From an uncultured Tateyamaria sp. (GTDB taxonomy: Bacteria > Pseudomonadota > Alphaproteobacteria > Rhodobacterales > Rhodobacteraceae): a stretch of 64,000 nt of DNA. The notes under the pieces were generated by a model that was not told the DNA's origin, did no database searches, and worked only from the letters and a program-made list of their open reading frames with translations. Position 1 is the first letter of the stretch. Every line of letters begins with the position of its first letter. The translations under genes were made by a program, and so were the position numbers. Where the stretch lies: NCBI RefSeq assembly GCF_947503415.1, contig NZ_CANNDS010000001.1, positions 1,274,501-1,338,500 on the forward strand, given 5' to 3'. This document shows positions 1 to 64,000 of this stretch, piece after piece.

Positions 1-14
1 GGTGCAGGACGCGT

Positions 15-57
15 GATATCCGTTTTCACGGATTTTTGTCCGTAATTGCGATATCCG
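15..57. promoter_or_regulatory. Candidate operator upstream of kbl
   Basis: An 8-bp direct repeat GATATCCG occurs at 15-22 and 50-57 (35 bp apart). Between the copies lies the inverted repeat ACGGA (28-32) / TCCGT (39-43). This is the kind of arrangement seen at regulator binding sites, and it sits about 55-95 bp before the kbl start. No regulator can be assigned from the sequence. An Lrp-type regulator is only a guess based on threonine catabolism. Confidence 0.3.
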
Positions 58-110
58 CTCTACCGGAATCACCTCCGAAATGTTAGACGCTGGGTCAAAG
101 GAGCACATCC

Positions 111-1298
111 ATGACCCAAGCCTTTCTGACCCATGTGACCGACACGCTGACCCAGATCGAAGCGGATGGGATGCTGAAGCGGGAGCGTGAGATCACGTCG
201 CCTCAGGGGGGGTGCATCGAGGTTGCCGGGCGCGAGGTTCTGAACCTGTGTGCCAACAATTACTTGGGTTTAGCCGATCATCCCGACCTGATTGCTGCGG
301 CGAAGGGGGCGATGGACAGTCACGGGTTTGGCATGGCGTCTGTGCGCTTTATTTGCGGGACGCAGGATCTGCACCGGGCATTGGAACACCGGATTGCGCG
401 CTTTCTGGGCAAGGACGATTCCATTCTGTTTGCCGCTTGCTTTGATGCCAATGGGGGCCTTTTCGAGCCGCTGTTGGGGTCCGAAGATGCCATCGTGTCG
501 GACGCCCTGAACCATGCGTCCATCATTGATGGGATACGGCTGTGTAAGGCCAAGCGCTATCGCTATGCCAACAACGATATGGACAGCCTGGAGAAGCAGT
601 TGCGCGCTGCCAAGTCGGATGGCGCGCGGCATATCATGATCGCCACGGATGGCGTGTTTTCCATGGACGGTTACCTGGCGAAGCTGCCTGAGATCACGGC
701 GCTGGCCCGCAATTTCGGCGCGCTGGTGATGGTGGATGATTGTCATGCGACGGGCTTCATGGGGCCGAAGGGGGAAGGGACCCCGGCCCATGCGGGCGTG
801 GATGTGGACATTCTGACGGGCACATTGGGCAAGGCGCTGGGCGGGTCGATTGGCGGCTATATCGCGGGGCCGCAGCCGGTAATTGATTTGCTGCGCCAGA
901 GGGCGCGGCCTTACCTGTTTTCGAACTCTTTGCCACCGGCGATTGTTGCGGCGGGAATAGAGGCAATCCGGTTGGTGGAAGAGGGCGACGCGCTGCGCGC
1001 GCAATTGTTTGACAACGCCGCGTATTGGCGCGCTGGTCTTGAGCGATTGGGCTTTGAACTGTTGCCAGGCGAGCATCCGATCATCCCCGTCATGCTGGGT
1101 GAGGCGCAGTTGGCGCAGGACATGGCGGCGCGGCTGTTTGAGGAAGGTGTCTATGTTTCGGGTTTCTTTTTTCCAGTTGTGCCACGCGGGCAGGCGCGCA
1201 TCCGGACGCAGATGAATGCGGCTCTGACACGGGCGGATTTGGACCGTGGCCTTGCTGCGTTCGAGGTCGCAGGTAAGGCTGTGGGTGTGCTGTCATGA
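111..1298 (+). CDS. kbl: Glycine C-acetyltransferase (2-amino-3-ketobutyrate CoA ligase)
   Basis: This PLP enzyme cleaves 2-amino-3-oxobutyrate with CoA to glycine and acetyl-CoA, the second step of threonine breakdown after Tdh. The 395-residue length is normal for the family. The aldolase-type fold I signature is visible: VDDCHATG near residues 208-215 and the PLP lysine in TLGKALGG (Lys241). AAAGGAG lies 8 bases before the ATG and supports the start. The gene begins a three-gene unit with a methyltransferase and tdh, and its stop overlaps the next start as ATGA. Identification is secure from motifs plus the linked tdh. Confidence 0.95.
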
Positions 1299-1903
1299 GC
1301 ATTGGTGTGGAGGTTGAACGGGGCTATGCGGCGCAAGCGCCTGCGTTGATTGCGCAATATGACGCGGTGCCGTCCGATGCGATCTATGCTGGCGTGAAGG
1401 ACCTGTTTCCGGCTGCACCTGTGCGTGTGCTGGATGTGGGGTCTGGCAGTGGGCGCGACACCGAATGGTTCGCCGCGTTGGGCCATGATGTGACGGCTGT
1501 GGATCCGGTTGCGGCCTTTGTGACCGAGACGATGCGGCGCGCCCCTGCAGCAACCATTTCGCGGGACCGGTTGCCGGAATTGCGGACCGTGCGGGGGCGG
1601 TATGATCTGATCCTTGTGAATGCAGTGTGGCAGCATGTTGCGCCCGGTGATCGCCCCGCGGCACTGGCCCGTTTGACCGGGCTTTTGGCTGCTGGTGGGC
1701 GCATGGTTTTGTCCTTGCGTCATGGGCGTGGGCACCCGGAGCGACCGGTGGTCGGGATTGATACAGAGGCCACCTTGGCGCAAGCCGACGCACTTGGCCT
1801 GACCCTTTTGAGACGCAAGGAAAAACAGTCTTTGCAACAGGGAAACCGTGCGGCGGATGTGACGTGGACCTGGCTGGTGTTTGAGCGGGGGGCAGCAGCA
1901 TGA
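1295..1903 (+). CDS. Class I SAM-dependent methyltransferase
   Basis: This 202-residue protein has the SAM-binding motif [14 protein letters not shown] at residues 45-56 and an acidic strand-2 end (TAVDP, near 68-72), as in small soluble Rossmann methyltransferases. The substrate is unknown. It overlaps kbl (ATGA) upstream and tdh (ATGA) downstream, so its translation is coupled to both threonine-catabolic genes. Nothing in the known kbl/tdh pathway needs a methyl transfer, so its role there is open. It could act on a damaged intermediate or could simply be co-transcribed. Confidence 0.85.
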
Positions 1904-2934
1904 ACCAGATGATGGCGCTTGAAAAAACTTACCCGCGAGAAGGGCTGTGGAAAGTCGCGGCCCCGGTGCCGGAGATTGGACCCGACGATGTGTTGATCCG
2001 GGTGAAGAAAACCGGGATTTGCGGGACCGATATTCACATCTGGAATTGGGATGCGTGGGCTTCGGCCACTGTGCCGACGCCGTTGATCACGGGGCATGAA
2101 TTTGCCGGTGAGATTGTGGATATGGGCCGGAATGTCGAAGAGTTGGCGCTGGGCCAGCGCTGTTCGGGGGAGGGGCATCTGATCGGCACCACCTCGCGTC
2201 AGAGCCGCGCGGGCAAGTTTCATCTGGATCCGGCGACGCGCGGGATCGGCGTGAATGAGCAGGGGGCCTTTGCCGAATATCTGCGGCTGCCTGCCTTCAA
2301 CGTGGTGCCGCTGCCGGATGAGATAGACGACGATATCGGGGCCATTCTGGACCCGCTCGGGAATGCGGTTCACACCGCGCTGAGTTTTGATCTGATTGGA
2401 GAAGATGTTCTGGTGACGGGCGCTGGACCTATCGGGATCATGGCCGCCGCTGTCGCGCGGCATGTGGGTGCGCGGAACGTGGTGATCACGGATGTGAACC
2501 CGGACCGGCTGGCGTTGGCGGCGCGTGTGGCAGACGTGCTGCCGGTCAATGTCGCCGAGCAGAAACTGGTCGATGTGATGCCGGGATTGAAGATGACCCA
2601 AGGCTTTGACGTGGGTCTTGAGATGTCGGGCAATCAGCAAGCGCTCGACCAGATGGTCGAGGCGATGACCATGGGCGGACGCATTGCGATGTTGGGGATT
2701 CCGCCCGGCAAGAGCCCGGTAGATTGGAGCCGGATTGTGTTCAAGGCCATCACCATCAAGGGCGTCTATGGGCGCGAGATTTTCGAGACCTGGTACAAGA
2801 TGATTGCGATGTTGCAGAACGGGCTGGATGTGTCGGGCGTGATCACGCACCGGTTCAAGGCGACCGAGTTCGAGGCCGGGTTTGCGGCGATGAAGTCGGG
2901 CTCTTCTGGCAAGGTTGTATTGGACTGGACCTGA
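1900..2934 (+). CDS. tdh: L-threonine 3-dehydrogenase
   Basis: This zinc-dependent medium-chain dehydrogenase oxidises threonine to 2-amino-3-oxobutyrate with NAD. It has 344 residues. Catalytic-zinc ligands are present: Cys41 in GICGTD and His66-Glu67 in GHE. A Rossmann motif GAGPIG follows near residue 174. The loop that in Escherichia coli Tdh carries four cysteines for a structural zinc (residues about 94-110 here) reads with G, S, S and D at those positions, so the structural zinc is probably absent. The gene is the last of the kbl unit and is followed by a palindromic repeat. Assignment to Tdh rests on similarity and on linkage to kbl. Confidence 0.93.
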   Translation: MNQMMALEKTYPREGLWKVAAPVPEIGPDDVLIRVKKTGICGTDIHIWNWDAWASATVPTPLITGHEFAGEIVDMGRNVEELALGQRCSGEGHLIGTTSRQSRAGKFHLDPATRGIGVNEQGAFAEYLRLPAFNVVPLPDEIDDDIGAILDPLGNAVHTALSFDLIGEDVLVTGAGPIGIMAAAVARHVGARNVVITDVNPDRLALAARVADVLPVNVAEQKLVDVMPGLKMTQGFDVGLEMSGNQQALDQMVEAMTMGGRIAMLGIPPGKSPVDWSRIVFKAITIKGVYGREIFETWYKMIAMLQNGLDVSGVITHRFKATEFEAGFAAMKSGSSGKVVLDWT

Positions 2935-2939
2935 GGGTT

Positions 2940-2963
2940 GGGCGGACGACACGTCCGCCTTAC
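2940..2963. repeat. REP-like palindrome, copy 1
   Basis: GGCGGAC (2941-2947), loop GACAC, GTCCGCC (2953-2959), then TTAC. The 24 bases are identical to copy 2 at 3703-3726, and the two copies bracket the phosphatase gene. The terminal TTA supplies that gene's stop codon on the minus strand. It may also act as a transcription terminator for tdh. Confidence 0.85.
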
Positions 2964-3685
2964 GGGGTCAGCGCCTGACGTCCCTGGTCCGTCAACAGCC
3001 AGACCTTGCCCCCTTCGAACACCGCCGCGGTCAGGGGCTTGCCGTAACCCGCGCCGCTGTCGAGGTTGACCCGGTTGCCGTAGTGCGTTGCTTCATCGAC
3101 CGGGGTGTGGCCATGCACGATCAGCTTGGGGTGCGGCACCGTGCTGTTATGAAAGTCCTGCCTGATCCAGAGCAGGTCTTCTTCCGTCTGATCCTTGATC
3201 GCGACGCCAGGGCGGATACCCGCGTGCACGAACATGATGTCCCCCACGATGTGCATCAGGCGAAGGTCGCGCAGGAAGGTCAGGTGGGCGTCGGGTACGG
3301 CGGCACGGGCATCCGCCTGCACGTCCTTTTCCCGCCGGTGGCCGCTGGCGTCGACACCGTAGGAGGCCAGTGTTGTATTGCCGCCAAGGCGGTCGTGCAG
3401 CCAGTACAGCTCGACCATCATGTGGGGGTCGTGCCGGATCGGGTTGCCCATGAACCATTCGAACATACGGTCGTGGTTGCCCTTGAGGAACGTCCAGTTG
3501 CGCCCTGTGTCCCGCCCAGCGATCAATGTGTCGAGTGTGGTGCGGCTGTCGGGGCCTCGGTCGGTGTAATCACCCAGAAAGACGATCTGCGCGTCTGTGC
3601 CGCCATCCGCTTGGATCAGGGACAGGACGCGGTCCAGTTCGGCCTGTTGGCCGTGGATGTCGCCGATGGCGTAGATGGGGGGCAT
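2960..3685 (-). CDS. Metallophosphoesterase (PPP-type serine/threonine phosphatase family)
   Basis: This 241-residue protein shows the calcineurin-like dimetal motifs in order: GDIHG (residues 8-12), GDYTDRG, GNHD and a C-terminal GHT. It belongs to the short bacterial PPP/ApaH-related phosphatases. The substrate may be a phosphoprotein or a small phosphorylated molecule and cannot be read from sequence. The ATG at 3685 gives the normal start. The possible upstream GTG lies inside a palindromic repeat and is rejected. The gene is bracketed by two identical 24-bp palindromes, and the stop codon is part of the downstream copy. Confidence 0.85.
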   Translation of the reverse strand: MPPIYAIGDIHGQQAELDRVLSLIQADGGTDAQIVFLGDYTDRGPDSRTTLDTLIAGRDTGRNWTFLKGNHDRMFEWFMGNPIRHDPHMMVELYWLHDRLGGNTTLASYGVDASGHRREKDVQADARAAVPDAHLTFLRDLRLMHIVGDIMFVHAGIRPGVAIKDQTEEDLLWIRQDFHNSTVPHPKLIVHGHTPVDEATHYGNRVNLDSGAGYGKPLTAAVFEGGKVWLLTDQGRQALTP

Positions 3686-3702
3686 GGGTGCGCTTTCGTA
3701 TG

Positions 3703-3726
3703 GGGCGGACGACACGTCCGCCTTAC
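3703..3726. repeat. REP-like palindrome, copy 2
   Basis: GGCGGAC (3704-3710), GACAC, GTCCGCC (3716-3722), TTAC. It is an exact 24-base match to copy 1 and lies between the LysE-type gene and the phosphatase start. Confidence 0.85.
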
Positions 3727-3738
3727 CGGGTTTCGCCC

Positions 3739-4365
3739 CTAGCGGTCCAGAGCGACCGTGAGGCCGAGCCCTACGAGGATCGAGCCGCCCATCGCTTTGG
3801 CCCGCGCAGTGGCGTTTTCCGACTGCGCCACGAGGGTCGAGATGCGGTGCGCTAGCGCTACGCAGATCAGGTCAGCGCTGGAGAAGATGATGTTGACGGC
3901 CGTGCCAAGGATCAGGAGTTGCGCCCAGATCGGCAGCGCCGCAGCCGGGTCCGAGAACTGCGGCAGGAAGGCCACGAAAAAGAGCGCAGTTTTCGGGTTC
4001 AGCACCTCGACCATCACGCTTTGGCGGAAGGCGCGTTTGGGGTCTTTGCCCGTCTGTGGTTCGGCGTGAACACGGGTATTGCGGGTGCGGATCATCTGGA
4101 TGCCAAGCCAGATCAGGTAGGCCGCGCCGACGAATTTGAGCGCAACATACAGCGGCGGGACCAGATCGAACAGGACGGCGAGGCCGAACGCGGCGGCAAT
4201 GACGTGCACGTAGCCACCCATATGAAGGCCAAGCGCTGCCATCAGGCCACCCCTTGCCCCACGCGCCAGTGTTTGCGCTGTGGCGTAGAGCATTGCCGGG
4301 CCGGGGATGTAGGCAAAGATCGCGGTTGCGACGACGAAGGCGAGCAAGGTTTCGAGTGAAGGCAT
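3739..4365 (-). CDS. LysE/RhtB-family amino-acid exporter
   Basis: This is a 208-residue integral membrane protein with about six hydrophobic segments. The family signature at the N-terminus is PGPAMLY (residues about 20-26), and a conserved mid-region NPKTALFF follows. The family exports amino acids such as lysine, threonine or homoserine lactones; the substrate here is unknown. ATG 4365 is preferred over an in-frame GTG at 4374; neither has a strong ribosome site. REP-like palindromes lie on both sides. The same strand carries a sulfotransferase upstream, with no evidence of functional linkage. Confidence 0.87.
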   Translation of the reverse strand: MPSLETLLAFVVATAIFAYIPGPAMLYATAQTLARGARGGLMAALGLHMGGYVHVIAAAFGLAVLFDLVPPLYVALKFVGAAYLIWLGIQMIRTRNTRVHAEPQTGKDPKRAFRQSVMVEVLNPKTALFFVAFLPQFSDPAAALPIWAQLLILGTAVNIIFSSADLICVALAHRISTLVAQSENATARAKAMGGSILVGLGLTVALDR

Positions 4366-4398
4366 GGCGGGCACCGTAGCAATATTGCGGTGGGGGGC

Positions 4399-4423
4399 AA
4401 GGCGGAGGATGCCTCCGCCTTAC
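4399..4423. repeat. REP-like palindrome, copy 3
   Basis: AAGGCGGAGG (4399-4408), loop ATG, CCTCCGCCTT (4412-4421), then AC. The 10-bp stem is perfect. It lies just beyond the 3' end of the sulfotransferase gene. Confidence 0.85.
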
Positions 4424-4430
4424 GAGGTGC

Positions 4431-5162
4431 TCAGGTCGCGGTGTCGGCTTTGAAACGGGTGATCCAGTCTGCGTTGATTGCGTCAGCGAGGGGGGCCGTG
4501 GCTGGTTTGGGTTCGCCCGCTATGGGCAGGTCGAGGAAGGCGAGTGTTTTGTGCAGCGCCTCTGCCGGGTTGGCTGCTAAGGCGTCGTAGGTGAGCCGCA
4601 TGGGGGCAATGTCTTGCTCGGCAAACCAAGCCTCCCATTCTGCGTCATAGGTGGTGAGGGCGTCCCGTTCCGCGGCGATGGCCTGTGGGTCGTAATGCGG
4701 TGTTTGTCCTTGGCCCGTGCGTTCGAGGTCTGATCCGTCGGCGTTGCGGTGCCAGAGGCCGCTTTGCGCCGCGCGGACGAGGGAGACGGCTTGGGCCACT
4801 TTGTCGGCGCGGTGCAGGTGGATGTACTTGGTGGGGCCGAATTGTGCGGCGATGGCGGCGGTATCACTGGTTGCCAGCGGGTGCGTGGCGCGCAGTTGGG
4901 CAATGAAGAACGGGGCGCTGTGGCGTTGCAGGCGGAGGCCGAAGATATTGGTGCCGCCACGACCCTTGATGGTGGCGGCGGTGAAGATGTCTGTAAGCGG
5001 TGTGGCCGAGGGCAGGTCGAGGCCCCTGCACCAATCCTCAAGTGATGGGCGATGGAACCATGATTGCGGATGGCCCGCGACGCCGCTGTCGCGCAGGAGG
5101 GTGCAGAGCAAAGTACTGCCGCTGCGGGGACTTGTGCACAGGATGTAGGCTGCGGGTGGCAT
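4431..5162 (-). CDS. Stf0-type sulfotransferase
   Basis: The protein has 243 residues. An N-terminal PAPS-binding loop of the form TSPRSGSTLL (residues about 8-17) is typical of sulfotransferases. The following HPQSWF and a mid-protein HLHRADKVAQAVS segment resemble Stf0 trehalose sulfotransferases. The family transfers sulfate from PAPS to carbohydrate-type acceptors; the acceptor here is unknown. Start at 5162 is chosen because AAGGA lies 6 bases upstream. The in-frame ATG at 5186 has no such site. Neighbours give no pathway context, and palindromes flank both ends. Confidence 0.82.
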   Translation of the reverse strand: MPPAAYILCTSPRSGSTLLCTLLRDSGVAGHPQSWFHRPSLEDWCRGLDLPSATPLTDIFTAATIKGRGGTNIFGLRLQRHSAPFFIAQLRATHPLATSDTAAIAAQFGPTKYIHLHRADKVAQAVSLVRAAQSGLWHRNADGSDLERTGQGQTPHYDPQAIAAERDALTTYDAEWEAWFAEQDIAPMRLTYDALAANPAEALHKTLAFLDLPIAGEPKPATAPLADAINADWITRFKADTAT

Positions 5163-5212
5163 GGACGGTCCTTGCGGTTCGCCCATGCTTGTAGGTCAGT
5201 TCGGGGGTGATC

Positions 5213-5236
5213 GTAAGGCGGAGGTGTCCTCCGCCC
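5213..5236. repeat. REP-like palindrome, copy 4
   Basis: GTAAGGCGGAGG (5213-5224), TGT, CCTCCGCC (5228-5235). The right arm lacks the usual TTAC end. It lies between serA and the sulfotransferase. Confidence 0.8.
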
Positions 5237-5265
5237 CGCACGTCAGGCCCCGTTCGTGCGCCCCG

Positions 5266-6861
5266 TCATTGGGCAACATCGAAGGCCAGCGGTTTGACCT
5301 GCGTGAACATGCCGGTGCCGTCCAGTGTGTTCAGCACGTCGCTGGGGATCGGGTCGTCGACATAAAGCAGCGCGATGGCTTCGCCGCCGACATCCGCGCG
5401 GCCCAGCGTGAAGTTCGCGATGTTCACGCCGTTCTTGCCCATCGTGTTGCCCAGAAGGCCGATGATGCCCGGCACGTCCTCGTTCGTGGTGTAGAGCATG
5501 TTGGCGCCAATCTCGGCATCGATGTTGATGCCCTTGATCTGGATGAAGCGCGGTTTGCCGTCCGAGAAGACCGTGCCCGCGACGGACCTTTCGCGCTTGT
5601 CGGTCACGACCGTGACTTTGATATACCCCTCGAACGCGCCGGACTTTTCCTGGTTCGTGGTGGAGATCTGGATGCCGCGTTCCTTGGCGATGACGGGGGC
5701 GGAGACCATGTTCACATCCGGGTTGGCGCGCTTCATGATGCCCGCGATCACGCCGCAGTTCAGCGCATCTAGGTTCATGGTGGAGACCACGCCATCATAG
5801 AGGATGTTGATCGCCTTGATCGGTTCGTCCGTCATCTGGCCGATGAAGCTGCCCAGATGACCGGCGAGCTTGACCCAGGGGCCCATGACTTTCGCCTCTT
5901 CCGCCGTCACGGAGGGCATGTTGAGCGCGTTTTCGACGGCACCGGTGAGCAGGTAATTGGCCATTTGCTCGGCCACTTGCAGGGCGACGTTTTCCTGCGC
6001 CTCCGTGGTGGCCGCGCCAAGGTGGGGCGTGACGACGACGTTGGGCAGATTGAACAGCGCGTTTTCCTTGGCGGGTTCTTCGGCGAACACATCGAAGGCG
6101 GCCCCTGCCACGTGGCCGGATTTGAGGGCTGCTGCCAGTGCTTCTTCGTCCACGAGGCCGCCACGGGCGCAGTTGATGATCCGCACGCCGGGTTTCATCA
6201 TCGCGATGCGGTCTGCGGTGATCATATTGGCGGTCTGCTCGGTTTTCGGCACGTGCAGGGTGATGAAGTCGGCACGCTTGATCAGGTCCTCAAGTTCGAC
6301 CTTTTCGACGCCCATTTTGTCGGCTTTTTCTTCGCCCAGGAAGGGGTCGTAGGCCAGCACCTTCATCTTGAGGCCGCGGGCGCGATCACAGACGATGCCA
6401 CCGATATTACCTGCACCAATGACGCCGAGCGTTTTGCCCGTCAACTCGGTGCCCATGAACTTGGACTTTTCCCATTTGCCTGCGTGGGTCGATTCCGACG
6501 CTTCAGGGATTTGGCGGGCGACGGCGAACATCATTGCGATGGCGTGTTCGGCGGTTGTGATCATGTTGCCGAAGGGCGTGTTCATCACGATCACGCCTTT
6601 TTTGCTGGCCTCTTCCTTGTCGATATTGTCGGTGCCTATACCCGCGCGGCCGATGACCTTGAGGTTGGTGGCATTCTTCAGGATCGTTGGTGTGACACGT
6701 GTGGCGGATCGAATGGCGAGGCCGTCATAGTTGCCGATGACCTCGGCCAGTTTGTCCTTGTCTTTGCCAAGGTCAGGTTGGAAGACGACCTCGATCCCGC
6801 GGTCGCGGAAGATTTGCACGGCGGCTTCGGAGAGTTTGTCAGAGATGAGTACTTTGGGCAT
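5266..6861 (-). CDS. serA: D-3-phosphoglycerate dehydrogenase
   Basis: SerA oxidises 3-phosphoglycerate to 3-phosphohydroxypyruvate, the first step of serine synthesis. The 531-residue length matches the long type with a C-terminal ACT domain. A split substrate domain surrounds the NAD-binding motif GVIGAGNIGG. Catalytic Arg (NCARGGLVDE), Glu and His (TPHLGAAT) segments are present. An ASB domain is followed by an ACT domain (about residues 455-531). ATG 6861 gives the standard N-terminus MPKVLISD. serC lies upstream on the same strand, separated by 71 bases holding two palindromes, so the two are probably co-transcribed. Confidence 0.96.
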   Translation of the reverse strand: MPKVLISDKLSEAAVQIFRDRGIEVVFQPDLGKDKDKLAEVIGNYDGLAIRSATRVTPTILKNATNLKVIGRAGIGTDNIDKEEASKKGVIVMNTPFGNMITTAEHAIAMMFAVARQIPEASESTHAGKWEKSKFMGTELTGKTLGVIGAGNIGGIVCDRARGLKMKVLAYDPFLGEEKADKMGVEKVELEDLIKRADFITLHVPKTEQTANMITADRIAMMKPGVRIINCARGGLVDEEALAAALKSGHVAGAAFDVFAEEPAKENALFNLPNVVVTPHLGAATTEAQENVALQVAEQMANYLLTGAVENALNMPSVTAEEAKVMGPWVKLAGHLGSFIGQMTDEPIKAINILYDGVVSTMNLDALNCGVIAGIMKRANPDVNMVSAPVIAKERGIQISTTNQEKSGAFEGYIKVTVVTDKRERSVAGTVFSDGKPRFIQIKGINIDAEIGANMLYTTNEDVPGIIGLLGNTMGKNGVNIANFTLGRADVGGEAIALLYVDDPIPSDVLNTLDGTGMFTQVKPLAFDVAQ

Positions 6862-6875
6862 TGTCTTGTCCTTGC

Positions 6876-6903
6876 GTAAGTGCCGGGCTGAAGCCCGGCC
6901 TAC
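6876..6903. repeat. REP-like palindrome, variant copy 5
   Basis: GTAAGT, then GCCGGGCT (6882-6889), GA, AGCCCGGC (6892-6899), then CTAC. The ends match the REP-like family but the stem sequence differs. It lies between serC and serA. Confidence 0.7.
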
Positions 6904-6920
6904 GGAATTGGGGGATAGCG

Positions 6921-6942
6921 GTAGGGCGGACTTCAGCCCGCC
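6921..6942. repeat. REP-like palindrome, variant copy 6
   Basis: GTAGGGCGGA and CCCGCC arms flank a short loop, making an imperfect hairpin. It overlaps the last codons and the stop of serC. Confidence 0.65.
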
Positions 6943-8075
6943 GCGATTTCGGTCTCGAACGCGTGGGCGAGCCAGGGCAGCATCGCTTCGATGTCTGCTG
7001 TCTCGACCGTGCCGCCGCACCAGATGCGCAGGCCCGGAGGGGCGTCGCGGTAGGCGCCGATGTCGAGGGCCACGTTTTCGTCCGCAAGCCGTTTTGCGAC
7101 GGCCTTGGCGAAGGCGGCACCGTCCGTGATCCGGTCGTCTGTGAACTTGAGGCAGACGGAGGTGGTGGACCGTGTGGAAGGGTCAACGGCGAGGTTGTCG
7201 ATCCAGTCGTGGCTGTCGCAGAAGTCCCAGACCGCTTTTGCATTGGCGTCGGCGCGGGCGATCAGGCCTTTGAGTCCACCGACCTCGCGCGCCCAGTTGA
7301 GCGAGAAGAGGTAGTCTTCGACTGCGAGCATCGACGGTGTATTGATGGTTTCGCCGACGAAAATCCCTTCGATCAATTTGCCGCCTTTGGTCAGCCGGAA
7401 GATCTTGGGCAAGGGCCACGGGGGCGTGTAGTTTTCCAGCCGTTCCACGGCGCGGGGGGACAGGATCAGCATGCCGTGGGCCGCTTCGCCGCCCAGCACT
7501 TTTTGCCAGCTGAACGTCGTCACATCGAGCTTGTCCCACGGCAGGTCCATCGCGAAGGCGGCGGAGGTTGCGTCGCAGAGTGTGAGCCCGGCGCGATCTG
7601 CCGGGATCGCGTCGCCATTTGCCATGCGCACGCCGGAGGTCGTGCCGTTCCATGTGAAGCAGACATCGTTGTCGTAGTTCAGGGCGGCCATGTCCACGAT
7701 GTGCCCGTAGTCGGCGGTGTGGACGGTGTGTTCAATTTTCAGTTGCTTGGCCACGTCCGTGACCCAGCCCGCGCCGAAGCTTTCCCATGCGACCATGTCC
7801 GCGTGGCGCTCGCCCAGCAGCGACCACATCGCCATTTCAAAAGCGCCGGTGTCGGAAGCGGGCACGATGCCGATCTTGTAGTCGGCAGGTACGCCGAGGA
7901 TGTCGCGCGTATCTTCGATTGCCTGTTTGAGTTTCGCCTTGCCCACGGCAGCCCGGTGCGAGCGGCCAAGGGGCGCGTCAGCCAATGCGGTCAGGTCATG
8001 GGTGGGGGGTTTGGCGCAAGGGCCAGAGGAAAAACGCGGGTTTGCCGGCCGCGTTGCCGGTGCTTGAGTAGCCAT
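6933..8075 (-). CDS. serC: Phosphoserine aminotransferase
   Basis: SerC transaminates 3-phosphohydroxypyruvate to phosphoserine with glutamate, using PLP. The 380-residue protein is of the alphaproteobacterial long type. Visible landmarks are FSSGPCAKP near the N-terminus and the PLP-lysine region [11 protein letters not shown] (about residues 189-199). The ATG is preceded by AAGGA (8085-8089) inside a conserved leader RNA with two hairpins. serA follows on the same strand, and serB is divergent on the other side. The last codons run into a palindromic repeat. Confidence 0.96.
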
Positions 8076-8079
8076 CTGA

Positions 8080-8150
8080 TGTTATCCTTACAGATATGCG
8101 CCCTTCGTTGGGGAAGGGTGTCCCACTGCGGCATGTACGGGTGGGCTTGG
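8080..8150 (-). ncRNA. serC leader RNA motif
   Basis: Upstream of serC the transcript can form two hairpins. The first is CCCAC (8145-8141) with GTGGG (8126-8122). The second is CCCTTC (8118-8113) with GAAGGG (8106-8101). After these comes GCGCATATCTGTAAGGATAAC containing the ribosome site. The order of elements and the sequence of the second hairpin fit the serC RNA motif described in alphaproteobacteria as a candidate cis-regulatory leader. The ligand of that motif is not established as far as I know. A covariance-model search against the Rfam serC family would settle it. Confidence 0.8.
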
Positions 8151-8235
8151 GGTGGTGCAACCGGGAATCCGGGGCTATAGCGCCGCTTGAGCATTTATTT
8201 GCGACATGCCTGTCGCGTATCGGAAACTGACCTTC

Positions 8236-9114
8236 ATGTTTGTTTGTACCCTGTTAACGGATCCTGCCAATCCGTCCCTCGACCCTGCCCTGATCGACAA
8301 CCTGCGCAATGCGTGGGGTGGCGGCGATGTGCAGTGGTTGGCCGTGGACGAGGCGGCGGCGTTTTCGTTGGAGCGCGTGCCGGACAATCGGTGGGATGTG
8401 TGGGCAGATCTGCAGGCGCTGGGTGTGGATCTGGTGATTGCGCCAATGGAAAGGCGGCGCAAGAAGATGCTGATTGCAGACATGGACAGCACCATGATCC
8501 AGCAGGAGTGCATTGATGAACTGGCCGATGTGGCGGGATTTGGCGACCGGGTGAAGGCGATCACGGCCCGTGCCATGAATGGTGAACTGGATTTTGAGGC
8601 GGCCATTCGCGAGCGTGTCGGGCTGCTGAAAGACCTGCCGCAGAGTGTGATTGGCGACGTGTTGGCGACGCGGATCACGATGATGCCTGGTGGGTCGACG
8701 TTGCTGGCGACCATGAAGGCGCACGGCGCCTATGCTGCGTTGGTGTCCGGTGGGTTTACGGCGTTCACCTCTGCCGTGGCGGCGCATCTTGGGTTTGATG
8801 AAAACCGTGCCAATACCTTGCTAGCCGAAGCTGGTGTGCTGACCGGAGAGGTCAGGAGGCCGATTCTGGGACAGCAAGCCAAGGTCGATGCGCTGGAGGA
8901 GATTTCAGCCCGGCTTGGGATTGGTGAGGTCGATGTGCTGGCTGTTGGTGATGGGGCCAATGATCTGGGCATGTTGGCGCGCGCCGGGATGGGGGTGGCC
9001 CTGCACGCCAAGCCTGCCGTGGCGGCGCGATGTGATGTGCGGGTGAATTTCGGGGATTTGACGGCTCTGTTGTATCTTCAGGGTTACGCAAGGTCCGAGT
9101 TTGTGAGTGCGTAG
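8236..9114 (+). CDS. serB: Phosphoserine phosphatase
   Basis: SerB hydrolyses phosphoserine to serine, the last step of the pathway. It has 292 residues. The HAD motif I DMDST has Asp82 as nucleophile and Asp84. Motif II is VSGGFTAF and motif III/IV is GDGANDLGML. An N-terminal domain of about 75 residues precedes the HAD core, as in other alphaproteobacterial SerB. The start at 8236 (MFVCTLL) is preferred. An in-frame ATG at 8206 adds ten residues, and neither start has a strong ribosome site. The gene is divergent from serC-serA, so all three serine genes lie together. Confidence 0.93.
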   Translation: MFVCTLLTDPANPSLDPALIDNLRNAWGGGDVQWLAVDEAAAFSLERVPDNRWDVWADLQALGVDLVIAPMERRRKKMLIADMDSTMIQQECIDELADVAGFGDRVKAITARAMNGELDFEAAIRERVGLLKDLPQSVIGDVLATRITMMPGGSTLLATMKAHGAYAALVSGGFTAFTSAVAAHLGFDENRANTLLAEAGVLTGEVRRPILGQQAKVDALEEISARLGIGEVDVLAVGDGANDLGMLARAGMGVALHAKPAVAARCDVRVNFGDLTALLYLQGYARSEFVSA

Positions 9115-9170
9115 CGGCTCTGCCCGCGACCTGCGGCCTTCGCCGGGATTTTTCTAGAACACAGAAGATG
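9115..9170. repeat. Roseobacter-type GC-rich intergenic repeat, copy A
   Basis: The stretch has the layout GGCTCTGCCC, a GC-rich centre, CCGGGATTTTT, and AGAAGATG at the end. It shares this layout with copies at 12018-12074 and 39606-39662. It follows serB directly, and its CGGC-CTTC-GCCG hairpin plus T-run could terminate transcription. Confidence 0.55.
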
Positions 9171-9217
9171 GACCGAATCGTGGTACTCTTTTTCCAGCCA
9201 ACAGGGAGGGACTGGGC

Positions 9218-9532
9218 ATGCCGGAATATATGTTTGCCTATCATGGGGGGACGATCCCCGAGACGCAGGAAGAGGGTGAAAGGGCCATGGCGGCCTGGGG
9301 CAAGTGGTTTGAGGATATGGGAAAGGCCGTTGTGAATGGCGGACATCCTGTGGGGCAGTCGATGACTGTGACCGCATCGGGTGTCGCCGGGAATGGCGGG
9401 GCCAATCCGATATCCGGCTTTACCATTGTACAGGCCGACACGCCCGAGGAGGCGTGCGAGATGGCCAAGGGGTGCCCGATGGTTGCGGACGGCTCCGGGT
9501 CAGTCGAGGTGGCACCCGTCATCGAGATGTAA
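9218..9532 (+). CDS. YCII-related domain protein
   Basis: This is a 104-residue protein of the YCII/DGPF-like ferredoxin-fold family. It begins with a typical MPEYMFAYHGG strand and has an EEGERAMAAWGKWFEDMG helix and a late TPEEACEMAKGCP helix. The family's biochemical role is generally unknown. AGGGAGG lies just upstream of the ATG at 9218. The stop codon TAA is part of a REP-like palindrome. The gene stands alone between serB and the convergent asparaginase gene. Confidence 0.8.
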   Translation: MPEYMFAYHGGTIPETQEEGERAMAAWGKWFEDMGKAVVNGGHPVGQSMTVTASGVAGNGGANPISGFTIVQADTPEEACEMAKGCPMVADGSGSVEVAPVIEM

Positions 9533-9555
9533 GGCGGAGGTATCCTCCGCCTTTG
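9530..9555. repeat. REP-like palindrome, copy 7
   Basis: AAGGCGGAGG (9531-9540), TAT, CCTCCGCCTT (9544-9553) form a perfect 10-bp stem. The first bases form the stop codon of the YCII-type gene. Confidence 0.85.
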
Positions 9556-9583
9556 TGACTTGTGCGTGGTGCGGGGGGTAACT

Positions 9584-9609
9584 GTAAGGCGGATCTTGAT
9601 CCGCCCTAG
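9584..9609. repeat. REP-like palindrome, copy 8
   Basis: GTAA, then GGCGGATC (9588-9595), TT, GATCCGCC (9598-9605), then CTAG. The terminal CTA is the stop of the asparaginase gene on the minus strand. The copy is only 29 bases from copy 7, so convergent genes are separated by two palindromes. Confidence 0.85.
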
Positions 9610-10598
9610 AGCAGGGCGGGGGCGGCCCGCATGTGTCCTGTGACCAATCCGTCCCAGTTGCGGATGGGACCGTTGGTGTAGGCCAGTGCCTCCGGGTGGT
9701 TGGGATCAAGCGCGCCCAGCCGAACAAGGATTTGAGCGATGGCGCATTCGGCGGCCCGCGTGCTGCCGTCCGTGATCTTCAGCGCTACGCCCATCTTCTG
9801 ATCGGGCAGGATGGCGACAAAGAACGCCTCGGCCCCGGTTTTGATCGCGACCTTGCCGTTCATCGCGCGCATCAGGCGGGTGCAGGCGCGTCCTTCGCCA
9901 GCAACCAGATCGGGGTGGTGTGCCATTGCGCGATGCAGGAGAGCTTCGGCGCTGTCGTCATCTGCAGCGGCGAAGTGGGCCATGGCGCGCGCCATGCCAT
10001 GCAATGTGCAGGCGAAGTTGGGTGCGGAACAGCCGTCGATGCCGAAGCCAGGAGAGGTTTCACCCGTGACCCGTTCGAAGGCTTCGAGGCAAGCCTTTTG
10101 CACGGGGTGGTCAGGGTTAACATAGTCGGGACCCGCGCCAAGGTGTTTTGCCAGCGTCAGGAAGCCGGTGTGTTTGCCCGAGCAATTGTTGTGGATACGG
10201 CAGGGGGATTCGTGGGCGCGGATCATGGCATCCCGCACATCGATGTCGCGTGATTCCTGGGGGCCGCATTTGAAGTCGTCATCAGCACACCCAATGGCAT
10301 CCAGCCATGTGCCGACTTTGTCTGTGTGCACTTGAGCGCCCTGGTGGGACGCGCAGGCCAGCGCAAAATGTTCGGGTGTGAGGCTGTGGGCCGCGGCCGC
10401 GCCGCTTTGGATCAGGGGCAGCGCCTGGATCATCTTGGAGGACGAGCGGGGCAGCACGACGGTGCCCGGTTCACCCCAGCTTTCCACGATCTGGCCGGTG
10501 GCATCGCAGACCACCGCGTGGCCCTGATGGGCACTTTCCAGGAAAGGGCCGCGCCAGATTTCGGTCAGTGTCACAGCACCATGCGCCGGATGCGTCAT
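9606..10598 (-). CDS. Class 3 (Rhizobium ReAV-type) L-asparaginase
   Basis: This 330-residue protein belongs to the AnsA/COG4448 asparaginases, which hydrolyse asparagine to aspartate and ammonia. It is unrelated to the E. coli type. The class 3 active-site residues are recognisable: Ser-Ser-x-Lys in PRSSSKMIQ (about residues 50-58), Cys and Lys in NNCSGKH, and Cys in DGCSAPNF. No signal peptide is seen, so it is probably cytoplasmic. The gene stands alone and ends in a palindromic repeat that supplies its TAG stop. Assignment is firm at family level. Confidence 0.9.
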   Translation of the reverse strand: MTHPAHGAVTLTEIWRGPFLESAHQGHAVVCDATGQIVESWGEPGTVVLPRSSSKMIQALPLIQSGAAAAHSLTPEHFALACASHQGAQVHTDKVGTWLDAIGCADDDFKCGPQESRDIDVRDAMIRAHESPCRIHNNCSGKHTGFLTLAKHLGAGPDYVNPDHPVQKACLEAFERVTGETSPGFGIDGCSAPNFACTLHGMARAMAHFAAADDDSAEALLHRAMAHHPDLVAGEGRACTRLMRAMNGKVAIKTGAEAFFVAILPDQKMGVALKITDGSTRAAECAIAQILVRLGALDPNHPEALAYTNGPIRNWDGLVTGHMRAAPALL

Positions 10599-10774
10599 CT
10601 TTTCCTCACTTCTTGGCGATTTCCTGCCAATTCATCTTTCCTGCGTCGCGCGTTTCGCGCTAATGTGCCACTTGTCGAGAAGAAAGACCGCCCTTGCAAG
10701 AGAATGCGCTGAAAATGGCGTGCCCGTGGGACGGATCAGGTATTGAGGTTTGTGACAGCTTGGAGGCTGTGGTG

Positions 10775-11305
10775 ATGGCATTAGGAAAGACAGTAATTGG
10801 CTTGGTCGGCGCACTCTCGCTTATGGCGGGGGCTGGAGTTGCTCAGGAGCAAAGCACCAACCGTGTGGCGGCGAAAACCGACTGGAGCGTTTTTGTCGAG
10901 GATAACCCGACAGAATGCTGGGGTGTTGCGACGCCCAAGGAAGTGGTCAACACCCGCGAGGGCCGCGTTGTGGCGGCGACCCGGGGGCAGATCCTGTTGA
11001 TGGTCTTCTATCGCCCAAGCGCAGAGGCCAAGGGGCAGGTGGCGTTCACCGGCGGCTATCCATTCCGGCCGGGATCGACTGTGAATGTGAACATCAGTGG
11101 CAACGAGTTTGAGTTGTTCACCGATGGGGAGTGGGCGTGGCCTGCGACCCCGGCGGATGACTCCAAGATCGTGACCGCGATGAAACGTGGGGCCGACGCA
11201 ATTGTGACCGGCGTGTCGAGCCGTGGCACCACCACAAAAGATACGTTTTCACTGCTGGGCTTCACCGCCGCGGTCGAAGATGCCGAAGCCCGCTGCGGCG
11301 GGTAA
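10775..11305 (+). CDS. Invasion-associated locus B (IalB) family secreted protein
   Basis: The 176-residue precursor has a cleavable signal peptide (hydrophobic residues about 4-22, ending AGVAQ). The IalB-family domain follows, with TDWSVFVEDNPTECWGV near the N-terminus, a central RPSAEAKGQVAF stretch and a final conserved cysteine. Family members are periplasmic or secreted small beta proteins with poorly defined roles. TGGAGG upstream of 10775 fixes the start and excludes a longer reading. It is divergent from the asparaginase gene. No operon partners are seen. Confidence 0.85.
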   Translation: MALGKTVIGLVGALSLMAGAGVAQEQSTNRVAAKTDWSVFVEDNPTECWGVATPKEVVNTREGRVVAATRGQILLMVFYRPSAEAKGQVAFTGGYPFRPGSTVNVNISGNEFELFTDGEWAWPATPADDSKIVTAMKRGADAIVTGVSSRGTTTKDTFSLLGFTAAVEDAEARCGG

Positions 11306-11384
11306 CGCGCGACGAGATTTCAATTCACAAGGCCGCGAGGGGCTGTGCATCAGTGCACGGCCCCTTCGTGCATCTGAGCAGTTG

Positions 11385-11400
11385 GGAACTTATTGGTTCC
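11385..11400. promoter_or_regulatory. Candidate GRAAC-N6-GTTCC operator upstream of the AhpD-like gene
   Basis: GGAAC (11385-11389), six bases, GTTCC (11396-11400). The same geometry occurs twice before the TetR gene at 29332. The site is just upstream of TTATTAGAT, a possible -10, so binding could repress the AhpD-like gene. This is inference from sequence similarity only. Confidence 0.4.
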
Positions 11401-11442
11401 TTATTAGATCGCTTGGCGTCCCAATGCGAAAAGGAGACCCCA

Positions 11443-12012
11443 ATGGTCACCACAACTGTTCATAACCTCGACACTGCCCCCGACGCCTCGAAGCCCTTGC
11501 TGGAAAACTCCATCAAGGCGTTTGGTCGTCTGCCCAGCCTGCACGGCGTGATGGCGGAAAGCCCCGGCCTGCTTGAAGGCTACCAGCATCTGCACCGCCT
11601 TGCGATCAACGGGACCGCCTTCACTCCCGAAGAGCGGACTGTTGTGTGGATGGCCATCAATGTCGCCAACACCTGCCACTACTGCGTGCCCGCCCACACT
11701 GGCATCGCGAAGATGGAGAAAATCGACGAGGATATCGTGAACGCCCTGCGTGACGAGACCCCGTTGCCCGAGAAGCTGGAAGCGCTGCGCACCTTTACCC
11801 TGGCCATCCGCGAGAGCCACGGCCGCCCCGGCGCCGATGCCATCGCCGCCTTTGAGGCCGCCGGGTACGGCGAGCGCGCGATCCTGGATACGATTCTGAT
11901 CTATGCGCAGAAGGTGATGTCGAACTTTACCAATGCATTGTTTGAGACACCCACCGACGCGGCCTTTGCCCCGTTTGCATGGGAACCGAAAACGAGCGTT
12001 GCGGCCGAGTGA
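11443..12012 (+). CDS. Carboxymuconolactone decarboxylase/AhpD-like protein
   Basis: This all-helical protein of 189 residues carries the AhpD-type redox motif CHYC followed by a conserved His (NTCHYCVPAHTG, about residues 78-89). This points to a peroxidase-linked or disulfide-exchange role rather than lactone decarboxylation. AAAGGAG at 11430-11436 fixes the ATG at 11443. The upstream inverted repeat resembles two sites in front of a TetR-type gene at 29.3 kb, so regulation by that repressor is possible. The gene is monocistronic and is followed by a GC-rich intergenic repeat. Confidence 0.87.
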   Translation: MVTTTVHNLDTAPDASKPLLENSIKAFGRLPSLHGVMAESPGLLEGYQHLHRLAINGTAFTPEERTVVWMAINVANTCHYCVPAHTGIAKMEKIDEDIVNALRDETPLPEKLEALRTFTLAIRESHGRPGADAIAAFEAAGYGERAILDTILIYAQKVMSNFTNALFETPTDAAFAPFAWEPKTSVAAE

Positions 12013-12017
12013 TCTGT

Positions 12018-12074
12018 GGAGGGGGCTCTGCCCCCGCCCTTCGGGCCCCCCGGAGTTTATTTGGCAAGATGAAG
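12018..12074. repeat. Roseobacter-type GC-rich intergenic repeat, copy B
   Basis: GGGGGCTCTGCCCCCG, a GC-rich centre, CCCCGGAGTTTATTT and AAGATGAAGA follow the AhpD-like gene. The layout matches copies at 9115 and 39606. Confidence 0.65.
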
Positions 12075-12179
12075 AGAGCAGTGGTGTCGCGCCGCTGCTC
12101 TTTTTCGTTTGGGCGAATCCTTTTGATTGTCGGTTGCTTTCCTATATAGGGGCGCATCACCCCAACGATGGACAGAGCC

Positions 12180-13355
12180 ATGGCTGACGCGCCGATCACG
12201 CAGGATGTTTTGACGATCCCCCGGAAATTGCCGGAGGGGCCGATCAACCTTGTTGGTTTGACCCGTGTGCAGTTGCGCGAGGTGTTGATCGCTCATGGTA
12301 CGCCCGAAAAGCAGGCCAAGATGCGTGTGGGTCAGATCTGGCAGTGGATTTACCAGTGGGGTGTGCGTGACTTCGACGTCATGACCAACCTGTCCAAGGC
12401 ATACCGCGCCGAGTTGGCCGAGCGCTTTGTGATTGAGGTGCCTGAGGTTGTGTCCAAGCAGGTGAGTGTGGATGGCACCCGCAAGTGGTTGGTTCGCATT
12501 GCGGGCGGGCATGAGGTTGAGGTTGTCTTTATTCCCGAGGAAGACCGGGGGACGCTGTGTGTGTCCTCTCAGGTTGGTTGCACGCTGACCTGTTCTTTTT
12601 GCCACACCGGCACGCAGAAACTGGTGCGCAACCTGACCTCTGCCGAGATTGTGGGCCAGGTGATGATGGCGCGCGACGATCTGGATGAGTGGCCTGTGCC
12701 CGGTGCGCCCAAGGATGAGACGCGCCTGTTGTCGAATATCGTGCTGATGGGCATGGGCGAGCCGCTCTATAATTTCGAGAACGTGCGCGACGCGATGAAG
12801 ATCTGCATGGACGAGGAGGGCATTCAGTTGTCCCGCCGTCGGATCACGTTGAGCACATCGGGTGTGGTGCCGGAGATCGAGCGGACCGCGAATGAGATTG
12901 GTTGTCAGTTGGCCGTGTCCTTCCATGCGACCACGGATGAGGTCCGCAACAAACTGGTGCCTATCAACAAGCGGTGGAACATCGAGGCGTTGTTGGAGGC
13001 TTTGAAAGCCTATCCGCGCGGGCGTAATTCGGAACGCATTACCTTTGAATACGTGATGCTGGATGGTGTGAACGATACAGACGCTGATGCGCACCGGTTG
13101 GTGAAGCTGCTGGAGGGCATCCCGGCCAAGGTGAACCTGATCCCGTTCAACGAATGGCCTGGTGTGCCTTACAAGCGGTCGTCGAACAACCGTATCCGCG
13201 CTTTTGCCAACATCATTTACAATGCGGGCTATGCCAGCCCCATTCGCACGCCGCGGGGTGAGGATATTCTGGCCGCGTGTGGGCAGCTGAAATCCGCGAC
13301 CGAGCGCGCCCGCAAGAGCCGCAAGGAGATTGCTGCCGAAGCGGGTCTGGGGTGA
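12180..13355 (+). CDS. rlmN: Dual-specificity 23S rRNA/tRNA adenine-C2 methyltransferase
   Basis: RlmN is a radical-SAM enzyme that methylates A2503 of 23S rRNA and A37 of some tRNAs. It has 391 residues. The radical-SAM cluster motif [11 protein letters not shown] (CxxxCxxC) lies near residues 135-145. [11 protein letters not shown] motif follows, and a second conserved cysteine lies near the C-terminus (ILAACGQ). ATG 12180 (MADAPITQ) matches the usual N-terminus; an in-frame ATG at 12168 is possible. The stop overlaps the next gene as GTGA. Confidence 0.95.
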
Positions 13356-13759
13356 CGTTTGACATTGTGACGGATGTGGAACGGTTTGACTTTGATCAGA
13401 TCGTGCCCGCTGTGCAGTCGAGTTACTGGGGGCAAGGGCGGCAGGCCGAAGATATTCGCCGCGCCTTTGCCGGATCAGCCGTGGTTGGTGTGTTCGAGGA
13501 TGGGCAGCAGGTCGCCGTCGCCCGGGCCATCACGGACGGTGTATATCACGCCTATATCTACGACCTGATCGTGTTTGAGCCGCACCGTGGGCGCGGGCTG
13601 GCCCATGTTCTGATGGACGCGTTGTTTTCGCACCCACAGCTGAAGGTGGTGTCAGGCTGGATGCTGTCGACCCGTGACGCGCACGGGCTGTATGAGAAAT
13701 ACGGCTTTGCCCCGATGGACCCAAACCGCACCATGTGGATGCGCCGCGCCCAAACCTAG
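13352..13759 (+). CDS. GNAT-family N-acetyltransferase
   Basis: The protein has 135 residues with the acetyl-CoA-binding motif A as [20 protein letters not shown] (about residues 71-90) and a C-terminal LYEKYGFAP. The acceptor is unknown. Translation very probably starts at GTG 13352, which overlaps the rlmN stop. This leaves no spacer, gives the expected N-terminus and implies coupling with rlmN. A longer start inside rlmN is rejected. Confidence 0.85.
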
Positions 13760-13877
13760 TTGCTCGCTATCCGTGTACTGTTCTCGAAATGGTCACAATC
13801 TTTTCCTGTTTGCGCACCAATAGGGCCTTGGTACTTCGGCATGACAGGCTCAGGGAAAAGGAAATGGAGTGATTGGT

Positions 13878-14090
13878 ATGTCGATTATCTTTGGACAAGA
13901 GCAATTTGCCGAAGCGCATGTTCTGGATCTGGTGAGCCGTGAGCGTAGCCAGGCGCTGTCGCGTCGCGAGTGGAAACACCGTTTGGCGGGCTATGGCTAT
14001 AGCATCCGCGAGACCGAGGCCGGTGACATTGTCGAAACACTGCCGCACCGCGTGCCTGTGTGCAAACTGCCAGCCGATGTCGCTGCCTGA
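13878..14090 (+). CDS. Small hypothetical protein (70 aa)
   Basis: A 70-residue soluble protein begins at ATG 13878, with GGAG 9 bases upstream. It is charged and helix-rich in the first half (RERSQALSRREWKHRLAGYGY), then ends DIVETLPHRVPVCKLPADVAA. I do not recognise a family. The spacing, codon use and ribosome site support a real gene. A short hairpin (TGTGGG/CCCACA, about 14097-14114) follows the stop. It is convergent with the LOG-family gene. Confidence 0.6.
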   Translation: MSIIFGQEQFAEAHVLDLVSRERSQALSRREWKHRLAGYGYSIRETEAGDIVETLPHRVPVCKLPADVAA

Positions 14091-14163
14091 ACTGACTGTG
14101 GGTTCAGGCCCACACTGTTTGCATTGATAACGTGCTGAATACGCCGGGCGCCTTGTTGTTGGA

Positions 14164-15006
14164 CTAGCGCCCCGGAATTTCACCACGTTTGTCGGTTGGC
14201 CCCCAGCTTTCGATCAATTCGATGGCTTCGTGCGCGGTATCGACAAAGCGGAACAGATCCAGATCGTCGGCAGAGATCGTGCCGGCATCGGCCAGCGCGT
14301 CCCAATTGATGATCTTCTCCCAGAAGGCCTTGCCAAACAGCAGGAAGGGCACGCGTTCCATGCGGCCCGTCTGGATCAAGGTCAGCGCTTCGAACAATTC
14401 GTCGAGCGTGCCGAAGCCGCCCGGGAAGACGCAGATGGCGCGGGCGCGCATCAGGAAGTGCATCTTGCGAATGCCGAAATAGTGGAAGTTGAAACACAGG
14501 TCAGGCGTGACAAAGGCGTTCGGCGCTTGTTCGTGGGGAAGAACGATGTTCAGCCCGATGGAATGGCCACCTGCGTCCACCGCCCCACGGTTGCCTGCCT
14601 CCATCACGCCGGGACCGCCGCCCGTGACGATGACGTTTTCAGTGCACCCGCTGTCAATGGATTTCAGGGTCATCAAGCGCGAAAACTCACGCGCTTCGTC
14701 ATAGAATTGCGACAGATCGGCAAGTGTTTGGGTGCGAGCACTGCCTTTGTCCACGGGGTCAGGGATTCGCGCACCACCAAACAGGACGATGGTTGATTCG
14801 ATCCCCTGCTCGTTCATCAGCATTTCGGGTTTGAGCAGTTCCAGTTGCAGCCGCACGGGGCGCAGTTCATCGCGGCACAGAAATTCCGGATCAGCAAAAG
14901 CCAGACCATACGCGGGCGACCGCGTTTGCGGTGTGTCGGGCACACCTTCGGCGGCTTGTCGGTCCGTGTGCGCATCGCGAAATGGGCTGCGGTGGTCGTC
15001 TTTCAT
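14164..15006 (-). CDS. LOG-family protein (nucleotide 5'-monophosphate phosphoribohydrolase-like)
   Basis: This 280-residue Rossmann-fold protein has the LOG/lysine-decarboxylase-like signature GGGPGVMEAGNRGA (about residues 128-141) and PGGFGTLDE (about 194-202). Characterised members release free bases from cytokinin or purine riboside monophosphates; older annotations as lysine decarboxylase are wrong. The first 60 residues are variable and probably flexible. AGGAG lies 7-8 bases before the ATG. It stands alone between a convergent small gene and a YdcZ-type permease gene. Confidence 0.87.
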   Translation of the reverse strand: MKDDHRSPFRDAHTDRQAAEGVPDTPQTRSPAYGLAFADPEFLCRDELRPVRLQLELLKPEMLMNEQGIESTIVLFGGARIPDPVDKGSARTQTLADLSQFYDEAREFSRLMTLKSIDSGCTENVIVTGGGPGVMEAGNRGAVDAGGHSIGLNIVLPHEQAPNAFVTPDLCFNFHYFGIRKMHFLMRARAICVFPGGFGTLDELFEALTLIQTGRMERVPFLLFGKAFWEKIINWDALADAGTISADDLDLFRFVDTAHEAIELIESWGPTDKRGEIPGR

Positions 15007-15078
15007 GCGTGGGCTCCTGTCCGCAAGGTCCTGAGTTAGTGGCAGGTTGGCAGCGCTTTGTCCACGCGTGGTCGTCTG

Positions 15079-15522
15079 TCAGACCTTGGACAATATGAGG
15101 CCGCTTGCCACCAGCACGACGCCAAGAACTCGAGGCACTGACACCTCGTGAATGGGCAGGCCAAAGGGGCCAAACGCATCCAGCGCCAGCGCAACGATAA
15201 GCTGCCCGAGGATCATGGCAGAGATGGCCGTGACCACGCCCAGCAGTGGGATCGTCCACAGAATGGCCCAGACATAGAACGCACCCAGAAGGCCGCCGAG
15301 CAAAAGCCAACGGTTCACCGACAGAACACGCGCGAGGTGGTCGACCTGACCAGAGGACAGCATGATCGCCAAGAGCACGACAAATCCCACGCCAAACGAA
15401 ATGGTGGCCGCCGCAACGCCAGAGCCAAGGCTGGCCCCGAGGGCTGCGTTCACCGGTGCCTGCAAAGCGGCAAGCGAGCCTGCAAGAATGATCACCGCCA
15501 ATGGAAACAATGTCTGCGTCAT
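15079..15522 (-). CDS. YdcZ/DUF606-family membrane protein
   Basis: This 147-residue membrane protein has about five hydrophobic segments and belongs to the DUF606 half-size relatives of the drug/metabolite transporters. Such proteins usually work as homo- or heterodimers; the substrate is unknown. AGGGAGG lies immediately upstream of the ATG. It is separated from the LOG gene by 72 bases on the same strand and is divergent from dapD. Confidence 0.83.
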   Translation of the reverse strand: MTQTLFPLAVIILAGSLAALQAPVNAALGASLGSGVAAATISFGVGFVVLLAIMLSSGQVDHLARVLSVNRWLLLGGLLGAFYVWAILWTIPLLGVVTAISAMILGQLIVALALDAFGPFGLPIHEVSVPRVLGVVLVASGLILSKV

Positions 15523-15698
15523 CTGAAAAACCTCCCTAAAATACCGTCAGGAGCGCCAGAAAAATTGACGCGTGACTGAGCCGTAGACTTGCCCGCCCCA
15601 GCCTTTGCAACAAGTCAGGAATACCCCCGTCCGATTGCAACGGCGGGTGGGTCCGCATATAGCACCGCCAACACATTGCACCGACAAAGGGGATCACC

Positions 15699-16526
15699 AT
15701 GTCCAACGCCCAGCTTGAAACCGCCATCGAAGCCGCGTGGGACGCCCGCGATAGCATCACGCCTGCGACCACGGGCGAGACGCGCGAGGCGATCGAGGAC
15801 ACGCTGAACGCTTTGGACAGTGGCAAGCTGCGTGTGGCGGAAAAGCAGGACAGCGGCGATTGGCATGTGAACCAGTGGGCCAAGAAGGCGGTGCTTCTGG
15901 GCTTTCGTATCAAGGACATGGAACAGCAGGATGGCGGCCCGCAGGGCGGCGGCTGGTGGGACAAGGTTGACAGCAAATTCATGGGCTGGGGCGAGAATCG
16001 TTGGAAAGAGGCAGGCTTTCGTGCCGTGCCAAACTGCATCGTCCGCAAGTCTGCTTTCATCGCACCGGGCGTGGTTCTGATGCCGTCTTTCGTGAACCTA
16101 GGCGCTTATGTGGACGAAGGCACTATGGTTGATACATGGGCGACCGTCGGCTCCTGCGCGCAGATTGGCAAGAACGTGCACCTGTCGGGCGGCGTGGGCA
16201 TTGGCGGTGTGTTGGAGCCGATGCAGGCCGGACCAACCATCATCGAGGACAACTGTTTTATCGGGGCCCGGTCCGAAGTGGTCGAAGGCTGCATCGTGCG
16301 CGAAGGGTCCGTACTGGGCATGGGCGTGTTCATCGGTCAGTCGACCAAAATCGTGGACCGCGAGACGGGCGAGTTTACCTATGGCGAAGTGCCTGCGGGG
16401 TCCGTTGTTGTGGCAGGGTCCATGCCGTCAAAGAATGGCGTGAACCTGTATTGCGCCGTGATCGTGAAAAAGGTGGACGAACGGACCCGCTCCAAGACAT
16501 CGATCAACGAATTGCTGCGCGACTGA
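15699..16526 (+). CDS. dapD: Tetrahydrodipicolinate N-succinyltransferase
   Basis: DapD uses succinyl-CoA to acylate tetrahydrodipicolinate in the succinylase branch of lysine and diaminopimelate synthesis. The 275-residue length is standard. The left-handed beta-helix hexapeptide repeats run from about residue 105 to 235 ([42 protein letters not shown]). AAAGGGG precedes the ATG. dapF lies 24 kb away, so the pathway genes are scattered. Confidence 0.96.
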
Positions 16527-16583
16527 TCGGAACGAATGGCTTGCTCATCGGTTATCCCCTCAACTGACAGAGGGAGAAGACCG

Positions 16584-16835
16584 ATGACTGGACTGGGTTG
16601 GTTTGCCGCGATCATCGTGGGTGCGCTTGCGGGTTGGATCGCGGAAAAGATCATGAAGACCGATCATTCGCTGTTGCTGAACATCGTGTTGGGGATCCTT
16701 GGCGCGGTCGTGTTCAACGCGATCCTGACCTTTGTTTTCGGGTCGTCACTGGGTGGATGGATCGGGCAACTATTTGTGGGTGTCGTGGGTGCGTGCCTGC
16801 TAATCGCAGTGGGTCGCGCGGTCCGCAGCGCCTGA
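16584..16835 (+). CDS. GlsB/YeaQ/YmgE-family membrane protein
   Basis: This is an 83-residue protein of the transglycosylase-associated/GlsB family. It has three glycine-rich hydrophobic segments (residues about 4-20, 28-48 and 56-78), begins MTGLGWFAAIIVGALAGW and has the typical GxxGA patterns. Members are often induced by stress, but the molecular role is not clear. GGGAGAAG before ATG 16584 sets the start. The gene lies 57 bases after dapD. Confidence 0.85.
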   Translation: MTGLGWFAAIIVGALAGWIAEKIMKTDHSLLLNIVLGILGAVVFNAILTFVFGSSLGGWIGQLFVGVVGACLLIAVGRAVRSA

Positions 16836-16898
16836 CGCTTTTACACCGCCTCGAATTGGGCTAGGGCTGTCGCTGTCTAACTGCGGCGGCCCATTGTT

Positions 16899-17249
16899 AT
16901 GTCGAACTCCAAGAACCCAAAGACCAAGGCGCCATCGCGGCAGCAGGTTTATACGCTGGTTGTGCAGATAGGGCGCAAGGACGGTGACGGTCTGCCAGAC
17001 GGTGCGACCGGCGCAGCGCTCATGTGCTTTGCCAGCGGTGTGGACGAGGCGGAAGCAGTCCGTGAGACCGTGGCGCTGCTGAAGCAGGCGGATACCGCGC
17101 CCTTGGACGTGACAGGGTATGGCACCGCGGATGAGCGGTTGGCCGAAGGACATGAGATTGACGGCGAGGAGCGGGCTTTGATGCAGCGGGCGCTGGACGA
17201 GAATGCCGTGATTGTCGCGCAAGTGACGCCGTTTTTCGACAAGGATTAG
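16899..17249 (+). CDS. Conserved hypothetical protein (116 aa)
   Basis: The soluble 116-residue protein starts with a lysine-rich tail (SNSKNPKTKAPSRQ), then a beta strand QVYTLVVQIGRK and two acidic helices. The pattern suggests a small alpha/beta domain, but I do not recognise a characterised family. Its stop TAG shares bases with the opposing methyltransferase stop (TTAG at 17246-17249), so the two genes converge with a 4-base overlap. Confidence 0.7.
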   Translation: MSNSKNPKTKAPSRQQVYTLVVQIGRKDGDGLPDGATGAALMCFASGVDEAEAVRETVALLKQADTAPLDVTGYGTADERLAEGHEIDGEERALMQRALDENAVIVAQVTPFFDKD

Positions 17250-17872
17250 GCGCGGCGGAAGGCCAGCAGCAGGGCTGTGTCCTTGGCGTGCGAGCCTGTG
17301 GCGTTTGGGCCGTATATAGCGACTTCGGTTGTGCTGAGGTCTGCGATATGTGGCTCTAACACGGACATTTTTTCTGCGAACCCGGTTGTTTCGTAATGCT
17401 GTGCATTCACTGAAACAACGATCCATCCTCGCGGGCGTACGGCGTCGATCACGGCATCCAACCCGTCCGGCCCCACATGTCCGTTGGTGAAGGTGCCGGA
17501 GCTGACCGCGCCCTGATAGGGGCCGCATGGTGTGGCGAGTCCGTCGAAAATGTTTTCGACCCGTGTGGCGCGGTAGATGTCTTTGGCTGCCGCAACTTCC
17601 AGCATCTCGGCCGAGATGTCGGTGCCGTCGATCCGGCCAATCCCGCGGGCGCGCAGGGCGGCCCCGCACAGGCCGGTGCCTGCACCCACGTCCAGAACCG
17701 GGCCAAACCCACCGATATTCACGAAGTGGCGGGCGACCTGTTCGTGCAGGATATAGTCACTAACTCGGGCAAAATCGCTGTCATAGCTGTCGGCCCAAGT
17801 GGAATAAAGCTGCACCGAATCTTCGGGCGTTTCGAGGGCGTAGGCGTTTTCGAGAGACGGATCCTTGGTCAT
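17246..17872 (-). CDS. Class I SAM-dependent methyltransferase
   Basis: This 208-residue protein has motif I VLDVGAGTGLCG (about residues 60-71) and motif II GTDIS, as in UbiE/TehB-like methyltransferases. A helix pair (YSTWADSYDSDF) precedes the core, as in enzymes acting on small molecules. The substrate is unknown. ATG 17872 (MTKDPSLENAY) is preferred over a longer start. There is no clear ribosome site. The 3' end overlaps the convergent hypothetical gene by 4 bases. Confidence 0.85.
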   Translation of the reverse strand: MTKDPSLENAYALETPEDSVQLYSTWADSYDSDFARVSDYILHEQVARHFVNIGGFGPVLDVGAGTGLCGAALRARGIGRIDGTDISAEMLEVAAAKDIYRATRVENIFDGLATPCGPYQGAVSSGTFTNGHVGPDGLDAVIDAVRPRGWIVVSVNAQHYETTGFAEKMSVLEPHIADLSTTEVAIYGPNATGSHAKDTALLLAFRRA

Positions 17873-17947
17873 GTGCCGATTAGGCGGGGCGGCGCTGACC
17901 TTGGCAAGGGGCTTGTGCGCGCGCGCCCGCCGCGCCACCTATGAGGC

Positions 17948-18802
17948 ATGACCAAGACACTACTTTCCTTTGGCCACGGCTATTCGGCCAAGGCGTTGAC
18001 TGAACTGCTGATCCCGCAAGGCTGGCGCGTGATCGGAACCACCCGAAGTGCCGAGAAGGCCGAAGTGTTGGCTGCGACCGGAGTCGAGCCATTGATTTTT
18101 CCCGGGGACGATGTGACCGAGGCGCTCGGCACTGCGACGCACCTTCTGATCTCTGCCGGGCCGGATGCCGAGGGTGATCCGGTGTTGCGTGCGGTTGGCG
18201 ATCAGATTGCAGCGCGGGCGGCGGAGTTCGAGTGGGTTGGATACCTGTCCACGACCGGTGTGTATGGCGATCATGGCGGCAATTGGGTGGATGAGGACAC
18301 GCCCCTGTCCCCCTCGACCCGGCGTGGTCAGTGGCGGAAAGAGGCAGAGGCTGCCTGGGCTTCGATCCCCAATGTGCTGCTGCATATCTTTCGCCTTGCG
18401 GGCATCTACGGACCCGGGCGTGGTCCCTTTGCCAAGGTGCGCGCGGGCACGGCGCGGCGTATCATCAAGCCGAACCAGGTGTTTTCGCGGATCCACGTTG
18501 AGGATATTGCGCAAATCGTGGCCGCCTCTATCGCGAACCCGGACCCCGGCACGGCATACAATGTCTGTGATGACGACCCGGCCCCGCCGCAGGATGTGAT
18601 TGAACATGCCGCCCATCTGCTGGGCCTGCCCATCCCACCGGCCGAGGATTTCGAGACGGCCGAGATGACACCGATGGCCCGCAGCTTCTATGCCGAAAGC
18701 AAGCGGGTGCGGAACGACCGGATCAAGGATGCGCTGGGCGTGACGCTAAAGTACCCGACCTACAAGGAAGGGCTGGCCGCGTTGCTGCAGCAGTCGGAAT
18801 GA
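17948..18802 (+). CDS. YeeZ-type NAD(P)-dependent epimerase/reductase
   Basis: This 284-residue extended short-chain dehydrogenase-like protein starts LSFGHGYSAKAL, a GxGxxA nucleotide-binding loop with His in place of a glycine. It has STTGVYG (about residues 98-104) where the catalytic SxnY would be and an IYGPGRGPF loop. Similarity is greatest to the YeeZ subgroup, whose substrate is unknown. Its stop overlaps the start of the exoD-like gene (ATGA), so they form a two-gene unit. Confidence 0.8.
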   Translation: MTKTLLSFGHGYSAKALTELLIPQGWRVIGTTRSAEKAEVLAATGVEPLIFPGDDVTEALGTATHLLISAGPDAEGDPVLRAVGDQIAARAAEFEWVGYLSTTGVYGDHGGNWVDEDTPLSPSTRRGQWRKEAEAAWASIPNVLLHIFRLAGIYGPGRGPFAKVRAGTARRIIKPNQVFSRIHVEDIAQIVAASIANPDPGTAYNVCDDDPAPPQDVIEHAAHLLGLPIPPAEDFETAEMTPMARSFYAESKRVRNDRIKDALGVTLKYPTYKEGLAALLQQSE

Positions 18803-19392
18803 CCGACGACACGCATGGCACGCTCAACCAATTACTGGATGCGCTGGACGTTGCGGGAGACGATGACAAGGTGTCGGTTCAGGACATTCTGGACGAAATT
18901 GGCGAGCGATCGATCATGCCGGTGGTGTTGGCGGTGTCCATCCTTCTGGTGTCGCCTCTGTCCGGCATTCCCGGCTTGCCCACGCTGTCGGCCATCATTC
19001 TGTTGCTGTTGATCGGACAGGCGCTTGCCGGACGGCGTCACCTTTGGCTTCCCTCCCTGCTGGCGAGCAGACGCATTGATCGCGTGCGTTTGCAGAAAGC
19101 GATCCACTGGCTGCGCCGCCCTGCGACATGGTTTGATCGCCATTCACATCCACGTCTGCGGTTTCTGGCCCATAATCCGATGCGGCAGGTGGCCTTGCTG
19201 GTGTGTATGGCGATCCCGATGTCGTGGCCGTTTCTTGAGCTGTTGCCCTTTGTTACGTCCTTTGGCGCAGGCGCGGTGGCGCTGTTGTCCTTCGGCTTGC
19301 TGACGCGGGACGGCTATTTTCTGATCGCGGGTTATGTGGTGGCGAGCGGTATTGGCGTCGCGCTGATGCGGGTTGTTCAGGCCGCGACCTGA
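18799..19392 (+). CDS. ExoD-family membrane protein
   Basis: This 197-residue protein belongs to the ExoD family, named for a Sinorhizobium gene that affects exopolysaccharide and alkaline tolerance. An N-terminal cytoplasmic region (residues 1-35, with DKVSVQDILDEIGERS) leads into several hydrophobic segments (about 36-75, 120-150 and 155-190). The precise function is unknown. The start overlaps the previous gene, and the 3' end overlaps the convergent Pr6Pr-family gene by 16 bases. Confidence 0.85.
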   Translation: MTDDTHGTLNQLLDALDVAGDDDKVSVQDILDEIGERSIMPVVLAVSILLVSPLSGIPGLPTLSAIILLLLIGQALAGRRHLWLPSLLASRRIDRVRLQKAIHWLRRPATWFDRHSHPRLRFLAHNPMRQVALLVCMAIPMSWPFLELLPFVTSFGAGAVALLSFGLLTRDGYFLIAGYVVASGIGVALMRVVQAAT

Positions 19393-20036
19393 GGCTGCCA
19401 GACACGGTAGATCACCGCTCCGATGATGCCAAACACCGCCAGTAATCCAAGAGCAGTGGCCGCGTTCACGCCGTAGAATGTGACGCGGTCCGCCCATTCC
19501 AGAGAGTTCAGGAAGGGGTAGGGCAGCCCGCTGGTCACATCGCCGACCGGTTTGGTGTTGAAGCGTTGTACGAAGAGTTCCGCCCAAGCGACGTATGCCC
19601 CGATGATGATGATCAAGGGCAGGGCCGCGCGCCAGACGCGGCGGAACACGCGGCCGAAGAAAAGCGCGTCGATGATTTGCAGGGCGGGGCCAAGCGCATG
19701 CAGGTAGTATTGCAACCACCAGTCGATGGGCCCGCGCCCGTTCACCAGTGACGGGTCCGTGAAGTAAAGCCGCCAGTAAAGGAACACGACCATGACATTC
19801 AGCACGGCGGCGCACATCGCCGTCACTTCGTGTTTGCGCGTGATCCGGTGTTCGCTGAGTGCCAGCATACGACTGGCGGCGTAGAACGATAGGAACAGTG
19901 CCCAGATCGTGAGGTAACGGAAGGGCCCGCCTGCGCCGCTCCATGCGCCGAGCAGCAATTGTTGCAGGCAATAGCCCGCCGCCAGAAGGAATACGATCCA
20001 GCGGTAGAACAGAACGGGGCGGCTATGGATGTCCAT
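19377..20036 (-). CDS. Pr6Pr-family membrane protein
   Basis: This 219-residue protein has about six transmembrane segments and the conserved pattern of Pr6Pr integral membrane proteins, including a central PIDWWLQYYLHALGP segment and a C-terminal YGVNAATALGLLAVFG. The function is unknown. ATG 20036 is chosen because translation then begins directly before the first hydrophobic segment. The 3' end overlaps exoD by 16 bases tail to tail. Confidence 0.78.
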   Translation of the reverse strand: MDIHSRPVLFYRWIVFLLAAGYCLQQLLLGAWSGAGGPFRYLTIWALFLSFYAASRMLALSEHRITRKHEVTAMCAAVLNVMVVFLYWRLYFTDPSLVNGRGPIDWWLQYYLHALGPALQIIDALFFGRVFRRVWRAALPLIIIIGAYVAWAELFVQRFNTKPVGDVTSGLPYPFLNSLEWADRVTFYGVNAATALGLLAVFGIIGAVIYRVWQPQVAA

Positions 20037-20097
20037 GTGTCCGAGCCTCTTAATTGTGACCCTAACACTGGCCGAGACGGCACCGTTCGCGCAAGGG

Positions 20098-22026
20098 TTA
20101 CGCGCGCGCCTCACCGATTGACGTAACGCCAAGCACGTTAAGCACCTTGGCTTCGATCTGGTCGGCGTTCATGCCTGCGACGGCGTACATATCTGCCGGG
20201 CTGGCCTGATCGATGAAGATGTCTGGCAGGACCATGGAGCGGTACTTGAGCCCGCTGTCGAACACGCCTTCATTTGCCAGAAGCTGTGCCACGTGGCTGC
20301 CGAAGCCACCTATGGCCCCCTCTTCGATCGTGATGAGTGCTTCGTGATCTGCGGCCAGTTGCAGGATCAAGTCGCGGTCCAGCGGCTTGGCAAAGCGGGC
20401 GTCCGCGATGGTCGGCGTGATGCCCTTGGCCGCGAGGTTCTCGGCAGCTTTTTGCACCTCTTCCAGCCGTGTGCCGAAGGACAGGAGGGCGACGCCTTTG
20501 CCGCGTTGGATCATGCGGCCCTTGCCGATTTCCAGCGGTGTGCCGCGTTCCGGCATCTCGACCCCAGTGCCTTCGCCGCGCGGGAAGCGGAAGGCGATGG
20601 GGCCGTCGTTGTGCGCCGCTGCAGTGGCGACCATGTGGGCCAGTTCCGCCTCGTCCGCGGCCGCCATCACGGTGAAGCCGGGCAGATTGGACAGGTAAGC
20701 GACGTCGAACGCGCCTGCGTGGGTTGCCCCGTCGGCGCCCACAAGGCCAGCGCGGTCGATGGCGAAGCGGACCGGCAAGCGCTGAATGGCGACGTCATGC
20801 ACGACCTGATCATAACCGCGTTGCAGGAAAGTTGAGTACATCGCGCAGAACGGCTTCATTCCCCCGGCGGCGAGGGCGGCGGAGAAGGTCACGCCGTGCT
20901 GTTCCGCGATGCCCACATCAAAACAGCGGCTGGGGTAGCGTTCTGCGAACAGGTTCAGGCCGGTGCCGTCGGGCATGGCCGCGGTGACGGCGCAGATCTT
21001 GTCGTCGGCTTCGGCCTCGTTCAGCAGGTGCTGGGCGAAGACGGATGTGTAGCTGGGCGCGTTGCTGGGCGCTTTTTTCTGCTCGCCCGTGACCAGGTCG
21101 AATTTTGCGGTCGCGTGACCCTTGTCGCGCGCGGTTTCTGCCGGAGCGTAGCCTTTGCCCTTCTTCGTCAGAACGTGGATCAGGATGGGCCCGGTTGCGC
21201 GGTCCTTGACCGTGCGCAGGACCGGCAGCAATTGGTCCATGTCATGCCCGTCGATCGGCCCGAGATAACTGAAACCAAGCTCTTCGAACAGCGTGCCGCC
21301 AACGGCCATGCCCTTGAGCATCTCCTTGGCCCGTTTGGCCCCTTCGCGGAACGGTTCGGGCAGCAGGCTGACAGCCCCTTTGGCGGCGGCCTTGAGGTCC
21401 TGGAACGGGTTTTGGGCATAGAGCCGGGACAAGTAGCTGGACATCGCACCAGTGGGCGGGGCGATGGACATTTCGTTGTCGTTCAGGATCACGATCAGGC
21501 GTTTGCCCAGGTGGCCCGCGTTGTTCATCGCCTCATATGCCATGCCCGCACTCATCGACCCGTCACCGATCACGGCGATGGCGTCTCCGGAGCCTTCGGG
21601 TGGTTGGCCGCCCAAATCGCGCGCAACGGCGAACCCAAGGGCCGCACTGATGGAGGTGGAGGAGTGAGCCGCGCCGAATGGATCGTAAGGAGATTCAGAG
21701 CGTTTGGTGAAGCCGCTCAGCCCGTCTTTCATCCGCAAAGTGCGGATGCGGTCGCGGCGTTCGGTCAGGATTTTGTGGGGGTAGCATTGGTGGCCCACGT
21801 CCCAGATCAGTTTGTCGCGCGGAGTGTCAAAGACGGCGTGCAGCGCCACTGTGAGTTCGACCACGCCAAGGCCTGCACCAAGGTGTCCGCCTGTGACGGA
21901 CACGGCGGATACCGTTTCGGCGCGCACCTCGTCTGCGATCTGGCGCAATTGCCCATCCGAGAACCGTTTGAGGTCCGCAGGCCGTTGTACGGTATCAAGA
22001 AGCGGGGTGTTGGGGCGGTCTGACAT
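20098..22026 (-). CDS. dxs: 1-deoxy-D-xylulose-5-phosphate synthase
   Basis: Dxs condenses pyruvate and glyceraldehyde 3-phosphate using thiamine diphosphate, the entry step of the MEP isoprenoid pathway. The 642-residue length is standard. The thiamine-binding motif [18 protein letters not shown] (about residues 152-169) and the transketolase-type central and C-terminal domains are clear. It is the last gene of a four-gene unit with a deacetylase-like gene, xseB and ispA, 8 bases after ispA. This links isoprenoid precursor synthesis to prenyl chain elongation. Confidence 0.97.
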
Positions 22027-22034
22027 ATCAGTCT

Positions 22035-22901
22035 CTAACTCTTGCGGGTCACGACAAAGCGGGCGGCGTCCCGCAACACGTCGCCGTCCGCGTGGTATAC
22101 ATGTAAGGCGTCGCAGGCTTCGGTCACGAGTTGGTCAGCGCGGCGTTTCGCCTCGTCCAGTCCCAGAAGCGAAACAAAGGTTGCTTTGCCCGCATCAGCG
22201 TCCTTGCCGGTGGCTTTGCCCATGGTGGCTGCGTCACTGGTTATATCCAACACATCGTCCGCGATCTGGAAGGCAAGGCCAAGTGCGCGGGCATAGGTTT
22301 GAAGCGGTCCCAGATCGGCTTGGGCCATGCGCGCACCCGCAGTGGCGGACCATTCGATCAGTGCCCCGGTCTTACCGCGTTGAAGGGCGGTGATCTGGTC
22401 AAGGGTGAGGGGCGCGTCGGCGGTTTCGGCGGCGATGTCGAGCGCTTGACCCAGCACCATGCCTTGGGCACCGGAGGCTTTGGCGAGTGATTGCGCAAGG
22501 TCTGCACACACGTCGCCATTGCCGGCGCTCGGGTGTGTTGCGAGTTCAAAGGCGAGTGTTTGCAGGGCGTCGCCTGCCAACACCGCTGTGGCTTCGTCCC
22601 ATTTGACATGCACCGTGGGTTCGCCGCGACGTAGATCGTCGTCGTCCATGCAGGGCAGATCGTCGTGGACAAGGGAGTAGGCGTGAAGCGCTTCGATCCC
22701 GGTGGCAGGCCAAATTGCCTTGTTAGGGTCTATTCCATGCAACCGCGCGCTTTCCAGAACCAAAAAACCGCGCAGCCGTTTGCCCCCGTTTGTTGCGTGG
22801 GCCATGGCGCGCACAACCGGGACGGCATCAAATGTGCCCAACACCGTATCAAACTGCGCCTGAATGGCGGCAGCCGTGTCGTTCAGCCGGTCGCGGAACA
22901 T
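22035..22901 (-). CDS. ispA: Polyprenyl (farnesyl/geranylgeranyl) diphosphate synthase
   Basis: This 288-residue trans-prenyltransferase has both aspartate-rich motifs: the first DDLPCMDDD (about residues 79-87) and the second DDVLD (about 217-221). IspA-type enzymes make farnesyl diphosphate from IPP and DMAPP; chain length cannot be read with certainty. It starts 3 bases after xseB stops, and dxs follows 8 bases later. Confidence 0.93.
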
Positions 22902-22904
22902 GGG

Positions 22905-23147
22905 TTACAGGTCGCCTGCCGGTTTCAGGCCAGTGGGGTTGCCATCGCCATCGAGGGTGATGGCGGCAACCTTCTCCTCAGCTTCTTTCAGTTTCTTCTC
23001 GCAGCGCGCTTTAAGCGCGGCACCACGTTCGTAAAGCTTGATGGAATCGTCCAGCGCCACGTCGCCCCGCTCCAACTGGCCCAGCACCTGTTCCAGCTCG
23101 GCCATCGCTTCTTCGAAGCTCATTTCGTCTACGGGGCGGTCAGTCAT
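22905..23147 (-). CDS. xseB: Exodeoxyribonuclease VII small subunit
   Basis: XseB binds XseA to form exonuclease VII, which degrades single-stranded DNA. The 80-residue length is typical. The conserved helical pattern MSFEEAMAELEQVLGQLERGDVALDDSIKLYERG is complete when read by segments. The ATG at 23147 overlaps the stop of the deacetylase-like gene (ATGA). Association with ispA and dxs is common in proteobacteria. xseA is not in the window. Confidence 0.93.
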   Translation of the reverse strand: MTDRPVDEMSFEEAMAELEQVLGQLERGDVALDDSIKLYERGAALKARCEKKLKEAEEKVAAITLDGDGNPTGLKPAGDL

Positions 23148-24082
23148 GTGGAGGCCTTCATCAGCGATTGGACATGGGCGCGGGCGCAAGCGGCCAGCGC
23201 GTCCAGATTATAGCCCCCTTCCAGCACCGACACCACCCGGCCCTTGCACAGCTCTCGTGCAGTTTCCGTCAGCATATCGGTGAGGCGCGTGTAGGTGTCT
23301 GCCGTCCAGTTGAGTTGGGCAAGCGGATCGTCCTGATGCGCATCGAACCCGGCAGAGATGAGGATGAGGTCCGGTTTGTGTTTGATCAGGGCCGGTATGA
23401 CCTGACGTTCGTATTCCTGAATCGCGTGGGCACCGTCGGTATGGGGCGCAAGCGGGATGTTGAGGACGGTCCCATGTGGCCCACGGTCCGAGGCCTGCCC
23501 GGTGCCGGGCCACAGCGGCATTTGTTGTGAGGTGATGACCAGCGCGCGCGGGTCGTCCTGAAGCAGCGCCTGGGTGCCATTGCCATGGTGGACATCGAAA
23601 TCGACCACTGCGACACGCTCCAGCCCGTGCACCTCAAGCGCGTGCTTGGCTGCGATGGCGACATTGCCAAAGATGCAAAAGCCCATGGGTAGAGACTGTT
23701 CTGCGTGGTGTCCCGGCGGGCGCATGGCGACGAAGGCGTTCGTCACCTCGTCGTCCAGCACCATGTCCACCGCTTTGACGGCACCACCGGCTGCGCGCCA
23801 GATGGCGTTTTCGGAGGTGGGGGACAGGAAGGTCTCGGCGTCGGTTTCCCTGTCGAGGCCCGCGAAGCCGTCGGTTGGCATCTTGGCTCGGACGCTGTCG
23901 ATGTAGTTCTGCGGATGGCACAGCGCGATGGACGCATCATCGGCAAGGGGTGGATCGACACGGACAAGGTCGAGGTCGGCAAGCGCGCGCTGGATATGGT
24001 CAAGCCGCGCGACTTGCTCGGGCATGCCGGGGGGTGTGACGTGCAAAAGACCATCGGCATGGGTCAGGAGGGCTGTTGCCAT
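23144..24082 (-). CDS. Class II histone deacetylase-like hydrolase
   Basis: The 312-residue protein has the metal-site motifs of the arginase/deacetylase fold: RPPGHHAE (about residues 123-130), DFDVHHGNGTQ (about 161-171) and SAGFDAHQDDPL (about 241-252). Bacterial members remove acetyl groups from polyamines, acetoin-related proteins or other acylated substrates; the substrate here is unknown. It is the first gene of the xseB-ispA-dxs unit, with a 4-base overlap. This order is common in Rhodobacterales, but the reason is not known. Confidence 0.9.
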   Translation of the reverse strand: MATALLTHADGLLHVTPPGMPEQVARLDHIQRALADLDLVRVDPPLADDASIALCHPQNYIDSVRAKMPTDGFAGLDRETDAETFLSPTSENAIWRAAGGAVKAVDMVLDDEVTNAFVAMRPPGHHAEQSLPMGFCIFGNVAIAAKHALEVHGLERVAVVDFDVHHGNGTQALLQDDPRALVITSQQMPLWPGTGQASDRGPHGTVLNIPLAPHTDGAHAIQEYERQVIPALIKHKPDLILISAGFDAHQDDPLAQLNWTADTYTRLTDMLTETARELCKGRVVSVLEGGYNLDALAACARAHVQSLMKAST

Positions 24083-24108
24083 TGGTGTGCGTCCTGTTGG
24101 GCTATCGG

Positions 24109-24134
24109 GTAAGCCGAATTTAAATCCGCCTTAC
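24109..24134. repeat. REP-like palindrome, copy 9
   Basis: GTAAG (24109-24113) and CTTAC (24130-24134) flank an AT-rich centre ATTTAAAT. The arms have two mismatches. It lies between the response regulator stop and the deacetylase start. Confidence 0.7.
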
Positions 24135-24136
24135 GG

Positions 24137-24838
24137 TCAATCCGGAGCGAGCATATATCCCGCGCCGCGCACCGTTTGCAGGTAGCGGGGCTGCTTCGGG
24201 TTGCTTTCGATCTTGCGCCGCAGTCGCGTGATCTGCACGTCCACAGCCCGTTCCTGCGCTTGGCCACGGTCACGGCCCAAGTCTTCGACCAGTTTGGCGC
24301 GGCTGATGGCTTCGCCGGGTTTGCCGGAGAATATCTTCATCAACTGCATCTCGGTGGCCGTGAGCCGCACGAGGTCTTCGCCCTGCCACATCTCGCCCCG
24401 TTCCATGTCGTATCGGATGGGGCCGAGGGTGAGGATTTTGGGAGCAGCCTCTTCCGGGGCCACGTCGGGCACACGGCGCAGGATGGCGTTGATGCGCAGC
24501 AGCAGTTCCTTGGGCTCAAACGGTTTGGGCAGGTAGTCGTCAGCGCCTGCCTCCAACCCTTCGATCCGGTTGCCAGTCTCGCCCCTAGCGGTGAGCAGCA
24601 GGATCGGCGTGGCGTGGGTTTCACGCAAGGACCGGCACAGGCTCAGCCCGTCTTCGCCTGGCATCATAACGTCCAGCACGATCATGTCGAAATCGAGCCC
24701 CGACAGAACCCGACGCGCATGAGCCGCATCGCGGGCAGAGGTCACGAGGAACCCGTTCCGCATCAGGAACTTTTGCAGCAGGCTGCGAATGCGTTCGTCG
24801 TCATCGACGATCAACAGATGGGTATCGAAGTCACTCAT
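24137..24838 (-). CDS. petR: OmpR-family response regulator, PetR-like
   Basis: The 233-residue protein has a receiver domain (residues about 8-120) with acidic pocket DDD, phospho-acceptor Asp57 (MIVLDVMMPGEDG) and Lys107 (PKPF). The winged-helix DNA-binding domain follows (about 140-230). It resembles PetR of Rhodobacter capsulatus, which with PetP is needed for expression of cytochrome bc1. It overlaps the MarR-type gene by 4 bases in the petP-petR order. No histidine kinase is adjacent. The bc1 operon itself is 12 kb away. Confidence 0.85.
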   Translation of the reverse strand: MSDFDTHLLIVDDDERIRSLLQKFLMRNGFLVTSARDAAHARRVLSGLDFDMIVLDVMMPGEDGLSLCRSLRETHATPILLLTARGETGNRIEGLEAGADDYLPKPFEPKELLLRINAILRRVPDVAPEEAAPKILTLGPIRYDMERGEMWQGEDLVRLTATEMQLMKIFSGKPGEAISRAKLVEDLGRDRGQAQERAVDVQITRLRRKIESNPKQPRYLQTVRGAGYMLAPD

Positions 24839-25359
24839 GCACCGCTCTCCTTAAGTCTTTGATAGGTCCGATGCATTTCCGTGTCCATCATTGCCTCTAG
24901 CACGGTGCGAAAGCCCGCCACTGCCTCTGGTCCCGCGTCGCGAAAGGCCGCGCGCATACGGGCCCGTTGTGCGTCTGACAACCGTCCCTCAAGCGCGTGC
25001 CCATCTTCTGTCAGGAACAGATGCCGTTCCCTTTTGTCGGATTTGCCTATCCGGCTTTCGACCAGCCCGTCTTCTATCAACGTGCGCAATACCCGGTTGA
25101 GCGACTGTTTCGTGACACCAAGGATGTTGAGCAGGTTGTTGACCGTGGTGCCCGGCGCACGGTTAATGAAGTGGATCGCCCGGTGATGGGCGCGCCCGTA
25201 TGCCATGTCGGACAGGATGCGATCCGGGTCAGCGGTAAACCCGCGATAGGCAAAGAACATCGCCTCGATACCTTGCCGCAACTGTTCGTCCGTCAGGAAA
25301 AGCAGGTTTTCTCCACCTCTGGTGGTGGTTGCCCGTCCGTCGTCCATACCCGCCCCCAT
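24835..25359 (-). CDS. petP: MarR-family regulator, PetP-like
   Basis: This 174-residue winged-helix protein has a MarR pattern: NNLLNILGVTKQSLNRVLRTL for the recognition region (about residues 74-94) and a wing with DKRERHLFLT (about 108-117). Order and overlap with the petR-like gene match PetP-PetR. The start is uncertain: ATG 25359 and ATG 25347 are both possible and neither has a strong ribosome site. It is divergent from ilvE across 138 bases. Confidence 0.82.
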   Translation of the reverse strand: MGAGMDDGRATTTRGGENLLFLTDEQLRQGIEAMFFAYRGFTADPDRILSDMAYGRAHHRAIHFINRAPGTTVNNLLNILGVTKQSLNRVLRTLIEDGLVESRIGKSDKRERHLFLTEDGHALEGRLSDAQRARMRAAFRDAGPEAVAGFRTVLEAMMDTEMHRTYQRLKESGA

Positions 25360-25396
25360 AAAGCGTCGTCTTTTGTGGCAGTTTAAGTCAGTCTTG

Positions 25397-25425
25397 TTGA
25401 CATTCCAACACTGAAGCGATATCGA
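25397..25425 (+). promoter_or_regulatory. Sigma-70-type promoter for ilvE
   Basis: TTGACA (25397-25402), a 17-base spacer, TATCGA (25420-25425). The -35 box is perfect and the spacing ideal; the -10 is moderate. It lies 72 bases before the ilvE start. Confidence 0.55.
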
Positions 25426-25497
25426 ATCGCAGGTTTTGCGCAACTTTGTAACCGTATCGGACTTATCTGCGCAATAAATGTAAATTCGGAGGGTGCC

Positions 25498-26364
25498 ATG
25501 GCTGGCTATGATGATCGCGACGGAAAAATCTGGATGGACGGCCAAATGGTCGACTGGCGTCAGGCGAACGTCCACATTCTGACCCATGCCATGCATTACG
25601 CGTCGTCCGTGTTCGAAGGTGAGCGCGCCTATAACGGCAAGATTTTCCTGAGCCGCAAACATTCGGAACGCCTGCATTTTTCCGCAAGCGAGCTCGATTT
25701 CCAGATCCCCTACACAGTGGACGAGATTGAGGCCGCTAAGCAGGAAGTGCTGAGCGTGAACGGACTGACAGATGCCTATGTGCGCGCTGTAGCGTGGCGT
25801 GGCGCGGGCGAGGATATGGGTGTCGCGTCTGCCAAGAACCCCGTCCACCTGGCCATCGCGGCGTGGGAGTGGGGCAGCTATTATGGCGACGCCAAGTACA
25901 AGGGCGCGAAGATCGACATCGCCAAGTGGAAGCGTCCGTCGCCCGAGACGGCGCCCGTCCATGCCAAGGCGGCGGGTCTCTATATGATCTGCACTACGTC
26001 CAAACACGCGGCAGAGGCCAAGGGTTGTTCCGATGCCCTCTTCATGGATTACCGCGGCTACGTGGCAGAGTGCACAGGCGCCAACATCTTCTTTGTGAAG
26101 GACGGCGAGGTGCATACGCCCAAGGCCGACGTGTTCCTGAACGGCCTGACGCGCCAGACTGTTGTCGGAATGCTGAAGGACCGCCAGATCAAAGTGCACG
26201 AGCGGGTGATCATGCCGGAAGAGCTTGAAGGGTTCGAGCAGTGCTGGCTGACCGGCACCGCCGCTGAGGTGACACCAGTGGGGCAGATCGCAGACTACAA
26301 CTTTGAGGTGGGCGGCATCACCCGCGAGATCGCGGAAGGGTATGAGAAGCTGGTGCGCGAGTAA
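25498..26364 (+). CDS. ilvE: Branched-chain amino acid aminotransferase
   Basis: IlvE is a fold-type IV PLP enzyme that interconverts leucine, isoleucine or valine with their keto acids. It has 288 residues. The PLP lysine lies in HAKAAGLYM (about Lys155). The fold IV signature AECTGANIFFVKDGEVHTP is at about residues 185-203. GGAGGG precedes the ATG. A sigma-70-like promoter lies upstream, and a nonsense-mutated NTF2-like gene starts one base after the stop. Confidence 0.94.
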   Translation: MAGYDDRDGKIWMDGQMVDWRQANVHILTHAMHYASSVFEGERAYNGKIFLSRKHSERLHFSASELDFQIPYTVDEIEAAKQEVLSVNGLTDAYVRAVAWRGAGEDMGVASAKNPVHLAIAAWEWGSYYGDAKYKGAKIDIAKWKRPSPETAPVHAKAAGLYMICTTSKHAAEAKGCSDALFMDYRGYVAECTGANIFFVKDGEVHTPKADVFLNGLTRQTVVGMLKDRQIKVHERVIMPEELEGFEQCWLTGTAAEVTPVGQIADYNFEVGGITREIAEGYEKLVRE

Positions 26365-26365
26365 C

Positions 26366-26713
26366 GTGGACTACGACGCCTTTGCCATCGAGTGGGAGGC
26401 GGCGTGGAACGCACATGATCTGAACCGCATCCTGGCCCATTATGCCGAGGATGTGGTGTTCCGTTCATAAAAGGCGATGCGCCTTGTCGGGCATGGCACG
26501 TTGCACGGAAAGCCCGCATTGCGCGCTTACTGGGCGAAAGCGTTGGCTGCCCAACCCGACCTGTCCTTTGTGGTTGTCAATGTGTTCCACGGGCATGGGA
26601 TGATGGTTTTGACGTATCGCAATCATCGGGATGTGCTGGCCGCAGAAACACTGTGTTTTGGGGCGGAGGGTCTGATTGTATCAGCTTCGGCCTGCCATGT
26701 TCCGCTACGCTGA
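26366..26713 (+). pseudogene. NTF2-like (SnoaL-type) gene broken by an in-frame TAA
   Basis: Reading from GTG 26366 gives DYDAFAIEWEAAWNAHDLN and then AEDVVFRS, stop TAA (26468-26470), KAMRLVGHGTLHGKPALRAYW and on to TGA at 26711-26713. Both parts are in one frame and together make a complete NTF2-like domain of about 115 residues. A serine-proline type pair would be expected where the stop is. No frameshift is needed, only base changes. Its last 91 bases overlap the opposite-strand App1 gene. Readthrough or a sequence error cannot be excluded. Confidence 0.8.
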
Positions 26714-27696
26714 CTATACAATTCAGGCAGGTCAGAGAACGTTTGCCCGGTGTCGACACGCACGCCAAGTGCCTGCAATTCCTTGATCGCGTGTTTGCTG
26801 TCGTCGTCCGGTCCGGGGCCGGGTTCGCGCAGGATGACCCGTTTGACCTGTGTTGGATGTGCGCGGGCCGCCGTCAGATACACATGCGCGTCGTGCTGGC
26901 CGGTGTCCCCGATCAGGACAAAAGGCAGGTCGGGATGCGCGGTCAGGATCTGATCAATGGCCGACCCTTTGTGATCGCCGTGTGTGCCTGAAATGAATTG
27001 TGTTTCCGAAAGTCCAAGGTCACGCAGGAACATCGGCCCTTTGTGCAGCCCGCTGCGTGTAAAGATCGTTTGGAGGAAGTGGAACAGGTTCCATGGTGAT
27101 GAACTGACATAATACACCGGGTTCCGGCCCGCGTGCAGAGCGTCGATCAGGGCAATGCTGTCGGGAAAGACGCGGCGGGTCAGTGCGTTGCCGGTCAAGG
27201 ATGTCCACAGGTTTCGCGCCAAAGAGTAGGCGCCGGTTTCCAGCATCGTGTCGTCAATGTCAGAGATGATGCCAAAAGTGGCGTCTGGCGCTGGCACCAG
27301 CGCCTCAAGCGTTGCGGTCTCCTGCGGGCTGTCTGGCAGGTGAACGTTGACACTAATCCAGCCTGATTGCTTTTCAGGGCGCGGGATCACAAGGGTGAAA
27401 TACCCTTCTTCATCGCTGATGGCGGTCGTATCGCCAGTGGAAATGGTCACATTCGCCACCTCGTCCGTGGCAAACAGCGCCAGCATCTGTTTGAAATTTG
27501 CCCACTTGCCTTGATCCGGTTTGGGCGCGCCGCGTCGCTGCCGGCTGAGGATGCGACCGCGCAACACGATCGTTTCAGGCGTCGCATAGCCCAGATACGG
27601 CTCGATCAGCGGCGTTTTGTTTGGGCGGTGCTTGATCCGGTCGACCATCTTTTCGACAGGGTGCAGGATGCGGGCGAGTGTGCTTTTGAGGGGCAT
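26623..27696 (-). CDS. App1-family phosphatidate phosphatase
   Basis: This 357-residue protein has the App1/DUF2183 catalytic motif DIDDT (about residues 147-151), with a following YYVSSSPWN and a distal GDTGQHD. Yeast App1 is a Mg-dependent phosphatidate phosphatase; bacterial members are inferred to act on lipids. Residues 45-130 form a beta-rich N-terminal domain. The last 30 or so residues are low-complexity and lie opposite the 3' end of the broken NTF2-like gene, so the C-terminus may be a recent extension. Confidence 0.88.
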   Translation of the reverse strand: MPLKSTLARILHPVEKMVDRIKHRPNKTPLIEPYLGYATPETIVLRGRILSRQRRGAPKPDQGKWANFKQMLALFATDEVANVTISTGDTTAISDEEGYFTLVIPRPEKQSGWISVNVHLPDSPQETATLEALVPAPDATFGIISDIDDTMLETGAYSLARNLWTSLTGNALTRRVFPDSIALIDALHAGRNPVYYVSSSPWNLFHFLQTIFTRSGLHKGPMFLRDLGLSETQFISGTHGDHKGSAIDQILTAHPDLPFVLIGDTGQHDAHVYLTAARAHPTQVKRVILREPGPGPDDDSKHAIKELQALGVRVDTGQTFSDLPELYSQRSGTWQAEADTIRPSAPKHSVSAASTSR

Positions 27697-27729
27697 AGCC
27701 GGATAACGAAGCGGTGGATGAAAGGTTCC

Positions 27730-28665
27730 TTATCCCTTCGGGTCTGTCACCGCCCGCGCCCTGCTGCGCCCGCCACCCAATTGCCGTTCGCGCCAGATGA
27801 TCAGCACGCCGCCCAGTACCACCAATGACGCGCCAATCACCGTTTCCGTTGTCGGCAGCTCGGCGAAAATCAGGTAGCCGATGAGCGCTGCGAAGATCAG
27901 CGATGTGTAGTCGAAGGGTGCCAGCATAGATGCCGCACCAAAGCGGTAACTGGCTGTAACCAGGATTTGAGCGGCCCCGCCGATCAATCCCGCGCCGATC
28001 AAAAGTATCAGGTCCGTCCATGTGGGAACTATCCACCCGAAGGGCAGGCTCAGCAGGCTGAGAGTTGTGGCCGTCAGCGAGAAGTAGAAGACGATCGCCG
28101 CTGTGTGTTCGGTTTTGACCAAGGTGCGGATGTGGATTTGGACGAATGCTCGCAGGATGGATGCACCTAACACGAACAGCGCGCCAATGGTGCCTGCGGT
28201 TCCGATGGCCTCAAGCGACAGACGCGGCCAGATCACGATCATCACCCCGACAAGGCCCAAGGCGACCGCGCTGATCCGAAACAGGCGAACGCGTTCGCCC
28301 AGCATGATGGCCGCAAGGATGACCGTAAACATCGGTGTGGCGTAACCGATGGCCGTGACCTCGGGCAGCGGCAGCAGGCCGAGGCCCGCGAATGTCAGCG
28401 CCATGGCGGCGGTACCAAACAGGCCGCGCCAGATATGGCCTTTGAGGTTCTTGGGCGTGAGCGCCTCGCGCATCTCTCCGGCCCGCCAGATCCATGCGAT
28501 GATGATCGGCATGGCAAAGAAGGAGCGAAAGAACACCGCCTGACCCGACGGCACGTTCTGCGTCGCCACCTTGATCATCGCCGCCATCACCATGAACAGA
28601 AACACCGCCATCAGCTTCAGAGCGATGGCGGTGCCGGGTTTGTTTTGAGTGGTGGGGGCTTTCAT
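27730..28665 (-). CDS. EamA-family (drug/metabolite transporter) permease
   Basis: A 311-residue protein with about ten transmembrane segments and two EamA repeats (residues about 13-150 and 160-295). The typical end-of-repeat glycine-rich helices GLVGVMIVIWP and LVVLGGVLIIW are visible. The substrate is unknown; the family includes amino-acid and metabolite exporters. It lies 33 bases upstream of the App1 gene on the same strand, so co-transcription is possible but no functional link is evident. Confidence 0.86.
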   Translation of the reverse strand: MKAPTTQNKPGTAIALKLMAVFLFMVMAAMIKVATQNVPSGQAVFFRSFFAMPIIIAWIWRAGEMREALTPKNLKGHIWRGLFGTAAMALTFAGLGLLPLPEVTAIGYATPMFTVILAAIMLGERVRLFRISAVALGLVGVMIVIWPRLSLEAIGTAGTIGALFVLGASILRAFVQIHIRTLVKTEHTAAIVFYFSLTATTLSLLSLPFGWIVPTWTDLILLIGAGLIGGAAQILVTASYRFGAASMLAPFDYTSLIFAALIGYLIFAELPTTETVIGASLVVLGGVLIIWRERQLGGGRSRARAVTDPKG

Positions 28666-28707
28666 CTCTCCCGATCCATGTAGGGCCGGGAGAGGTTTGG
28701 CAAGCGA

Positions 28708-29100
28708 TCAGTTCAGTTTGGCGATGCCGAGGGGGACGCTGAACTTTTCACACCAGATGTAGACTTCGTTAAACTCTGACACGTCGATGCCAGCGGGGAT
28801 GACGAAGGATTGGCTGCCTGTCAGGTTGCCCAACTTGCCCGAGTCGGTGTTGCCATTGAAGTGGCCGTCTTTGCCCAAGCCAACGCGAGGGTCAGGCGCG
28901 CCATCAAGGCTGAAATCGTCGCCCAGAACGATGGTGTGGCTGCCGTCAGCGTTCTTGATCACGTCGACACCGCCGGTTGTAATGTGATCGGATGCGCCGG
29001 TGAATGTACCGGAGGATACGGTTTCGGCCGAGGCTGTCCCAGCGGCGAAGCCAACAGCAATTGCAAGTGTCAGCGCAAGGGTTTTGATGAAGTTCAGCAC
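28708..29100 (-). CDS. DM13-domain secreted protein
   Basis: The 130-residue precursor has a signal peptide (residues 1-25, ending GTASA) and a DM13 domain: SGTFTGASDHITTGG, a DGSHTIVLGDDF strand, SQSFVIPAG and a final VYIWCEKFSVPLGIAKL with the single conserved cysteine. DM13 domains are proposed to take part in electron transfer. The start is GTG 29100 because GAAAGGAAC (29107-29115) lies at ribosome-site distance. The ATG at 29124 would put that site inside the gene. It is divergent from the TetR gene. Confidence 0.82.
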   Translation of the reverse strand: MLNFIKTLALTLAIAVGFAAGTASAETVSSGTFTGASDHITTGGVDVIKNADGSHTIVLGDDFSLDGAPDPRVGLGKDGHFNGNTDSGKLGNLTGSQSFVIPAGIDVSEFNEVYIWCEKFSVPLGIAKLN

Positions 29101-29240
29101 GGTAGAGTTCCTTTCGATGTGCATTCAGCGAAGTGTAAGCCTGAGCTCACATTCAACGGCTATGATCGCATTTTCATTCCGATTAATATTTCAGCAAACC
29201 GCGAATGGTTGCCTGATTTGTAGACGCATTACTAACATTA

Positions 29241-29256
29241 GAAACCGATCAGTTCC
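29241..29256. promoter_or_regulatory. Candidate TetR operator 1 (GAAAC-N6-GTTCC)
   Basis: GAAAC (29241-29245), CGATCA, GTTCC (29252-29256). The geometry matches the site before the AhpD-like gene. It lies about 80 bases before the TetR start. Assignment to this TetR is inference. Confidence 0.35.
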
Positions 29257-29277
29257 AAATCACATGCGCGTGAGTTC

Positions 29278-29293
29278 TGGACTATTTGGTTCC
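29278..29293. promoter_or_regulatory. Candidate TetR operator 2 (TGGAC-N6-GTTCC)
   Basis: TGGAC, TATTTG, GTTCC (29289-29293), extending to GGTTCCCAAC. The nine bases GTTCCCAAC recur, inverted, at the AhpD-like gene (11381-11389). The site sits just upstream of TATATT, a possible -10 for the TetR gene, which fits autorepression. Confidence 0.4.
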
Positions 29294-29331
29294 CAACGCT
29301 ATATTGAGAAGTAGACATCAGGGGAGGCAAA

Positions 29332-29913
29332 ATGGCACGGCCAAGATCTTTCGACACGGACGACGCGCTGGAAAAGGCGATGCATGTCTTTTGGGCGCAT
29401 GGCTATGAAGGCGCGTCCCTGCCCGACCTGTTGGAGGGCATGGGGCTGACCCGTGGCAGCCTCTACAAGGCGTTCACGGACAAGAAGACGCTCTTCTTGA
29501 AGGTGTTGGAGCGGTATGAGGGGCAGGCGGTCAAGGCCGGAGTTGCCATGTTGACCGACCCGTCGGTGCCAAATGGCGCAGAACGCGTGATGGCGATGTT
29601 CCAAGGGTCATATCAGCGTGTGATCGATGGGGATTCGCGCGGATGTCTTCTGTGTACAGCTGCCGCGGGTCCAAGCACGTATGATGATGAAATTGCGCAT
29701 GCCGTGTCGGCAGGCTTGGGCGTTTTGCGCGATGGCATCTATGAGGCGCTGGGCGCGTCGCCTCGGCATGCGACGCTCAGCCCGGCAGAACGCGCCGCCT
29801 TGGCTGATATGCTGATTGCGCAATATGTCGGCCTGCGCACGATGGCGCGCGCGCGGATTGATCACGACACGCTTAAGAATATCGTGCGGTCTGTTGGTGT
29901 GATGCTGGCTTAG
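29332..29913 (+). CDS. TetR/AcrR-family transcriptional regulator
   Basis: This 193-residue repressor-type protein has an N-terminal helix-turn-helix (residues about 8-55) with [32 protein letters not shown] in pieces typical of AcrR/YcdC-like TetR proteins. A C-terminal ligand-binding helical domain contains Cys103 (GCLLCTAAA). GGGGAGG before ATG 29332 supports the start. Two inverted repeats in its promoter match one at 11385. Its 3' end overlaps aroC tail to tail (TTAG). Confidence 0.87.
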
Positions 29914-31010
29914 CCGATCGGGCCGCGCACGCCGCCTGTCTGACCTCGGTCCAGCAGCAGATGGTCGAGGATCACGCAGGCCATCATCGCTTCGCCCACC
30001 GGAACGGCACGGATGCCGACGCAGGGATCATGGCGGCCTTTGGTGACAATCTCGGCCTCTTCGCCCGTCTTGGTGATCGTCTTGCGCGTTTGCAAGATGG
30101 ACGAGGTTGGCTTGACCGCGAAGCGCACAACGATGTCCTGTCCGGTCGAGATACCGCCAAGGATTCCACCCGCATGGTTGGACGAATACTCGGGGCCGTC
30201 CGGGCCCATCGTGATCTCGTCCGCGTTCAACTCGCCCGTCAGCATGGCGGCGGACATGCCTTCGCCGATCTCGACACCTTTGACGGCGTTAATGGACATC
30301 ATACCGGCAGCAAGATCAGTGTCTAACTTGCCGTAAACTGGCGCGCCGAGACCTGCGGGCACGTTGCGCGCGACCACTTCGATCACCGCGCCAACCGACG
30401 ACCCGGATTTGCGCAGGCCATCAAGGTAGTCGGCCCAAGTTCCTGCCGCCTGTGCATCCGGCACCCAGAACGGGTTCTGGTCGATCTGGTCCCTGTCAAA
30501 ATTATCCCGGTCAATCTCGTGCGTGCCCATGCGGGTCATGTAGCCCTTGATCTCGATCCCCGGCACCAGCTTGGCCAGCGCCGCACGGGCCAAGCCACCC
30601 GCCGCAACACGCGCCGCCGTTTCTCGGGCCGAGGACCGACCACCGCCGCGATAGTCTCGAATGCCGTATTTCTGCCAATAGGTGATGTCGGCATGGCCGG
30701 GGCGGAATTTCCCGGCAATGTCGCCGTAATCCTTCGACCGCTGGTCCGTGTTCTCGATCATCAACTGCACCGGTGTGCCAGTCGTCTGCCCCTCGAACAC
30801 GCCAGACAGGATTTTCACCTCGTCCGCCTCGCGCCGCTGGGTCGTGTACTTGTTCTGACCGGGTTTGCGTTTGTCCAGCCACTGCTGGATCATCGCCTCG
30901 TCCACCTCGACCCCCGGAGGGCATCCATCGACCGTTGCGCCCAAGGCAGGCCCGTGGCTTTCGCCCCATGTGGTCACGCGGAAAAGATGGCCAAAGCTGT
31001 TGATCGACAT
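29910..31010 (-). CDS. aroC: Chorismate synthase
   Basis: AroC converts 5-enolpyruvylshikimate 3-phosphate to chorismate using reduced FMN. The 366-residue length is standard. The signatures GESHGPALG (residues about 16-24), [19 protein letters not shown] (about 124-142) and the C-terminal [17 protein letters not shown] are clear. It lies alone on the minus strand, divergent from the TPP riboswitch and thiB, and overlaps the TetR gene by 4 bases at its stop. Confidence 0.96.
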
Positions 31011-31074
31011 GTGCGCGCTCCTGTTGCGTGCCCCGTCTAGCGGTGCGGTCTTTTCGGCTCAAGGCGTTTTACGC

Positions 31075-31103
31075 TTGCGACCGGGCGGTGCGCGCCCTAG
31101 CTA
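31075..31103 (+). promoter_or_regulatory. Promoter of the thiBPQ riboswitch transcript
   Basis: TTGCGA (31075-31080), a 17-base spacer, TAGCTA (31098-31103). Transcription would begin near 31110, at the 5' end of the TPP riboswitch. Confidence 0.45.
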
Positions 31104-31110
31104 TTGCCAT

Positions 31111-31190
31111 ACCTCGGGGTGCTGGAAACAGCTGAGATGCATGATGCGAACCCGTTGAACCTGAACCGGTTAACACCGGCGGAGGGAAGG
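31111..31190 (+). ncRNA. TPP riboswitch (THI element)
   Basis: The conserved TPP aptamer segments occur in order: TCGGGGTGCT (31114-31123), CTGAGATGC (near 31132), GCGAACCCGTTGAACCTGAACC (in two parts near 31146-31167) and CCGGCGGAGGGAAG at the 3' side. Thiamine diphosphate binding would shut off the downstream thiBPQ operon. The thiB ribosome site GGAGG (31233-31237) is about 45 bases downstream, so control may be of translation or of termination; no T-run is seen. Confidence 0.95.
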
Positions 31191-31242
31191 TTTGGATCAT
31201 CCCAAGACCCTTATCCCGCCGCCTCTGCATTTGGAGGATGCG

Positions 31243-32223
31243 ATGAAATACGCTTTGACTTTGGCTGCCATGCTTGGCGCGACAACGGCGCTGGCCGATA
31301 CACCTGTACTCACGGTCTATGCAGGGGATTATTTTACGTCCGAATGGGGTCCGGGCCCCGTCCTTGAGACCGAGTTTGAAAAGATCTGCGAATGCGATCT
31401 GGAGTGGTCCACCGGTGATCTGGTGCCCCGTTTATTGCTGGAACGGGAACGCACCAAGGCGGATGTGGTGATTGGACTGACCTCGGACGTGACGGCCAAG
31501 GCGCGTGCCACCGGGTTGTTCGCGCCGCATGGGCAAGACAACAGCGCGTTGACGCTGCCCATCAAATGGACCGACGACACCTTTCTGCCGTTCAACTATG
31601 GGCACACGGCTTTCATTTATGACGAAACTACAATGGACGCGCCGCCTGCGTCATTCGATGATCTGCTCGCCCTGCCCGATGACATAAAGATCGTCATTCA
31701 GGACCCGCGCACGTCAATCTCGGGTCTTGCTTTGGTGCTGTGGGTACAGGCCGTCTATGGCGACCGGTCGGCAGAGGTGTGGGACGCATTGTCCGACAAT
31801 ATCCTGACCGTGACCAAGGATTGGTCGGCGTCTTACGGCCTCTTTACCGATGGCGAAGCCGACATGGTGCTCAGCTACACCACCTCGCCCGCCTACCACA
31901 TGTTCGCCGAAGAAGATTTTACCAAAAAGGCGGCCATCTTCCCCGAAGGGCACTATTTCATGGTCGAAACTGTGGGCAAGATTGCAGGCACGGACCAACC
32001 GGAGCTGGCGGATCAGTTCCTTGAGTTTGTGATGTCGCGCGACTTCCAGACCATCATCCCAACGGCCAACTGGTCGCTGCCATCCGCCTTGCCCAAGGCC
32101 GACTGGCCCGAAGGGTGGACCGAACTGCCGTTGCCCGAAAAGGTGCTGTTCTACTCGGAAACAGAAGCCGCAGCACTGCAGGCGGACGCGATCGAGACAT
32201 GGCGCGCCACGCTCAGCCAATAA
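31243..32223 (+). CDS. thiB: Thiamine ABC transporter substrate-binding protein
   Basis: ThiB is the periplasmic thiamine/TPP-binding protein of the ThiBPQ importer. The 326-residue precursor has a signal peptide (residues 1-18, ending TTALA). The family pattern LTVYAGDYFTSEWGPGP and the mid-protein YGHTAFIYD are present. GGAGG at 31233-31237 fixes the ATG at 31243. The gene is directly downstream of a TPP riboswitch, and the permease gene begins inside its 3' end. Confidence 0.94.
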   Translation: MKYALTLAAMLGATTALADTPVLTVYAGDYFTSEWGPGPVLETEFEKICECDLEWSTGDLVPRLLLERERTKADVVIGLTSDVTAKARATGLFAPHGQDNSALTLPIKWTDDTFLPFNYGHTAFIYDETTMDAPPASFDDLLALPDDIKIVIQDPRTSISGLALVLWVQAVYGDRSAEVWDALSDNILTVTKDWSASYGLFTDGEADMVLSYTTSPAYHMFAEEDFTKKAAIFPEGHYFMVETVGKIAGTDQPELADQFLEFVMSRDFQTIIPTANWSLPSALPKADWPEGWTELPLPEKVLFYSETEAAALQADAIETWRATLSQ

Positions 32224-33746
32224 ACCCATGGCCCGGCATCGTGGCGGCGGCGTTCGTCGTTACGGTGGTGATTGCCGCCTTTGTCGGCATTGGCCAACGG
32301 GTCGAGGCCACATCCGGTTTGCGCATCGCTGAATGGCAGGCGGTGCGCTTTACCGTTTGGCAGGCGCTGCTGTCCGCGCTGCTCTCTGTCCTGTTGGCGG
32401 TGCCGGTGGCGCGGGCGTTGGCGCGGCGGCGGTTGCCCGGCCACAGGGTGTTGGTGACGCTGCTGGGTGCGCCCTTCATCCTGCCGGTCATTGTGGCTGT
32501 GCTTGGTCTGCTGGCCATCTTTGGCCGCAAGGGTTGGCTGAACACGGGCCTTGGCCTTTTGGGCCTGCCAGAGGTGTCGATCTATGGTGCCCACGGCGTT
32601 GTTCTGGCACATGTTTTCTTCAACATGCCCCTTGCGACACGGCTGATCCTGCAAGGGTGGCAATCCGTCCCGGCCGAGCAGTTTCGCATGGTGGGCCAGC
32701 TTGGATTGTCGCCGCGCATGGTGTTTCGGGTCATCGAATGGCCCATTCTGCGGCAGGTGGTTCCGGGAGCCTTTGCGCTGATCTTTGTCATTTGCCTGAC
32801 CAGCTTTGCCGTGGCTTTGACACTTGGGGGCGGGCCCCGGGCCACCACGATCGAGTTGGCCATCTATCAGGCGTTTCGCTTTGATTTTGATCTGGGTCGC
32901 GCCGCGGTGTTGAGCCTGCTGCAACTGGCGGTGGCCGGGGCGGCGGCGGTTCTGGCCCTATGGATTCTGCCCCCCATCGCCTTGCAGAATGGACGGGACC
33001 GCGCGGTGCGCCGGTGGGATGCGCCGGCACCCTGGGGGGACGCGATCTGGATCACATTTGCTGCCGGGTTCCTGTTGCTGCCGCTTATGTCGATTGCGCT
33101 GTCGGGCCTTGCGGGCCTGTCGTACATGCCCCTGTCGGTGCTGAGCGCCACGTGGACAACGATCTGGGTGGCCTGCGTGAGCACCGTTGTTCTGCTGGCC
33201 CTTGCGCTGCCCATGGCGGCTTGGCTGGCGCAGGCGCGGTGGGGCGGAGCCGAGGCGCTGACGCTGCTGGGGCTGGTGGCGTCGCCCCTGATGATCGGGA
33301 CGGGGTGGTTCATTCTGATCTATCCCTATGTGTCGCCCACGGCCTTTGCCTTGCCCGTCACTGCGTTGATCAATGCGATGATGGCGCTGCCCTTTGCCGT
33401 GCGCATTCTGCTGCCGCCGATGCGGCAAGTGTTCAATGATTACGGGCGGTTGAGCATGGGTCTGGGTCTGCGCGGTGTGTCGAATTGGCGTATTGTCTTG
33501 ATCCCGCGCCTGCGTCCCCAGATCGGCTTTGCAGCCGGGCTGACAGCAGCGCTGAGTGTGGGGGACCTGGGCGTTGTGGCCCTGTTCGCGGACCCTGACG
33601 TTGCGACATTGCCGCTTCAGATGTACCGCCTGATGGGCAGTTACCGGACCGAGGCGGCTGCCGGAGCGGCCCTGGTGCTGGTGGCGTTGGCCTTTGGAAT
33701 GTTCTGGATTTGCGATGCGTGGGGGCGGCGGCATGTTGACGGTTGA
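32199..33746 (+). CDS. thiP: Thiamine ABC transporter permease
   Basis: ThiP is the membrane subunit of the thiamine importer. The 515-residue protein has about 12 hydrophobic segments and two binding-protein-dependent permease domains. EAA-loop-like segments are near residues 165-185 (QFRMVGQLGLSPRMVF) and near 430-450 (YGRLSMGLGLRGVSNW). ATG 32199 is the most plausible start and overlaps thiB by 25 bases. The thiQ gene overlaps its 3' end by 14 bases. Confidence 0.92.
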   Translation: MARHAQPINPWPGIVAAAFVVTVVIAAFVGIGQRVEATSGLRIAEWQAVRFTVWQALLSALLSVLLAVPVARALARRRLPGHRVLVTLLGAPFILPVIVAVLGLLAIFGRKGWLNTGLGLLGLPEVSIYGAHGVVLAHVFFNMPLATRLILQGWQSVPAEQFRMVGQLGLSPRMVFRVIEWPILRQVVPGAFALIFVICLTSFAVALTLGGGPRATTIELAIYQAFRFDFDLGRAAVLSLLQLAVAGAAAVLALWILPPIALQNGRDRAVRRWDAPAPWGDAIWITFAAGFLLLPLMSIALSGLAGLSYMPLSVLSATWTTIWVACVSTVVLLALALPMAAWLAQARWGGAEALTLLGLVASPLMIGTGWFILIYPYVSPTAFALPVTALINAMMALPFAVRILLPPMRQVFNDYGRLSMGLGLRGVSNWRIVLIPRLRPQIGFAAGLTAALSVGDLGVVALFADPDVATLPLQMYRLMGSYRTEAAAGAALVLVALAFGMFWICDAWGRRHVDG

Positions 33747-34428
33747 GGGGCTGCGGATTGAGCAGGGGGCGTTCGCTCTGACGGCTGATTTTGAAGTGCC
33801 GAAGGGACGGCGTGTGGCTGTGATCGGACCGTCGGGTGCGGGGAAGTCCACGCTGCTGAATGCGCTGGGCGGCTATATTGAAATCGCTGGTGGTCGGGTT
33901 GAGGTGGATGGGCAGGACGTGACGGATGCCGCGCCGGATCAGCGTGGGATCGCGATGCTGTTTCAGGATGGGAACCTGTTTCCGCATCTGACATTGGCGC
34001 AGAATGTGGGGCTGGGGATACGGCCTGCGTTGCGGTTGACGGAAGCTGAGATGGCGCAGATGAGGGATGCGTTGAACCGCGTTGGATTGGCGGAGTTTGC
34101 GGATCGCAAACCTGGGGATGTGTCGGGTGGGCAGCAAAGCCGAGCGGCATTGGCGCGGGTTTTGGTGCAGGCCAAGCCGTTGCTTTTATTGGACGAACCC
34201 TTTGCTGCGCTGGGGCCTGCGCTGCGGGCCGAGATGTTGGATTTGACGTCGCAGGTGGCGCGGGATGCAGGGGCGACGGTGTTGATGATCACCCACGCAC
34301 CCAAGGATGCGGAGCGGGCGGCGGATGATCTGATTTTTGTCGAGGCGGGCCGTGTGGACCCGCCCCGTGCGGTGGCCGAGGTGATGGCCGACCCGCCTGA
34401 GGCGTTGCGCGCCTATCTAGGCCGCTGA
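33733..34428 (+). CDS. thiQ: Thiamine ABC transporter ATP-binding protein
   Basis: ThiQ powers the importer. This 231-residue ATPase has the Walker A GPSGAGKST (about residues 33-41), the Q-loop, the signature VSGGQQSRAALAR (about 127-139), Walker B LLLLDEPFAALG (about 148-159) and the switch His in ITHAPKD. It overlaps thiP by 14 bases and ends the riboswitch-controlled thiBPQ operon. It converges on the ribH2-like gene. Confidence 0.94.
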   Translation: MLTVEGLRIEQGAFALTADFEVPKGRRVAVIGPSGAGKSTLLNALGGYIEIAGGRVEVDGQDVTDAAPDQRGIAMLFQDGNLFPHLTLAQNVGLGIRPALRLTEAEMAQMRDALNRVGLAEFADRKPGDVSGGQQSRAALARVLVQAKPLLLLDEPFAALGPALRAEMLDLTSQVARDAGATVLMITHAPKDAERAADDLIFVEAGRVDPPRAVAEVMADPPEALRAYLGR

Positions 34429-34467
34429 GCGCAGGCCCTGCCGTGCGTCCACGATGCCGAGGGCCGC

Positions 34468-34857
34468 TTATGCGGCCTCGCGTCCCTTGAGCACGAAGTG
34501 GTCGGCATAGATGCCAAGGTGATGCTCCGTCTCTTGGAAGTGGTGGGGCGTGAGTGAGACCGACAGGATGGGTACGCCGGTTTTCAGGCCAACTTGCATC
34601 AATCCGTCGACCACCGCGGAGGCCACGAAATCGTGGCGGTAGATGCCGCCGTCGACCACGAGGGCCGCGCAGGCGATGGCGTTGTAGCCTCCCGTTTCTG
34701 CGAGGGTTTGCGCCATGAGTGGCATTTCGAATGCGCCGGGGACATCGAAGACATCCACTTGATTTGACGCGATTATTTCCGTGAAACCCTGTAAAGCCTG
34801 ATCGACAATGGCGGCGTGCCACTGGGCTTTGACAAAGGCGAAGCGGGTGTGTGTCAT
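34468..34857 (-). CDS. ribH2: RibH2-type lumazine synthase, truncated by an early TAA
   Basis: Lumazine synthase makes 6,7-dimethyl-8-ribityllumazine, the penultimate riboflavin precursor. The 129 residues match the type II (Brucella RibH2) enzyme, including FDVPGAFEMPL, DGGIYRHDFVASAV and LTPHHF, the segments around the active site. The family usually continues past KGxEAA with a final helix. Here GCA is followed by TAA (34470-34468), yet the next 16 codons in the same frame still read AALGIVDARQGLRSAA before TAG at 34419-34417. The last helix is therefore lost. AAGGAG precedes the ATG, and an FMN riboswitch lies upstream. Activity is uncertain. Confidence 0.85.
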   Translation of the reverse strand: MTHTRFAFVKAQWHAAIVDQALQGFTEIIASNQVDVFDVPGAFEMPLMAQTLAETGGYNAIACAALVVDGGIYRHDFVASAVVDGLMQVGLKTGVPILSVSLTPHHFQETEHHLGIYADHFVLKGREAA

Positions 34858-34940
34858 GCGAAATCTCCTTTAGGTTCAGACACTTAAACACCCAAGGCGA
34901 TTGCGCACAGATACTGGCACCCACGTATGGGGACAATACT

Positions 34941-35102
34941 GCGCGTTCTCTTTCATCCGGACTGTAACCGTCGGCTCAGGCGTCTCACCTGATCTGCTGG
35001 ACCCAAGAAAATTCGTACGAATTTTCTTGGCGCTCGTGGGCTCCTGCTTGCGCAGATACCACCGGTGGGGAATTTCACCCCGCCCTGAGAACAGCGTCAG
35101 GT
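34941..35102 (-). ncRNA. FMN riboswitch (RFN element)
   Basis: On the minus strand the RFN landmarks appear in order: TCAGGGCGGGGTGAAATTCC (35092-35073), CCACCGGTGGTAT, AGCCCACGAGCG, GATCAGGTGAGA, CGCCTGAGCCGACGGTTACA and GTCCGGATGAAAGAGAACGC at the 3' side. FMN binding should repress the downstream lumazine synthase gene. The variable hairpin is a perfect 28-base palindrome. The same location upstream of ribH2 is known in other alphaproteobacteria. Confidence 0.96.
35003..35030. repeat. Perfect 28-base palindrome in the riboswitch variable arm
   Basis: The half-site CCAAGAAAATTCGT is followed by its exact complement, with no loop. It forms the variable stem of the FMN riboswitch and is AT-rich in contrast to its surroundings. 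Confidence 0.9.
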
Positions 35103-35157
35103 TGCCAAGCCGAAGCCGGAGAGGCAAGAGGGACGCGACGTATCACGGACCATCGCC

Positions 35158-35772
35158 ATGCACCCGAACTCAATTTTTCACACCGAATCCGCAGACCGGA
35201 ACATTGCCTTTGCGCGAGAGCGTGCGTTTGGCGTGTTGGCGATGAACGGGGAAGGCGGGCCGATGATGGCGCATGTCCCCTTTCTGATTGATGAACAGGG
35301 CGCGCAGTTGGACCTTCACCTTGTGAGGTCGAACCCGATTGCGCGCGCCTTGAAAGCGCCGATGCAGGCGAAGATCGCGGTCAGTGGGGCGGATGGGTAC
35401 ATCTCGCCCGACTGGTACGAGGTGCCGGATCAGGTGCCCACGTGGAACTATGTGGCGGTGCATATCACCGGCAGCTTGGAGATGCTGCCGCATGATATGA
35501 TGCGGGACATGCTGGATCGGCAGTCGAAGCATTTCGAGGATCAGCTGGTCCCGAAGACACCGTGGAAGACGAACAAGATGACGCCCGAGGTCTTGGACAA
35601 AATGATGCGCCAGATCGTGCCGTGTCGCATGACGATCGAGGCCGTGGATGGCACCTGGAAGCTGAACCAGAACAAGCCGGATGAGGTGCGGTTGCGCGCA
35701 GCGGACTATGTGGACGCTTATGGCATGGGGCAGGAGGTGCGCCTGCTTGCTGCGCTGATGCGTGGGGCCTAG
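35158..35772 (+). CDS. PaiB-family FMN-binding regulator/flavoprotein
   Basis: This 204-residue protein belongs to the PaiB (FMN-binding split-barrel) family, with MHPNSIF at the N-terminus, AFGVLAMNG, SPDWYEVPDQVPTWNYVAVH (about residues 82-101) and a late WKLNQNK motif. Bacillus PaiB was described as a negative regulator, but biochemical activity is unclear. Its start is 56 bases from the divergent FMN riboswitch, so its promoter lies in or beside that element. The FMN connection is suggestive but unproven. Confidence 0.86.
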   Translation: MHPNSIFHTESADRNIAFARERAFGVLAMNGEGGPMMAHVPFLIDEQGAQLDLHLVRSNPIARALKAPMQAKIAVSGADGYISPDWYEVPDQVPTWNYVAVHITGSLEMLPHDMMRDMLDRQSKHFEDQLVPKTPWKTNKMTPEVLDKMMRQIVPCRMTIEAVDGTWKLNQNKPDEVRLRAADYVDAYGMGQEVRLLAALMRGA

Positions 35773-35802
35773 GCTGCGCGCAACTTCACAGGGAGAATCG
35801 CG

Positions 35803-36405
35803 ATGAAGCTGTTGATGGCGGGGCCCAGCCCCTTTGTGCGTAAAGTGCTGGTTTTGCTGCATGAAACAGGGCAGACCGATGATGTGGAGACGGTGACTGT
35901 CACCGCCGCGCCCGGCGGCACCGACGCGACGCTGAAAGCCGCGAACCCGGTGGGCAAGATCCCCGCGCTGGTGCGCGATGAGGGGCCGACGCTTTATGAC
36001 AGCCGGGTCATTTGCCGGTATCTGGATGATCGGGCGGGTGCCGGCCTGTATCCGGATAAGGGCTGGGACACGCTGGTATTGGAAGCCACCGCGGATGCGC
36101 TGATGGAGGCTGCCGTGCTGATGATCTATGAAAAGCGGTTCCGGGATGAGGCCGAGCAATCTTCCAAGTGGATCGAGGCGCAATGGGGCAAGGTTGAAGG
36201 CGCGCTGGATGCCTTGAATGCCCGCTGGATGAGCCATTTGGCCGGGCCAATGGACATCGGTCATATCGGTGTGGGCTGTGGATTGGGCTATCTCGACTTC
36301 CGCCATGGCGACCGGGATTGGCGCAGGGGACGGGACGCGTTGGCCAAGTGGTATGACGCGTTTGCGGCGCGTCCGTCGATGGAGGCAACCGTCCCGCAAG
36401 GGTGA
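35803..36405 (+). CDS. Glutathione S-transferase family protein
   Basis: The 200-residue protein has a thioredoxin-like N-terminal domain with SPFVRKV (residues about 8-14) at the catalytic position, NPVGKIPALV (about 47-56) and DSRVICRYLD (about 66-75), which is the glutathione site. The all-helical C-terminal domain follows. The substrate is unknown. GGGAGAATCGCG precedes the ATG. It follows the PaiB-type gene by 30 bases and may share its transcript. Confidence 0.87.
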   Translation: MKLLMAGPSPFVRKVLVLLHETGQTDDVETVTVTAAPGGTDATLKAANPVGKIPALVRDEGPTLYDSRVICRYLDDRAGAGLYPDKGWDTLVLEATADALMEAAVLMIYEKRFRDEAEQSSKWIEAQWGKVEGALDALNARWMSHLAGPMDIGHIGVGCGLGYLDFRHGDRDWRRGRDALAKWYDAFAARPSMEATVPQG

Positions 36406-36737
36406 TGTTGCGCAACGCTCGGTGGGTGTTTTCCACCGAACGCCAGCGAATCGCGGTTAACGTCAAAGAAACAAGGCAAATGGGGGTGGCACCATGCGTA
36501 CACCCCCTGTGCACCCCCCGTACACCGGTTCGTCGCCAAAACCGTGGTTAACGAACCGTGCGGTCTCGAATCTTATCAAAGGGTTAATTCAACCCACCTG
36601 CGACCACGTGTGTCAGATTGCGCGCTGGACGTGGGGGGGTGACCCCGCTAGATAGCCCGTCAAAGCCGACGCGCGCGCGCGGCATGGAATGATGTATTGG
36701 CCCCGTCGGGGTCGCCTTGAAACTGGAGAAGTCCCCC
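36406..36737. other. Gene-free region upstream of petABC
   Basis: No coding potential is seen in these 332 bases. A hairpin TCGGTGG/CCACCGA (36419-36439) follows the GST gene. GGTTAACG occurs at 36455-36462 and 36546-36553; read on the minus strand these are TTAACC half-sites resembling CtrA boxes. GTRCACC occurs three times at 11-bp intervals (36498-36526). GGGTT-N5-AACCC lies at 36581-36595, and a CG-alternating tract is near 36669-36681. The region probably holds the petABC promoter and operators. I cannot place the promoter with confidence. Confidence 0.6.
36498..36526. promoter_or_regulatory. Three helically phased GTRCACC repeats before petABC
   Basis: GTACACC (36498-36504), GTGCACC (36509-36515), GTACACC (36520-36526), with start-to-start spacing of exactly 11 bp. 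All three lie on one face of the helix, as for cooperative binding of a regulator. The protein is unknown. The array ends about 210 bases before petA. Confidence 0.5.
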
Positions 36738-37319
36738 GTGTCCCACGCAGAAGAAGACCACGAAGGCACCCGGCGCGATTTTCTGTACTTTGCCACTGCT
36801 GGCGCAGGCGCGGTAACGGCGGGTGCAGCGATCTGGCCACTGGTTGATCAGATGAACCCATCGGCCGATGTTCTGGCCGCAAGCAAGAAGCGCGTTGATG
36901 TGTCGAGTGTTTCGCCCGGCACGCAGATCACCGTCCTGTTCTTGGGCAAGCCGGTGTTCATTCGCCGTCGTACCGAAGAAGAGATTGAAGCAGCAGTAGC
37001 TGTTTCGTTGGATGATCTTCCGGACCCCGAAGCAAGGAACGAAAACTTGCCGGGTGGCACTCCGGGCGATGATGGAAACCGGTCTCTCCCGCCCTTCGGT
37101 GGTGCGGAAAACACGGGCGAGTGGCTGGTGATGCAGGGCGTGTGTACGCACCTTGGGTGTGTGCCTTTGGGCGATGCAGGGGATTTTGGCGGCTGGTTCT
37201 GCCCCTGTCATGGCTCGCACTATGACACTGCTGGCCGGATCCGTCGTGGACCTGCGCCGACCAACCTGCCGGTTCCTGTTGCTGAATTCGTGGACGAGAC
37301 CACGATCCTACTGGGTTAA
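36738..37319 (+). CDS. petA: Ubiquinol-cytochrome c reductase, Rieske iron-sulfur subunit
   Basis: The 193-residue Rieske protein of complex III. The N-terminal twin-arginine motif TRRDFLYFA (about residues 11-19) precedes a single membrane anchor that is not cleaved. The cluster motifs are CTHLGC and CPCHGSH (about residues 135-140 and 155-161). Translation starts at GTG 36738 with GGAG about 9 bases upstream. The start agrees with Rhodobacter PetA (MSHAEE...). It is the first gene of petABC. Confidence 0.96.
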
Positions 37320-37331
37320 GGGAGAGAGACC

Positions 37332-38678
37332 ATGGGTGGAATTCCTCACGACCACTATGAACCGAAGGCGGCCTGGGAAAAGGGTCTGGCCAAGCGGTTG
37401 CCGATTGTTGGCCTGATGTACGACACGCTGATGATTCCGACGCCAAAGAACCTGAACTGGATGTGGATCTGGGGCATTGTTCTGGCTTTCTGCCTGGCGC
37501 TGCAAATCATCACCGGCATCGTTCTGGTCATGCACTACACGCCGCATGTCGATATGGCCTTTGCCAGTGTCGAACACATCATGCGCAACGTGAACGGTGG
37601 CGCAATGCTGCGGTATCTGCACATGAATGGTGCCTCGCTGTTCTTTGTGGCCGTCTATGCCCACATTTTCCGCGGTCTTTATTACGGGTCCTATAAGGCC
37701 CCGCGTGAGATCACGTGGATCATCGGTATGCTTATCTACCTCTTGATGATGGGCACCGCCTTCATGGGCTACGTTCTGCCGTGGGGTCAGATGTCCTTCT
37801 GGGGTGCGACCGTGATCACCGGCCTGTTTGGTGCCATCCCGTTCATCGGTGATGCGCTGCAAACATGGTTGCTGGGCGGGCCCGCCGTGGACAATGCCAC
37901 GCTGAACCGCTTCTTCAGCCTGCACTACCTGTTGCCCTTCGTGATTGCCGGTCTGGTAATCGTACACATCTGGGCCTTCCACACGACGGGCAACAACAAC
38001 CCGACCGGTGTTGAAGTGCGCCGTACGTCGAAAGAGGAAGCCGAGAAAGACACGCTGCCCTTCTGGCCTTACTTCGTGATCAAGGACCTGTTTGCGCTGG
38101 CTGTCATTCTGGTGGTGTTCTTTGCCATCGTGGGCTTCATGCCGAACTATCTGGGCCACCCCGATAACTATATCGAGGCGAACCCGCTGGCGACGCCCGC
38201 GCACATCGTGCCGGAATGGTACTTCCTGCCCTTCTACGCGATCCTGCGTGCTTTTGACGGCGACGTGTGGGTGGTGATCATCGCATCGACCCTGACGGGC
38301 GGCATCATCGACGCCAAGTTCTTTGGTGTGATCGCGATGTTCGGCGCAATCGTGGTGATGGCGCTGGTGCCATGGCTCGACACCTCGTCGGTGCGTTCGG
38401 GTCGGTACCGTCCGATGTTCAAGTGGTGGTTCTGGCTGTTTGTCGTGAACTTCTTTGTTCTGATGTGGGTGGGTGCGATGCCTGCCGAGGGGATTTATCC
38501 CTACATCGCCCTGATCGGGTCGACCTACTGGTTTGCGTATTTCCTGGTGATCCTGCCGCTGCTTGGCGTGCTTGAGAAACCCGATGCGCAGCCTGCGACC
38601 ATCGAAGAAGACTTTGCCGCGAAGATGGGCAAAGGGGACAGCGGTTCGGCCGCGCCCTCCACCCAGCCTGCGGAATAA
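37332..38678 (+). CDS. petB: Ubiquinol-cytochrome c reductase, cytochrome b subunit
   Basis: The 448-residue cytochrome b has eight membrane helices and the quinol-oxidation signature PEWY (about residue 294). Haem-ligand histidines lie in helices B and D ([13 protein letters not shown] and [17 protein letters not shown]). A charged C-terminal tail of about 35 residues follows the last helix, as in other Rhodobacterales. It starts 12 bases after petA and is followed by petC 13 bases later. Confidence 0.97.
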
Positions 38679-38691
38679 GGAGAGACTGCAG

Positions 38692-39480
38692 ATGTTGAAG
38701 AAACTTGCAGCAAGCATGGTGGCGGCGTTCGCGCTGGCCACAGGTGCCTTCGCCGCTGGCGGTGCGGGTCACGTCGAGGATGTCGACTTTTCCTTTGACG
38801 GGCCCTTCGGGTCTTTCGATCAGAACCAGTTGCAGCGCGGTTTGCAGATCTACACCGAGATCTGCGCGGCCTGCCATGGTTTGCAATACGTCCCCTTGCG
38901 GACCCTTGGCGATGATGGCGGGCCTGACCTGCCTGACGATCAGGTCCGTGCCTATGCCGAATTCTATGAGGTGTTCGATCCGGAGATTGACGATTTTCGC
39001 GCGGCAACGCCTAACGATCACTTCCCCGGCTCCAACTTGGAAAATGCACCTGACCTGAGCCTGATGGCCAAGGCCCGTGCCGGGTTCCATGGACCGTACG
39101 GTCTGGGCATCAACCAGTTGCTGAAAGGCATGGGCGGCCCTGAGTACATCGTTGCTTTGCTCAACGGGTACACCGGTGAGGAAAAGGAAGAGGCGGGCGC
39201 GGTTCTGTACGAGAACACCGCGTTTCCCGGTGGCTGGATCGCCATGGCGCCCCCGCTCTATGGCGATGATGTCGAGTTTGCCGATGGGCATTCCACGGAC
39301 CTGCATCACCTGTCAGAGGATGTATCCGCCTTCCTGATGTGGACGGCTGAGCCGAAGCTGATGGCCCGCAAGCAGGCTGGTTTTGTCGGTGTGATCTTTC
39401 TGACCATCCTGTCGGTCATGCTGTACCTGACCAACAAGCGTCTGTGGGCGCCGGTCAAAGCCCGATACAAAAAGAAATAA
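38692..39480 (+). CDS. petC: Ubiquinol-cytochrome c reductase, cytochrome c1 subunit
   Basis: The 262-residue precursor has a signal peptide (residues 1-20, ending GAFA). The haem c site is CAACH (about residues 60-64), the distal methionine region is [14 protein letters not shown] (about 182-195), and a C-terminal membrane anchor spans about 232-250. GGAGAG lies upstream of the ATG. A strong terminator follows the stop, closing the petABC operon. Confidence 0.96.
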
Positions 39481-39504
39481 GTCGCTTGGAATTGAGCGCT
39501 TGGA

Positions 39505-39531
39505 AGCCCCGCCATCTGGTGGGGCTTTTTT
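39505..39531 (+). terminator. Rho-independent terminator of petABC
   Basis: AGCCCCGCC (39505-39513), loop ATCT, GGTGGGGCT (39518-39526), followed by a run of six T. The 9-bp stem has one G-T pair. Confidence 0.92.
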
Positions 39532-39541
39532 ATTGGGGCAT

Positions 39542-39564
39542 GGCGCAGGACACCTGCGCCTTAC
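39542..39564. repeat. REP-like palindrome, copy 10
   Basis: GGCGCAGG (39542-39549), ACA, CCTGCGCC (39553-39560), TTAC. The stem differs from the GGCGGA type but the TTAC end is kept. It lies between petC and mtaB, which converge. Confidence 0.7.
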
Positions 39565-39605
39565 GGGTTCTGCTGTGCCGACGCATGTGATTGAGGTGCC
39601 GCCCG

Positions 39606-39662
39606 GAGGGGGCTCTGCCCCCGCGGCTTGCGCCGCCCCCGTGGTATTTTCAGTCAGAAGAA
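39606..39662. repeat. Roseobacter-type GC-rich intergenic repeat, copy C
   Basis: GGGGGCTCTGCCCCCG, a GC-rich centre, CCCCCGTGGTATTTT and CAGAAGAA. The layout matches copies at 9115 and 12018. The last bases overlap the 3' end of mtaB. Confidence 0.6.
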
Positions 39663-40906
39663 ACGGTAAGCGCAGTGTTGTTGTGCCCGGCGATCCGCGC
39701 GGTGACGATCTGGCCTTCGGGTTGGGCTGTGTCAAAGGTGACTTCGGTGAATTGCTCGGTGCGGCCCATGTGCGGATTCTCCATCAGTATGTGATGGACC
39801 TTGCCCTGTTGCGCTTGCAGGTGGGCCTGCACTTGTTTTTCGCCAGCGGTGCGCAGGCGCGCGGCGCGGTCTTTGATGGCCTTGCCGTTCACTTGCGGCA
39901 TTCGTGCGGCTGGCGTGCCGGGCCGTGGCGAGTAGGGGAAAACGTGCAGCCAGGTGAGGTCGCAATCCTCAACCAGCTTCAGGGAGTTATCGAACATCGC
40001 GTCGGTTTCGGTTGGGAAGCCTGCGATGATATCTGCGCCGAAGGTCATGTCGGGCCGCAGCTTGCGCGACTCTTGCGCGAATTGGATCGCGTCGTCGCGC
40101 AGGTGCCGGCGTTTCATCCGCTTGAGGATCATGTCGTCGCCGTGTTGCAATGACAGGTGTAGGTGCGGCATCAGCCGACGTTCCGTGGCGATGGCCAGCA
40201 TCAGTGCCTCGTCCACCTCGATCGAATCGATGGAGCTGATCCGGAGCCGGGGCAGGTCGGGCACCAGTGTGAGGATGCGCATCACCAAGTTGCCAAGCTG
40301 TGGTGTGCCGGGCAGGTCTGCGCCCCAAGAGGTGAGATCGACGCCCGTCAGCACGACTTCGTTGAAGCCGCGGTCTACCAGCCGCTTGATCTGGTCCACC
40401 ACGACCCCTGCGGGGACCGAGCGGGAATTGCCACGCCCAAAGGGAATGATGCAGAAGGTGCAGCGGTGGTCGCAGCCGTTTTGCACCTGCACATAGGCGC
40501 GGGAGCGGGTGCCGAAGCCGTCGATCAGGTGGCCTGCCGTTTCCGTGACCGACATGATGTCGTCCACTTGCACGGGTTCGGTTCCGAAGTTGCCGGCAAG
40601 CCCTGCCCAAGTGCCCGCCTGCATCTTTTCGGTGTTGCCGATCACCGCGTCCACCTCGTCCATTTGGGCGAAAGTGTCGGGTTCGGTCTGGGCCGCGCAA
40701 CCCGTCACGATCAGCTTGGCATCGGGGTGGGTGCGTCGCAGCTTGCGGATGTCCTGGCGGGCCTTGCGTACCGCCTCTGCCGTGACGGCGCAGGTGTTCA
40801 CCACGACGGCGTTGGTCATGCCTGCCTGTTGTGCCAACTCCTCCATCGCCTTGGTTTCATAGGCGTTGAGGCGGCAGCCGTGGTTGGAAAAGACGGGTAC
40901 ACTCAT
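39650..40906 (-). CDS. mtaB: tRNA t6A37 methylthiotransferase
   Basis: MtaB adds a methylthio group to N6-threonylcarbamoyladenosine 37 of tRNA. The 418-residue protein has an N-terminal UPF0004 domain with conserved cysteines ([19 protein letters not shown]), the radical-SAM motif [15 protein letters not shown] (about residues 142-156) and a C-terminal TRAM-like region. The MtaB/e-MtaB type is preferred over MiaB because of GCRLN and length. It overlaps dapF by 4 bases, so the two are coupled. Confidence 0.92.
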
Positions 40907-41733
40907 AGGCTGTTCAGGAATTCAGGCGTGAGGGTGCCGTTGAACACGTGGGCTGTGGGTCCGGACATCCAGACGCCATCATCGCGCCAGTCGATGTGGA
41001 GCGTGCCGCCGTCGAGGTCGATTTGCACTTTGCGCCCTGTGAGACCCCTGCGGGCCGCAGCGACGGCCGTTGCACAGGAGGAGGAGCCGGAGGCCAGTGT
41101 GATCCCGGTGCCGCGTTCCCAGACACGCATGCGGATATGGTCAGGGCCGATCACCTGAGCGAATTGGACGTTGGTGCGTTCGGGAAAAAGCGGGTGGTGT
41201 TCGATCCGTGGGCCGATGGTGGCGAGGTCGATGGTTGCCACGTCGTCCACGAAGAAGGTGCAATGCGGGTTGCCCATGCCGGTGGCGACAGGGTTGCCGT
41301 CGATGGGCAGGGACAGCATGTCGACGTCTTGCGCCAGCGGTACATCCTGCCAGTCGAGTTGCGGGTGCCCCATATTAACGGCAGTACTTCCATCCGCGTT
41401 CCGCACGGCATTCAGCGTTCCGCGCCCGGTCACTTCGATCTGGAGCGCGTTGGTCTTCCGCTGCGCCAGTTCGCGCGCGGCGATGCAGCGGGTGGCGTTG
41501 CCGCAGGCCGCCGATTGCGAGCCATCGGCATTGTAGTAGGTGACGGTCAGATCCGTCCCATCCGTGATCAGCGCCAGTTGATCGAAACCTACGCCCCGGT
41601 GCCGGTCCGCCAGTGCGCGCACGAGGTCCGCGCTCAGGTCCACAGGTGTCACACGACCGTCGATCACGACAAAGTCGTTGCCCGCCCCGTGCATCTTCAT
41701 GAAGGGCCAATCAGGTGTCGCCATATCTGCCAT
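40903..41733 (-). CDS. dapF: Diaminopimelate epimerase
   Basis: DapF interconverts LL- and meso-diaminopimelate for lysine and peptidoglycan synthesis. It has 276 residues with both catalytic cysteines in context: AACGNATRC (about residues 76-84) and [10 protein letters not shown] (about 218-227). The start is ATG 41733; ATG 41724 is also possible. It is followed by mtaB with an ATGA overlap. A tRNA-Lys gene lies divergently upstream. Confidence 0.93.
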
Positions 41734-41799
41734 CCGGCGCATATAACCCCGCGATTTTCGGGAATCCAGTATGTCGCAGGAAAACATCGGAGAATCGGC

Positions 41800-41828
41800 T
41801 TGACCCTTTGCCCCACCCTTTCTAGATA
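41800..41828 (+). promoter_or_regulatory. Sigma-70-type promoter of tRNA-Lys
   Basis: TTGACC (41800-41805), a 17-base spacer, TAGATA (41823-41828), 11 bases before the mature tRNA 5' end. Confidence 0.75.
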
Positions 41829-41839
41829 GGCCGCCTAGT

Positions 41840-41915
41840 GGGCCGTTAGCTCAGTTGGTAGAGCAACTGACTTTTAATCAGTGGGTCGCAGGTTCGAACC
41901 CTGCACGGCTCACCA
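41840..41915 (+). tRNA. tRNA-Lys (anticodon TTT)
   Basis: A 76-base cloverleaf with encoded CCA. The acceptor pairs GGGCCGT with ACGGCTC (one G-T pair). The D-loop is AGCTCAGTTGGTAGAGC. The anticodon arm is CTGACTTTTAATCAG with anticodon TTT. The T-arm contains GGTTCGAACC. A good promoter is just upstream. No integrase or duplicated 3' end is seen beside it. Confidence 0.97.
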
Positions 41916-42100
41916 CTACCAGACAGATCATACTTGATCAGCGCAATGCGTTGCTGTTCGAGCTGTGTGAGATGCGCTGATCTCCGTTGACGACTGTCTT
42001 GATATTGCACCTCACCAAAGGGAAGCTGCAAGTTGCGCTTACAGGTATGGGTCGCTAGCCATGGTAAGCGAAAGGATTGCTTTCAAAAGGCGCAGATCCC

Positions 42101-43003
42101 ATGACCATCCGACTGTTGCGCACTCTGGTTGCGGTTGCCGACAACAAGACGTTCACCGCTGCCGCCGAGGCCGTGCATGTCACGCACGCCGCCGTCAGCC
42201 AGCAGATGCGGACGCTTGAGGCGGAGCTGGGCGTGACATTGTTCAACCGGGCCAGGCGGACGCCCGAATTGACACCTGTGGCGCAGGAACTGGTGGCCAA
42301 AGCTCGCAAATTGATCGCCGACTATGACAACCTTGTGCCGTCCGTTCTGGCAGACGGGGGCCTAAGCGGTGTGATCCAGCTTGGCACGTTAAGCACGACG
42401 CTGACGGGATTGACGCCACAGGCCATGGCTGTGTTCAAGGCGCAATTCCCGGGTGTTGGCCTGCACATTCGCCCCGGTCTGACGGGCGGATTGTTGGCGG
42501 ATATTGAGCGGGGCAATCTGGATGCAGCCCTGATCACCAAGCCGCATTTGATGCCTGCCGGTATCCTCTTTCGTGCTTTGACCGACGAGCCGATGCAACT
42601 GATCGCTGCGCAGGAGGAAACCGAAGATGACCCCATGCAGCTGTTGCGCACCAAACCCTACATTCGCTTCAACCGGAATGCGGTTCTGGGCACGCTGATC
42701 GACAACTGGATCATGTCCAGACGTATCCGTGTGACCGAGACGATGGAACTGGACAGTCCCGAGGCGATCGCCAGCATGGTCCACGCCAATCTGGGTGTGT
42801 CGATTGTGCCCGATCTGGCCGTAAAGCCTTTAGACGGCGTTCCCGTCAAACGGTTGGGCCTTGGGCCCGATGCGCCCACCCGGACCCTTGGGCTGGCCTA
42901 TCTGCAAGATCAGGTCAAGACACGGGCCATGGAAGAGTTGTACAACGCCTTTGCCGGTGTGATCGAACGCGCCCAGACCCAGGGATCACCCGACACGCAA
43001 TGA
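42101..43003 (+). CDS. LysR-family transcriptional regulator
   Basis: The 300-residue regulator has an N-terminal winged helix (residues about 3-60, with HVTHAAVSQQMRTLEAELG) and a C-terminal periplasmic-binding-like effector domain. AAAAGG precedes ATG 42101. The stop overlaps the TauE start (ATGA). It probably controls this pair and perhaps the convergent complex II-like operon, whose promoter contains an inverted repeat CTTA-N10-TAAG of LysR type. The effector is unknown. Confidence 0.9.
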   Translation: MTIRLLRTLVAVADNKTFTAAAEAVHVTHAAVSQQMRTLEAELGVTLFNRARRTPELTPVAQELVAKARKLIADYDNLVPSVLADGGLSGVIQLGTLSTTLTGLTPQAMAVFKAQFPGVGLHIRPGLTGGLLADIERGNLDAALITKPHLMPAGILFRALTDEPMQLIAAQEETEDDPMQLLRTKPYIRFNRNAVLGTLIDNWIMSRRIRVTETMELDSPEAIASMVHANLGVSIVPDLAVKPLDGVPVKRLGLGPDAPTRTLGLAYLQDQVKTRAMEELYNAFAGVIERAQTQGSPDTQ

Positions 43004-43743
43004 CTTTCGAAATGATCATGTTCCTCGTGCTGGGCGCTGCGGCGGGCGGCTTTATCAACGGGTTGTCGGGGACGGGCACGGCCCTGTTCGCTTTGGGGTT
43101 CTATCTGGTTGTCGTGCCGCCCGTCACGGCTGTGGCCATCGTGGCGCTGATGTCGGTTCTTGTCGGCGTACAGGGGCTGTGGGTGGTTCGCGCGTCGATC
43201 TTTGCGCGCCGTGACCGGTTGTTGCGGTTCATCCTGCCGGGCTTGTGCGGCGTGCCCCTTGGTCTGGTCCTTTTGAGCATCGCTGACAGCGCGACGTTAC
43301 GCATGGGGATCGCCGTGTTTCTGATCATCTATGGTGGCTATTTCGGGTTCCGCGCGTCCTTGCCTGCATTCGAGCGCAGCACGCCTTTGATTGACGGATT
43401 GGTCGGATTTGTGGGCGGCGCGCTTGGTGGCGCTGCGGGTGTGTCCGGTGCCCTCCCGGCCATGTGGCTGTCTATCCGCCCCTGGACCAAATCCGAAACA
43501 CGCGCCGTCTTGCAGCCCTTCAACATGGTCATGCTGACGACAACGGTGACTCTGCTGTTCTTCAGGGGGGCATATGATGCGGTGGCCCTGAGGGCCATTG
43601 CCGTGACGATCCCCTGTGGTCTGATCGCGGCGCAAGTGGGTCTGTTTGTGTTCCGCCGTCTGAACGACATCACCTTTCGTCGGTTGTTGATCCTGCTGAC
43701 GCTGGCGATGGGTGTGGGCATCTTGCTGAGCGAACTGGCGTAG
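43000..43743 (+). CDS. TauE/SafE-family anion exporter (first copy)
   Basis: This 247-residue membrane protein has about eight hydrophobic segments and two repeats. The first begins GGFINGLSGTGTALFALGFY and the second VGGALGGAAGVSGALPAMW, the family's paired motifs. Members export sulfite, sulfoacetate or other organic anions. It overlaps the LysR gene by 4 bases. A second TauE gene ends only 7 bases away on the opposite strand. Confidence 0.87.
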   Translation: MTFEMIMFLVLGAAAGGFINGLSGTGTALFALGFYLVVVPPVTAVAIVALMSVLVGVQGLWVVRASIFARRDRLLRFILPGLCGVPLGLVLLSIADSATLRMGIAVFLIIYGGYFGFRASLPAFERSTPLIDGLVGFVGGALGGAAGVSGALPAMWLSIRPWTKSETRAVLQPFNMVMLTTTVTLLFFRGAYDAVALRAIAVTIPCGLIAAQVGLFVFRRLNDITFRRLLILLTLAMGVGILLSELA

Positions 43744-43750
43744 CCGCGCA

Positions 43751-44497
43751 TCATCCCAAAAGCGTGCCCAGCAACAGATTTACGCCCAGCACCGCGAACG
43801 CAGCCAGGAAGTACTTTTTGAACTGATCAGGGTTTGTGCGATGCCGCAAGCGCTCACCAAGGGTGAAGCCGACAAGCGTCGGTATCAGCAAAAAGGTTGA
43901 AACCACAAGATCAGGGCCAGAACTGTGCCCGACAGCGATATACATGACAAAGACCGACACACTGCCCGCCGTGATCAGGAAGCCGAGCGCCTGCACAAAC
44001 GCGTCACGCTCAAGCCGGAGGCCGGTCAGGTACATGACCAGCGGTGGTGCCCAGGCGGCGGTCAATCCGCCGACCAACCCGGCGACCACGGCGCTGATCC
44101 CTTCGAACAGGCGCACCCGGTGCGCCGGGATCGGGGGCACCAGATTGCGCCAGCTGAAGAAGCAGAATGCCAGAACGAACACACCCAGCACCGCGCGCAG
44201 CAATTTGTCCGGGGCAGATTGGCTGGCCCAGACGGTCACCGCCACAAACAGGATCAATATGGCCGCATAGCGCCAATGCTGCCTGACACATCCCACCATG
44301 TCCGGACCCCGCCAGAACTGCCACGCATTGCTCAGCAGCATCGGGATCACGATCAGCGAGACAGCGGACCGTGCGTCAAGCTGAAGCGTGAGCAGGGTCA
44401 GGGCCACGGTGGGCATCCCAAGGCCGATAAAGCCCTTGACCGTCCCTGCCAGCAGCAGAACGGCGCTGGCAAACGCAATCAGGGACAGGTCGGGCAT
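43751..44497 (-). CDS. TauE/SafE-family anion exporter (second copy)
   Basis: The 248-residue permease resembles the first copy in layout (GTVKGFIGLGMPTVALTLL near residues 17-35 and VAGLVGGLTAAWAPPLVMYL near 137-156) but differs widely in sequence, so it is not a recent duplicate. It is the last gene of the nine-gene complex II-like operon, 7 bases after the fumarase beta gene, so it may export a pathway product or import a substrate. Confidence 0.86.
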   Translation of the reverse strand: MPDLSLIAFASAVLLLAGTVKGFIGLGMPTVALTLLTLQLDARSAVSLIVIPMLLSNAWQFWRGPDMVGCVRQHWRYAAILILFVAVTVWASQSAPDKLLRAVLGVFVLAFCFFSWRNLVPPIPAHRVRLFEGISAVVAGLVGGLTAAWAPPLVMYLTGLRLERDAFVQALGFLITAGSVSVFVMYIAVGHSSGPDLVVSTFLLIPTLVGFTLGERLRHRTNPDQFKKYFLAAFAVLGVNLLLGTLLG

Positions 44498-44504
44498 ATG
44501 CGCT

Positions 44505-45170
44505 TCAGATCACCTCGTCCGTGCGGTCATCGCTTTCGCCATAGCGTTTGAGAACCGCAGGTTTCGTCCCTTCGTAGACGCGGGCCACGCTTTCGGCAAT
44601 CTTGGCATTTTCCCGTTCGAACAGGCAGTCGCCATTCATGTCCGAGGCCACGATGAACGGCCCCATCCGGTTGCACTTGATCACCCACATGGCCTGGGCC
44701 AGACCCAGCTGCTCGTTCCAGTGCACCGCTTCGACATTTTCGACCCCGCGCCCCAAAAGCGCGCCTGTGCCATAACCTACGGTCGACAGATATACGGCCC
44801 CGTTTGGAACGAAGTACTCCTTGTAGTCCTTCGACGTCATGCCCCCCTTGCCGACGATCAGCTTGGCCCCGGTCTTGGCCATCCACTCGGGCAGCCACTT
44901 GGCAAAGCGGAAGGACGCGGTGGCCGTCACCGCGCCCATGTCAAAGCTGCCATCGGGGTTGATGCGGGCGGCGGGCGAGCAATGGAAGTTGGCCGCCGAT
45001 TGGCTGGGCAGTTCCATCGGTATGTTGGCCTTGTCCTCAAGCGCGCGCATGTAGACACCCTCGCGCGCGGTGTACATGAGACCGTCGAGGTAGACGACGT
45101 CGCCCAGCTGCAGATCGGCAATGGCCTCGTCGGTGGGGGTGGTGGAGAGGCGGACTTCACGCGGGCTCAT
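44505..45170 (-). CDS. Class I fumarase/L-tartrate dehydratase-type beta subunit
   Basis: The 221-residue subunit carries the C-terminal domain of iron-sulfur class I hydro-lyases (FumB-C/TtdB): GDVVYLDGLMYTAREGVY (about residues 23-40), the swivelling-domain core IVGKGGMTSKDY (about 104-115) and YLSTVGYGTGALL. With the alpha subunit it would hydrate a fumarate-like acid or dehydrate a malate or tartrate. The start overlaps a foreign-looking gene (ATGA) that separates it from alpha. Exact substrate is unknown. Confidence 0.87.
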   Translation of the reverse strand: MSPREVRLSTTPTDEAIADLQLGDVVYLDGLMYTAREGVYMRALEDKANIPMELPSQSAANFHCSPAARINPDGSFDMGAVTATASFRFAKWLPEWMAKTGAKLIVGKGGMTSKDYKEYFVPNGAVYLSTVGYGTGALLGRGVENVEAVHWNEQLGLAQAMWVIKCNRMGPFIVASDMNGDCLFERENAKIAESVARVYEGTKPAVLKRYGESDDRTDEVI

Positions 45171-45583
45171 TGCGTGGCTCGCTTCAATGAAACAAGGTCG
45201 TGGATATCGTATGCAATGGCACCGTTGGTCTCAGACACATCGAAAAAGCCGACGGCAGTATTCAGCGCGGCGTCTAGCGTGGCTTCTCGAGCTAATTCAG
45301 CAATAGACCAAGCAAACGACAGGTAAATCGCGTCTGAAGCGAAGGAATATTCTGTGACATATGGATCATCAACGTTTTCCAATGCGACTGCATGAGGACC
45401 GTTCAACGGCGGAAAATCACGGCGAAACAAGTGGTAGAAACTGATAAGACTTCCCGTCATCCCGATCGGATCGGTATAGTCTCTGGCTTCTTCCCAGCGC
45501 GTAATGTCACCGTACCATTGTAGAAACGTTGTGCGTGTTCGTGGTGCAACGGCAGGGTTGAAGACCATCAAGTCGTAGCTCAT
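45167..45583 (-). CDS. Hypothetical protein inserted between fumarase subunits
   Basis: The 138-residue soluble protein begins MSYDLMVFNPAVAP and contains FLQWYGDITRWEE, a FPPLNGP turn, a YSFASDAIYLSFAWS strand-helix and VGFFDVSE. I recall similar bacterial proteins of unknown role but no named family. GGGAGG before ATG 45583 fixes the start. It overlaps both neighbours by 4 bases. GC over 45181-45540 is about 49% by my count, against about 60-65% beside it. This suggests recent transfer into an operon whose coupling was kept. Confidence 0.8.
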   Translation of the reverse strand: MSYDLMVFNPAVAPRTRTTFLQWYGDITRWEEARDYTDPIGMTGSLISFYHLFRRDFPPLNGPHAVALENVDDPYVTEYSFASDAIYLSFAWSIAELAREATLDAALNTAVGFFDVSETNGAIAYDIHDLVSLKRATQ

Positions 45584-46536
45584 TCCGCCGCCTCCCGTTG
45601 CGGTTCCCAATCCACCGTTTCGCGCCGTTGGTAATCTGTGAACCAATCCGGGTCCGTACGGTGCTCTACCCGCCCGTCTGCATGGATGCGCGCCACGGCG
45701 CGGCGCGAGGACAGGCAGAAGGCATGCACTGACATCGGCATGCCGCCGGTGTGGCAGTAGCCCACCTCGATATTGCAATCGATCACCATGTTCTTGCCCA
45801 CGAACCCCATGGCCCCCATGCCGATGGAATTGCCAAGCTCTTTGAACTCATCCTCCATCTCCGCAATCCGTGGGTCGGAATTGCGGCTGCCCACGATGCG
45901 CAGGGTGGAGGCGCGTTTGCCAAGTGTCATGCAGATGTCCTTGGACCCTCCAAGCCCGATGCCGATGATGGCAGGCTGGCAGGCAAGGCCGCGTTTGCCG
46001 AACGCCATGAGGCTGTCGAGGTAGAACCGCTTGATCCCCTGAATGCCGTCGGAGGGGAACAGCATCCGGTAGTCGGTGCCGAAAAGGCCCCCCTTGTGCA
46101 CCGTGATCAGGTCGATCCACTCGCCTTCCGGTTCGAACCCGTATTCGATCTCTGGCGCGCCGATGCCCACGTTGTTGTCGTGATCCGTGCGCCACAACGG
46201 GTGCACGCGGTTGGGGCGCAAGGGCACACCATTGGTCGCGTTGGCCGTGGCGCGTCTTAGGGCGGCTTCAAGGGCAACCATCCCGCCCTCAACCCGCGCC
46301 TCGTTCCCCATTTTCACGAACCAGCGGGGCACGCCGGTGTCACCGCACATGGCGCGGCGGTCTTCCTTGGCGGCGTCGTAGTTTTCCAGCATGGCCTTGA
46401 GAACAAAGGAAGACAGGTCGCCATCCTCGGTCTTGGCCGCGTGTTGCAGGCCATCGAGGTAATCTTGCGGTATCTCGATCGCCGCCTTGTCCATGAGGAC
46501 CTCGGCGGTGGATTGGACGAGGTTGATGGGGATCAT
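45580..46536 (-). CDS. Class I fumarase/L-tartrate dehydratase-type alpha subunit
   Basis: This 318-residue subunit binds the 4Fe-4S cluster. The expected cysteines lie in MCGDTGVPR (about residue 64), GSKDICMTLG (about 203) and VGYCHTGG/HAFC (about 259-270). The motif CGDTG and HPLWRTDHDNN segments favour the tartrate dehydratase/two-subunit fumarase group over long FumA. It lies 4 bases after the isochorismatase gene and is separated from its beta subunit by one gene. The pathway is inferred to use a C4-dicarboxylate analogue. Confidence 0.87.
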   Translation of the reverse strand: MIPINLVQSTAEVLMDKAAIEIPQDYLDGLQHAAKTEDGDLSSFVLKAMLENYDAAKEDRRAMCGDTGVPRWFVKMGNEARVEGGMVALEAALRRATANATNGVPLRPNRVHPLWRTDHDNNVGIGAPEIEYGFEPEGEWIDLITVHKGGLFGTDYRMLFPSDGIQGIKRFYLDSLMAFGKRGLACQPAIIGIGLGGSKDICMTLGKRASTLRIVGSRNSDPRIAEMEDEFKELGNSIGMGAMGFVGKNMVIDCNIEVGYCHTGGMPMSVHAFCLSSRRAVARIHADGRVEHRTDPDWFTDYQRRETVDWEPQREAAE

Positions 46537-46540
46537 TTGG

Positions 46541-47155
46541 CTATGCTCCAGATGTGGCCCGCATGGCGGCGATCAGAGTGTCTCGGGGTTGGACCGCACC
46601 AGTTTGCAAATATTCCATGGCCCTCAACGATGCCTCGTGCGCCTCAATCGAAGACCCGCCCACGCAATCTTCGGCCACGCGGCAGTGGTAGTCCCATTGA
46701 TGTCCGTCCACGAATGTATAGTGCACACACACATCCGTCAGTCCGCCGCAGAGCAAAAGTGTTTCGACTTTGAGCCCGCGCAGCAAGATTTCGAGGTCGG
46801 TTCCGAAAAACGCGGAGTAGCGGCGCTTGGGCACGATATAGTCCCCCGACCGGTAGCCCATTTCGTCAAAGGCAATTTCCGTGCGCGGGTCATTGTCCAG
46901 ACAATGCACGTCTTCGTCGCCGTCCAGTTCACGACCGAAATCGATCCCGTCCGCGCGGTGGATTTCCTGAATGAAGATCACTGGTACACCGGTTTCATGG
47001 GCTGCATCCACCAGCGCGCGCGCCGCCAACATCCGGTCGCGATAGCCGGGCATGTTGGCGATGGCCCGGTCGCTGCTCATGTCGATGAAGGTCGACGCCT
47101 GGATGTCGATCACGATAAGGGCCGCGCGGCCCTCGATTGTCTTGCGTTGTGTCAT
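46541..47155 (-). CDS. Isochorismatase-family cysteine hydrolase
   Basis: The 204-residue alpha/beta hydrolase has the family triad: Asp in LIVIDIQAST (about residue 16), Lys in VPKRRYSAF (about 105) and Cys in GGLTDVCVHYT (about 144). Members cleave amides (maleamate, N-carbamoylsarcosine, nicotinamide) or vinyl ethers. It overlaps the flavoprotein gene by 4 bases. In this operon an amidase role that yields a dicarboxylate is plausible but unproven. Confidence 0.88.
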   Translation of the reverse strand: MTQRKTIEGRAALIVIDIQASTFIDMSSDRAIANMPGYRDRMLAARALVDAAHETGVPVIFIQEIHRADGIDFGRELDGDEDVHCLDNDPRTEIAFDEMGYRSGDYIVPKRRYSAFFGTDLEILLRGLKVETLLLCGGLTDVCVHYTFVDGHQWDYHCRVAEDCVGGSSIEAHEASLRAMEYLQTGAVQPRDTLIAAMRATSGA

Positions 47156-48909
47156 TGTGCCGCCACCAGTGTTTCAGGTTCGCCGTCGGGCAGGATTGTC
47201 CCGCCCGGGCTTACGATTGTAAATTGAACGGGTTCACGGGTGACTTTGATGCCCGCGCTGTCAAGCGTGGCCACCGTGAAATCACTGTCTTCCATTGCGC
47301 CCGCATCGGGGAAATCCTCGCGATAATGCGCGCCGCGAGAGTTTTCGCGGGCGATCCCGGCCTTGGTTATGACCGCGGACATATCACACAATGACCGCAG
47401 GTTCAGCCAATCGTGCCAGGTGAGGTTGAATGCCAGGTTGCTGGCGTCCACGCCAACGTCCATCAGTGCGTCCGACACGTTTGCAATCCCGTCCAGACCG
47501 CGCTGCATGCCTGCTTCGGTCCGCATCACGCCCACCTCTTCCCACATAAGGTCTTGTAACTGTTTGCGCAGGGGCAGGATCAGGTCCGGCGTGCGGGTCA
47601 GGGGATGGGTCGCGCGCGCGAACTCGGCGGCCAGCACGTCTTCGTCCGGGTCGCGCAGGGTCATTCCGCCCACGTCGCGCCCCATCGTGTCGCCCGCGAT
47701 GCCGCCATAGACGGTGGAGTTGGCGACCCCGTTGCCGCCCAGCCGGTTCGAGCCATGCGCGCCGCCGGCGTCTTCGCCCGCCACATACAGCCCCTCCATC
47801 GCCGTGCGCGTGTCCACATCGACCACCACGCCACCCATAAAGTAGTGGGCGGTTGGCACCACCTCGACCCTGCCTGCGGCCAGATCGAATCCGCTGTCAG
47901 CGCAGCGTTTGACCATGCCTTTGAACTTCTTGGCCACCCAGTCGGGGCCAAGGTGGGACATTGAGATGAACACGCCCTCTTGGTCGGGATTGTTGTTCTT
48001 GCGCATCTCGGCATAGATGCCACGGCTGACCACGTCGCGGGTGGCGCGTTCGCCTTTGCCGTCATAGTCGAACATGAACCGCTGGCCCGAATGGTTGATC
48101 AACTGCCCACCTGCGCCGCGCAACCCTTCCTCGAGCACAGTACCAGTCATGCGGGTATGGTCCCCGGCAAGGAGACCCGTGGGGTGGAACTGCACCATCT
48201 CCATGTCGCGCAGTTGCAGGCCAGCGCGAAGGGCCATGGCGAGGCCGTCCATCGTCTTATCACCCGAGGGCGTGTGGTATTTGTACATCGTGGGGCCGCC
48301 GCCTGTGGCCATCAGCACCGTCTTGGCGCGTACCATACGAAAGCGTCCGGTACGCATGTCGATCATCAGGACACCGGCCAGTGCAGAGCCGTCGCGCGTC
48401 GGGATCAGACCCACGGCGCGGTGTTCCTGCATCTTCTCGACACCGCTTGCCAGCACCTTTTCCATCAGGCGGTTGATGATTTCGATTCCTGTCAGGTCGC
48501 CCTTGTGCACGGTGCGGTCGGCGGTCTGGCCCGCGAAGGCCTTTTGGTGCAGCGACCCGTCTGGGTTGCGGTCGAAAAAGCAACCGACCTCGTTTTCCAA
48601 TTCGCGGATTCGCACCACGGCCTGTTCGCAGAGCCGCCACGCCATGTCTTGATTGGGCAGCCATTTGCCGCCCTGAATGGTGTCCATGAAGTGTCGTTCG
48701 ACCGTATCCCCGCCGCCAAGGGCGACGTTGTAGCCACCCTGCACCATGCGTGTGCAGCCGCATTTGCCGATGAGCCCTTTGACCGCGATTGTAATTCTCG
48801 TGCCTTCGGGCGCGGTTTGCTGGGCGTGGAGGGCTGCGAACAGCCCGGCACCCCCGGTGCCGAGGATCAGGATATCGGTATCGTGGCGTTCGATGTCGGA
48901 GAGTTTCAT
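47152..48909 (-). CDS. Complex II-like flavoprotein (succinate dehydrogenase/fumarate reductase family)
   Basis: The 585-residue protein has the FAD-binding motif GTGGAG (residues 17-22), then GCTRMVQGG where SdhA has SHTVxAQGG, so the covalent-FAD histidine is replaced by Cys52. Other active-site segments are kept: MEMVQFHPTG, EEGLRGAGG, TRDVVSRG, PTAHYFMGG and HGSNRLGGN. FAD is therefore probably non-covalent, as in L-aspartate oxidase. B, C and D subunits are adjacent. ATG 48909 is chosen because it gives MKLSDIERHDTDILILG. Substrate is probably a succinate or fumarate analogue. Confidence 0.88.
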   Translation of the reverse strand: MKLSDIERHDTDILILGTGGAGLFAALHAQQTAPEGTRITIAVKGLIGKCGCTRMVQGGYNVALGGGDTVERHFMDTIQGGKWLPNQDMAWRLCEQAVVRIRELENEVGCFFDRNPDGSLHQKAFAGQTADRTVHKGDLTGIEIINRLMEKVLASGVEKMQEHRAVGLIPTRDGSALAGVLMIDMRTGRFRMVRAKTVLMATGGGPTMYKYHTPSGDKTMDGLAMALRAGLQLRDMEMVQFHPTGLLAGDHTRMTGTVLEEGLRGAGGQLINHSGQRFMFDYDGKGERATRDVVSRGIYAEMRKNNNPDQEGVFISMSHLGPDWVAKKFKGMVKRCADSGFDLAAGRVEVVPTAHYFMGGVVVDVDTRTAMEGLYVAGEDAGGAHGSNRLGGNGVANSTVYGGIAGDTMGRDVGGMTLRDPDEDVLAAEFARATHPLTRTPDLILPLRKQLQDLMWEEVGVMRTEAGMQRGLDGIANVSDALMDVGVDASNLAFNLTWHDWLNLRSLCDMSAVITKAGIARENSRGAHYREDFPDAGAMEDSDFTVATLDSAGIKVTREPVQFTIVSPGGTILPDGEPETLVAAQ

Positions 48910-48911
48910 GG

Positions 48912-49262
48912 TCACACCGCCTGCATCAGAAAGAGTGTTGCGATCAGGAAGGACAGCGCCGTGGCCCCTGCCGCCAATGTCTTTTGCGGCGGTGTCCATG
49001 GCAGCCATTCCATTGCCATCAGACGCAGGCCGCCGAACATGTGGACGGCCAGCAGAAAGACCAGCCCGAACTCTGCCAGTTTGACGATTCCGATCTCGGT
49101 GAAGGCAAGGAAGCCATCCAGCCTGTCGGGGTTGGTCAGCGCTAGCGACAGAATCCAGAAGTGGAAGGGCAGGAACAGGGCAAGGCCCAGACCCGACAGG
49201 CGGTGCAGGATGTAGGCGAGCCACAAAGGATGCGCGCGGGAAGTGATGCCGTGGGGTTTCAT
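48912..49262 (-). CDS. Complex II-like membrane anchor (SdhC-type)
   Basis: The 116-residue anchor has three hydrophobic segments. HPLWLAYILHRLSGLGLALFL (residues about 10-30) resembles the conserved HRxSG of SdhC/FrdC, and a second histidine lies in LLAVHMFGG (about 74-82). Both could bind haem b and line a quinone site. It overlaps the next anchor gene by 4 bases and ends 2 bases before the flavoprotein gene. Confidence 0.82.
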   Translation of the reverse strand: MKPHGITSRAHPLWLAYILHRLSGLGLALFLPFHFWILSLALTNPDRLDGFLAFTEIGIVKLAEFGLVFLLAVHMFGGLRLMAMEWLPWTPPQKTLAAGATALSFLIATLFLMQAV

Positions 49263-49591
49263 GCGAATGTCACCGCCCAGACGGCCCGTGTCCCGAGTGC
49301 GAAGAGACCGAGGCCGATGGCCCACATCGTGGCCTCAAGTGCCGGTCCTTTCACGCCGCCCCATTCGTGGGCGATGGTGCGAAGCCCGATGGCCCCGTGG
49401 ATCGACACGGCGACGACGAACAGTCCGTAGAACAGGAACCACGCGACGGACCCTTGAGTGCGGCCAAGGATTTCGGCAGCACTTAGCCCGCCTTGAATGG
49501 CGTAGGTCATCACGGCGAGGTGCCCCACGACAAGTGGTGCCATCAGCAATGCTGTGATCCGTTGCAGCATGTAAAGGCGGAGCGACAGCAT
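49259..49591 (-). CDS. Complex II-like membrane anchor (SdhD-type)
   Basis: The 110-residue protein has three hydrophobic segments with histidines in VVGHLAVM (about 22-29) and VSIHGAIGLRTIAHEWGG (about 62-79), fitting a haem-binding quinone-reactive anchor. The start shares a base with the iron-sulfur gene stop (TGATG), and its stop overlaps the SdhC-type start (ATGA). Two anchors with histidines suggest a di-haem or one-haem quinone-linked complex. Confidence 0.8.
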   Translation of the reverse strand: MLSLRLYMLQRITALLMAPLVVGHLAVMTYAIQGGLSAAEILGRTQGSVAWFLFYGLFVVAVSIHGAIGLRTIAHEWGGVKGPALEATMWAIGLGLFALGTRAVWAVTFA

Positions 49592-50304
49592 CAGCGCTCC
49601 CTCCGGAAAAACGACTTCGCCGTTTCGCGTTTTAGCCCTGCGATGGCGGACATGGGGTCGAGGTCATTGGGGCAATAGGTGGTGCAGGACCCCATGGAGT
49701 GACAGTTGTGGCAGCCCCCTGAACCTGACACGGCATCAAGGATCGCAACGCGCCCTTCGTCCTTGGCGTCGTTCAGCAGGGTCCATGCCCGTTGCAGCGC
49801 GGCGGGGCCAAGGTAGTTCGGGTTGCCTGCAACCGTGTCACAGGCGGCATAGCAGACGGAGCAGTTGATACATTCGATCCCGGCGTTTGCTTCGACCCGT
49901 GTGGCGCTGGTTTCGTCCACCGGTGCGATGGGGTCATGCCGTGTCAGGCTGCCGTGGTGCACCCCTTCGGCTTCCACCCATTTGTCAAAGAACGGGTCCA
50001 TATCGACCACGAGATCCTTGATCACGGGCAGGTTGCGCAGGGGGGCGATGGTCACGGCACCGTCCTTGATCACCTTTGATATGTGCGTGCGGCACGTCCA
50101 GCGCGGCACGCCGTTCACCATCATGGCGCAGCTGCCGCACATACCGACGCGGCAGGCGAAGCGATAGCTGAGCGTGGGGTCCGCATTCTGCTGGACCCAC
50201 GAAACGACATCAAGCACGGTCTGGCTGTCATAGGCGGGCACCTCGAATGCACCCTGTTCGTCTGGGCTGCGTTCGATGGTCACCTTGATCGACTGCGTTG
50301 TCAT
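49591..50304 (-). CDS. Complex II-like iron-sulfur subunit
   Basis: The 237-residue protein has a 2Fe-2S domain with CRVGMCGSC and a later Cys in RWTC (about residues 51-71), followed by a ferredoxin-like domain with CINCSVCYAAC (about 142-152) and CHNCHSMGSCTTYC (about 198-211) for the 4Fe-4S and 3Fe-4S clusters. Electrons would pass from the flavoprotein to the anchors. It is the first gene of the nine-gene operon, with a LysR-type site and a TATACT -10 upstream. Confidence 0.88.
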   Translation of the reverse strand: MTTQSIKVTIERSPDEQGAFEVPAYDSQTVLDVVSWVQQNADPTLSYRFACRVGMCGSCAMMVNGVPRWTCRTHISKVIKDGAVTIAPLRNLPVIKDLVVDMDPFFDKWVEAEGVHHGSLTRHDPIAPVDETSATRVEANAGIECINCSVCYAACDTVAGNPNYLGPAALQRAWTLLNDAKDEGRVAILDAVSGSGGCHNCHSMGSCTTYCPNDLDPMSAIAGLKRETAKSFFRRER

Positions 50305-50343
50305 ATGGCTTCGGTCTTTCCGGGGATGCGCGCTTTGTGTCAG

Positions 50344-50380
50344 AGTATAGCTGATAGGGATGCTTAATGAATGCGATAAG
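50344..50380 (-). promoter_or_regulatory. Promoter and LysR-type site of the complex II-like operon
   Basis: On the minus strand TATACT (50349-50344) is a strong -10, about 40 bases before the start. The -35 region is weak (TTCATT). It overlaps CTTA-N10-TAAG (50363-50380), an inverted repeat with LysR-box features. A weak -35 plus such a box fits activation by a LysR regulator. Confidence 0.45.
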
Positions 50381-50420
50381 TATTGAACATTTCCGTTAGT
50401 GTTTCTTACAGGATGACCGA

Positions 50421-51254
50421 ATGTCAGATACGCCCGAACCGAACCTGTCCCAGCTTTTGGCCGCCCGGTTCAGCGATGCGCCGGATGCTGTTGCGGATCG
50501 TCCCGAGTTGCATGCATTAGCGGCCCGCGGTTCATGTCGCGCGTTTCTGGATCAGCCTGTGCACGATGATGTGGTGCAAACGCTTTGTGCGGTCGCCCTT
50601 GCGTCGCCCACGAAAAGCGATTTGCAGCAGCGGGATATCGTTGTGTTGAAGTCCGCAGCGACGCGGCAGCGATTGGCGGATCTGGTGTCCGGTCAGGCGT
50701 GGGTCGCGCAGGCCCCCATGCTGCTGGTGTTCTGTGGCAACAACCGACGCCAGCGGTTGCTGCACGACTGGCATGATGTGCCTTTTGCCAATGACCATCT
50801 GGATGCAGTTATCAATGCGGCGGCAGACGCGGCCATTGCGCTTGGGGCTTTTGTGGCGGCGGCGGATGCGCTGGGCCTTGGGTCCTGTCCCATCAGTGCG
50901 GTACGGAACGAGGCGGGGGCGGTGTCGCACCTGTTGGGGTTGCCCGATCATGTCTTTCCCTTTGCGGGGCTTGCGCTTGGGTATCCTGCGGCCGCGCCAG
51001 AGATTGCCAAGCGCTTGCCGCTGCATGTGACCGTGCATGAGGATCGGTATCAGGAGGATGGGCTGCGTGATGCCGTTGCATCCTACGATGCGGACCGGGC
51101 GGCGGCGCAGCCCTATGCACGGCAACGGTTTGTCGAGACGTTTGGAGAGGTCGCGCCCTACACCTGGTCCATCGACAAGGTGCGCCAGTACAGTGCGCCT
51201 GAGCGGGCCGGGTTCGGGGACTTCATGCGCAAACGCGGGTTTCGCCTTGAATAG
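50421..51254 (+). CDS. Nitroreductase-family flavoprotein
   Basis: The 277-residue protein resembles NfsA-type FMN reductases: ARGSCRAFLDQPV (about residues 34-46), ALASPTKSDLQQRDIVVL (about 58-75) and GLGSCPISAVRNE (about 151-163). These enzymes use NAD(P)H to reduce nitro groups or quinones. It is divergent from the complex II-like operon across 116 bases, so it may share control. It converges on the alcohol dehydrogenase gene, with 3 bases between stops. Confidence 0.85.
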   Translation: MSDTPEPNLSQLLAARFSDAPDAVADRPELHALAARGSCRAFLDQPVHDDVVQTLCAVALASPTKSDLQQRDIVVLKSAATRQRLADLVSGQAWVAQAPMLLVFCGNNRRQRLLHDWHDVPFANDHLDAVINAAADAAIALGAFVAAADALGLGSCPISAVRNEAGAVSHLLGLPDHVFPFAGLALGYPAAAPEIAKRLPLHVTVHEDRYQEDGLRDAVASYDADRAAAQPYARQRFVETFGEVAPYTWSIDKVRQYSAPERAGFGDFMRKRGFRLE

Positions 51255-51257
51255 AGC

Positions 51258-52292
51258 CTAGCCGTGTAGGTCCGTGATCACCGCGGTGCCCGGTGGCGTT
51301 GGCCCGTGCATCGCCCGCAACTCGGCGCTGGCACCCGACAGGGGCACTTCGCGCGCAACCATCGGTGTCAGGTCCACGTCGCCACGTTCGATCATCTCAA
51401 GCAATGTAGGGTACTTCCATGCGGGCATGCCGCGTGTGCCGAAGAAGGACAGTTGCTTGGTGTAGATGCCGCGCATGTTCACTTCCATCATGCCGGACCC
51501 GGCGGGCATGCCCACATGCACGTGGCGGCCAAGGATGCGCAGGCAGTCGATAGAGGCGTTGGTGGTTGCTTCGATCCCCAGCGCTTCGACCGACACATGC
51601 GCCCCGCCGCCTGTGATGTCGCGGATCGCTTCGGCTGCGTCCGTTGTGGTGGCGTTTACGGCGGCATCCGCCCCAAGGCTTTGGGCGTGCGTCAGTTTTT
51701 CCTCGACGACATCGACCACAATGACTTGCGCGCCCAGCATCTTGGCCAACAACAGCGTGGCAAGGCCGATGCCGCCGGTGCCATGCACGGCCACCCATTC
51801 GCCTGCGCGGACATTGGCCCGGTCCGTCAGCGCGTGCCATGCTGTGGTGACGCGGCACCCGAGGCCAGCGGCGAGACCGGGGGTCATTGTGTCGGGCAGA
51901 TGGACCAGATTGTGATCGAAGGGGACGGCGACGTATTCGGCGTAGGCACCGGGCGTGCCGAAGCCGGGCACGATCTGGTTTTCGCAGGTGTTGGACACGC
52001 CTGTATGGCAGGCAGGGCAGTCACCGCAGGACAGGATGAAGGGCGCGATCAGGCGGTCGCCGATCTTGTGTTTGGCGCTTGCCCCGGCCTCGACCACGGT
52101 TCCGCAGTATTCGTGGCCCAGTATCGACCCGTTCTGCACCTTGGGATGTTCGCCGGTCCAGCCGTGGTAGTCGGAGCGGCACACGCCGCACGCCGCGACT
52201 TCCATAACGACGCCGTTGTCGGGGCAGGATGGGTCTGGCACCGTCTCGATCGACAGGTCCTGGCCAAAGGATCGGACAACAGCGGCACGCAT
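51258..52292 (-). CDS. Zinc-dependent alcohol dehydrogenase (MDR family)
   Basis: The 344-residue enzyme has catalytic zinc ligands in CGVCRSDYHGW (Cys37) and GHEYCG (about 59-64). The four structural-zinc cysteines are in CGDCPACHTGVSNTC (about residues 89-103). A Rossmann motif GTGGIGLA follows. It oxidises an alcohol with NAD(P), but the substrate is unknown. No operon partner lies on this strand. It is divergent from the iron-binding protein gene. Confidence 0.88.
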   Translation of the reverse strand: MRAAVVRSFGQDLSIETVPDPSCPDNGVVMEVAACGVCRSDYHGWTGEHPKVQNGSILGHEYCGTVVEAGASAKHKIGDRLIAPFILSCGDCPACHTGVSNTCENQIVPGFGTPGAYAEYVAVPFDHNLVHLPDTMTPGLAAGLGCRVTTAWHALTDRANVRAGEWVAVHGTGGIGLATLLLAKMLGAQVIVVDVVEEKLTHAQSLGADAAVNATTTDAAEAIRDITGGGAHVSVEALGIEATTNASIDCLRILGRHVHVGMPAGSGMMEVNMRGIYTKQLSFFGTRGMPAWKYPTLLEMIERGDVDLTPMVAREVPLSGASAELRAMHGPTPPGTAVITDLHG

Positions 52293-52439
52293 TTCTACAC
52301 CTCGTGAAACGGATCACGGCAAGCTGTAGCGGCAAATGCATTGAACGCAAAAGGGAAAAGGTCGTGCAAATAATTCCCGACTAATTTGATCAGAAAGACT
52401 TGCGTTGCGCTGCGACTCCTGTAATTGACTGTTTCAGTA

Positions 52440-52452
52440 AGAATTAGATTCT
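52440..52452. promoter_or_regulatory. Candidate iron-responsive operator
   Basis: AGAAT-TAG-ATTCT is a perfect 13-base inverted repeat, 20 bases before the start of the iron-binding protein gene. It resembles AGAA/TTCT half-sites of alphaproteobacterial iron boxes (Irr), but the spacing differs. Assignment is tentative. Confidence 0.35.
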
Positions 52453-52472
52453 GGATAGAACGGAGACCTTCC

Positions 52473-53492
52473 ATGACTGCCAAAACACCGTTTGTTGCCC
52501 TTGCCGCGGTTGCCATCACGGCCACCAGCGCGGTCGCCGAAGGTGAGTTGAACCTGTATTCGTCACGCCATTACGACACAGATGAACGGCTGTACTCGGA
52601 TTTCACCGACGCCACCGGGATCACCATCAACCGGATCGAAGGCAAGGCGGACGAGCTGATTGCACGCATGCAGGCCGAGGGGGCCAACTCTCCTGCAGAC
52701 ATCCTGCTGACCGTCGATACATCTCGTTTGGAGCGGGCCAAGGACGCAGGCGTGTTGCAGTCCATCGACAGTGACGTACTGGAAACGCGCATTCCTGCTA
52801 ACTTGCAAGACGCCGACAATCAGTGGTTCGGCTTCAGCCAGCGCGCGCGCATCATTTTTTACGACAAGACCGACGTGACCAACCCGCCCACCACATATGT
52901 GGACCTGGCGGACCCTGCATATGAAGGTCAGGTCTGCCACCGCTCATCCTCGAACGTGTATTCGCAGACATTGTTGGCCGCCGTGATCCAGAACCACGGT
53001 GAAGAAGCCGCAAAAAGCTGGGCACAAGGCGTTGTGAACAACTTTGCCCGCGCACCGCAGGGTGGCGATACCGACCAGCTGCGTGGCTTGGTATCGGGCG
53101 AGTGCGATATCTCGATCTCCAACACGTACTATTTCGCGCGCGCCGTCCGTCGCGATGTAGATGGTTTGCCCGCCGACGCCCGCGCGAACATTGGATGGGT
53201 GTTTCCCGCACAGAATGCCGAAGGTGCGCATATGAACCTGTCGGGTGGTGGCGTTGCCGCCAACGCACCCAACCGAGACAACGCAGTCAAGTTCATGGAG
53301 TATCTCGCCAGCGATCAGGCACAGCAGTACTTTTCAGCCGGGAATGACGAGTATCCGGCAGTGCCCGGTGTTGGCCTCAGCCCTTCGGTTGCAAGCCTTG
53401 GACTGTTCCGCTCCGACGCCGTGAACCTGAGCGAAGTGGCAAAGAACGTTCCTGCGGCTCAGAAGATCTTCAACGAAGTTGGTTGGGAATAA
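52473..53492 (+). CDS. Iron(III) ABC transporter substrate-binding protein
   Basis: The 339-residue precursor has a signal peptide (residues 1-22, ending SAVA). It is an FbpA/FutA-type binding protein: LNLYSSRHYDTDERLYSDF near the N-terminus, QRARIIFYDK and the paired tyrosines in ISNTYYFARAV (about residues 211-221), which bind Fe(III). GGAG precedes the ATG. No permease or ATPase gene is adjacent, so partners must be elsewhere. A strong terminator follows. Confidence 0.9.
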   Translation: MTAKTPFVALAAVAITATSAVAEGELNLYSSRHYDTDERLYSDFTDATGITINRIEGKADELIARMQAEGANSPADILLTVDTSRLERAKDAGVLQSIDSDVLETRIPANLQDADNQWFGFSQRARIIFYDKTDVTNPPTTYVDLADPAYEGQVCHRSSSNVYSQTLLAAVIQNHGEEAAKSWAQGVVNNFARAPQGGDTDQLRGLVSGECDISISNTYYFARAVRRDVDGLPADARANIGWVFPAQNAEGAHMNLSGGGVAANAPNRDNAVKFMEYLASDQAQQYFSAGNDEYPAVPGVGLSPSVASLGLFRSDAVNLSEVAKNVPAAQKIFNEVGWE

Positions 53493-53516
53493 CGCTTCGT
53501 TCTTTGAAAACGTCGA

Positions 53517-53545
53517 AAGGCGCGGTTCGAAGCCGCGCCTTTTTC
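53517..53545 (+). terminator. Rho-independent terminator of the iron-binding protein gene
   Basis: AAGGCGCGG (53517-53525), loop TTCGAAG, CCGCGCCTT (53533-53541), then TTTC. The stem is 9 bp with a T-rich tail. Confidence 0.9.
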
Positions 53546-53675
53546 TTATTTCGATCAGGCATTGGGACTACGCTGCGGCCGTTCCAGTGTCTGACAGAGC
53601 ACCTTTGCGTGCGGCCAATTGATTTTGCACTTCTGCCGCTTAGCTTGTCGTCCGAGGCGAGCGCGCAAGAGGCAC

Positions 53676-55007
53676 ATGACCAATCACTCACAAACTTCGC
53701 GGCCCCTTGCCGTCCCGTCCGGGCGTGTGTCGCGGATAGGTCGCATGGGCGTACTGGCGGCTGGCGTAGCGGGGCGCATGGCGCTGGATGGCGCGCGCCA
53801 ATGGGGGCAGGGCGGTCGCCCTGCAGCGCGCGATTTGCTTTTGACCTCTGCCAATATGCGCCACATTGCCGATGAGCTTGCGCGAATGCGCGGTGCTGCG
53901 ATGAAGATTGGCCAATTGGTATCGATGGATACAGGCGACGTGTTGCCGCCAGAGTTGGCTGAGATCATGGCGCGGTTGCGAGCTGACGCTGACTTCATGC
54001 CGCCCAAACAGCTGCGTGACGTGCTGGATGCGGAATGGGGCGCAGGCTGGCGCTCTCAATTTGCGCAGTTCGATGTTCGCCCAATCGCCGCTGCTTCGAT
54101 TGGGCAGGTGCATAGGGCAAGGCTGCCGGATGGCACCGAATTGGCGATCAAGGTCCAATACCCAGGCATCGCCCACAGCATCGACAGTGATGTTGCCAAT
54201 ATCGGGCGACTGATCCGATTGTCCGGCCTTTTGCCACAGGGGTTCGAACTGGATCCCTATCTTGACGAAGCCCGGGCGCAACTGAAGGAAGAAGCGGACT
54301 ACCGGGCCGAAGCAGCGCATCTTGAAACCTTTGGAGCGCTCTTGCGGGATGACCCGACTTTCACGCTCCCCCAACTGAACAAGGCGCTGACCACCGGCAA
54401 GGTGTTGGCAATGACCTATGTTCCGTCGGACCCGATAGAGACGCTTGTGCATGCCCCGCAAGAGCAGCGCGATCTGGCGATGCACCACTTGTGTGACCTC
54501 ATGCTACGCGAGTTGTTTGTCTTCGCCACCATGCAGACCGACCCGAACTTTGCCAACTATCGCTATGACCAAACGAACGAACGTATCGTATTGTTGGATT
54601 TCGGTGCGACCCGAGCGGTGCCTGCATCCCTTTCGTCCCAAATGCGCGCACTGATGCGGGCAGGGATGGAAGGGCAACGTGATGACGTTGCGCGCCTTGT
54701 GGCAGATATGGGGTTGGTGCCGCATACGGTGCCAGAACGGTTTGCGACCCGCATCATCGACATGGTCATGCTGGTGTTCGACGTGATCCGCGCCGATCCT
54801 GTTCTTGACCTTGGTACATCCGACCTGTCTCGGCGTTTGCAACGCGCGGGTGAAGCGCTTGCGGCAGACGGCTTTGTCCCACCGCCAGTGCCGATGGGTT
54901 TGCTTTACATTCAGCGTAAGGTGGCCGGCATGTTCCTATTGGCATCTCGGCTGCGTGCGCGCCTGCCAGTCACCGCACTGGTTCGTTCCTATCTGGAGCA
55001 GGAATGA
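53676..55007 (+). CDS. ABC1-family atypical kinase/ATPase (UbiB/AarF-like)
   Basis: The 443-residue protein carries the UbiB-family hallmarks: MRGAAMKIGQ (KxGQ motif, about residues 71-80), the alanine-rich loop AAASIGQVHRA (about 139-149), LAIKVQYPG (catalytic Lys) and LLDFGATR (metal-binding DFG, about 307-314). The family supports coenzyme Q or lipid metabolism by ATPase activity. It starts an operon with an AttEFGH-like system (ATGA overlap). It is shorter than UbiB and lacks the C-terminal membrane anchors. Confidence 0.87.
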   Translation: MTNHSQTSRPLAVPSGRVSRIGRMGVLAAGVAGRMALDGARQWGQGGRPAARDLLLTSANMRHIADELARMRGAAMKIGQLVSMDTGDVLPPELAEIMARLRADADFMPPKQLRDVLDAEWGAGWRSQFAQFDVRPIAAASIGQVHRARLPDGTELAIKVQYPGIAHSIDSDVANIGRLIRLSGLLPQGFELDPYLDEARAQLKEEADYRAEAAHLETFGALLRDDPTFTLPQLNKALTTGKVLAMTYVPSDPIETLVHAPQEQRDLAMHHLCDLMLRELFVFATMQTDPNFANYRYDQTNERIVLLDFGATRAVPASLSSQMRALMRAGMEGQRDDVARLVADMGLVPHTVPERFATRIIDMVMLVFDVIRADPVLDLGTSDLSRRLQRAGEALAADGFVPPPVPMGLLYIQRKVAGMFLLASRLRARLPVTALVRSYLEQE

Positions 55008-55675
55008 AAACCAAAGCGCAGATTTTGCATTTGAGTGGCGTGGAAAAGTCGTTCGATGGGGCTGATGGCCCCGTACCCATACTGCGTGGGGTCGATCTGT
55101 CCCTTGCTGCCGGAGAAACGTTGGCGCTGACAGGTGAGTCCGGAAGCGGAAAAAGCACCCTGTTGCACATCGCGGGCGGGCTGGAGATGGCTGATGCGGG
55201 TGCCGTCCACGTGGCCGGTCATGATTTGACCGGGATGTCCGACACCCAACGAGCCGCTGTGCGTTGCACGGAGGTGGCCGTGGTGTTCCAACAGTTCAAC
55301 CTGATCCCGTCGCTGACGGTTGCCGACAACATCAGCTTTCAAGCGCGTCTTGCGGGCCGGGTGGACGGTGAATTTGTCGCTGATCTTGCGCGCAAACTGG
55401 GTCTGACGGAACAGATGCGCAAATACCCCGAAGCGCTGTCCGGTGGTCAGCAGCAACGCGTGGCCATTGCGCGGGCCATCGCGGCCCGCCCCAAGGTTTT
55501 GTTGGCCGATGAGCCGACAGGAAACCTTGACGAAAGCACGGCCGCCGACGTGCTGGGTCAATTGTTGGCTCTGGTGGCCGAGACCGGCGCGGGATTGATG
55601 CTTGTCACCCATTCACCGGCCATCGCAGCGCGCATGGACCGCCAATTGCATCTGAGCAAAGGGCGCGTGGCGTGA
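55004..55675 (+). CDS. ABC transporter ATPase, AttE/LolD-like
   Basis: The 223-residue ATPase has Walker A GESGSGKST (about residues 43-51), signature LSGGQQQRVAIARA (about 145-158) and Walker B LLADEPTGNLD (about 165-175), typical of the LolD/MacB branch. These ATPases drive FtsX-like mechanotransmission permeases. It overlaps the ABC1-type gene (ATGA) and the permease gene (GTGA). With the lipocalin-like gene this matches Agrobacterium AttEFGH. Confidence 0.9.
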   Translation: MKTKAQILHLSGVEKSFDGADGPVPILRGVDLSLAAGETLALTGESGSGKSTLLHIAGGLEMADAGAVHVAGHDLTGMSDTQRAAVRCTEVAVVFQQFNLIPSLTVADNISFQARLAGRVDGEFVADLARKLGLTEQMRKYPEALSGGQQQRVAIARAIAARPKVLLADEPTGNLDESTAADVLGQLLALVAETGAGLMLVTHSPAIAARMDRQLHLSKGRVA

Positions 55676-58050
55676 CGCGCGCATGCCTTGCGGCTTTGAT
55701 GTCTTATTGGCGGCGGAATCCGTTGCAGTTATTTGCATTTCTGACCGGTCTGGCCCTTGCGACGGCGTTGTGGTCGGGCGTGCAAGCCATCAACGCCGAG
55801 GCGCGCGCCAGCTATGATGCCGCCGCCGCGACATTGGGAGAGGGTCAGTTCGATCAGATCGCCCCGCGTGTCGGAGATACGATTGCACAAGCTGACTATC
55901 TGTCCTTGCGTCGGCAGGGCTGGCTCGTGTCACCCATTATCGAGGGCGATTTGGGCGGTGTCAGGCTTTTGGGTTTTGATCCGTTGTCTTCACCTGCTGG
56001 CTTTGGCGTTGGGCAGGTCGCAGGCACCGGTGACTTGGGGGCCTTTCTGAACCCTGGACAGCTTTTCGCCAATGCAGAGACTGCGGCGCAGTTGGTTGTG
56101 AGTGTCCCGGTTGTCATCGACCCAACCATTGCACCGGGTATTGCCGTCGGGGACATCGGCGTGGTGCAACGCTTGCTCGGACGCTCGGATATCTCTCGGC
56201 TTCTGGTGCAGTCCGATCAGCCGATGCAACGCCCTGAACTCAGTGACGTGGCACCTCACCTGCGTCTGCAAGCAGCAGGTCAGACGGCCGATATGGGTGA
56301 GTTGACGGACAGCTTCCACTTGAACCTGACCGCTTTCGGATTGCTCAGCTTTGCTGTTGGCTTGTTCATTGTCTACAGCACCATCGGCCTCGCGTTTGAA
56401 CAGCGGCGTGGCATGGTTCGGACCTTGCGCGCGCTGGGTGTGCCCCTATCGCGCCTGATCAGCCTTATGGTGGCCGAGGTGCTGCTGCTAGCGTTTGTCG
56501 GCGCGAGCATTGGGATCGTGCTGGGATATGCCATTGCCGCGCTTCTGTTGCCCGATGTGGCGATGACCTTGCGCGGGCTCTATGGCGCTGAGGTGGCGGG
56601 GACGCTGCAATTCCGTTTCTCGTGGTGGGGATCGGGATTGGCCATCGCGGTGATCGGGGCTGTGGCTGCGGCAGGCATCCGTCTGTTGCAGATTGCGCGG
56701 ATGCCGCTTTTGGCTAGCGCCCGCCCACGTGCATGGGCCATGACATCGGTTCGGGCGCAGCGCGTGCAGGCGATCTGTGCCGGGATACTTTTGGGCGGTG
56801 CATGTGTTTTGGCGCTGGCAGGGCAAGGCCTCACGGCCGGATTTGCGCTGCTGGGCTGTTTCTTGGTCGGTGCGGCGCTTCTCTTGCCGCTCTTGGTGCG
56901 CCCTGTTCTGACGCTTGCCGAACGCGTGGCTAAAGGCCCAGTGGCGCGCTGGTTCTGGGCGGATACGCGCCAGCAATTGCCGGGCCTCAGCCTTGCTTTG
57001 ATGGCGCTGCTCTTGGCGATTTCGGCGAATATCGGAGTGGCAACCATGGTGTCGAGCTTTCGGCTGACCTTTGTCGCTTTTCTGGATCAAAGGTTGGCGC
57101 CCGAATTGTATGTCGAGGCCGCAGATGAGGCGCAGGCCTACGCCATCGAGGATGGCATGATGGCGCAAGGGGTGACGGTGTTGCCGCTGCTCACGGTCGA
57201 GACTGAAGTTGCGGATCTGCCTGCCCGACTGTTTGGCGTGCGCGTCGGGCCGACATATCGTGAGAATTGGAAGTTCCTTGATGCCGTGCCTGATGCATGG
57301 GACCAGGTGAACGCCGGTCAGGCGGCCGTCACCAATGAACAACTGGCCAGGCGCGCCAACCTTTGGGTTGGGGATGATATCGACATCGCACCGGGCTTGT
57401 CCTTGCCCATTGCAGCCATCGTTGCCGACTATGGCAATCCGCGTGGGCAGGTTGTTGTGTCGGAGGCGCTGTTTCGCGACCTGCACCCTGATGTGACGCC
57501 TCGCCAATTCGGACTGCGTACAGATGATCCGGTTGCGGCGCGGCACGTTCTGACCTCAGATTTGGGCGTAGACGATGGGGCAATCACGGATCAGGCGGCG
57601 CTCAAGGCATTTTCGCTGCAAGTGTTCGAGCGCACTTTTACCGTCACCGCCGCACTGAACGTCCTCACCATGGCCGTCGCTGGCTTTGCCATGCTGATGA
57701 GCTTGCTGACGCTTGCCGACCTGCGGGTGCCTCAATTGGCTCCGGTCTGGGCGCTCGGGCTGACACGGCGCAGGATCGGGCGGTTGGAATTGCTTCGAGC
57801 GGTTGTGTTCGCTGTCGTCGTATGCCTGTTCGCGCTGCCGGTGGGGCTGGGGCTTGCATGGGTTCTGCTGGCCATCATCAATGTCGAGGCATTTGGTTGG
57901 CGCCTGCCCATGTTCCTTTTCCCCTTGGATTACGCACGCCTTGGACTCTACGCCATGTTGGCCGCTGTGGCGGCTGCCGTTTGGCCTGCGGTCCGGCTGA
58001 TGCGGACACCACCAAGTGCGCTGCTCAAGGTTTTTGCCCATGAACGTTAA
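55672..58050 (+). CDS. FtsX-like permease (AttF/AttG-type, fused)
   Basis: This 792-residue membrane protein has an N-terminal helix (about 20-37), a large periplasmic domain (about 40-215), a block of three or four helices (about 220-355), a second block near 360-460, another periplasmic domain (about 475-650) and C-terminal helices. The layout is two FtsX units in one chain, where Agrobacterium uses separate AttF and AttG. Translation starts at GTG 55672 in a GTGA overlap. Likely role: lipid or lipoprotein export, with AttE and AttH. Confidence 0.88.
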   Translation: MTRACLAALMSYWRRNPLQLFAFLTGLALATALWSGVQAINAEARASYDAAAATLGEGQFDQIAPRVGDTIAQADYLSLRRQGWLVSPIIEGDLGGVRLLGFDPLSSPAGFGVGQVAGTGDLGAFLNPGQLFANAETAAQLVVSVPVVIDPTIAPGIAVGDIGVVQRLLGRSDISRLLVQSDQPMQRPELSDVAPHLRLQAAGQTADMGELTDSFHLNLTAFGLLSFAVGLFIVYSTIGLAFEQRRGMVRTLRALGVPLSRLISLMVAEVLLLAFVGASIGIVLGYAIAALLLPDVAMTLRGLYGAEVAGTLQFRFSWWGSGLAIAVIGAVAAAGIRLLQIARMPLLASARPRAWAMTSVRAQRVQAICAGILLGGACVLALAGQGLTAGFALLGCFLVGAALLLPLLVRPVLTLAERVAKGPVARWFWADTRQQLPGLSLALMALLLAISANIGVATMVSSFRLTFVAFLDQRLAPELYVEAADEAQAYAIEDGMMAQGVTVLPLLTVETEVADLPARLFGVRVGPTYRENWKFLDAVPDAWDQVNAGQAAVTNEQLARRANLWVGDDIDIAPGLSLPIAAIVADYGNPRGQVVVSEALFRDLHPDVTPRQFGLRTDDPVAARHVLTSDLGVDDGAITDQAALKAFSLQVFERTFTVTAALNVLTMAVAGFAMLMSLLTLADLRVPQLAPVWALGLTRRRIGRLELLRAVVFAVVVCLFALPVGLGLAWVLLAIINVEAFGWRLPMFLFPLDYARLGLYAMLAAVAAAVWPAVRLMRTPPSALLKVFAHER

Positions 58051-59080
58051 GGTGCTTTGCCTACTTGTCCTGTTCCCCATCGCAGCATTGGCCCAAGGGT
58101 TTGCCGGATTGGGCACGGATGCGGACGGCTTCGCCGTGCCCCAGCCCGAACCTGAATTCAATTTCCCCGCTGACCATGGCCCACACCCCGACTACCGCAT
58201 CGAATGGTGGTACCTTACCGCCAATCTACAAGCGGCGGATGGCACGGCGTATGGTCTGCAATGGACACTGTTTCGCTCCGCCCTCGCGCCCGGAGAAGGG
58301 GAGGGCTGGACCTCTCCTCAGGTATGGTTCGCCCATGCGGCCGTGACCACACCCAGCCATCACTTTGCTACCGAACGTTTTGCGCGGGGTGGCATTGGAT
58401 TGGCGGGTGTCGAGCATGCGCCCTTTCGGGCGTGGATCGACGAATGGGCGCTTGAGGGACCGGATTTCGACACGCTGAGCTTGCGCGCTCAGGGGGCTGA
58501 TTTTGCGTATGACATGAATTTGCAGGCACAAGGGCCATTGGTATTTCACGGGCAACGCGGATTTTCCGTCAAATCTGCGGAGGGACAGGCGAGCTATTAT
58601 TACTCGCAGCCGTTTTACCAGATCGCGGGGACGCTCATGCTGCCCGATGGCCCGGTTGACGTGTCGGGCAGTGCGTGGCTGGATCGGGAATGGTCATCGC
58701 AACCTTTGTCGGACACTCAATCGGGGTGGGACTGGTTCTCCCTCTCCTTCGAGGACGGGAACAAGCTGATGGGTTTTCAACTTCGCCAACGCGATGGGTC
58801 GACCTACAGCGCGTCGACATGGATCGGGCCAGATGGCACCACAACGGCTTATCCTGATGGTGCTTTTGTGGCTGACCCACTGACGCAAAGCCGTGTGGTC
58901 GGACGGGATGTACCGACGACATGGCGGGTCCAATTGGCAGATCGTGGTGTTGACGTAGAGGTTGATGCCGTGAACCCGAATGCGTGGATGCCACTGAGCA
59001 TCCCTTATTGGGAAGGGCCGGTGACGATGTCCGGCAGCCATGAAGGTGTCGGATATCTGGAGATGACAGGCTATGAGTGA
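58040..59080 (+). CDS. AttH/CrtC-like lipocalin-fold protein
   Basis: The 346-residue precursor has a signal peptide (residues 1-18, ending AALAQ) and two lipocalin-like domains. The family motifs HPDYRIEWWYLTANL (in parts, about residues 49-63) and GSAWLDREWSSQ (about 213-224) mark the AttH/carotenoid 1,2-hydratase-like group. It probably handles a lipid in the periplasm with the adjacent ABC system. It overlaps the permease gene by 11 bases and the next gene by 8. Confidence 0.87.
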   Translation: MNVKVLCLLVLFPIAALAQGFAGLGTDADGFAVPQPEPEFNFPADHGPHPDYRIEWWYLTANLQAADGTAYGLQWTLFRSALAPGEGEGWTSPQVWFAHAAVTTPSHHFATERFARGGIGLAGVEHAPFRAWIDEWALEGPDFDTLSLRAQGADFAYDMNLQAQGPLVFHGQRGFSVKSAEGQASYYYSQPFYQIAGTLMLPDGPVDVSGSAWLDREWSSQPLSDTQSGWDWFSLSFEDGNKLMGFQLRQRDGSTYSASTWIGPDGTTTAYPDGAFVADPLTQSRVVGRDVPTTWRVQLADRGVDVEVDAVNPNAWMPLSIPYWEGPVTMSGSHEGVGYLEMTGYE

Positions 59081-59627
59081 TCCAAACGATCTGGCGGCTT
59101 TCCTTGCAAGTGCATGGCAGCACTTGGGTCGTGGTGTGGCCGATGGCCGCTCGCCCGCGCGCTATCCGACATTTGCAACCGTGTCGCCCGATGGCCTGCC
59201 CGAATTGCGCACAGTTGCACTTCGTCGCGCGTCTCAAACCGATGGGATGGTCGAGGTGCATACGGACATTGTGACGCCCAAGGTCCAATCCTTGCGGGCC
59301 TTGCCCAAGGCCGCGCTGCACGTGTGGCTGCCCAAGGCGGATCTGCAAATACGGCTGACGACGACGGTGGAGATCCTGACCGGCGAAACGGTGGAAATCG
59401 CTTGGGCGAGTGTCCCGCCGGCGTCTCGCGTGTCCTACGGAACCGAGCCTGACCCCGGCACTGAAATTGATGACGTGTACGCCTACACAAAGCCGCCCGT
59501 GCGGGACCGTTTTGCCGTCTTGCGGTGCCGCATCGATCACATCGATCTCGTGGAACTGGGAGAGCGTCACCGAAGGGCAGAATTCACACGAGAAACAGAG
59601 TGGCTGGGTTCCTGGTTGGCACCTTAG
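59073..59627 (+). CDS. Pyridoxamine 5'-phosphate oxidase-family flavoprotein
   Basis: The 184-residue protein has the FMN-binding split-barrel pattern: ARYPTFATVSPDGLPELRTVALRR (in parts, about residues 29-52) and VHTDIVTPKVQSLRALP. Family members bind FMN or F420, and the exact activity is unknown. It is the last gene of the ABC1-Att operon, starting 8 bases inside attH. It converges on the creatininase operon. Confidence 0.85.
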   Translation: MSDPNDLAAFLASAWQHLGRGVADGRSPARYPTFATVSPDGLPELRTVALRRASQTDGMVEVHTDIVTPKVQSLRALPKAALHVWLPKADLQIRLTTTVEILTGETVEIAWASVPPASRVSYGTEPDPGTEIDDVYAYTKPPVRDRFAVLRCRIDHIDLVELGERHRRAEFTRETEWLGSWLAP

Positions 59628-59641
59628 GCTGCTGTGAAGTA

Positions 59642-60430
59642 TCAGAACGCCCGGTTTGCCGGCGCGTCCGGAACAGGCATCGCGACCATCTTTTGTGCCA
59701 GCGCCACGCACCCGTTCGCCTGATGCGCGGCGAGGGTATGACCCTTTTCTGCAGTGGCCAAGTGGGCCTCTCCGACCACCCCGCTGTCAGACAGGTCAGA
59801 TGCGATCCAGCCATACGAAATCGGGCCAATTGGCGGGATCAGTGAACCCTCAGCCGTTGATCTGAAATCGCGCGCTGCCGACATGTCTACCGTGTCGGGC
59901 CGGAAGGCCAGCATGAGGGACGTTTCACTGTCGCCACCATGTATGCCGTAGGTATTCTCTTGCGCGCTGAACAGCCCATCCGGCGCACCGAACGATCCCC
60001 ATTGCGTCTTGACCGCCAGCATCCCGGCGCGCACCCGCAATTCGCGCGACAGGATCGAGATCAGGTCAAGATTGCCGCCGTGTGAATTCACGATCATCAG
60101 CTTCTTGAGACCTGCGCGCGCAACCGACAGGCCTATTTCCGTCCATGCTTTCAAGGCCGTCTCGGCGGTCAGCGTACACGTGCCCGCCGCCCATAGATGT
60201 TCGTTGGACTTGCCGATGGCCTGCACGGGCAGGATCAAAAGGTCGAGATCATCCGGGCAGGCCTTGCGCACTGCGTTCAACATGCCCTCGGCAATCAACG
60301 TGTCGGTCCCTACGGGCAAATGTGGTCCGTGCTGCTCAATCGCGGCTGTGGGCAGAACGGCTATGGTCTTTGCAGGGTCCAGCCCCTCGAATTCGGGCAT
60401 CCGCAGGTCGGCCCAGTCACGCGCACTCAT
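59642..60430 (-). CDS. Creatininase-family amidohydrolase
   Basis: The 262-residue protein has the creatininase metal motifs: EQHGPHLPVGTD (about residues 32-43), VNSHGGNLDL (about 113-122) and GIHGGDSETS (about 160-169). Members hydrolyse creatinine or remove formyl groups from pterin or flavin precursors; others act in peptide-cofactor maturation. Substrate here is unknown. It is the last gene of a translationally coupled operon with oxidoreductases, overlapping the oxygenase gene by 4 bases. Confidence 0.88.
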   Translation of the reverse strand: MSARDWADLRMPEFEGLDPAKTIAVLPTAAIEQHGPHLPVGTDTLIAEGMLNAVRKACPDDLDLLILPVQAIGKSNEHLWAAGTCTLTAETALKAWTEIGLSVARAGLKKLMIVNSHGGNLDLISILSRELRVRAGMLAVKTQWGSFGAPDGLFSAQENTYGIHGGDSETSLMLAFRPDTVDMSAARDFRSTAEGSLIPPIGPISYGWIASDLSDSGVVGEAHLATAEKGHTLAAHQANGCVALAQKMVAMPVPDAPANRAF

Positions 60431-61347
60431 GATGGTTCCTTCGGGGCATAGGTGGCTTCGAGGCGCGAGGCGAGGTAGTCCGCCGCGCGAATGGGCGGGT
60501 ACTTGGCATCACCTGTTCCGGGCAGCGCTGCGATCAAAGCGTCGGGATTGGCTTCGCAGAAAAATGCAACCGACCGTCGTTGCCGCTTGGGCGGCAGCAC
60601 GCGGTGAGGTGTTGAGACATAGATGTCATTTGTCCAGCGCATCAGGCAATCGCCAATATTGACGACATACGCGTCGGGCACATGTGGCACGTCGGTCCAA
60701 TCACCGCCGCGGGGCCGCACCTGCAACCCCGGTTCACCGTCCGTCATCAAAAGGGTGATGGCGCCGTAGTCAGTATGAGCCCCGGCCCCGATTTCATTGT
60801 CGGCCCCGGTCGAGGGTGGGTAGTGCAACAGCCGCATCGCCGACAAGGGTTCGGTGAAGTGCGTGGCGAAGTGATCGGCGGGCAGTCCAAGGTCTTCGGC
60901 CATCACACTCAACAGACCAGAGGCCTGCGCCTGACAGGCGTCGTAATACGCGAGCATCGCATCTGAAAACCCGGCGATATCCGGCCATCGGTTCACCCCG
61001 CGAAACGGTTCATCGGCCAGCACCCGAGGATCGTCGGGCGGAAGGTCATAGCCAATGTTGAACGTTTCCTTGGTATCCACTTCCGGCCGTGTTTCGTCCA
61101 GCGACTCGTCGCCGGGTTTGCCCCAACCCCGAAAATGTGGGGTGTCGAGGATCGACAACTTCGCCTTTGCCTCACGTGGCTGATTGAAAAAGTCGTTGGA
61201 ATGGCGGAACACATCCGCCCGCAAAGATGCGGGGACCTCACTGTTTGTGAGCAGGAAAAAGCCCGTCTCTCGGACGGCCTTGCCAAGTGCGGTTGCAAAT
61301 CCGGCTCTGTCGGTTGCCGCGTCTGCCCAGTCGAGAACAGGTATCAC
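60427..61347 (-). CDS. Isopenicillin N synthase-like 2-oxoglutarate/Fe(II) oxygenase
   Basis: The 306-residue enzyme has the N-terminal IPNS domain (PVLDWADA...) and the oxygenase core with HTDYGAITLL (His-x-Asp, about residues 191-200), distal His in STPHRV (about 245-250) and RRSVAFF for 2-oxoglutarate. Translation starts at GTG 61347, overlapping the upstream stop, with GGAAAGG as ribosome site. It may hydroxylate or desaturate a small molecule. The substrate is unknown. Confidence 0.88.
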   Translation of the reverse strand: MIPVLDWADAATDRAGFATALGKAVRETGFFLLTNSEVPASLRADVFRHSNDFFNQPREAKAKLSILDTPHFRGWGKPGDESLDETRPEVDTKETFNIGYDLPPDDPRVLADEPFRGVNRWPDIAGFSDAMLAYYDACQAQASGLLSVMAEDLGLPADHFATHFTEPLSAMRLLHYPPSTGADNEIGAGAHTDYGAITLLMTDGEPGLQVRPRGGDWTDVPHVPDAYVVNIGDCLMRWTNDIYVSTPHRVLPPKRQRRSVAFFCEANPDALIAALPGTGDAKYPPIRAADYLASRLEATYAPKEPS

Positions 61348-61940
61348 GCTGTGAGCCTTTCCATTCTGGCTGCCACCGTCCTGAGATAGCGCGCGCGCGA
61401 CGCATCTGTCGAGCTGTCCATCAGGTAGTGCGCGGCGAACACTGTGCGGCACCGTTTGGAGCAGATGGCGCGCACGCCCCGCGTCAGCATCTTGCGCCCC
61501 GGTGATCCAATGAGCGTGGTCAACCACCATGAAGCGCCGCATGTCGTGAACACACCCAGCCGTTTGATGTGGGTAAGACCGGGGCGGATGTTGTCCCCTT
61601 CTCCTTTGGGCATGATAAACGCCACCCCCGGCAAAAGCACGCGGTCGAGCCATCCCTTGAGCATGGCTGGCAGGCCGTACCACCAAGTCGGATAGATGAA
61701 GATCAGCGCGTCGGCCCATTGCACGTCGGCCACATCCTGCGCGACAGGATCCGCGTTGCAGGTTTCATCGAGGTAGCAATCCAGCTCATGTGCCGTGAGC
61801 ACCGGCATGAAGTTGGATCTGTAAAGATCACGCATCCTGTATTCGACGCCCGCCTTGTCCAAGTGCGAGGTCACCGTATCAAGAACCGCAGCGTTGAAGC
61901 TGTCCTCTTTGGGGTGACAGAAAACAATAAGCGCCTGCAT
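61344..61940 (-). CDS. NAD(P)H-dependent flavodoxin-fold oxidoreductase (copy 1)
   Basis: The 198-residue protein starts ALIVFCHPKEDSFN, the flavodoxin_2 signature, with YPTWWYGLPAMLKGWLDRV (in parts, about residues 82-100) typical of quinone reductases such as MdaB/YwrO. The FAD/FMN-dependent role is reduction of quinones or similar acceptors. It is adjacent to a paralogue, with a TGATG overlap, and overlaps the oxygenase gene by 4 bases. Confidence 0.86.
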   Translation of the reverse strand: MQALIVFCHPKEDSFNAAVLDTVTSHLDKAGVEYRMRDLYRSNFMPVLTAHELDCYLDETCNADPVAQDVADVQWADALIFIYPTWWYGLPAMLKGWLDRVLLPGVAFIMPKGEGDNIRPGLTHIKRLGVFTTCGASWWLTTLIGSPGRKMLTRGVRAICSKRCRTVFAAHYLMDSSTDASRARYLRTVAARMERLTA

Positions 61941-62551
61941 CAGAATGTCCTTAACTGTTCTCCGACATGGGTCAGAAAATGGCGGCGTTTTGCGTCGCTG
62001 GCCCGGTTCATGTCGTAAAGGGCAAGGTATTTGGTCGTGCGGGGTCGGCAGACATGCCAAACGGCGCGGGTGACACATTTGCGCGGTGGGTCGCCACACA
62101 TCATGGCCCGGACCCGCGTGCCGCCATAGGTCGTCACCGCCGCCAGTCGCCTGATGCGGGTCAGGTTCGGGACGACCTTGCCATCGTCCAGTTTGAAAGA
62201 CACGCCCGGCAAGAACACCCGATCGAGAAAGCCTTTGAGCATGGCCGGGTAGCCGAAGTTCCAGACCGGGAAGACCAAGATCAAAGCGTCTGCCGCGCGC
62301 AGGCGATCAACATAGTTTTGCACAGGCACAGTGTTGTCCGGCACATCGTGATACCCACGTCTGTCGGCCTCGGACATCACCGGATTGAACCCCTCAGCAT
62401 ACAGGTCGCAATCATCGACCGTCCAACCGCGTCCTTGCAGCGCTTCCACTGCATGCGCGTGCAAAGCCGCATTGAAGCTGTCCGGCACTGGATGTGCCGC
62501 CAGCACCAAGGCGTGTTGCGGCTCGTCCGGAACGGTCGGCGCGCTGGTCAT
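61940..62551 (-). CDS. NAD(P)H-dependent flavodoxin-fold oxidoreductase (copy 2)
   Basis: The 203-residue paralogue shares the same landmarks: ALVLAAHPVPDSFN, FPVWNFGYPAMLKGFLDRVFLPG (in parts) and RIRRLAAVTTYGG. The two copies match along their whole length, which points to tandem duplication followed by divergence. It starts in a 4-base overlap with the FAD oxidase gene. A heterodimer or two successive reductions are possible. Confidence 0.86.
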   Translation of the reverse strand: MTSAPTVPDEPQHALVLAAHPVPDSFNAALHAHAVEALQGRGWTVDDCDLYAEGFNPVMSEADRRGYHDVPDNTVPVQNYVDRLRAADALILVFPVWNFGYPAMLKGFLDRVFLPGVSFKLDDGKVVPNLTRIRRLAAVTTYGGTRVRAMMCGDPPRKCVTRAVWHVCRPRTTKYLALYDMNRASDAKRRHFLTHVGEQLRTF

Positions 62552-63942
62552 TCCGCAGCCTGCAGTTTCGGGTACGCATACATGCGGCTAAAGTCCCAAT
62601 CCGGGTCATCCCATGCAATCATCTTGCCGGGGTTCAAAAGGCCTTTGGGATCCGCTTCCTGTTTGAACGTAAGCTGCCGGTCATCAACGGTTTGCCGTCC
62701 GCCTTCCTCGAGGGTGTAGCGGTGCGGATTGAAGATCATGGCACCGGCGTCTTCGTGCATCTTCACGATCTCATCCAGCCGCTCTTCGGTCGTGAACTTG
62801 ACGAGGGACAGGCCCGCGAACATGACCTTGCCGCCCTCTTTCAGCACTTCGAGGTGCTGCAACACTTCCGGCGACAGCGCATCGCGCATTTGCTCGATCA
62901 GGTCGAGATGTTGGGGATAGCCGTAGCGCACCTGTAGATAGGTGATGGACGGATCAACTTTGAGCGCGCGCAGGGTGGTATGGTTCCACCCGTATTCAAA
63001 CACCGTCCCGGGTGCGCGGTCCCAGCTGTGGTCATCGCTGCGATAGATCAGTTCGACGTCGGATCGGCGGCCCAGAAACGTGGTGAAGCCATCCATGGAA
63101 TGCGGCGCAACCATGAGGCCGATCAGGGTGTCGTCGGCTTCGACATGAGGGGCGACGCGTTGGAAGAAGTCTTTGGCAATGGGTGCCTCGAACACGGTGG
63201 CGAGCTTGATCAGAATGCCATCTTCGTTTGCCAATTCTTCGGCAAAACGGGCAGCGGCCATGAAGTCGGTTGTTTTGACGAACATCTCCACCCAGTCATA
63301 GGCGGGCGCCAGCGGCATTTCGATTTCGGTGATGATGCCATTGGTACCATAGGCGTGGCTGACGCGGGCCAGTTCCTCTCCCCGGAACTCAAGCACGCGC
63401 GGTTCCTCCTCCATCGTGACGACACGCAGGCGGATGATGTTGCCCAGATCGCGCAAAGATCCCCACGTGCAGGACCCGACGCCGCCAGAGCCACCGGCGA
63501 TGAAGCCGCCGATGGTGGCGGTGGCCCACGTGCTGCTGAACATCCGGATTTCCTGGCCTGACTGTTCCTTGCAGGCCGCATCAAGGTCCTTGAGCAGGCA
63601 ACCTGGTTCGACGATCACACGGCCGGGATGCACCTCTTTGACCTTGTCCATCCAACGCAAGTGCATGACGCATCCACCTTGCAGCGGCATGGCCTGTCCA
63701 TAATTCCCTGTGCCAGCACCGCGCGTTGTGACGGGTACGTCATGCGCATAACAGGCTTTGAGCACCTCGATCACTTCCGCCTCATTGCGGGGGCGCACGA
63801 CAAAGTCCGCCACCACGTGGTCCAGACGATCCTTGAGCACCGGTGAATACCAGAAGAAATCGCGGCTCGAGGCGCGAATGTTTGTCTCTTTCTCTTCGAT
63901 GTCGAGATGGGCCAGGGCGGCCTTGGCGGCGTCAATATTCAT
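62548..63942 (-). CDS. FAD-binding (PCMH/GlcD-type) oxidase
   Basis: The 464-residue flavoprotein has a PCMH FAD-binding domain (about residues 50-225) with VTTRGAGTGNYGQAMPL and GGFIAGGSGGVGSCTWGSLRD (in parts), then a C-terminal oxidase domain ending LLNPGKMI. It resembles GlcD/D-lactate dehydrogenase-type enzymes, but the substrate is unknown. ATG 63942 has GGGAG six bases upstream. It is the first complete gene of the right-edge operon. Confidence 0.88.
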   Translation of the reverse strand: MNIDAAKAALAHLDIEEKETNIRASSRDFFWYSPVLKDRLDHVVADFVVRPRNEAEVIEVLKACYAHDVPVTTRGAGTGNYGQAMPLQGGCVMHLRWMDKVKEVHPGRVIVEPGCLLKDLDAACKEQSGQEIRMFSSTWATATIGGFIAGGSGGVGSCTWGSLRDLGNIIRLRVVTMEEEPRVLEFRGEELARVSHAYGTNGIITEIEMPLAPAYDWVEMFVKTTDFMAAARFAEELANEDGILIKLATVFEAPIAKDFFQRVAPHVEADDTLIGLMVAPHSMDGFTTFLGRRSDVELIYRSDDHSWDRAPGTVFEYGWNHTTLRALKVDPSITYLQVRYGYPQHLDLIEQMRDALSPEVLQHLEVLKEGGKVMFAGLSLVKFTTEERLDEIVKMHEDAGAMIFNPHRYTLEEGGRQTVDDRQLTFKQEADPKGLLNPGKMIAWDDPDWDFSRMYAYPKLQAAE

Positions 63943-64000
63943 GATGTCTCCCACAGATGGTCGAGGGTGGCGTAGTCGGGCAGCGTGCGGTCGATGGCCT
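63939..64000 (-). CDS. Partial CDS, C-terminus of an upstream operon gene
   Basis: The frame reads AIDRTLPDYATLDHLWETS and a TGA at 63941-63939, which overlaps the ATG of the FAD oxidase gene. The gene continues beyond the window edge. The fragment is too short to identify. The overlap shows that the operon extends to the right. Confidence 0.6.
   Translation of the reverse strand, partial: AIDRTLPDYATLDHLWETS

Follow-up and report, generated by a model that had tools for sequence, protein, structure and literature searches.

A complex II relative paired with a class I fumarase-type hydratase in Rhodobacteraceae and other bacteria: a proposed path for 3-sulfopropionate

What is the role of a second complex II-like enzyme whose genes run together with those of a class I fumarase and a TauE permease? 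Such a locus lies in the window analysed here, a 64,000-nucleotide stretch of the genome of an uncultured Tateyamaria sp. (Rhodobacteraceae). Its nine genes all lie on the minus strand, from 50304 down to 43751, without internal stops, and the intergenic gaps are -4 to +7 bases (the start of the second anchor being the ATG at 49262), which confirms the run without a gap above 7 bases described from the sequence alone. The families follow in the order iron-sulfur (Fer2_3/dhsB), two Sdh_cyt anchors, FAD_binding_2/Succ_DH_flav_C, isochorismatase, fumerase alpha, a protein without a match, fumerase C-terminus and TauE. The locus probably codes for two enzymes, a quinone-linked complex II relative in the membrane and a hydratase of the class I fumarase type, which would act one after the other on a sulfonate counterpart of succinate, for which we propose 3-sulfopropionate. 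The features are as follows, the core being the six-gene unit (iron-sulfur subunit, two anchors, flavoprotein, fumarase alpha and beta) that is conserved elsewhere, often with LysR and TauE added.

49591..50304, minus strand: iron-sulfur subunit (SdhB/FrdB-like), core; Fer2_3 8.6e-28; TIGR00384 (dhsB) 183 bits, cut-off 88
49259..49591, minus strand: membrane anchor 1 (SdhD-like), core; Sdh_cyt 7.6e-9
48912..49262, minus strand: membrane anchor 2 (SdhC-like), core; TIGR02970 55.1 bits, cut-off 52.3
47152..48909, minus strand: flavoprotein, putative 3-sulfopropionate dehydrogenase, core; FAD_binding_2 1.6e-67, residues and tree
46541..47155, minus strand: isochorismatase-family hydrolase, optional cargo; PF00857 1.9e-41; family in 4/87 loci
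45580..46536, minus strand: class I fumarase alpha-like subunit, putative sulfoacrylate hydratase, core; PF05681 2.9e-65; TIGR00722 208 bits, cut-off 101
45167..45583, minus strand: 138-aa protein of no named family, inserted cargo (putative); lower GC3
44505..45170, minus strand: class I fumarase beta-like subunit, core; PF05683 2.7e-19
43751..44497, minus strand: TauE/SafE (TSUP) permease 1, optional; PF01925 2.3e-26; same family in 5/87 loci
43000..43743, plus strand: TauE/SafE permease 2, putative sulfite exporter, often adjoining the core; PF01925 6.1e-26; 46/87 loci
42077..43003, plus strand: LysR-family regulator, candidate regulator of the locus; LysR_substrate 3.2e-34, HTH_1 1.6e-19; 49/87 loci
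51258..52292, minus strand: alcohol dehydrogenase-type gene, facultative neighbour; several dehydrogenase models, all below cut-off; 14/87 loci

The LysR gene overlaps that of permease 2 by 4 bases, and both are opposite in strand to the nine-gene run. The alcohol dehydrogenase-type protein may oxidise 3-hydroxypropanesulfonate. At E 0.01 neither Pfam nor NCBIfam has a match for the 138-aa protein, and the GC3 of its gene, 0.51 against 0.71-0.81 for its neighbours, suggests a recent insertion.

The core recurs across the Alpha-, Beta- and Gammaproteobacteria, and the gene set is therefore more than a chance association, with a patchy distribution (17 of the 149 family genomes). These six genes are the conserved unit; isochorismatase, the 138-aa gene and the second TauE are optional, the families of the isochorismatase and of permease 1 being found at the few loci given above and a homologue of the 138-aa gene, by tblastn, only at L043. 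The isochorismatase, previously counted as part of the unit, is thus rare and optional cargo.

The housekeeping sdhC-sdhD-sdhA set of the host is separate, at G000:C1:341123-345757, which supports the view that the locus is not the housekeeping complex II. The window flavoprotein is 35% identical to the host SdhA, and in the tree one branch (100/100) parts the 27 core rows from the five SdhA, FrdA and NadB rows, among which the NadB and FrdA branches are long and their placements unsure; the flavoprotein stands apart from all three, in support of the sequence-only reading. In the alignment it keeps H242, E261, R291, H355 and R389, which we take to be the catalytic residues of complex II. Anchor 1 retains a His at the position aligned with that of E. 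coli SdhD, and anchor 2 retains the HRxSG motif and likewise the His aligned with that of E. coli SdhC, both presumably haem ligands. The elements expected of the complex II superfamily are therefore all there: the iron-sulfur subunit, the flavoprotein with its catalytic residues, and anchors that bear the haem-ligand His. The subunit composition, with two anchors, is shared with both complex II and TfrA. The latter is the best NCBIfam model for the window flavoprotein, at 463 bits, under the cut-off of 718 bits.

The flavoprotein differs from that of complex II in three respects: Cys52 replaces the flavin-linking His, presumably the carrier of covalent FAD; Glu260 replaces a substrate-site Thr; and there is an inserted loop with Arg/Lys253 (Arg253 in the window, where Arg54 is also present). 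Residues were counted in ORFs from a crude caller, which gave 86 flavoproteins, 80 fumA and 64 fumB products out of 87 loci, the window being added to each; the rows left out are L094, which was not called, and others cut by contig ends or read in another frame. C52, R54 and E260 are constant in 87/87 flavoprotein rows and R/K253 is found in 86/87, while position 52 is His in the host SdhA and in E. coli SdhA and FrdA, and Ser in NadB. Two of these changes speak against the preferred reading. Loss of the flavin link in E. coli complex II impairs succinate oxidation, and here the linking His is replaced by Cys; Glu260 occupies the position at which the carboxylate or sulfonate should be held, a counterintuitive residue for binding an anion.

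The hydratase has both class I fumarase domains (PF05681 and PF05683), in common with two-subunit class I fumarase and L(+)-tartrate dehydratase, and its alpha subunit exceeds the TIGR00722 cut-off; the beta subunit scores 111 bits with the corresponding beta model, TIGR00723, against a cut-off of 145. The alpha Cys positions and the beta GKGGM lysine of 7xky align with the window subunits. Two motifs of the solved relatives, CQDTG and GPTTSxRM, are absent: the alpha subunit has CGDTG (Gly in 78/81 rows, Ala in 3/81), and the beta subunit has REGVY for RDxxH and TATASFRF for GPTTSxRM. Among the distant members, M. radiotolerans, L125 and Rhodococcus RHA1 carry CQDTG, and Pseudomonas MPC6 and Cupriavidus P-10 carry CADTG, which weakens Gly65 as a substrate marker; the pairing of some flavoproteins with a CQDTG-type hydratase also counts against the preferred reading.

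The neighbours of the core in distant hosts indicate sulfonates: varied TauE, YeiH, sulfite dehydrogenase-type, sulfopyruvate decarboxylase, sulfolactate dehydrogenase- and sulfo-lyase-like genes are found there, in support of the earlier link to sulfite and TauE. At L121 sulfopyruvate decarboxylase alpha and beta genes, both above cut-off, adjoin the core. The M. oryzae and M. radiotolerans loci combine the core with a ThDP enzyme, TauE, a UxaA pair, an NAD(P)-dependent oxidoreductase and an Ldh-family dehydrogenase, and the Methylobacterium oryzae locus additionally has a molybdopterin oxidoreductase and a putative sulfate exporter. Five cores have GabD-like dehydrogenases (>560 bits) nearby, which would fit an entry by way of 3-sulfopropionaldehyde. 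Neighbour-gene tallies over 110 cores, such as that of the tripartite tricarboxylate transporter below, count in the seed loci, which are bound to match, as well as several near-copies from one genus (L159-L161 lie outside the count); the background rate is that for TauE only, from the host's own genome, which has six TauE genes, two of them at the window locus.

The tested UxaA, Ldh-family and L045 sulfite dehydrogenase-type proteins all score below the cut-offs of their nearest NCBIfam models. The models matched by the SuyB candidates include no SuyB, the best being galactarate dehydratase, far below cut-off, and in Pfam these candidates have only altronate/galactarate dehydratase domains. 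The ThDP enzyme beside many cores resembles acetolactate synthase and 2-hydroxyacyl-CoA lyase, also below cut-off, and was not assigned by model.

According to a thesis cited in PMC11489063, Roseovarius nubinhibens ISM degrades 3-sulfopropionate via sulfoacrylate and sulfolactate; that paper knows of no earlier report of bacterial degradation of 3-sulfopropionate or 3-hydroxypropanesulfonate apart from this thesis, and states that 3-sulfopropionate can serve Bilophila wadsworthia as an electron acceptor, by a path that is not known. R. nubinhibens (G437) carries the same core, at locus L063, with TauE, LysR and TctC-type genes adjoining, so that the same operon type occurs in the organism cited as a degrader. 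At E 1e-20 its genome has two such flavoproteins, that of the core and a 34% one, which groups with SdhA in a separate tree (one wrong-frame ORF among the rows); a third complex II flavoprotein was not found at this threshold.

A dedicated oxidise-then-hydrate path, as in the sequence-only reading, remains the best reading, on the separate sdh, the distinct clade and the sulfonate-type neighbours. It would mirror succinate-fumarate-malate with a sulfonate in place of one carboxylate. The flavoprotein, iron-sulfur and anchor subunits would convert 3-sulfopropionate to 3-sulfoacrylate, with electrons passing to quinone, and the Fe-S hydratase would add water onto the carbon adjacent to the carboxylate, yielding 3-sulfolactate. 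Since Fe-S hydratases bind an alpha-hydroxy carboxylate by chelation, sulfolactate is favoured as the product. Sulfite would be released by other enzymes (via sulfopyruvate and sulfoacetaldehyde to Xsc, or by SuyAB or CuyA) and exported by TauE. We infer the substrate, direction, regiochemistry of hydration and exporter cargo from the observed gene content, conservation, clade, altered residues, neighbours and presence in R. nubinhibens.

On balance we favour the view that this sulfonate-specialised pair, a separate clade without the histidyl-flavin link, supplies the missing genes for aerobic mineralisation of 3-sulfopropionate, and possibly of 3-hydroxypropanesulfonate and homotaurine. 3-Sulfopropionate and 3-hydroxypropanesulfonate are products of anaerobic sulfoquinovose and dihydroxypropanesulfonate breakdown. 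Should this view hold, the first two aerobic steps would have named genes, testable in culturable strains and trackable in metagenomes; the annotation 'succinate dehydrogenase / fumarase' would hide a sulfonate pathway; and the flavoprotein would be an unusual complex II in which to study the flavin link and substrate pocket as determinants of specificity.

For the steps after sulfolactate, the window host has Xsc and a TIGR01275-family protein (possibly CuyA), and ComE-like (E 1e-20) and SuyB-like (E 1e-70) matches were not found in its genome, which counts against the preferred reading. Among the 149 family genomes, taken as one draw across searches (the listed handles agree), co-occurrence with the core is weak: xsc is present in 14/17 core genomes against 78/132 others (P 0.051), suyB-like in 6/17 against 19/132 (P 0.041) and comE in 5/17 against 25/132 (P 0.24), kinship being ignored in each case; two core genomes lack all three. 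These counts take all 92 xsc matches (91 above cut-off), 25 of 26 suyB-like matches (G528, 39% identical, left out) and the 30 of 37 comE matches above cut-off, the core genomes G023, G536 and G552 matching below it. In M. radiotolerans, M. oryzae and Paracoccus sp. IB05 the core has 2-hydroxyacid dehydrogenase-type, Ldh-family and UxaA-family genes nearby, a resemblance to the SlcC/ComC plus SuyAB sulfolactate module with TauE described in PMC12421959; that module acts downstream of sulfolactate and was not found near the window core.

Were water instead added at the sulfonated carbon, 3-sulfopropionate would yield malonate semialdehyde with immediate loss of sulfite. The CoA-acylating methylmalonate-semialdehyde dehydrogenase (TIGR01722 above cut-off) that abuts the core in Pseudomonas MPC6 could mean just this and so weighs against the preferred reading, and the aldehyde dehydrogenases near two Cupriavidus cores and the many loci with an adjoining sulfite exporter and no sulfolactate-type gene found point the same way. 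We nevertheless consider this route unlikely, as sulfolactate-type genes occur in several lineages and the path cited in PMC11489063 runs via sulfolactate.

Sulfosuccinate, the first choice of the sequence-only reading, would be oxidised to sulfofumarate and hydrated at the sulfonated carbon, with spontaneous sulfite loss giving oxaloacetate. It would use the same sulfite-export genes, a tripartite tricarboxylate transporter near 28/110 cores fits a multi-anionic substrate, and further enzymes would be unneeded, which fits hosts without SuyAB or ComDE. Its reaction yields oxaloacetate directly, yet the neighbourhoods hold C3-sulfonate-type genes (sulfolactate, sulfopyruvate), which it leaves unexplained, along with the 3-sulfopropionate path of R. 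nubinhibens, the sole organism with reported physiology (PMC11489063); literature on sulfosuccinate enzymes was not found in the paper listings searched, and we now hold this substrate to be rather improbable.

A succinate or propionate with another substituent (methylsuccinate, or a thio-, amino- or sulfonium compound), with TauE moving other anions, would suit the varied optional cargo: family III CoA transferase, homocysteine S-methyltransferase family, SDR, isochorismatase and an enolase-superfamily protein. Beside the core, however, sulfite- and sulfonate-type genes of several unrelated families turn up repeatedly, which makes such a substrate a poor candidate; DMSP and other sulfonium compounds, considered from Glu260, were put aside given these neighbours. 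A role in the citric acid cycle, as an additional succinate:quinone oxidoreductase and fumarase, is very improbable, for although the gene families, the positions of the haem-ligand His and the catalytic residues match those of complex II and class I fumarase, and an induced cluster of similar description is read as perhaps Krebs-linked in PMC12421959, the housekeeping sdh is separate, the flavin-linking and substrate residues are changed clade-wide, and the distribution is patchy.

Rhodococcus jostii RHA1 has a related set, with another hydratase, and the haloarchaea a reduced form, the Haloarcula and Natribaculum loci comprising flavoprotein, iron-sulfur subunit, TauE and a UxaA pair, with an Ldh-family gene also in Haloarcula. 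The Rhodococcus and haloarchaeal flavoproteins share the C52, R54, E260, R/K253 pattern and likewise retain H242, E261, R291, H355 and R389. Next to the haloarchaeal flavoprotein lies an ASL-type gene that exceeds the cut-off for argininosuccinate lyase and may be unrelated to the path.

The nine-gene operon proposed from sequence alone was recovered in full on the minus strand, from 50304 down to 43751, with intergenic gaps of -4 to +7 bases (taking the ATG at 49262 as the start of the second anchor gene), and the gene families assigned to it agree with the Pfam and NCBIfam matches. Its core encodes an iron-sulfur subunit, two anchors, a flavoprotein and the fumarase alpha and beta subunits (fumA and fumB). 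This core probably represents a separate subfamily of complex II and class I fumarase, the likeliest functions being those of a 3-sulfopropionate dehydrogenase and a sulfoacrylate hydratase, together with export of sulfite. The enzyme families are known and the subfamily is new; in the portions of the open-licence literature consulted, the pathway is outlined only through citation of a thesis. The genes accompanying the core are:

50421-51254, divergent from the operon, nitroreductase-family gene (Pfam), a family found in 18/87 loci
46541..47155 (-), isochorismatase-family gene
45167..45583 (-), ORF of 138 residues with no Pfam or NCBIfam match at E 0.01; GC3 0.51, neighbouring genes 0.71-0.81
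43751..44497 (-), TauE permease (TauE1)
43000..43743 (+), second TauE gene (TauE2), beyond the operon end on the opposite strand
42077..43003 (+), LysR gene, likewise beyond the operon end

A housekeeping role, which the sequence-only reading had tied to the absence of another sdhCDAB set, is set aside because the genome contains a separate sdhC-sdhD-sdhA set, the SdhA of which shares 35% identity with the operon flavoprotein. The flavoprotein stands apart from SdhA, FrdA and NadB; a branch with 100/100 support divides 27 core sequences from the five SdhA, FrdA and NadB sequences, the positions of NadB and FrdA being unsure owing to their long branches. The flavoprotein retains H242, E261, R291, H355 and R389, the counterparts in alignment of the catalytic and carboxylate-binding residues in complex II, and the anchors retain both His positions that align with the E. 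coli haem ligands. Cys52 occupies the position of the flavin-linking His and Glu260 that of the substrate-site Thr, with further novelties in Arg54 and an inserted loop bearing Arg/Lys253. Cys52, Arg54 and Glu260 are invariant in 87/87 flavoproteins and Arg/Lys253 is present in 86/87; all four are also found in the Rhodococcus and haloarchaeal flavoproteins. Glu260 is an odd feature, as it appears ill-suited to an anionic substrate.

Relatives of the core, with the window's own genome counted each time, were found in 15 of 41 genomes chosen by kinship, 17 of 149 in the family sample and 11 of 398 in the phylum sample. For the scan of named genomes the best 80 of 587 confirmed relatives were taken as loci; among the matches listed, the closest flavoprotein (94% identical) is from a Tateyamaria isolate. 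Gene order is almost invariant across the sampled loci, running from the iron-sulfur subunit through the two anchors and the flavoprotein to fumarase alpha and then beta; in M. radiotolerans and M. oryzae the flavoprotein gene comes after the hydratase genes. The LysR and TauE2 families are present in 49/87 and 46/87 loci, respectively. The isochorismatase family is present in 4/87 and TauE1 in 5/87, and the 138-residue ORF has a single homologue, at locus L043; these three genes are therefore regarded as cargo, and the amidohydrolase role in the earlier description was overstated.

Inserts of more than 150 bases lie between the flavoprotein and fumarase alpha genes in 20/78 loci, and at the alpha-beta junction they are present in 18/73. 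Both junctions behave as insertion slots (45167-45583 and 46541-47155 in the window; loci L027-L106), the inserted genes being unrelated to one another (family III CoA transferase, SDR, homocysteine S-methyltransferase family, isochorismatase, ORFs of no assigned family) and some of them clearly lower in GC.

Neighbours of the core were tallied by iterated profile search in 109 loci and the window (n = 110, seed loci and near-copies counted): TauE-type permeases (68), TctA transporters (28), ThDP enzymes (23), MMSDH/SSADH-type aldehyde dehydrogenases (12), sulfite-dehydrogenase-type proteins (11), YeiH (10), Ldh-family dehydrogenases (6), SlcC-like dehydrogenases (5), SuyB-like UxaA proteins (4) and FAD-linked 2-hydroxyacid dehydrogenases (3), the sole background figure being the host genome's six TauE genes, two of them at this locus. 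In separate lineages the core is adjoined by TauE genes unlike those of the window in sequence (Pfam-confirmed in loci L106, L122, L125 and L159). The fullest arrays are plasmid-borne, where gene tables are incomplete:

Methylobacterium oryzae, one stretch: binding protein, core, ThDP enzyme, TauE, UxaA pair, dicarboxylate symporter, NAD(P)-dependent oxidoreductase, Ldh-family enzyme, molybdopterin oxidoreductase, putative sulfate exporter
M. radiotolerans: resembles M. oryzae as far as the Ldh gene
Paracoccus versutus and P. ferrooxidans: core, YeiH, TauE, Ldh family, hydroxyacid dehydrogenase, tripartite transporter
Haloarcula and Natribaculum: flavoprotein, iron-sulfur subunit, TauE, UxaA pair, argininosuccinate-lyase-type gene; neither anchor nor fumarase gene in the annotation of these stretches

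The top model for the Haloarcula Ldh gene is sulfolactate dehydrogenase, with a score under the cut-off, and at locus L121 the core adjoins sulfopyruvate decarboxylase alpha and beta genes, both above cut-offs. An arrangement of SuyA-SuyB-SlcC-ComC with TauE is linked to sulfolactate in PMC12421959. An induced cluster of comparable make-up, read in that paper as perhaps Krebs-linked, may correspond to the operon described here.

As these neighbours are of the sulfolactate-entry kind, 3-sulfopropionate is proposed as the substrate. This succinate analogue would be oxidised and hydrated to sulfolactate, which would be the entry compound for the gene kinds adjoining the core. Beside the neighbourhood evidence, the literature on Roseovarius nubinhibens ISM provides an independent link: homotaurine breakdown there reportedly proceeds via 3-sulfopropionate, sulfoacrylate and sulfolactate (Konstanz thesis, cited in PMC11489063), and according to PMC11489063 bacterial degradation of 3-sulfopropionate is otherwise unreported. 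Cupriavidus necator H16 is another organism for which conversion of homotaurine to 3-sulfopropanoate has been reported. Its genome yielded two complex II flavoproteins, that of the core and one at 34%. A transporter gene adjoins its core (locus L063). According to PMC5812351, R. nubinhibens and Chromohalobacter take up sulfolactate through the tripartite transporter SlcHFG. Titles and abstract openings found in the open-licence literature name no genes oxidising or hydrating 3-sulfopropionate, sulfoacrylate or 3-hydroxypropanesulfonate.

Hydration at the sulfonated carbon, with sulfite lost directly, is kept alive as an alternative by Pseudomonas MPC6, where methylmalonate-semialdehyde dehydrogenase directly adjoins the core. 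For the route through sulfolactate, the window's host has Xsc and a TIGR01275-family protein; searches of its genome turned up neither ComE-like nor SuyB-like matches, and no ThDP relative exceeded 40% identity. Across the 149 family genomes, co-occurrence of sulfolactate-route genes with the core is weak (kinship ignored), and xsc, suyB-like and comE are all missing from 2 of the 17 core genomes.

The hydratase carries the motifs CGDTG, REGVY and TATASFRF; those of the solved class I relative 7xky are CQDTG, RDxxH and GPTTSxRM. Three distant members (M. radiotolerans, L125 and Rhodococcus RHA1) have a CQDTG-type pair instead, so that the motifs alone are no marker of substrate. Flavoproteins of about 62-63% identity are partnered by this different class I hydratase in some distant members (L125:9221-10717, L132:8181-9926), and an argininosuccinate-lyase-type gene adjoins the flavoprotein gene in two haloarchaea; both may reflect replacement of the hydratase.

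The ThDP enzymes near the core (L028, L040, L058, L086, L106, L132, L159 and others) resemble acetolactate synthase or 2-hydroxyacyl-CoA lyase, and that of M. radiotolerans scores under the cut-offs of the models matched. Aconitase X-type genes adjoin a few cores (L136:4207-5852, L099 and L101, the last with a Pfam AcnX match). A small NIPSNAP-family protein is encoded after the core in L065, L070, L071, L073, L076, L078, L089, L106, L126, L128 and L131, in several of which it adjoins the YeiH exporter.
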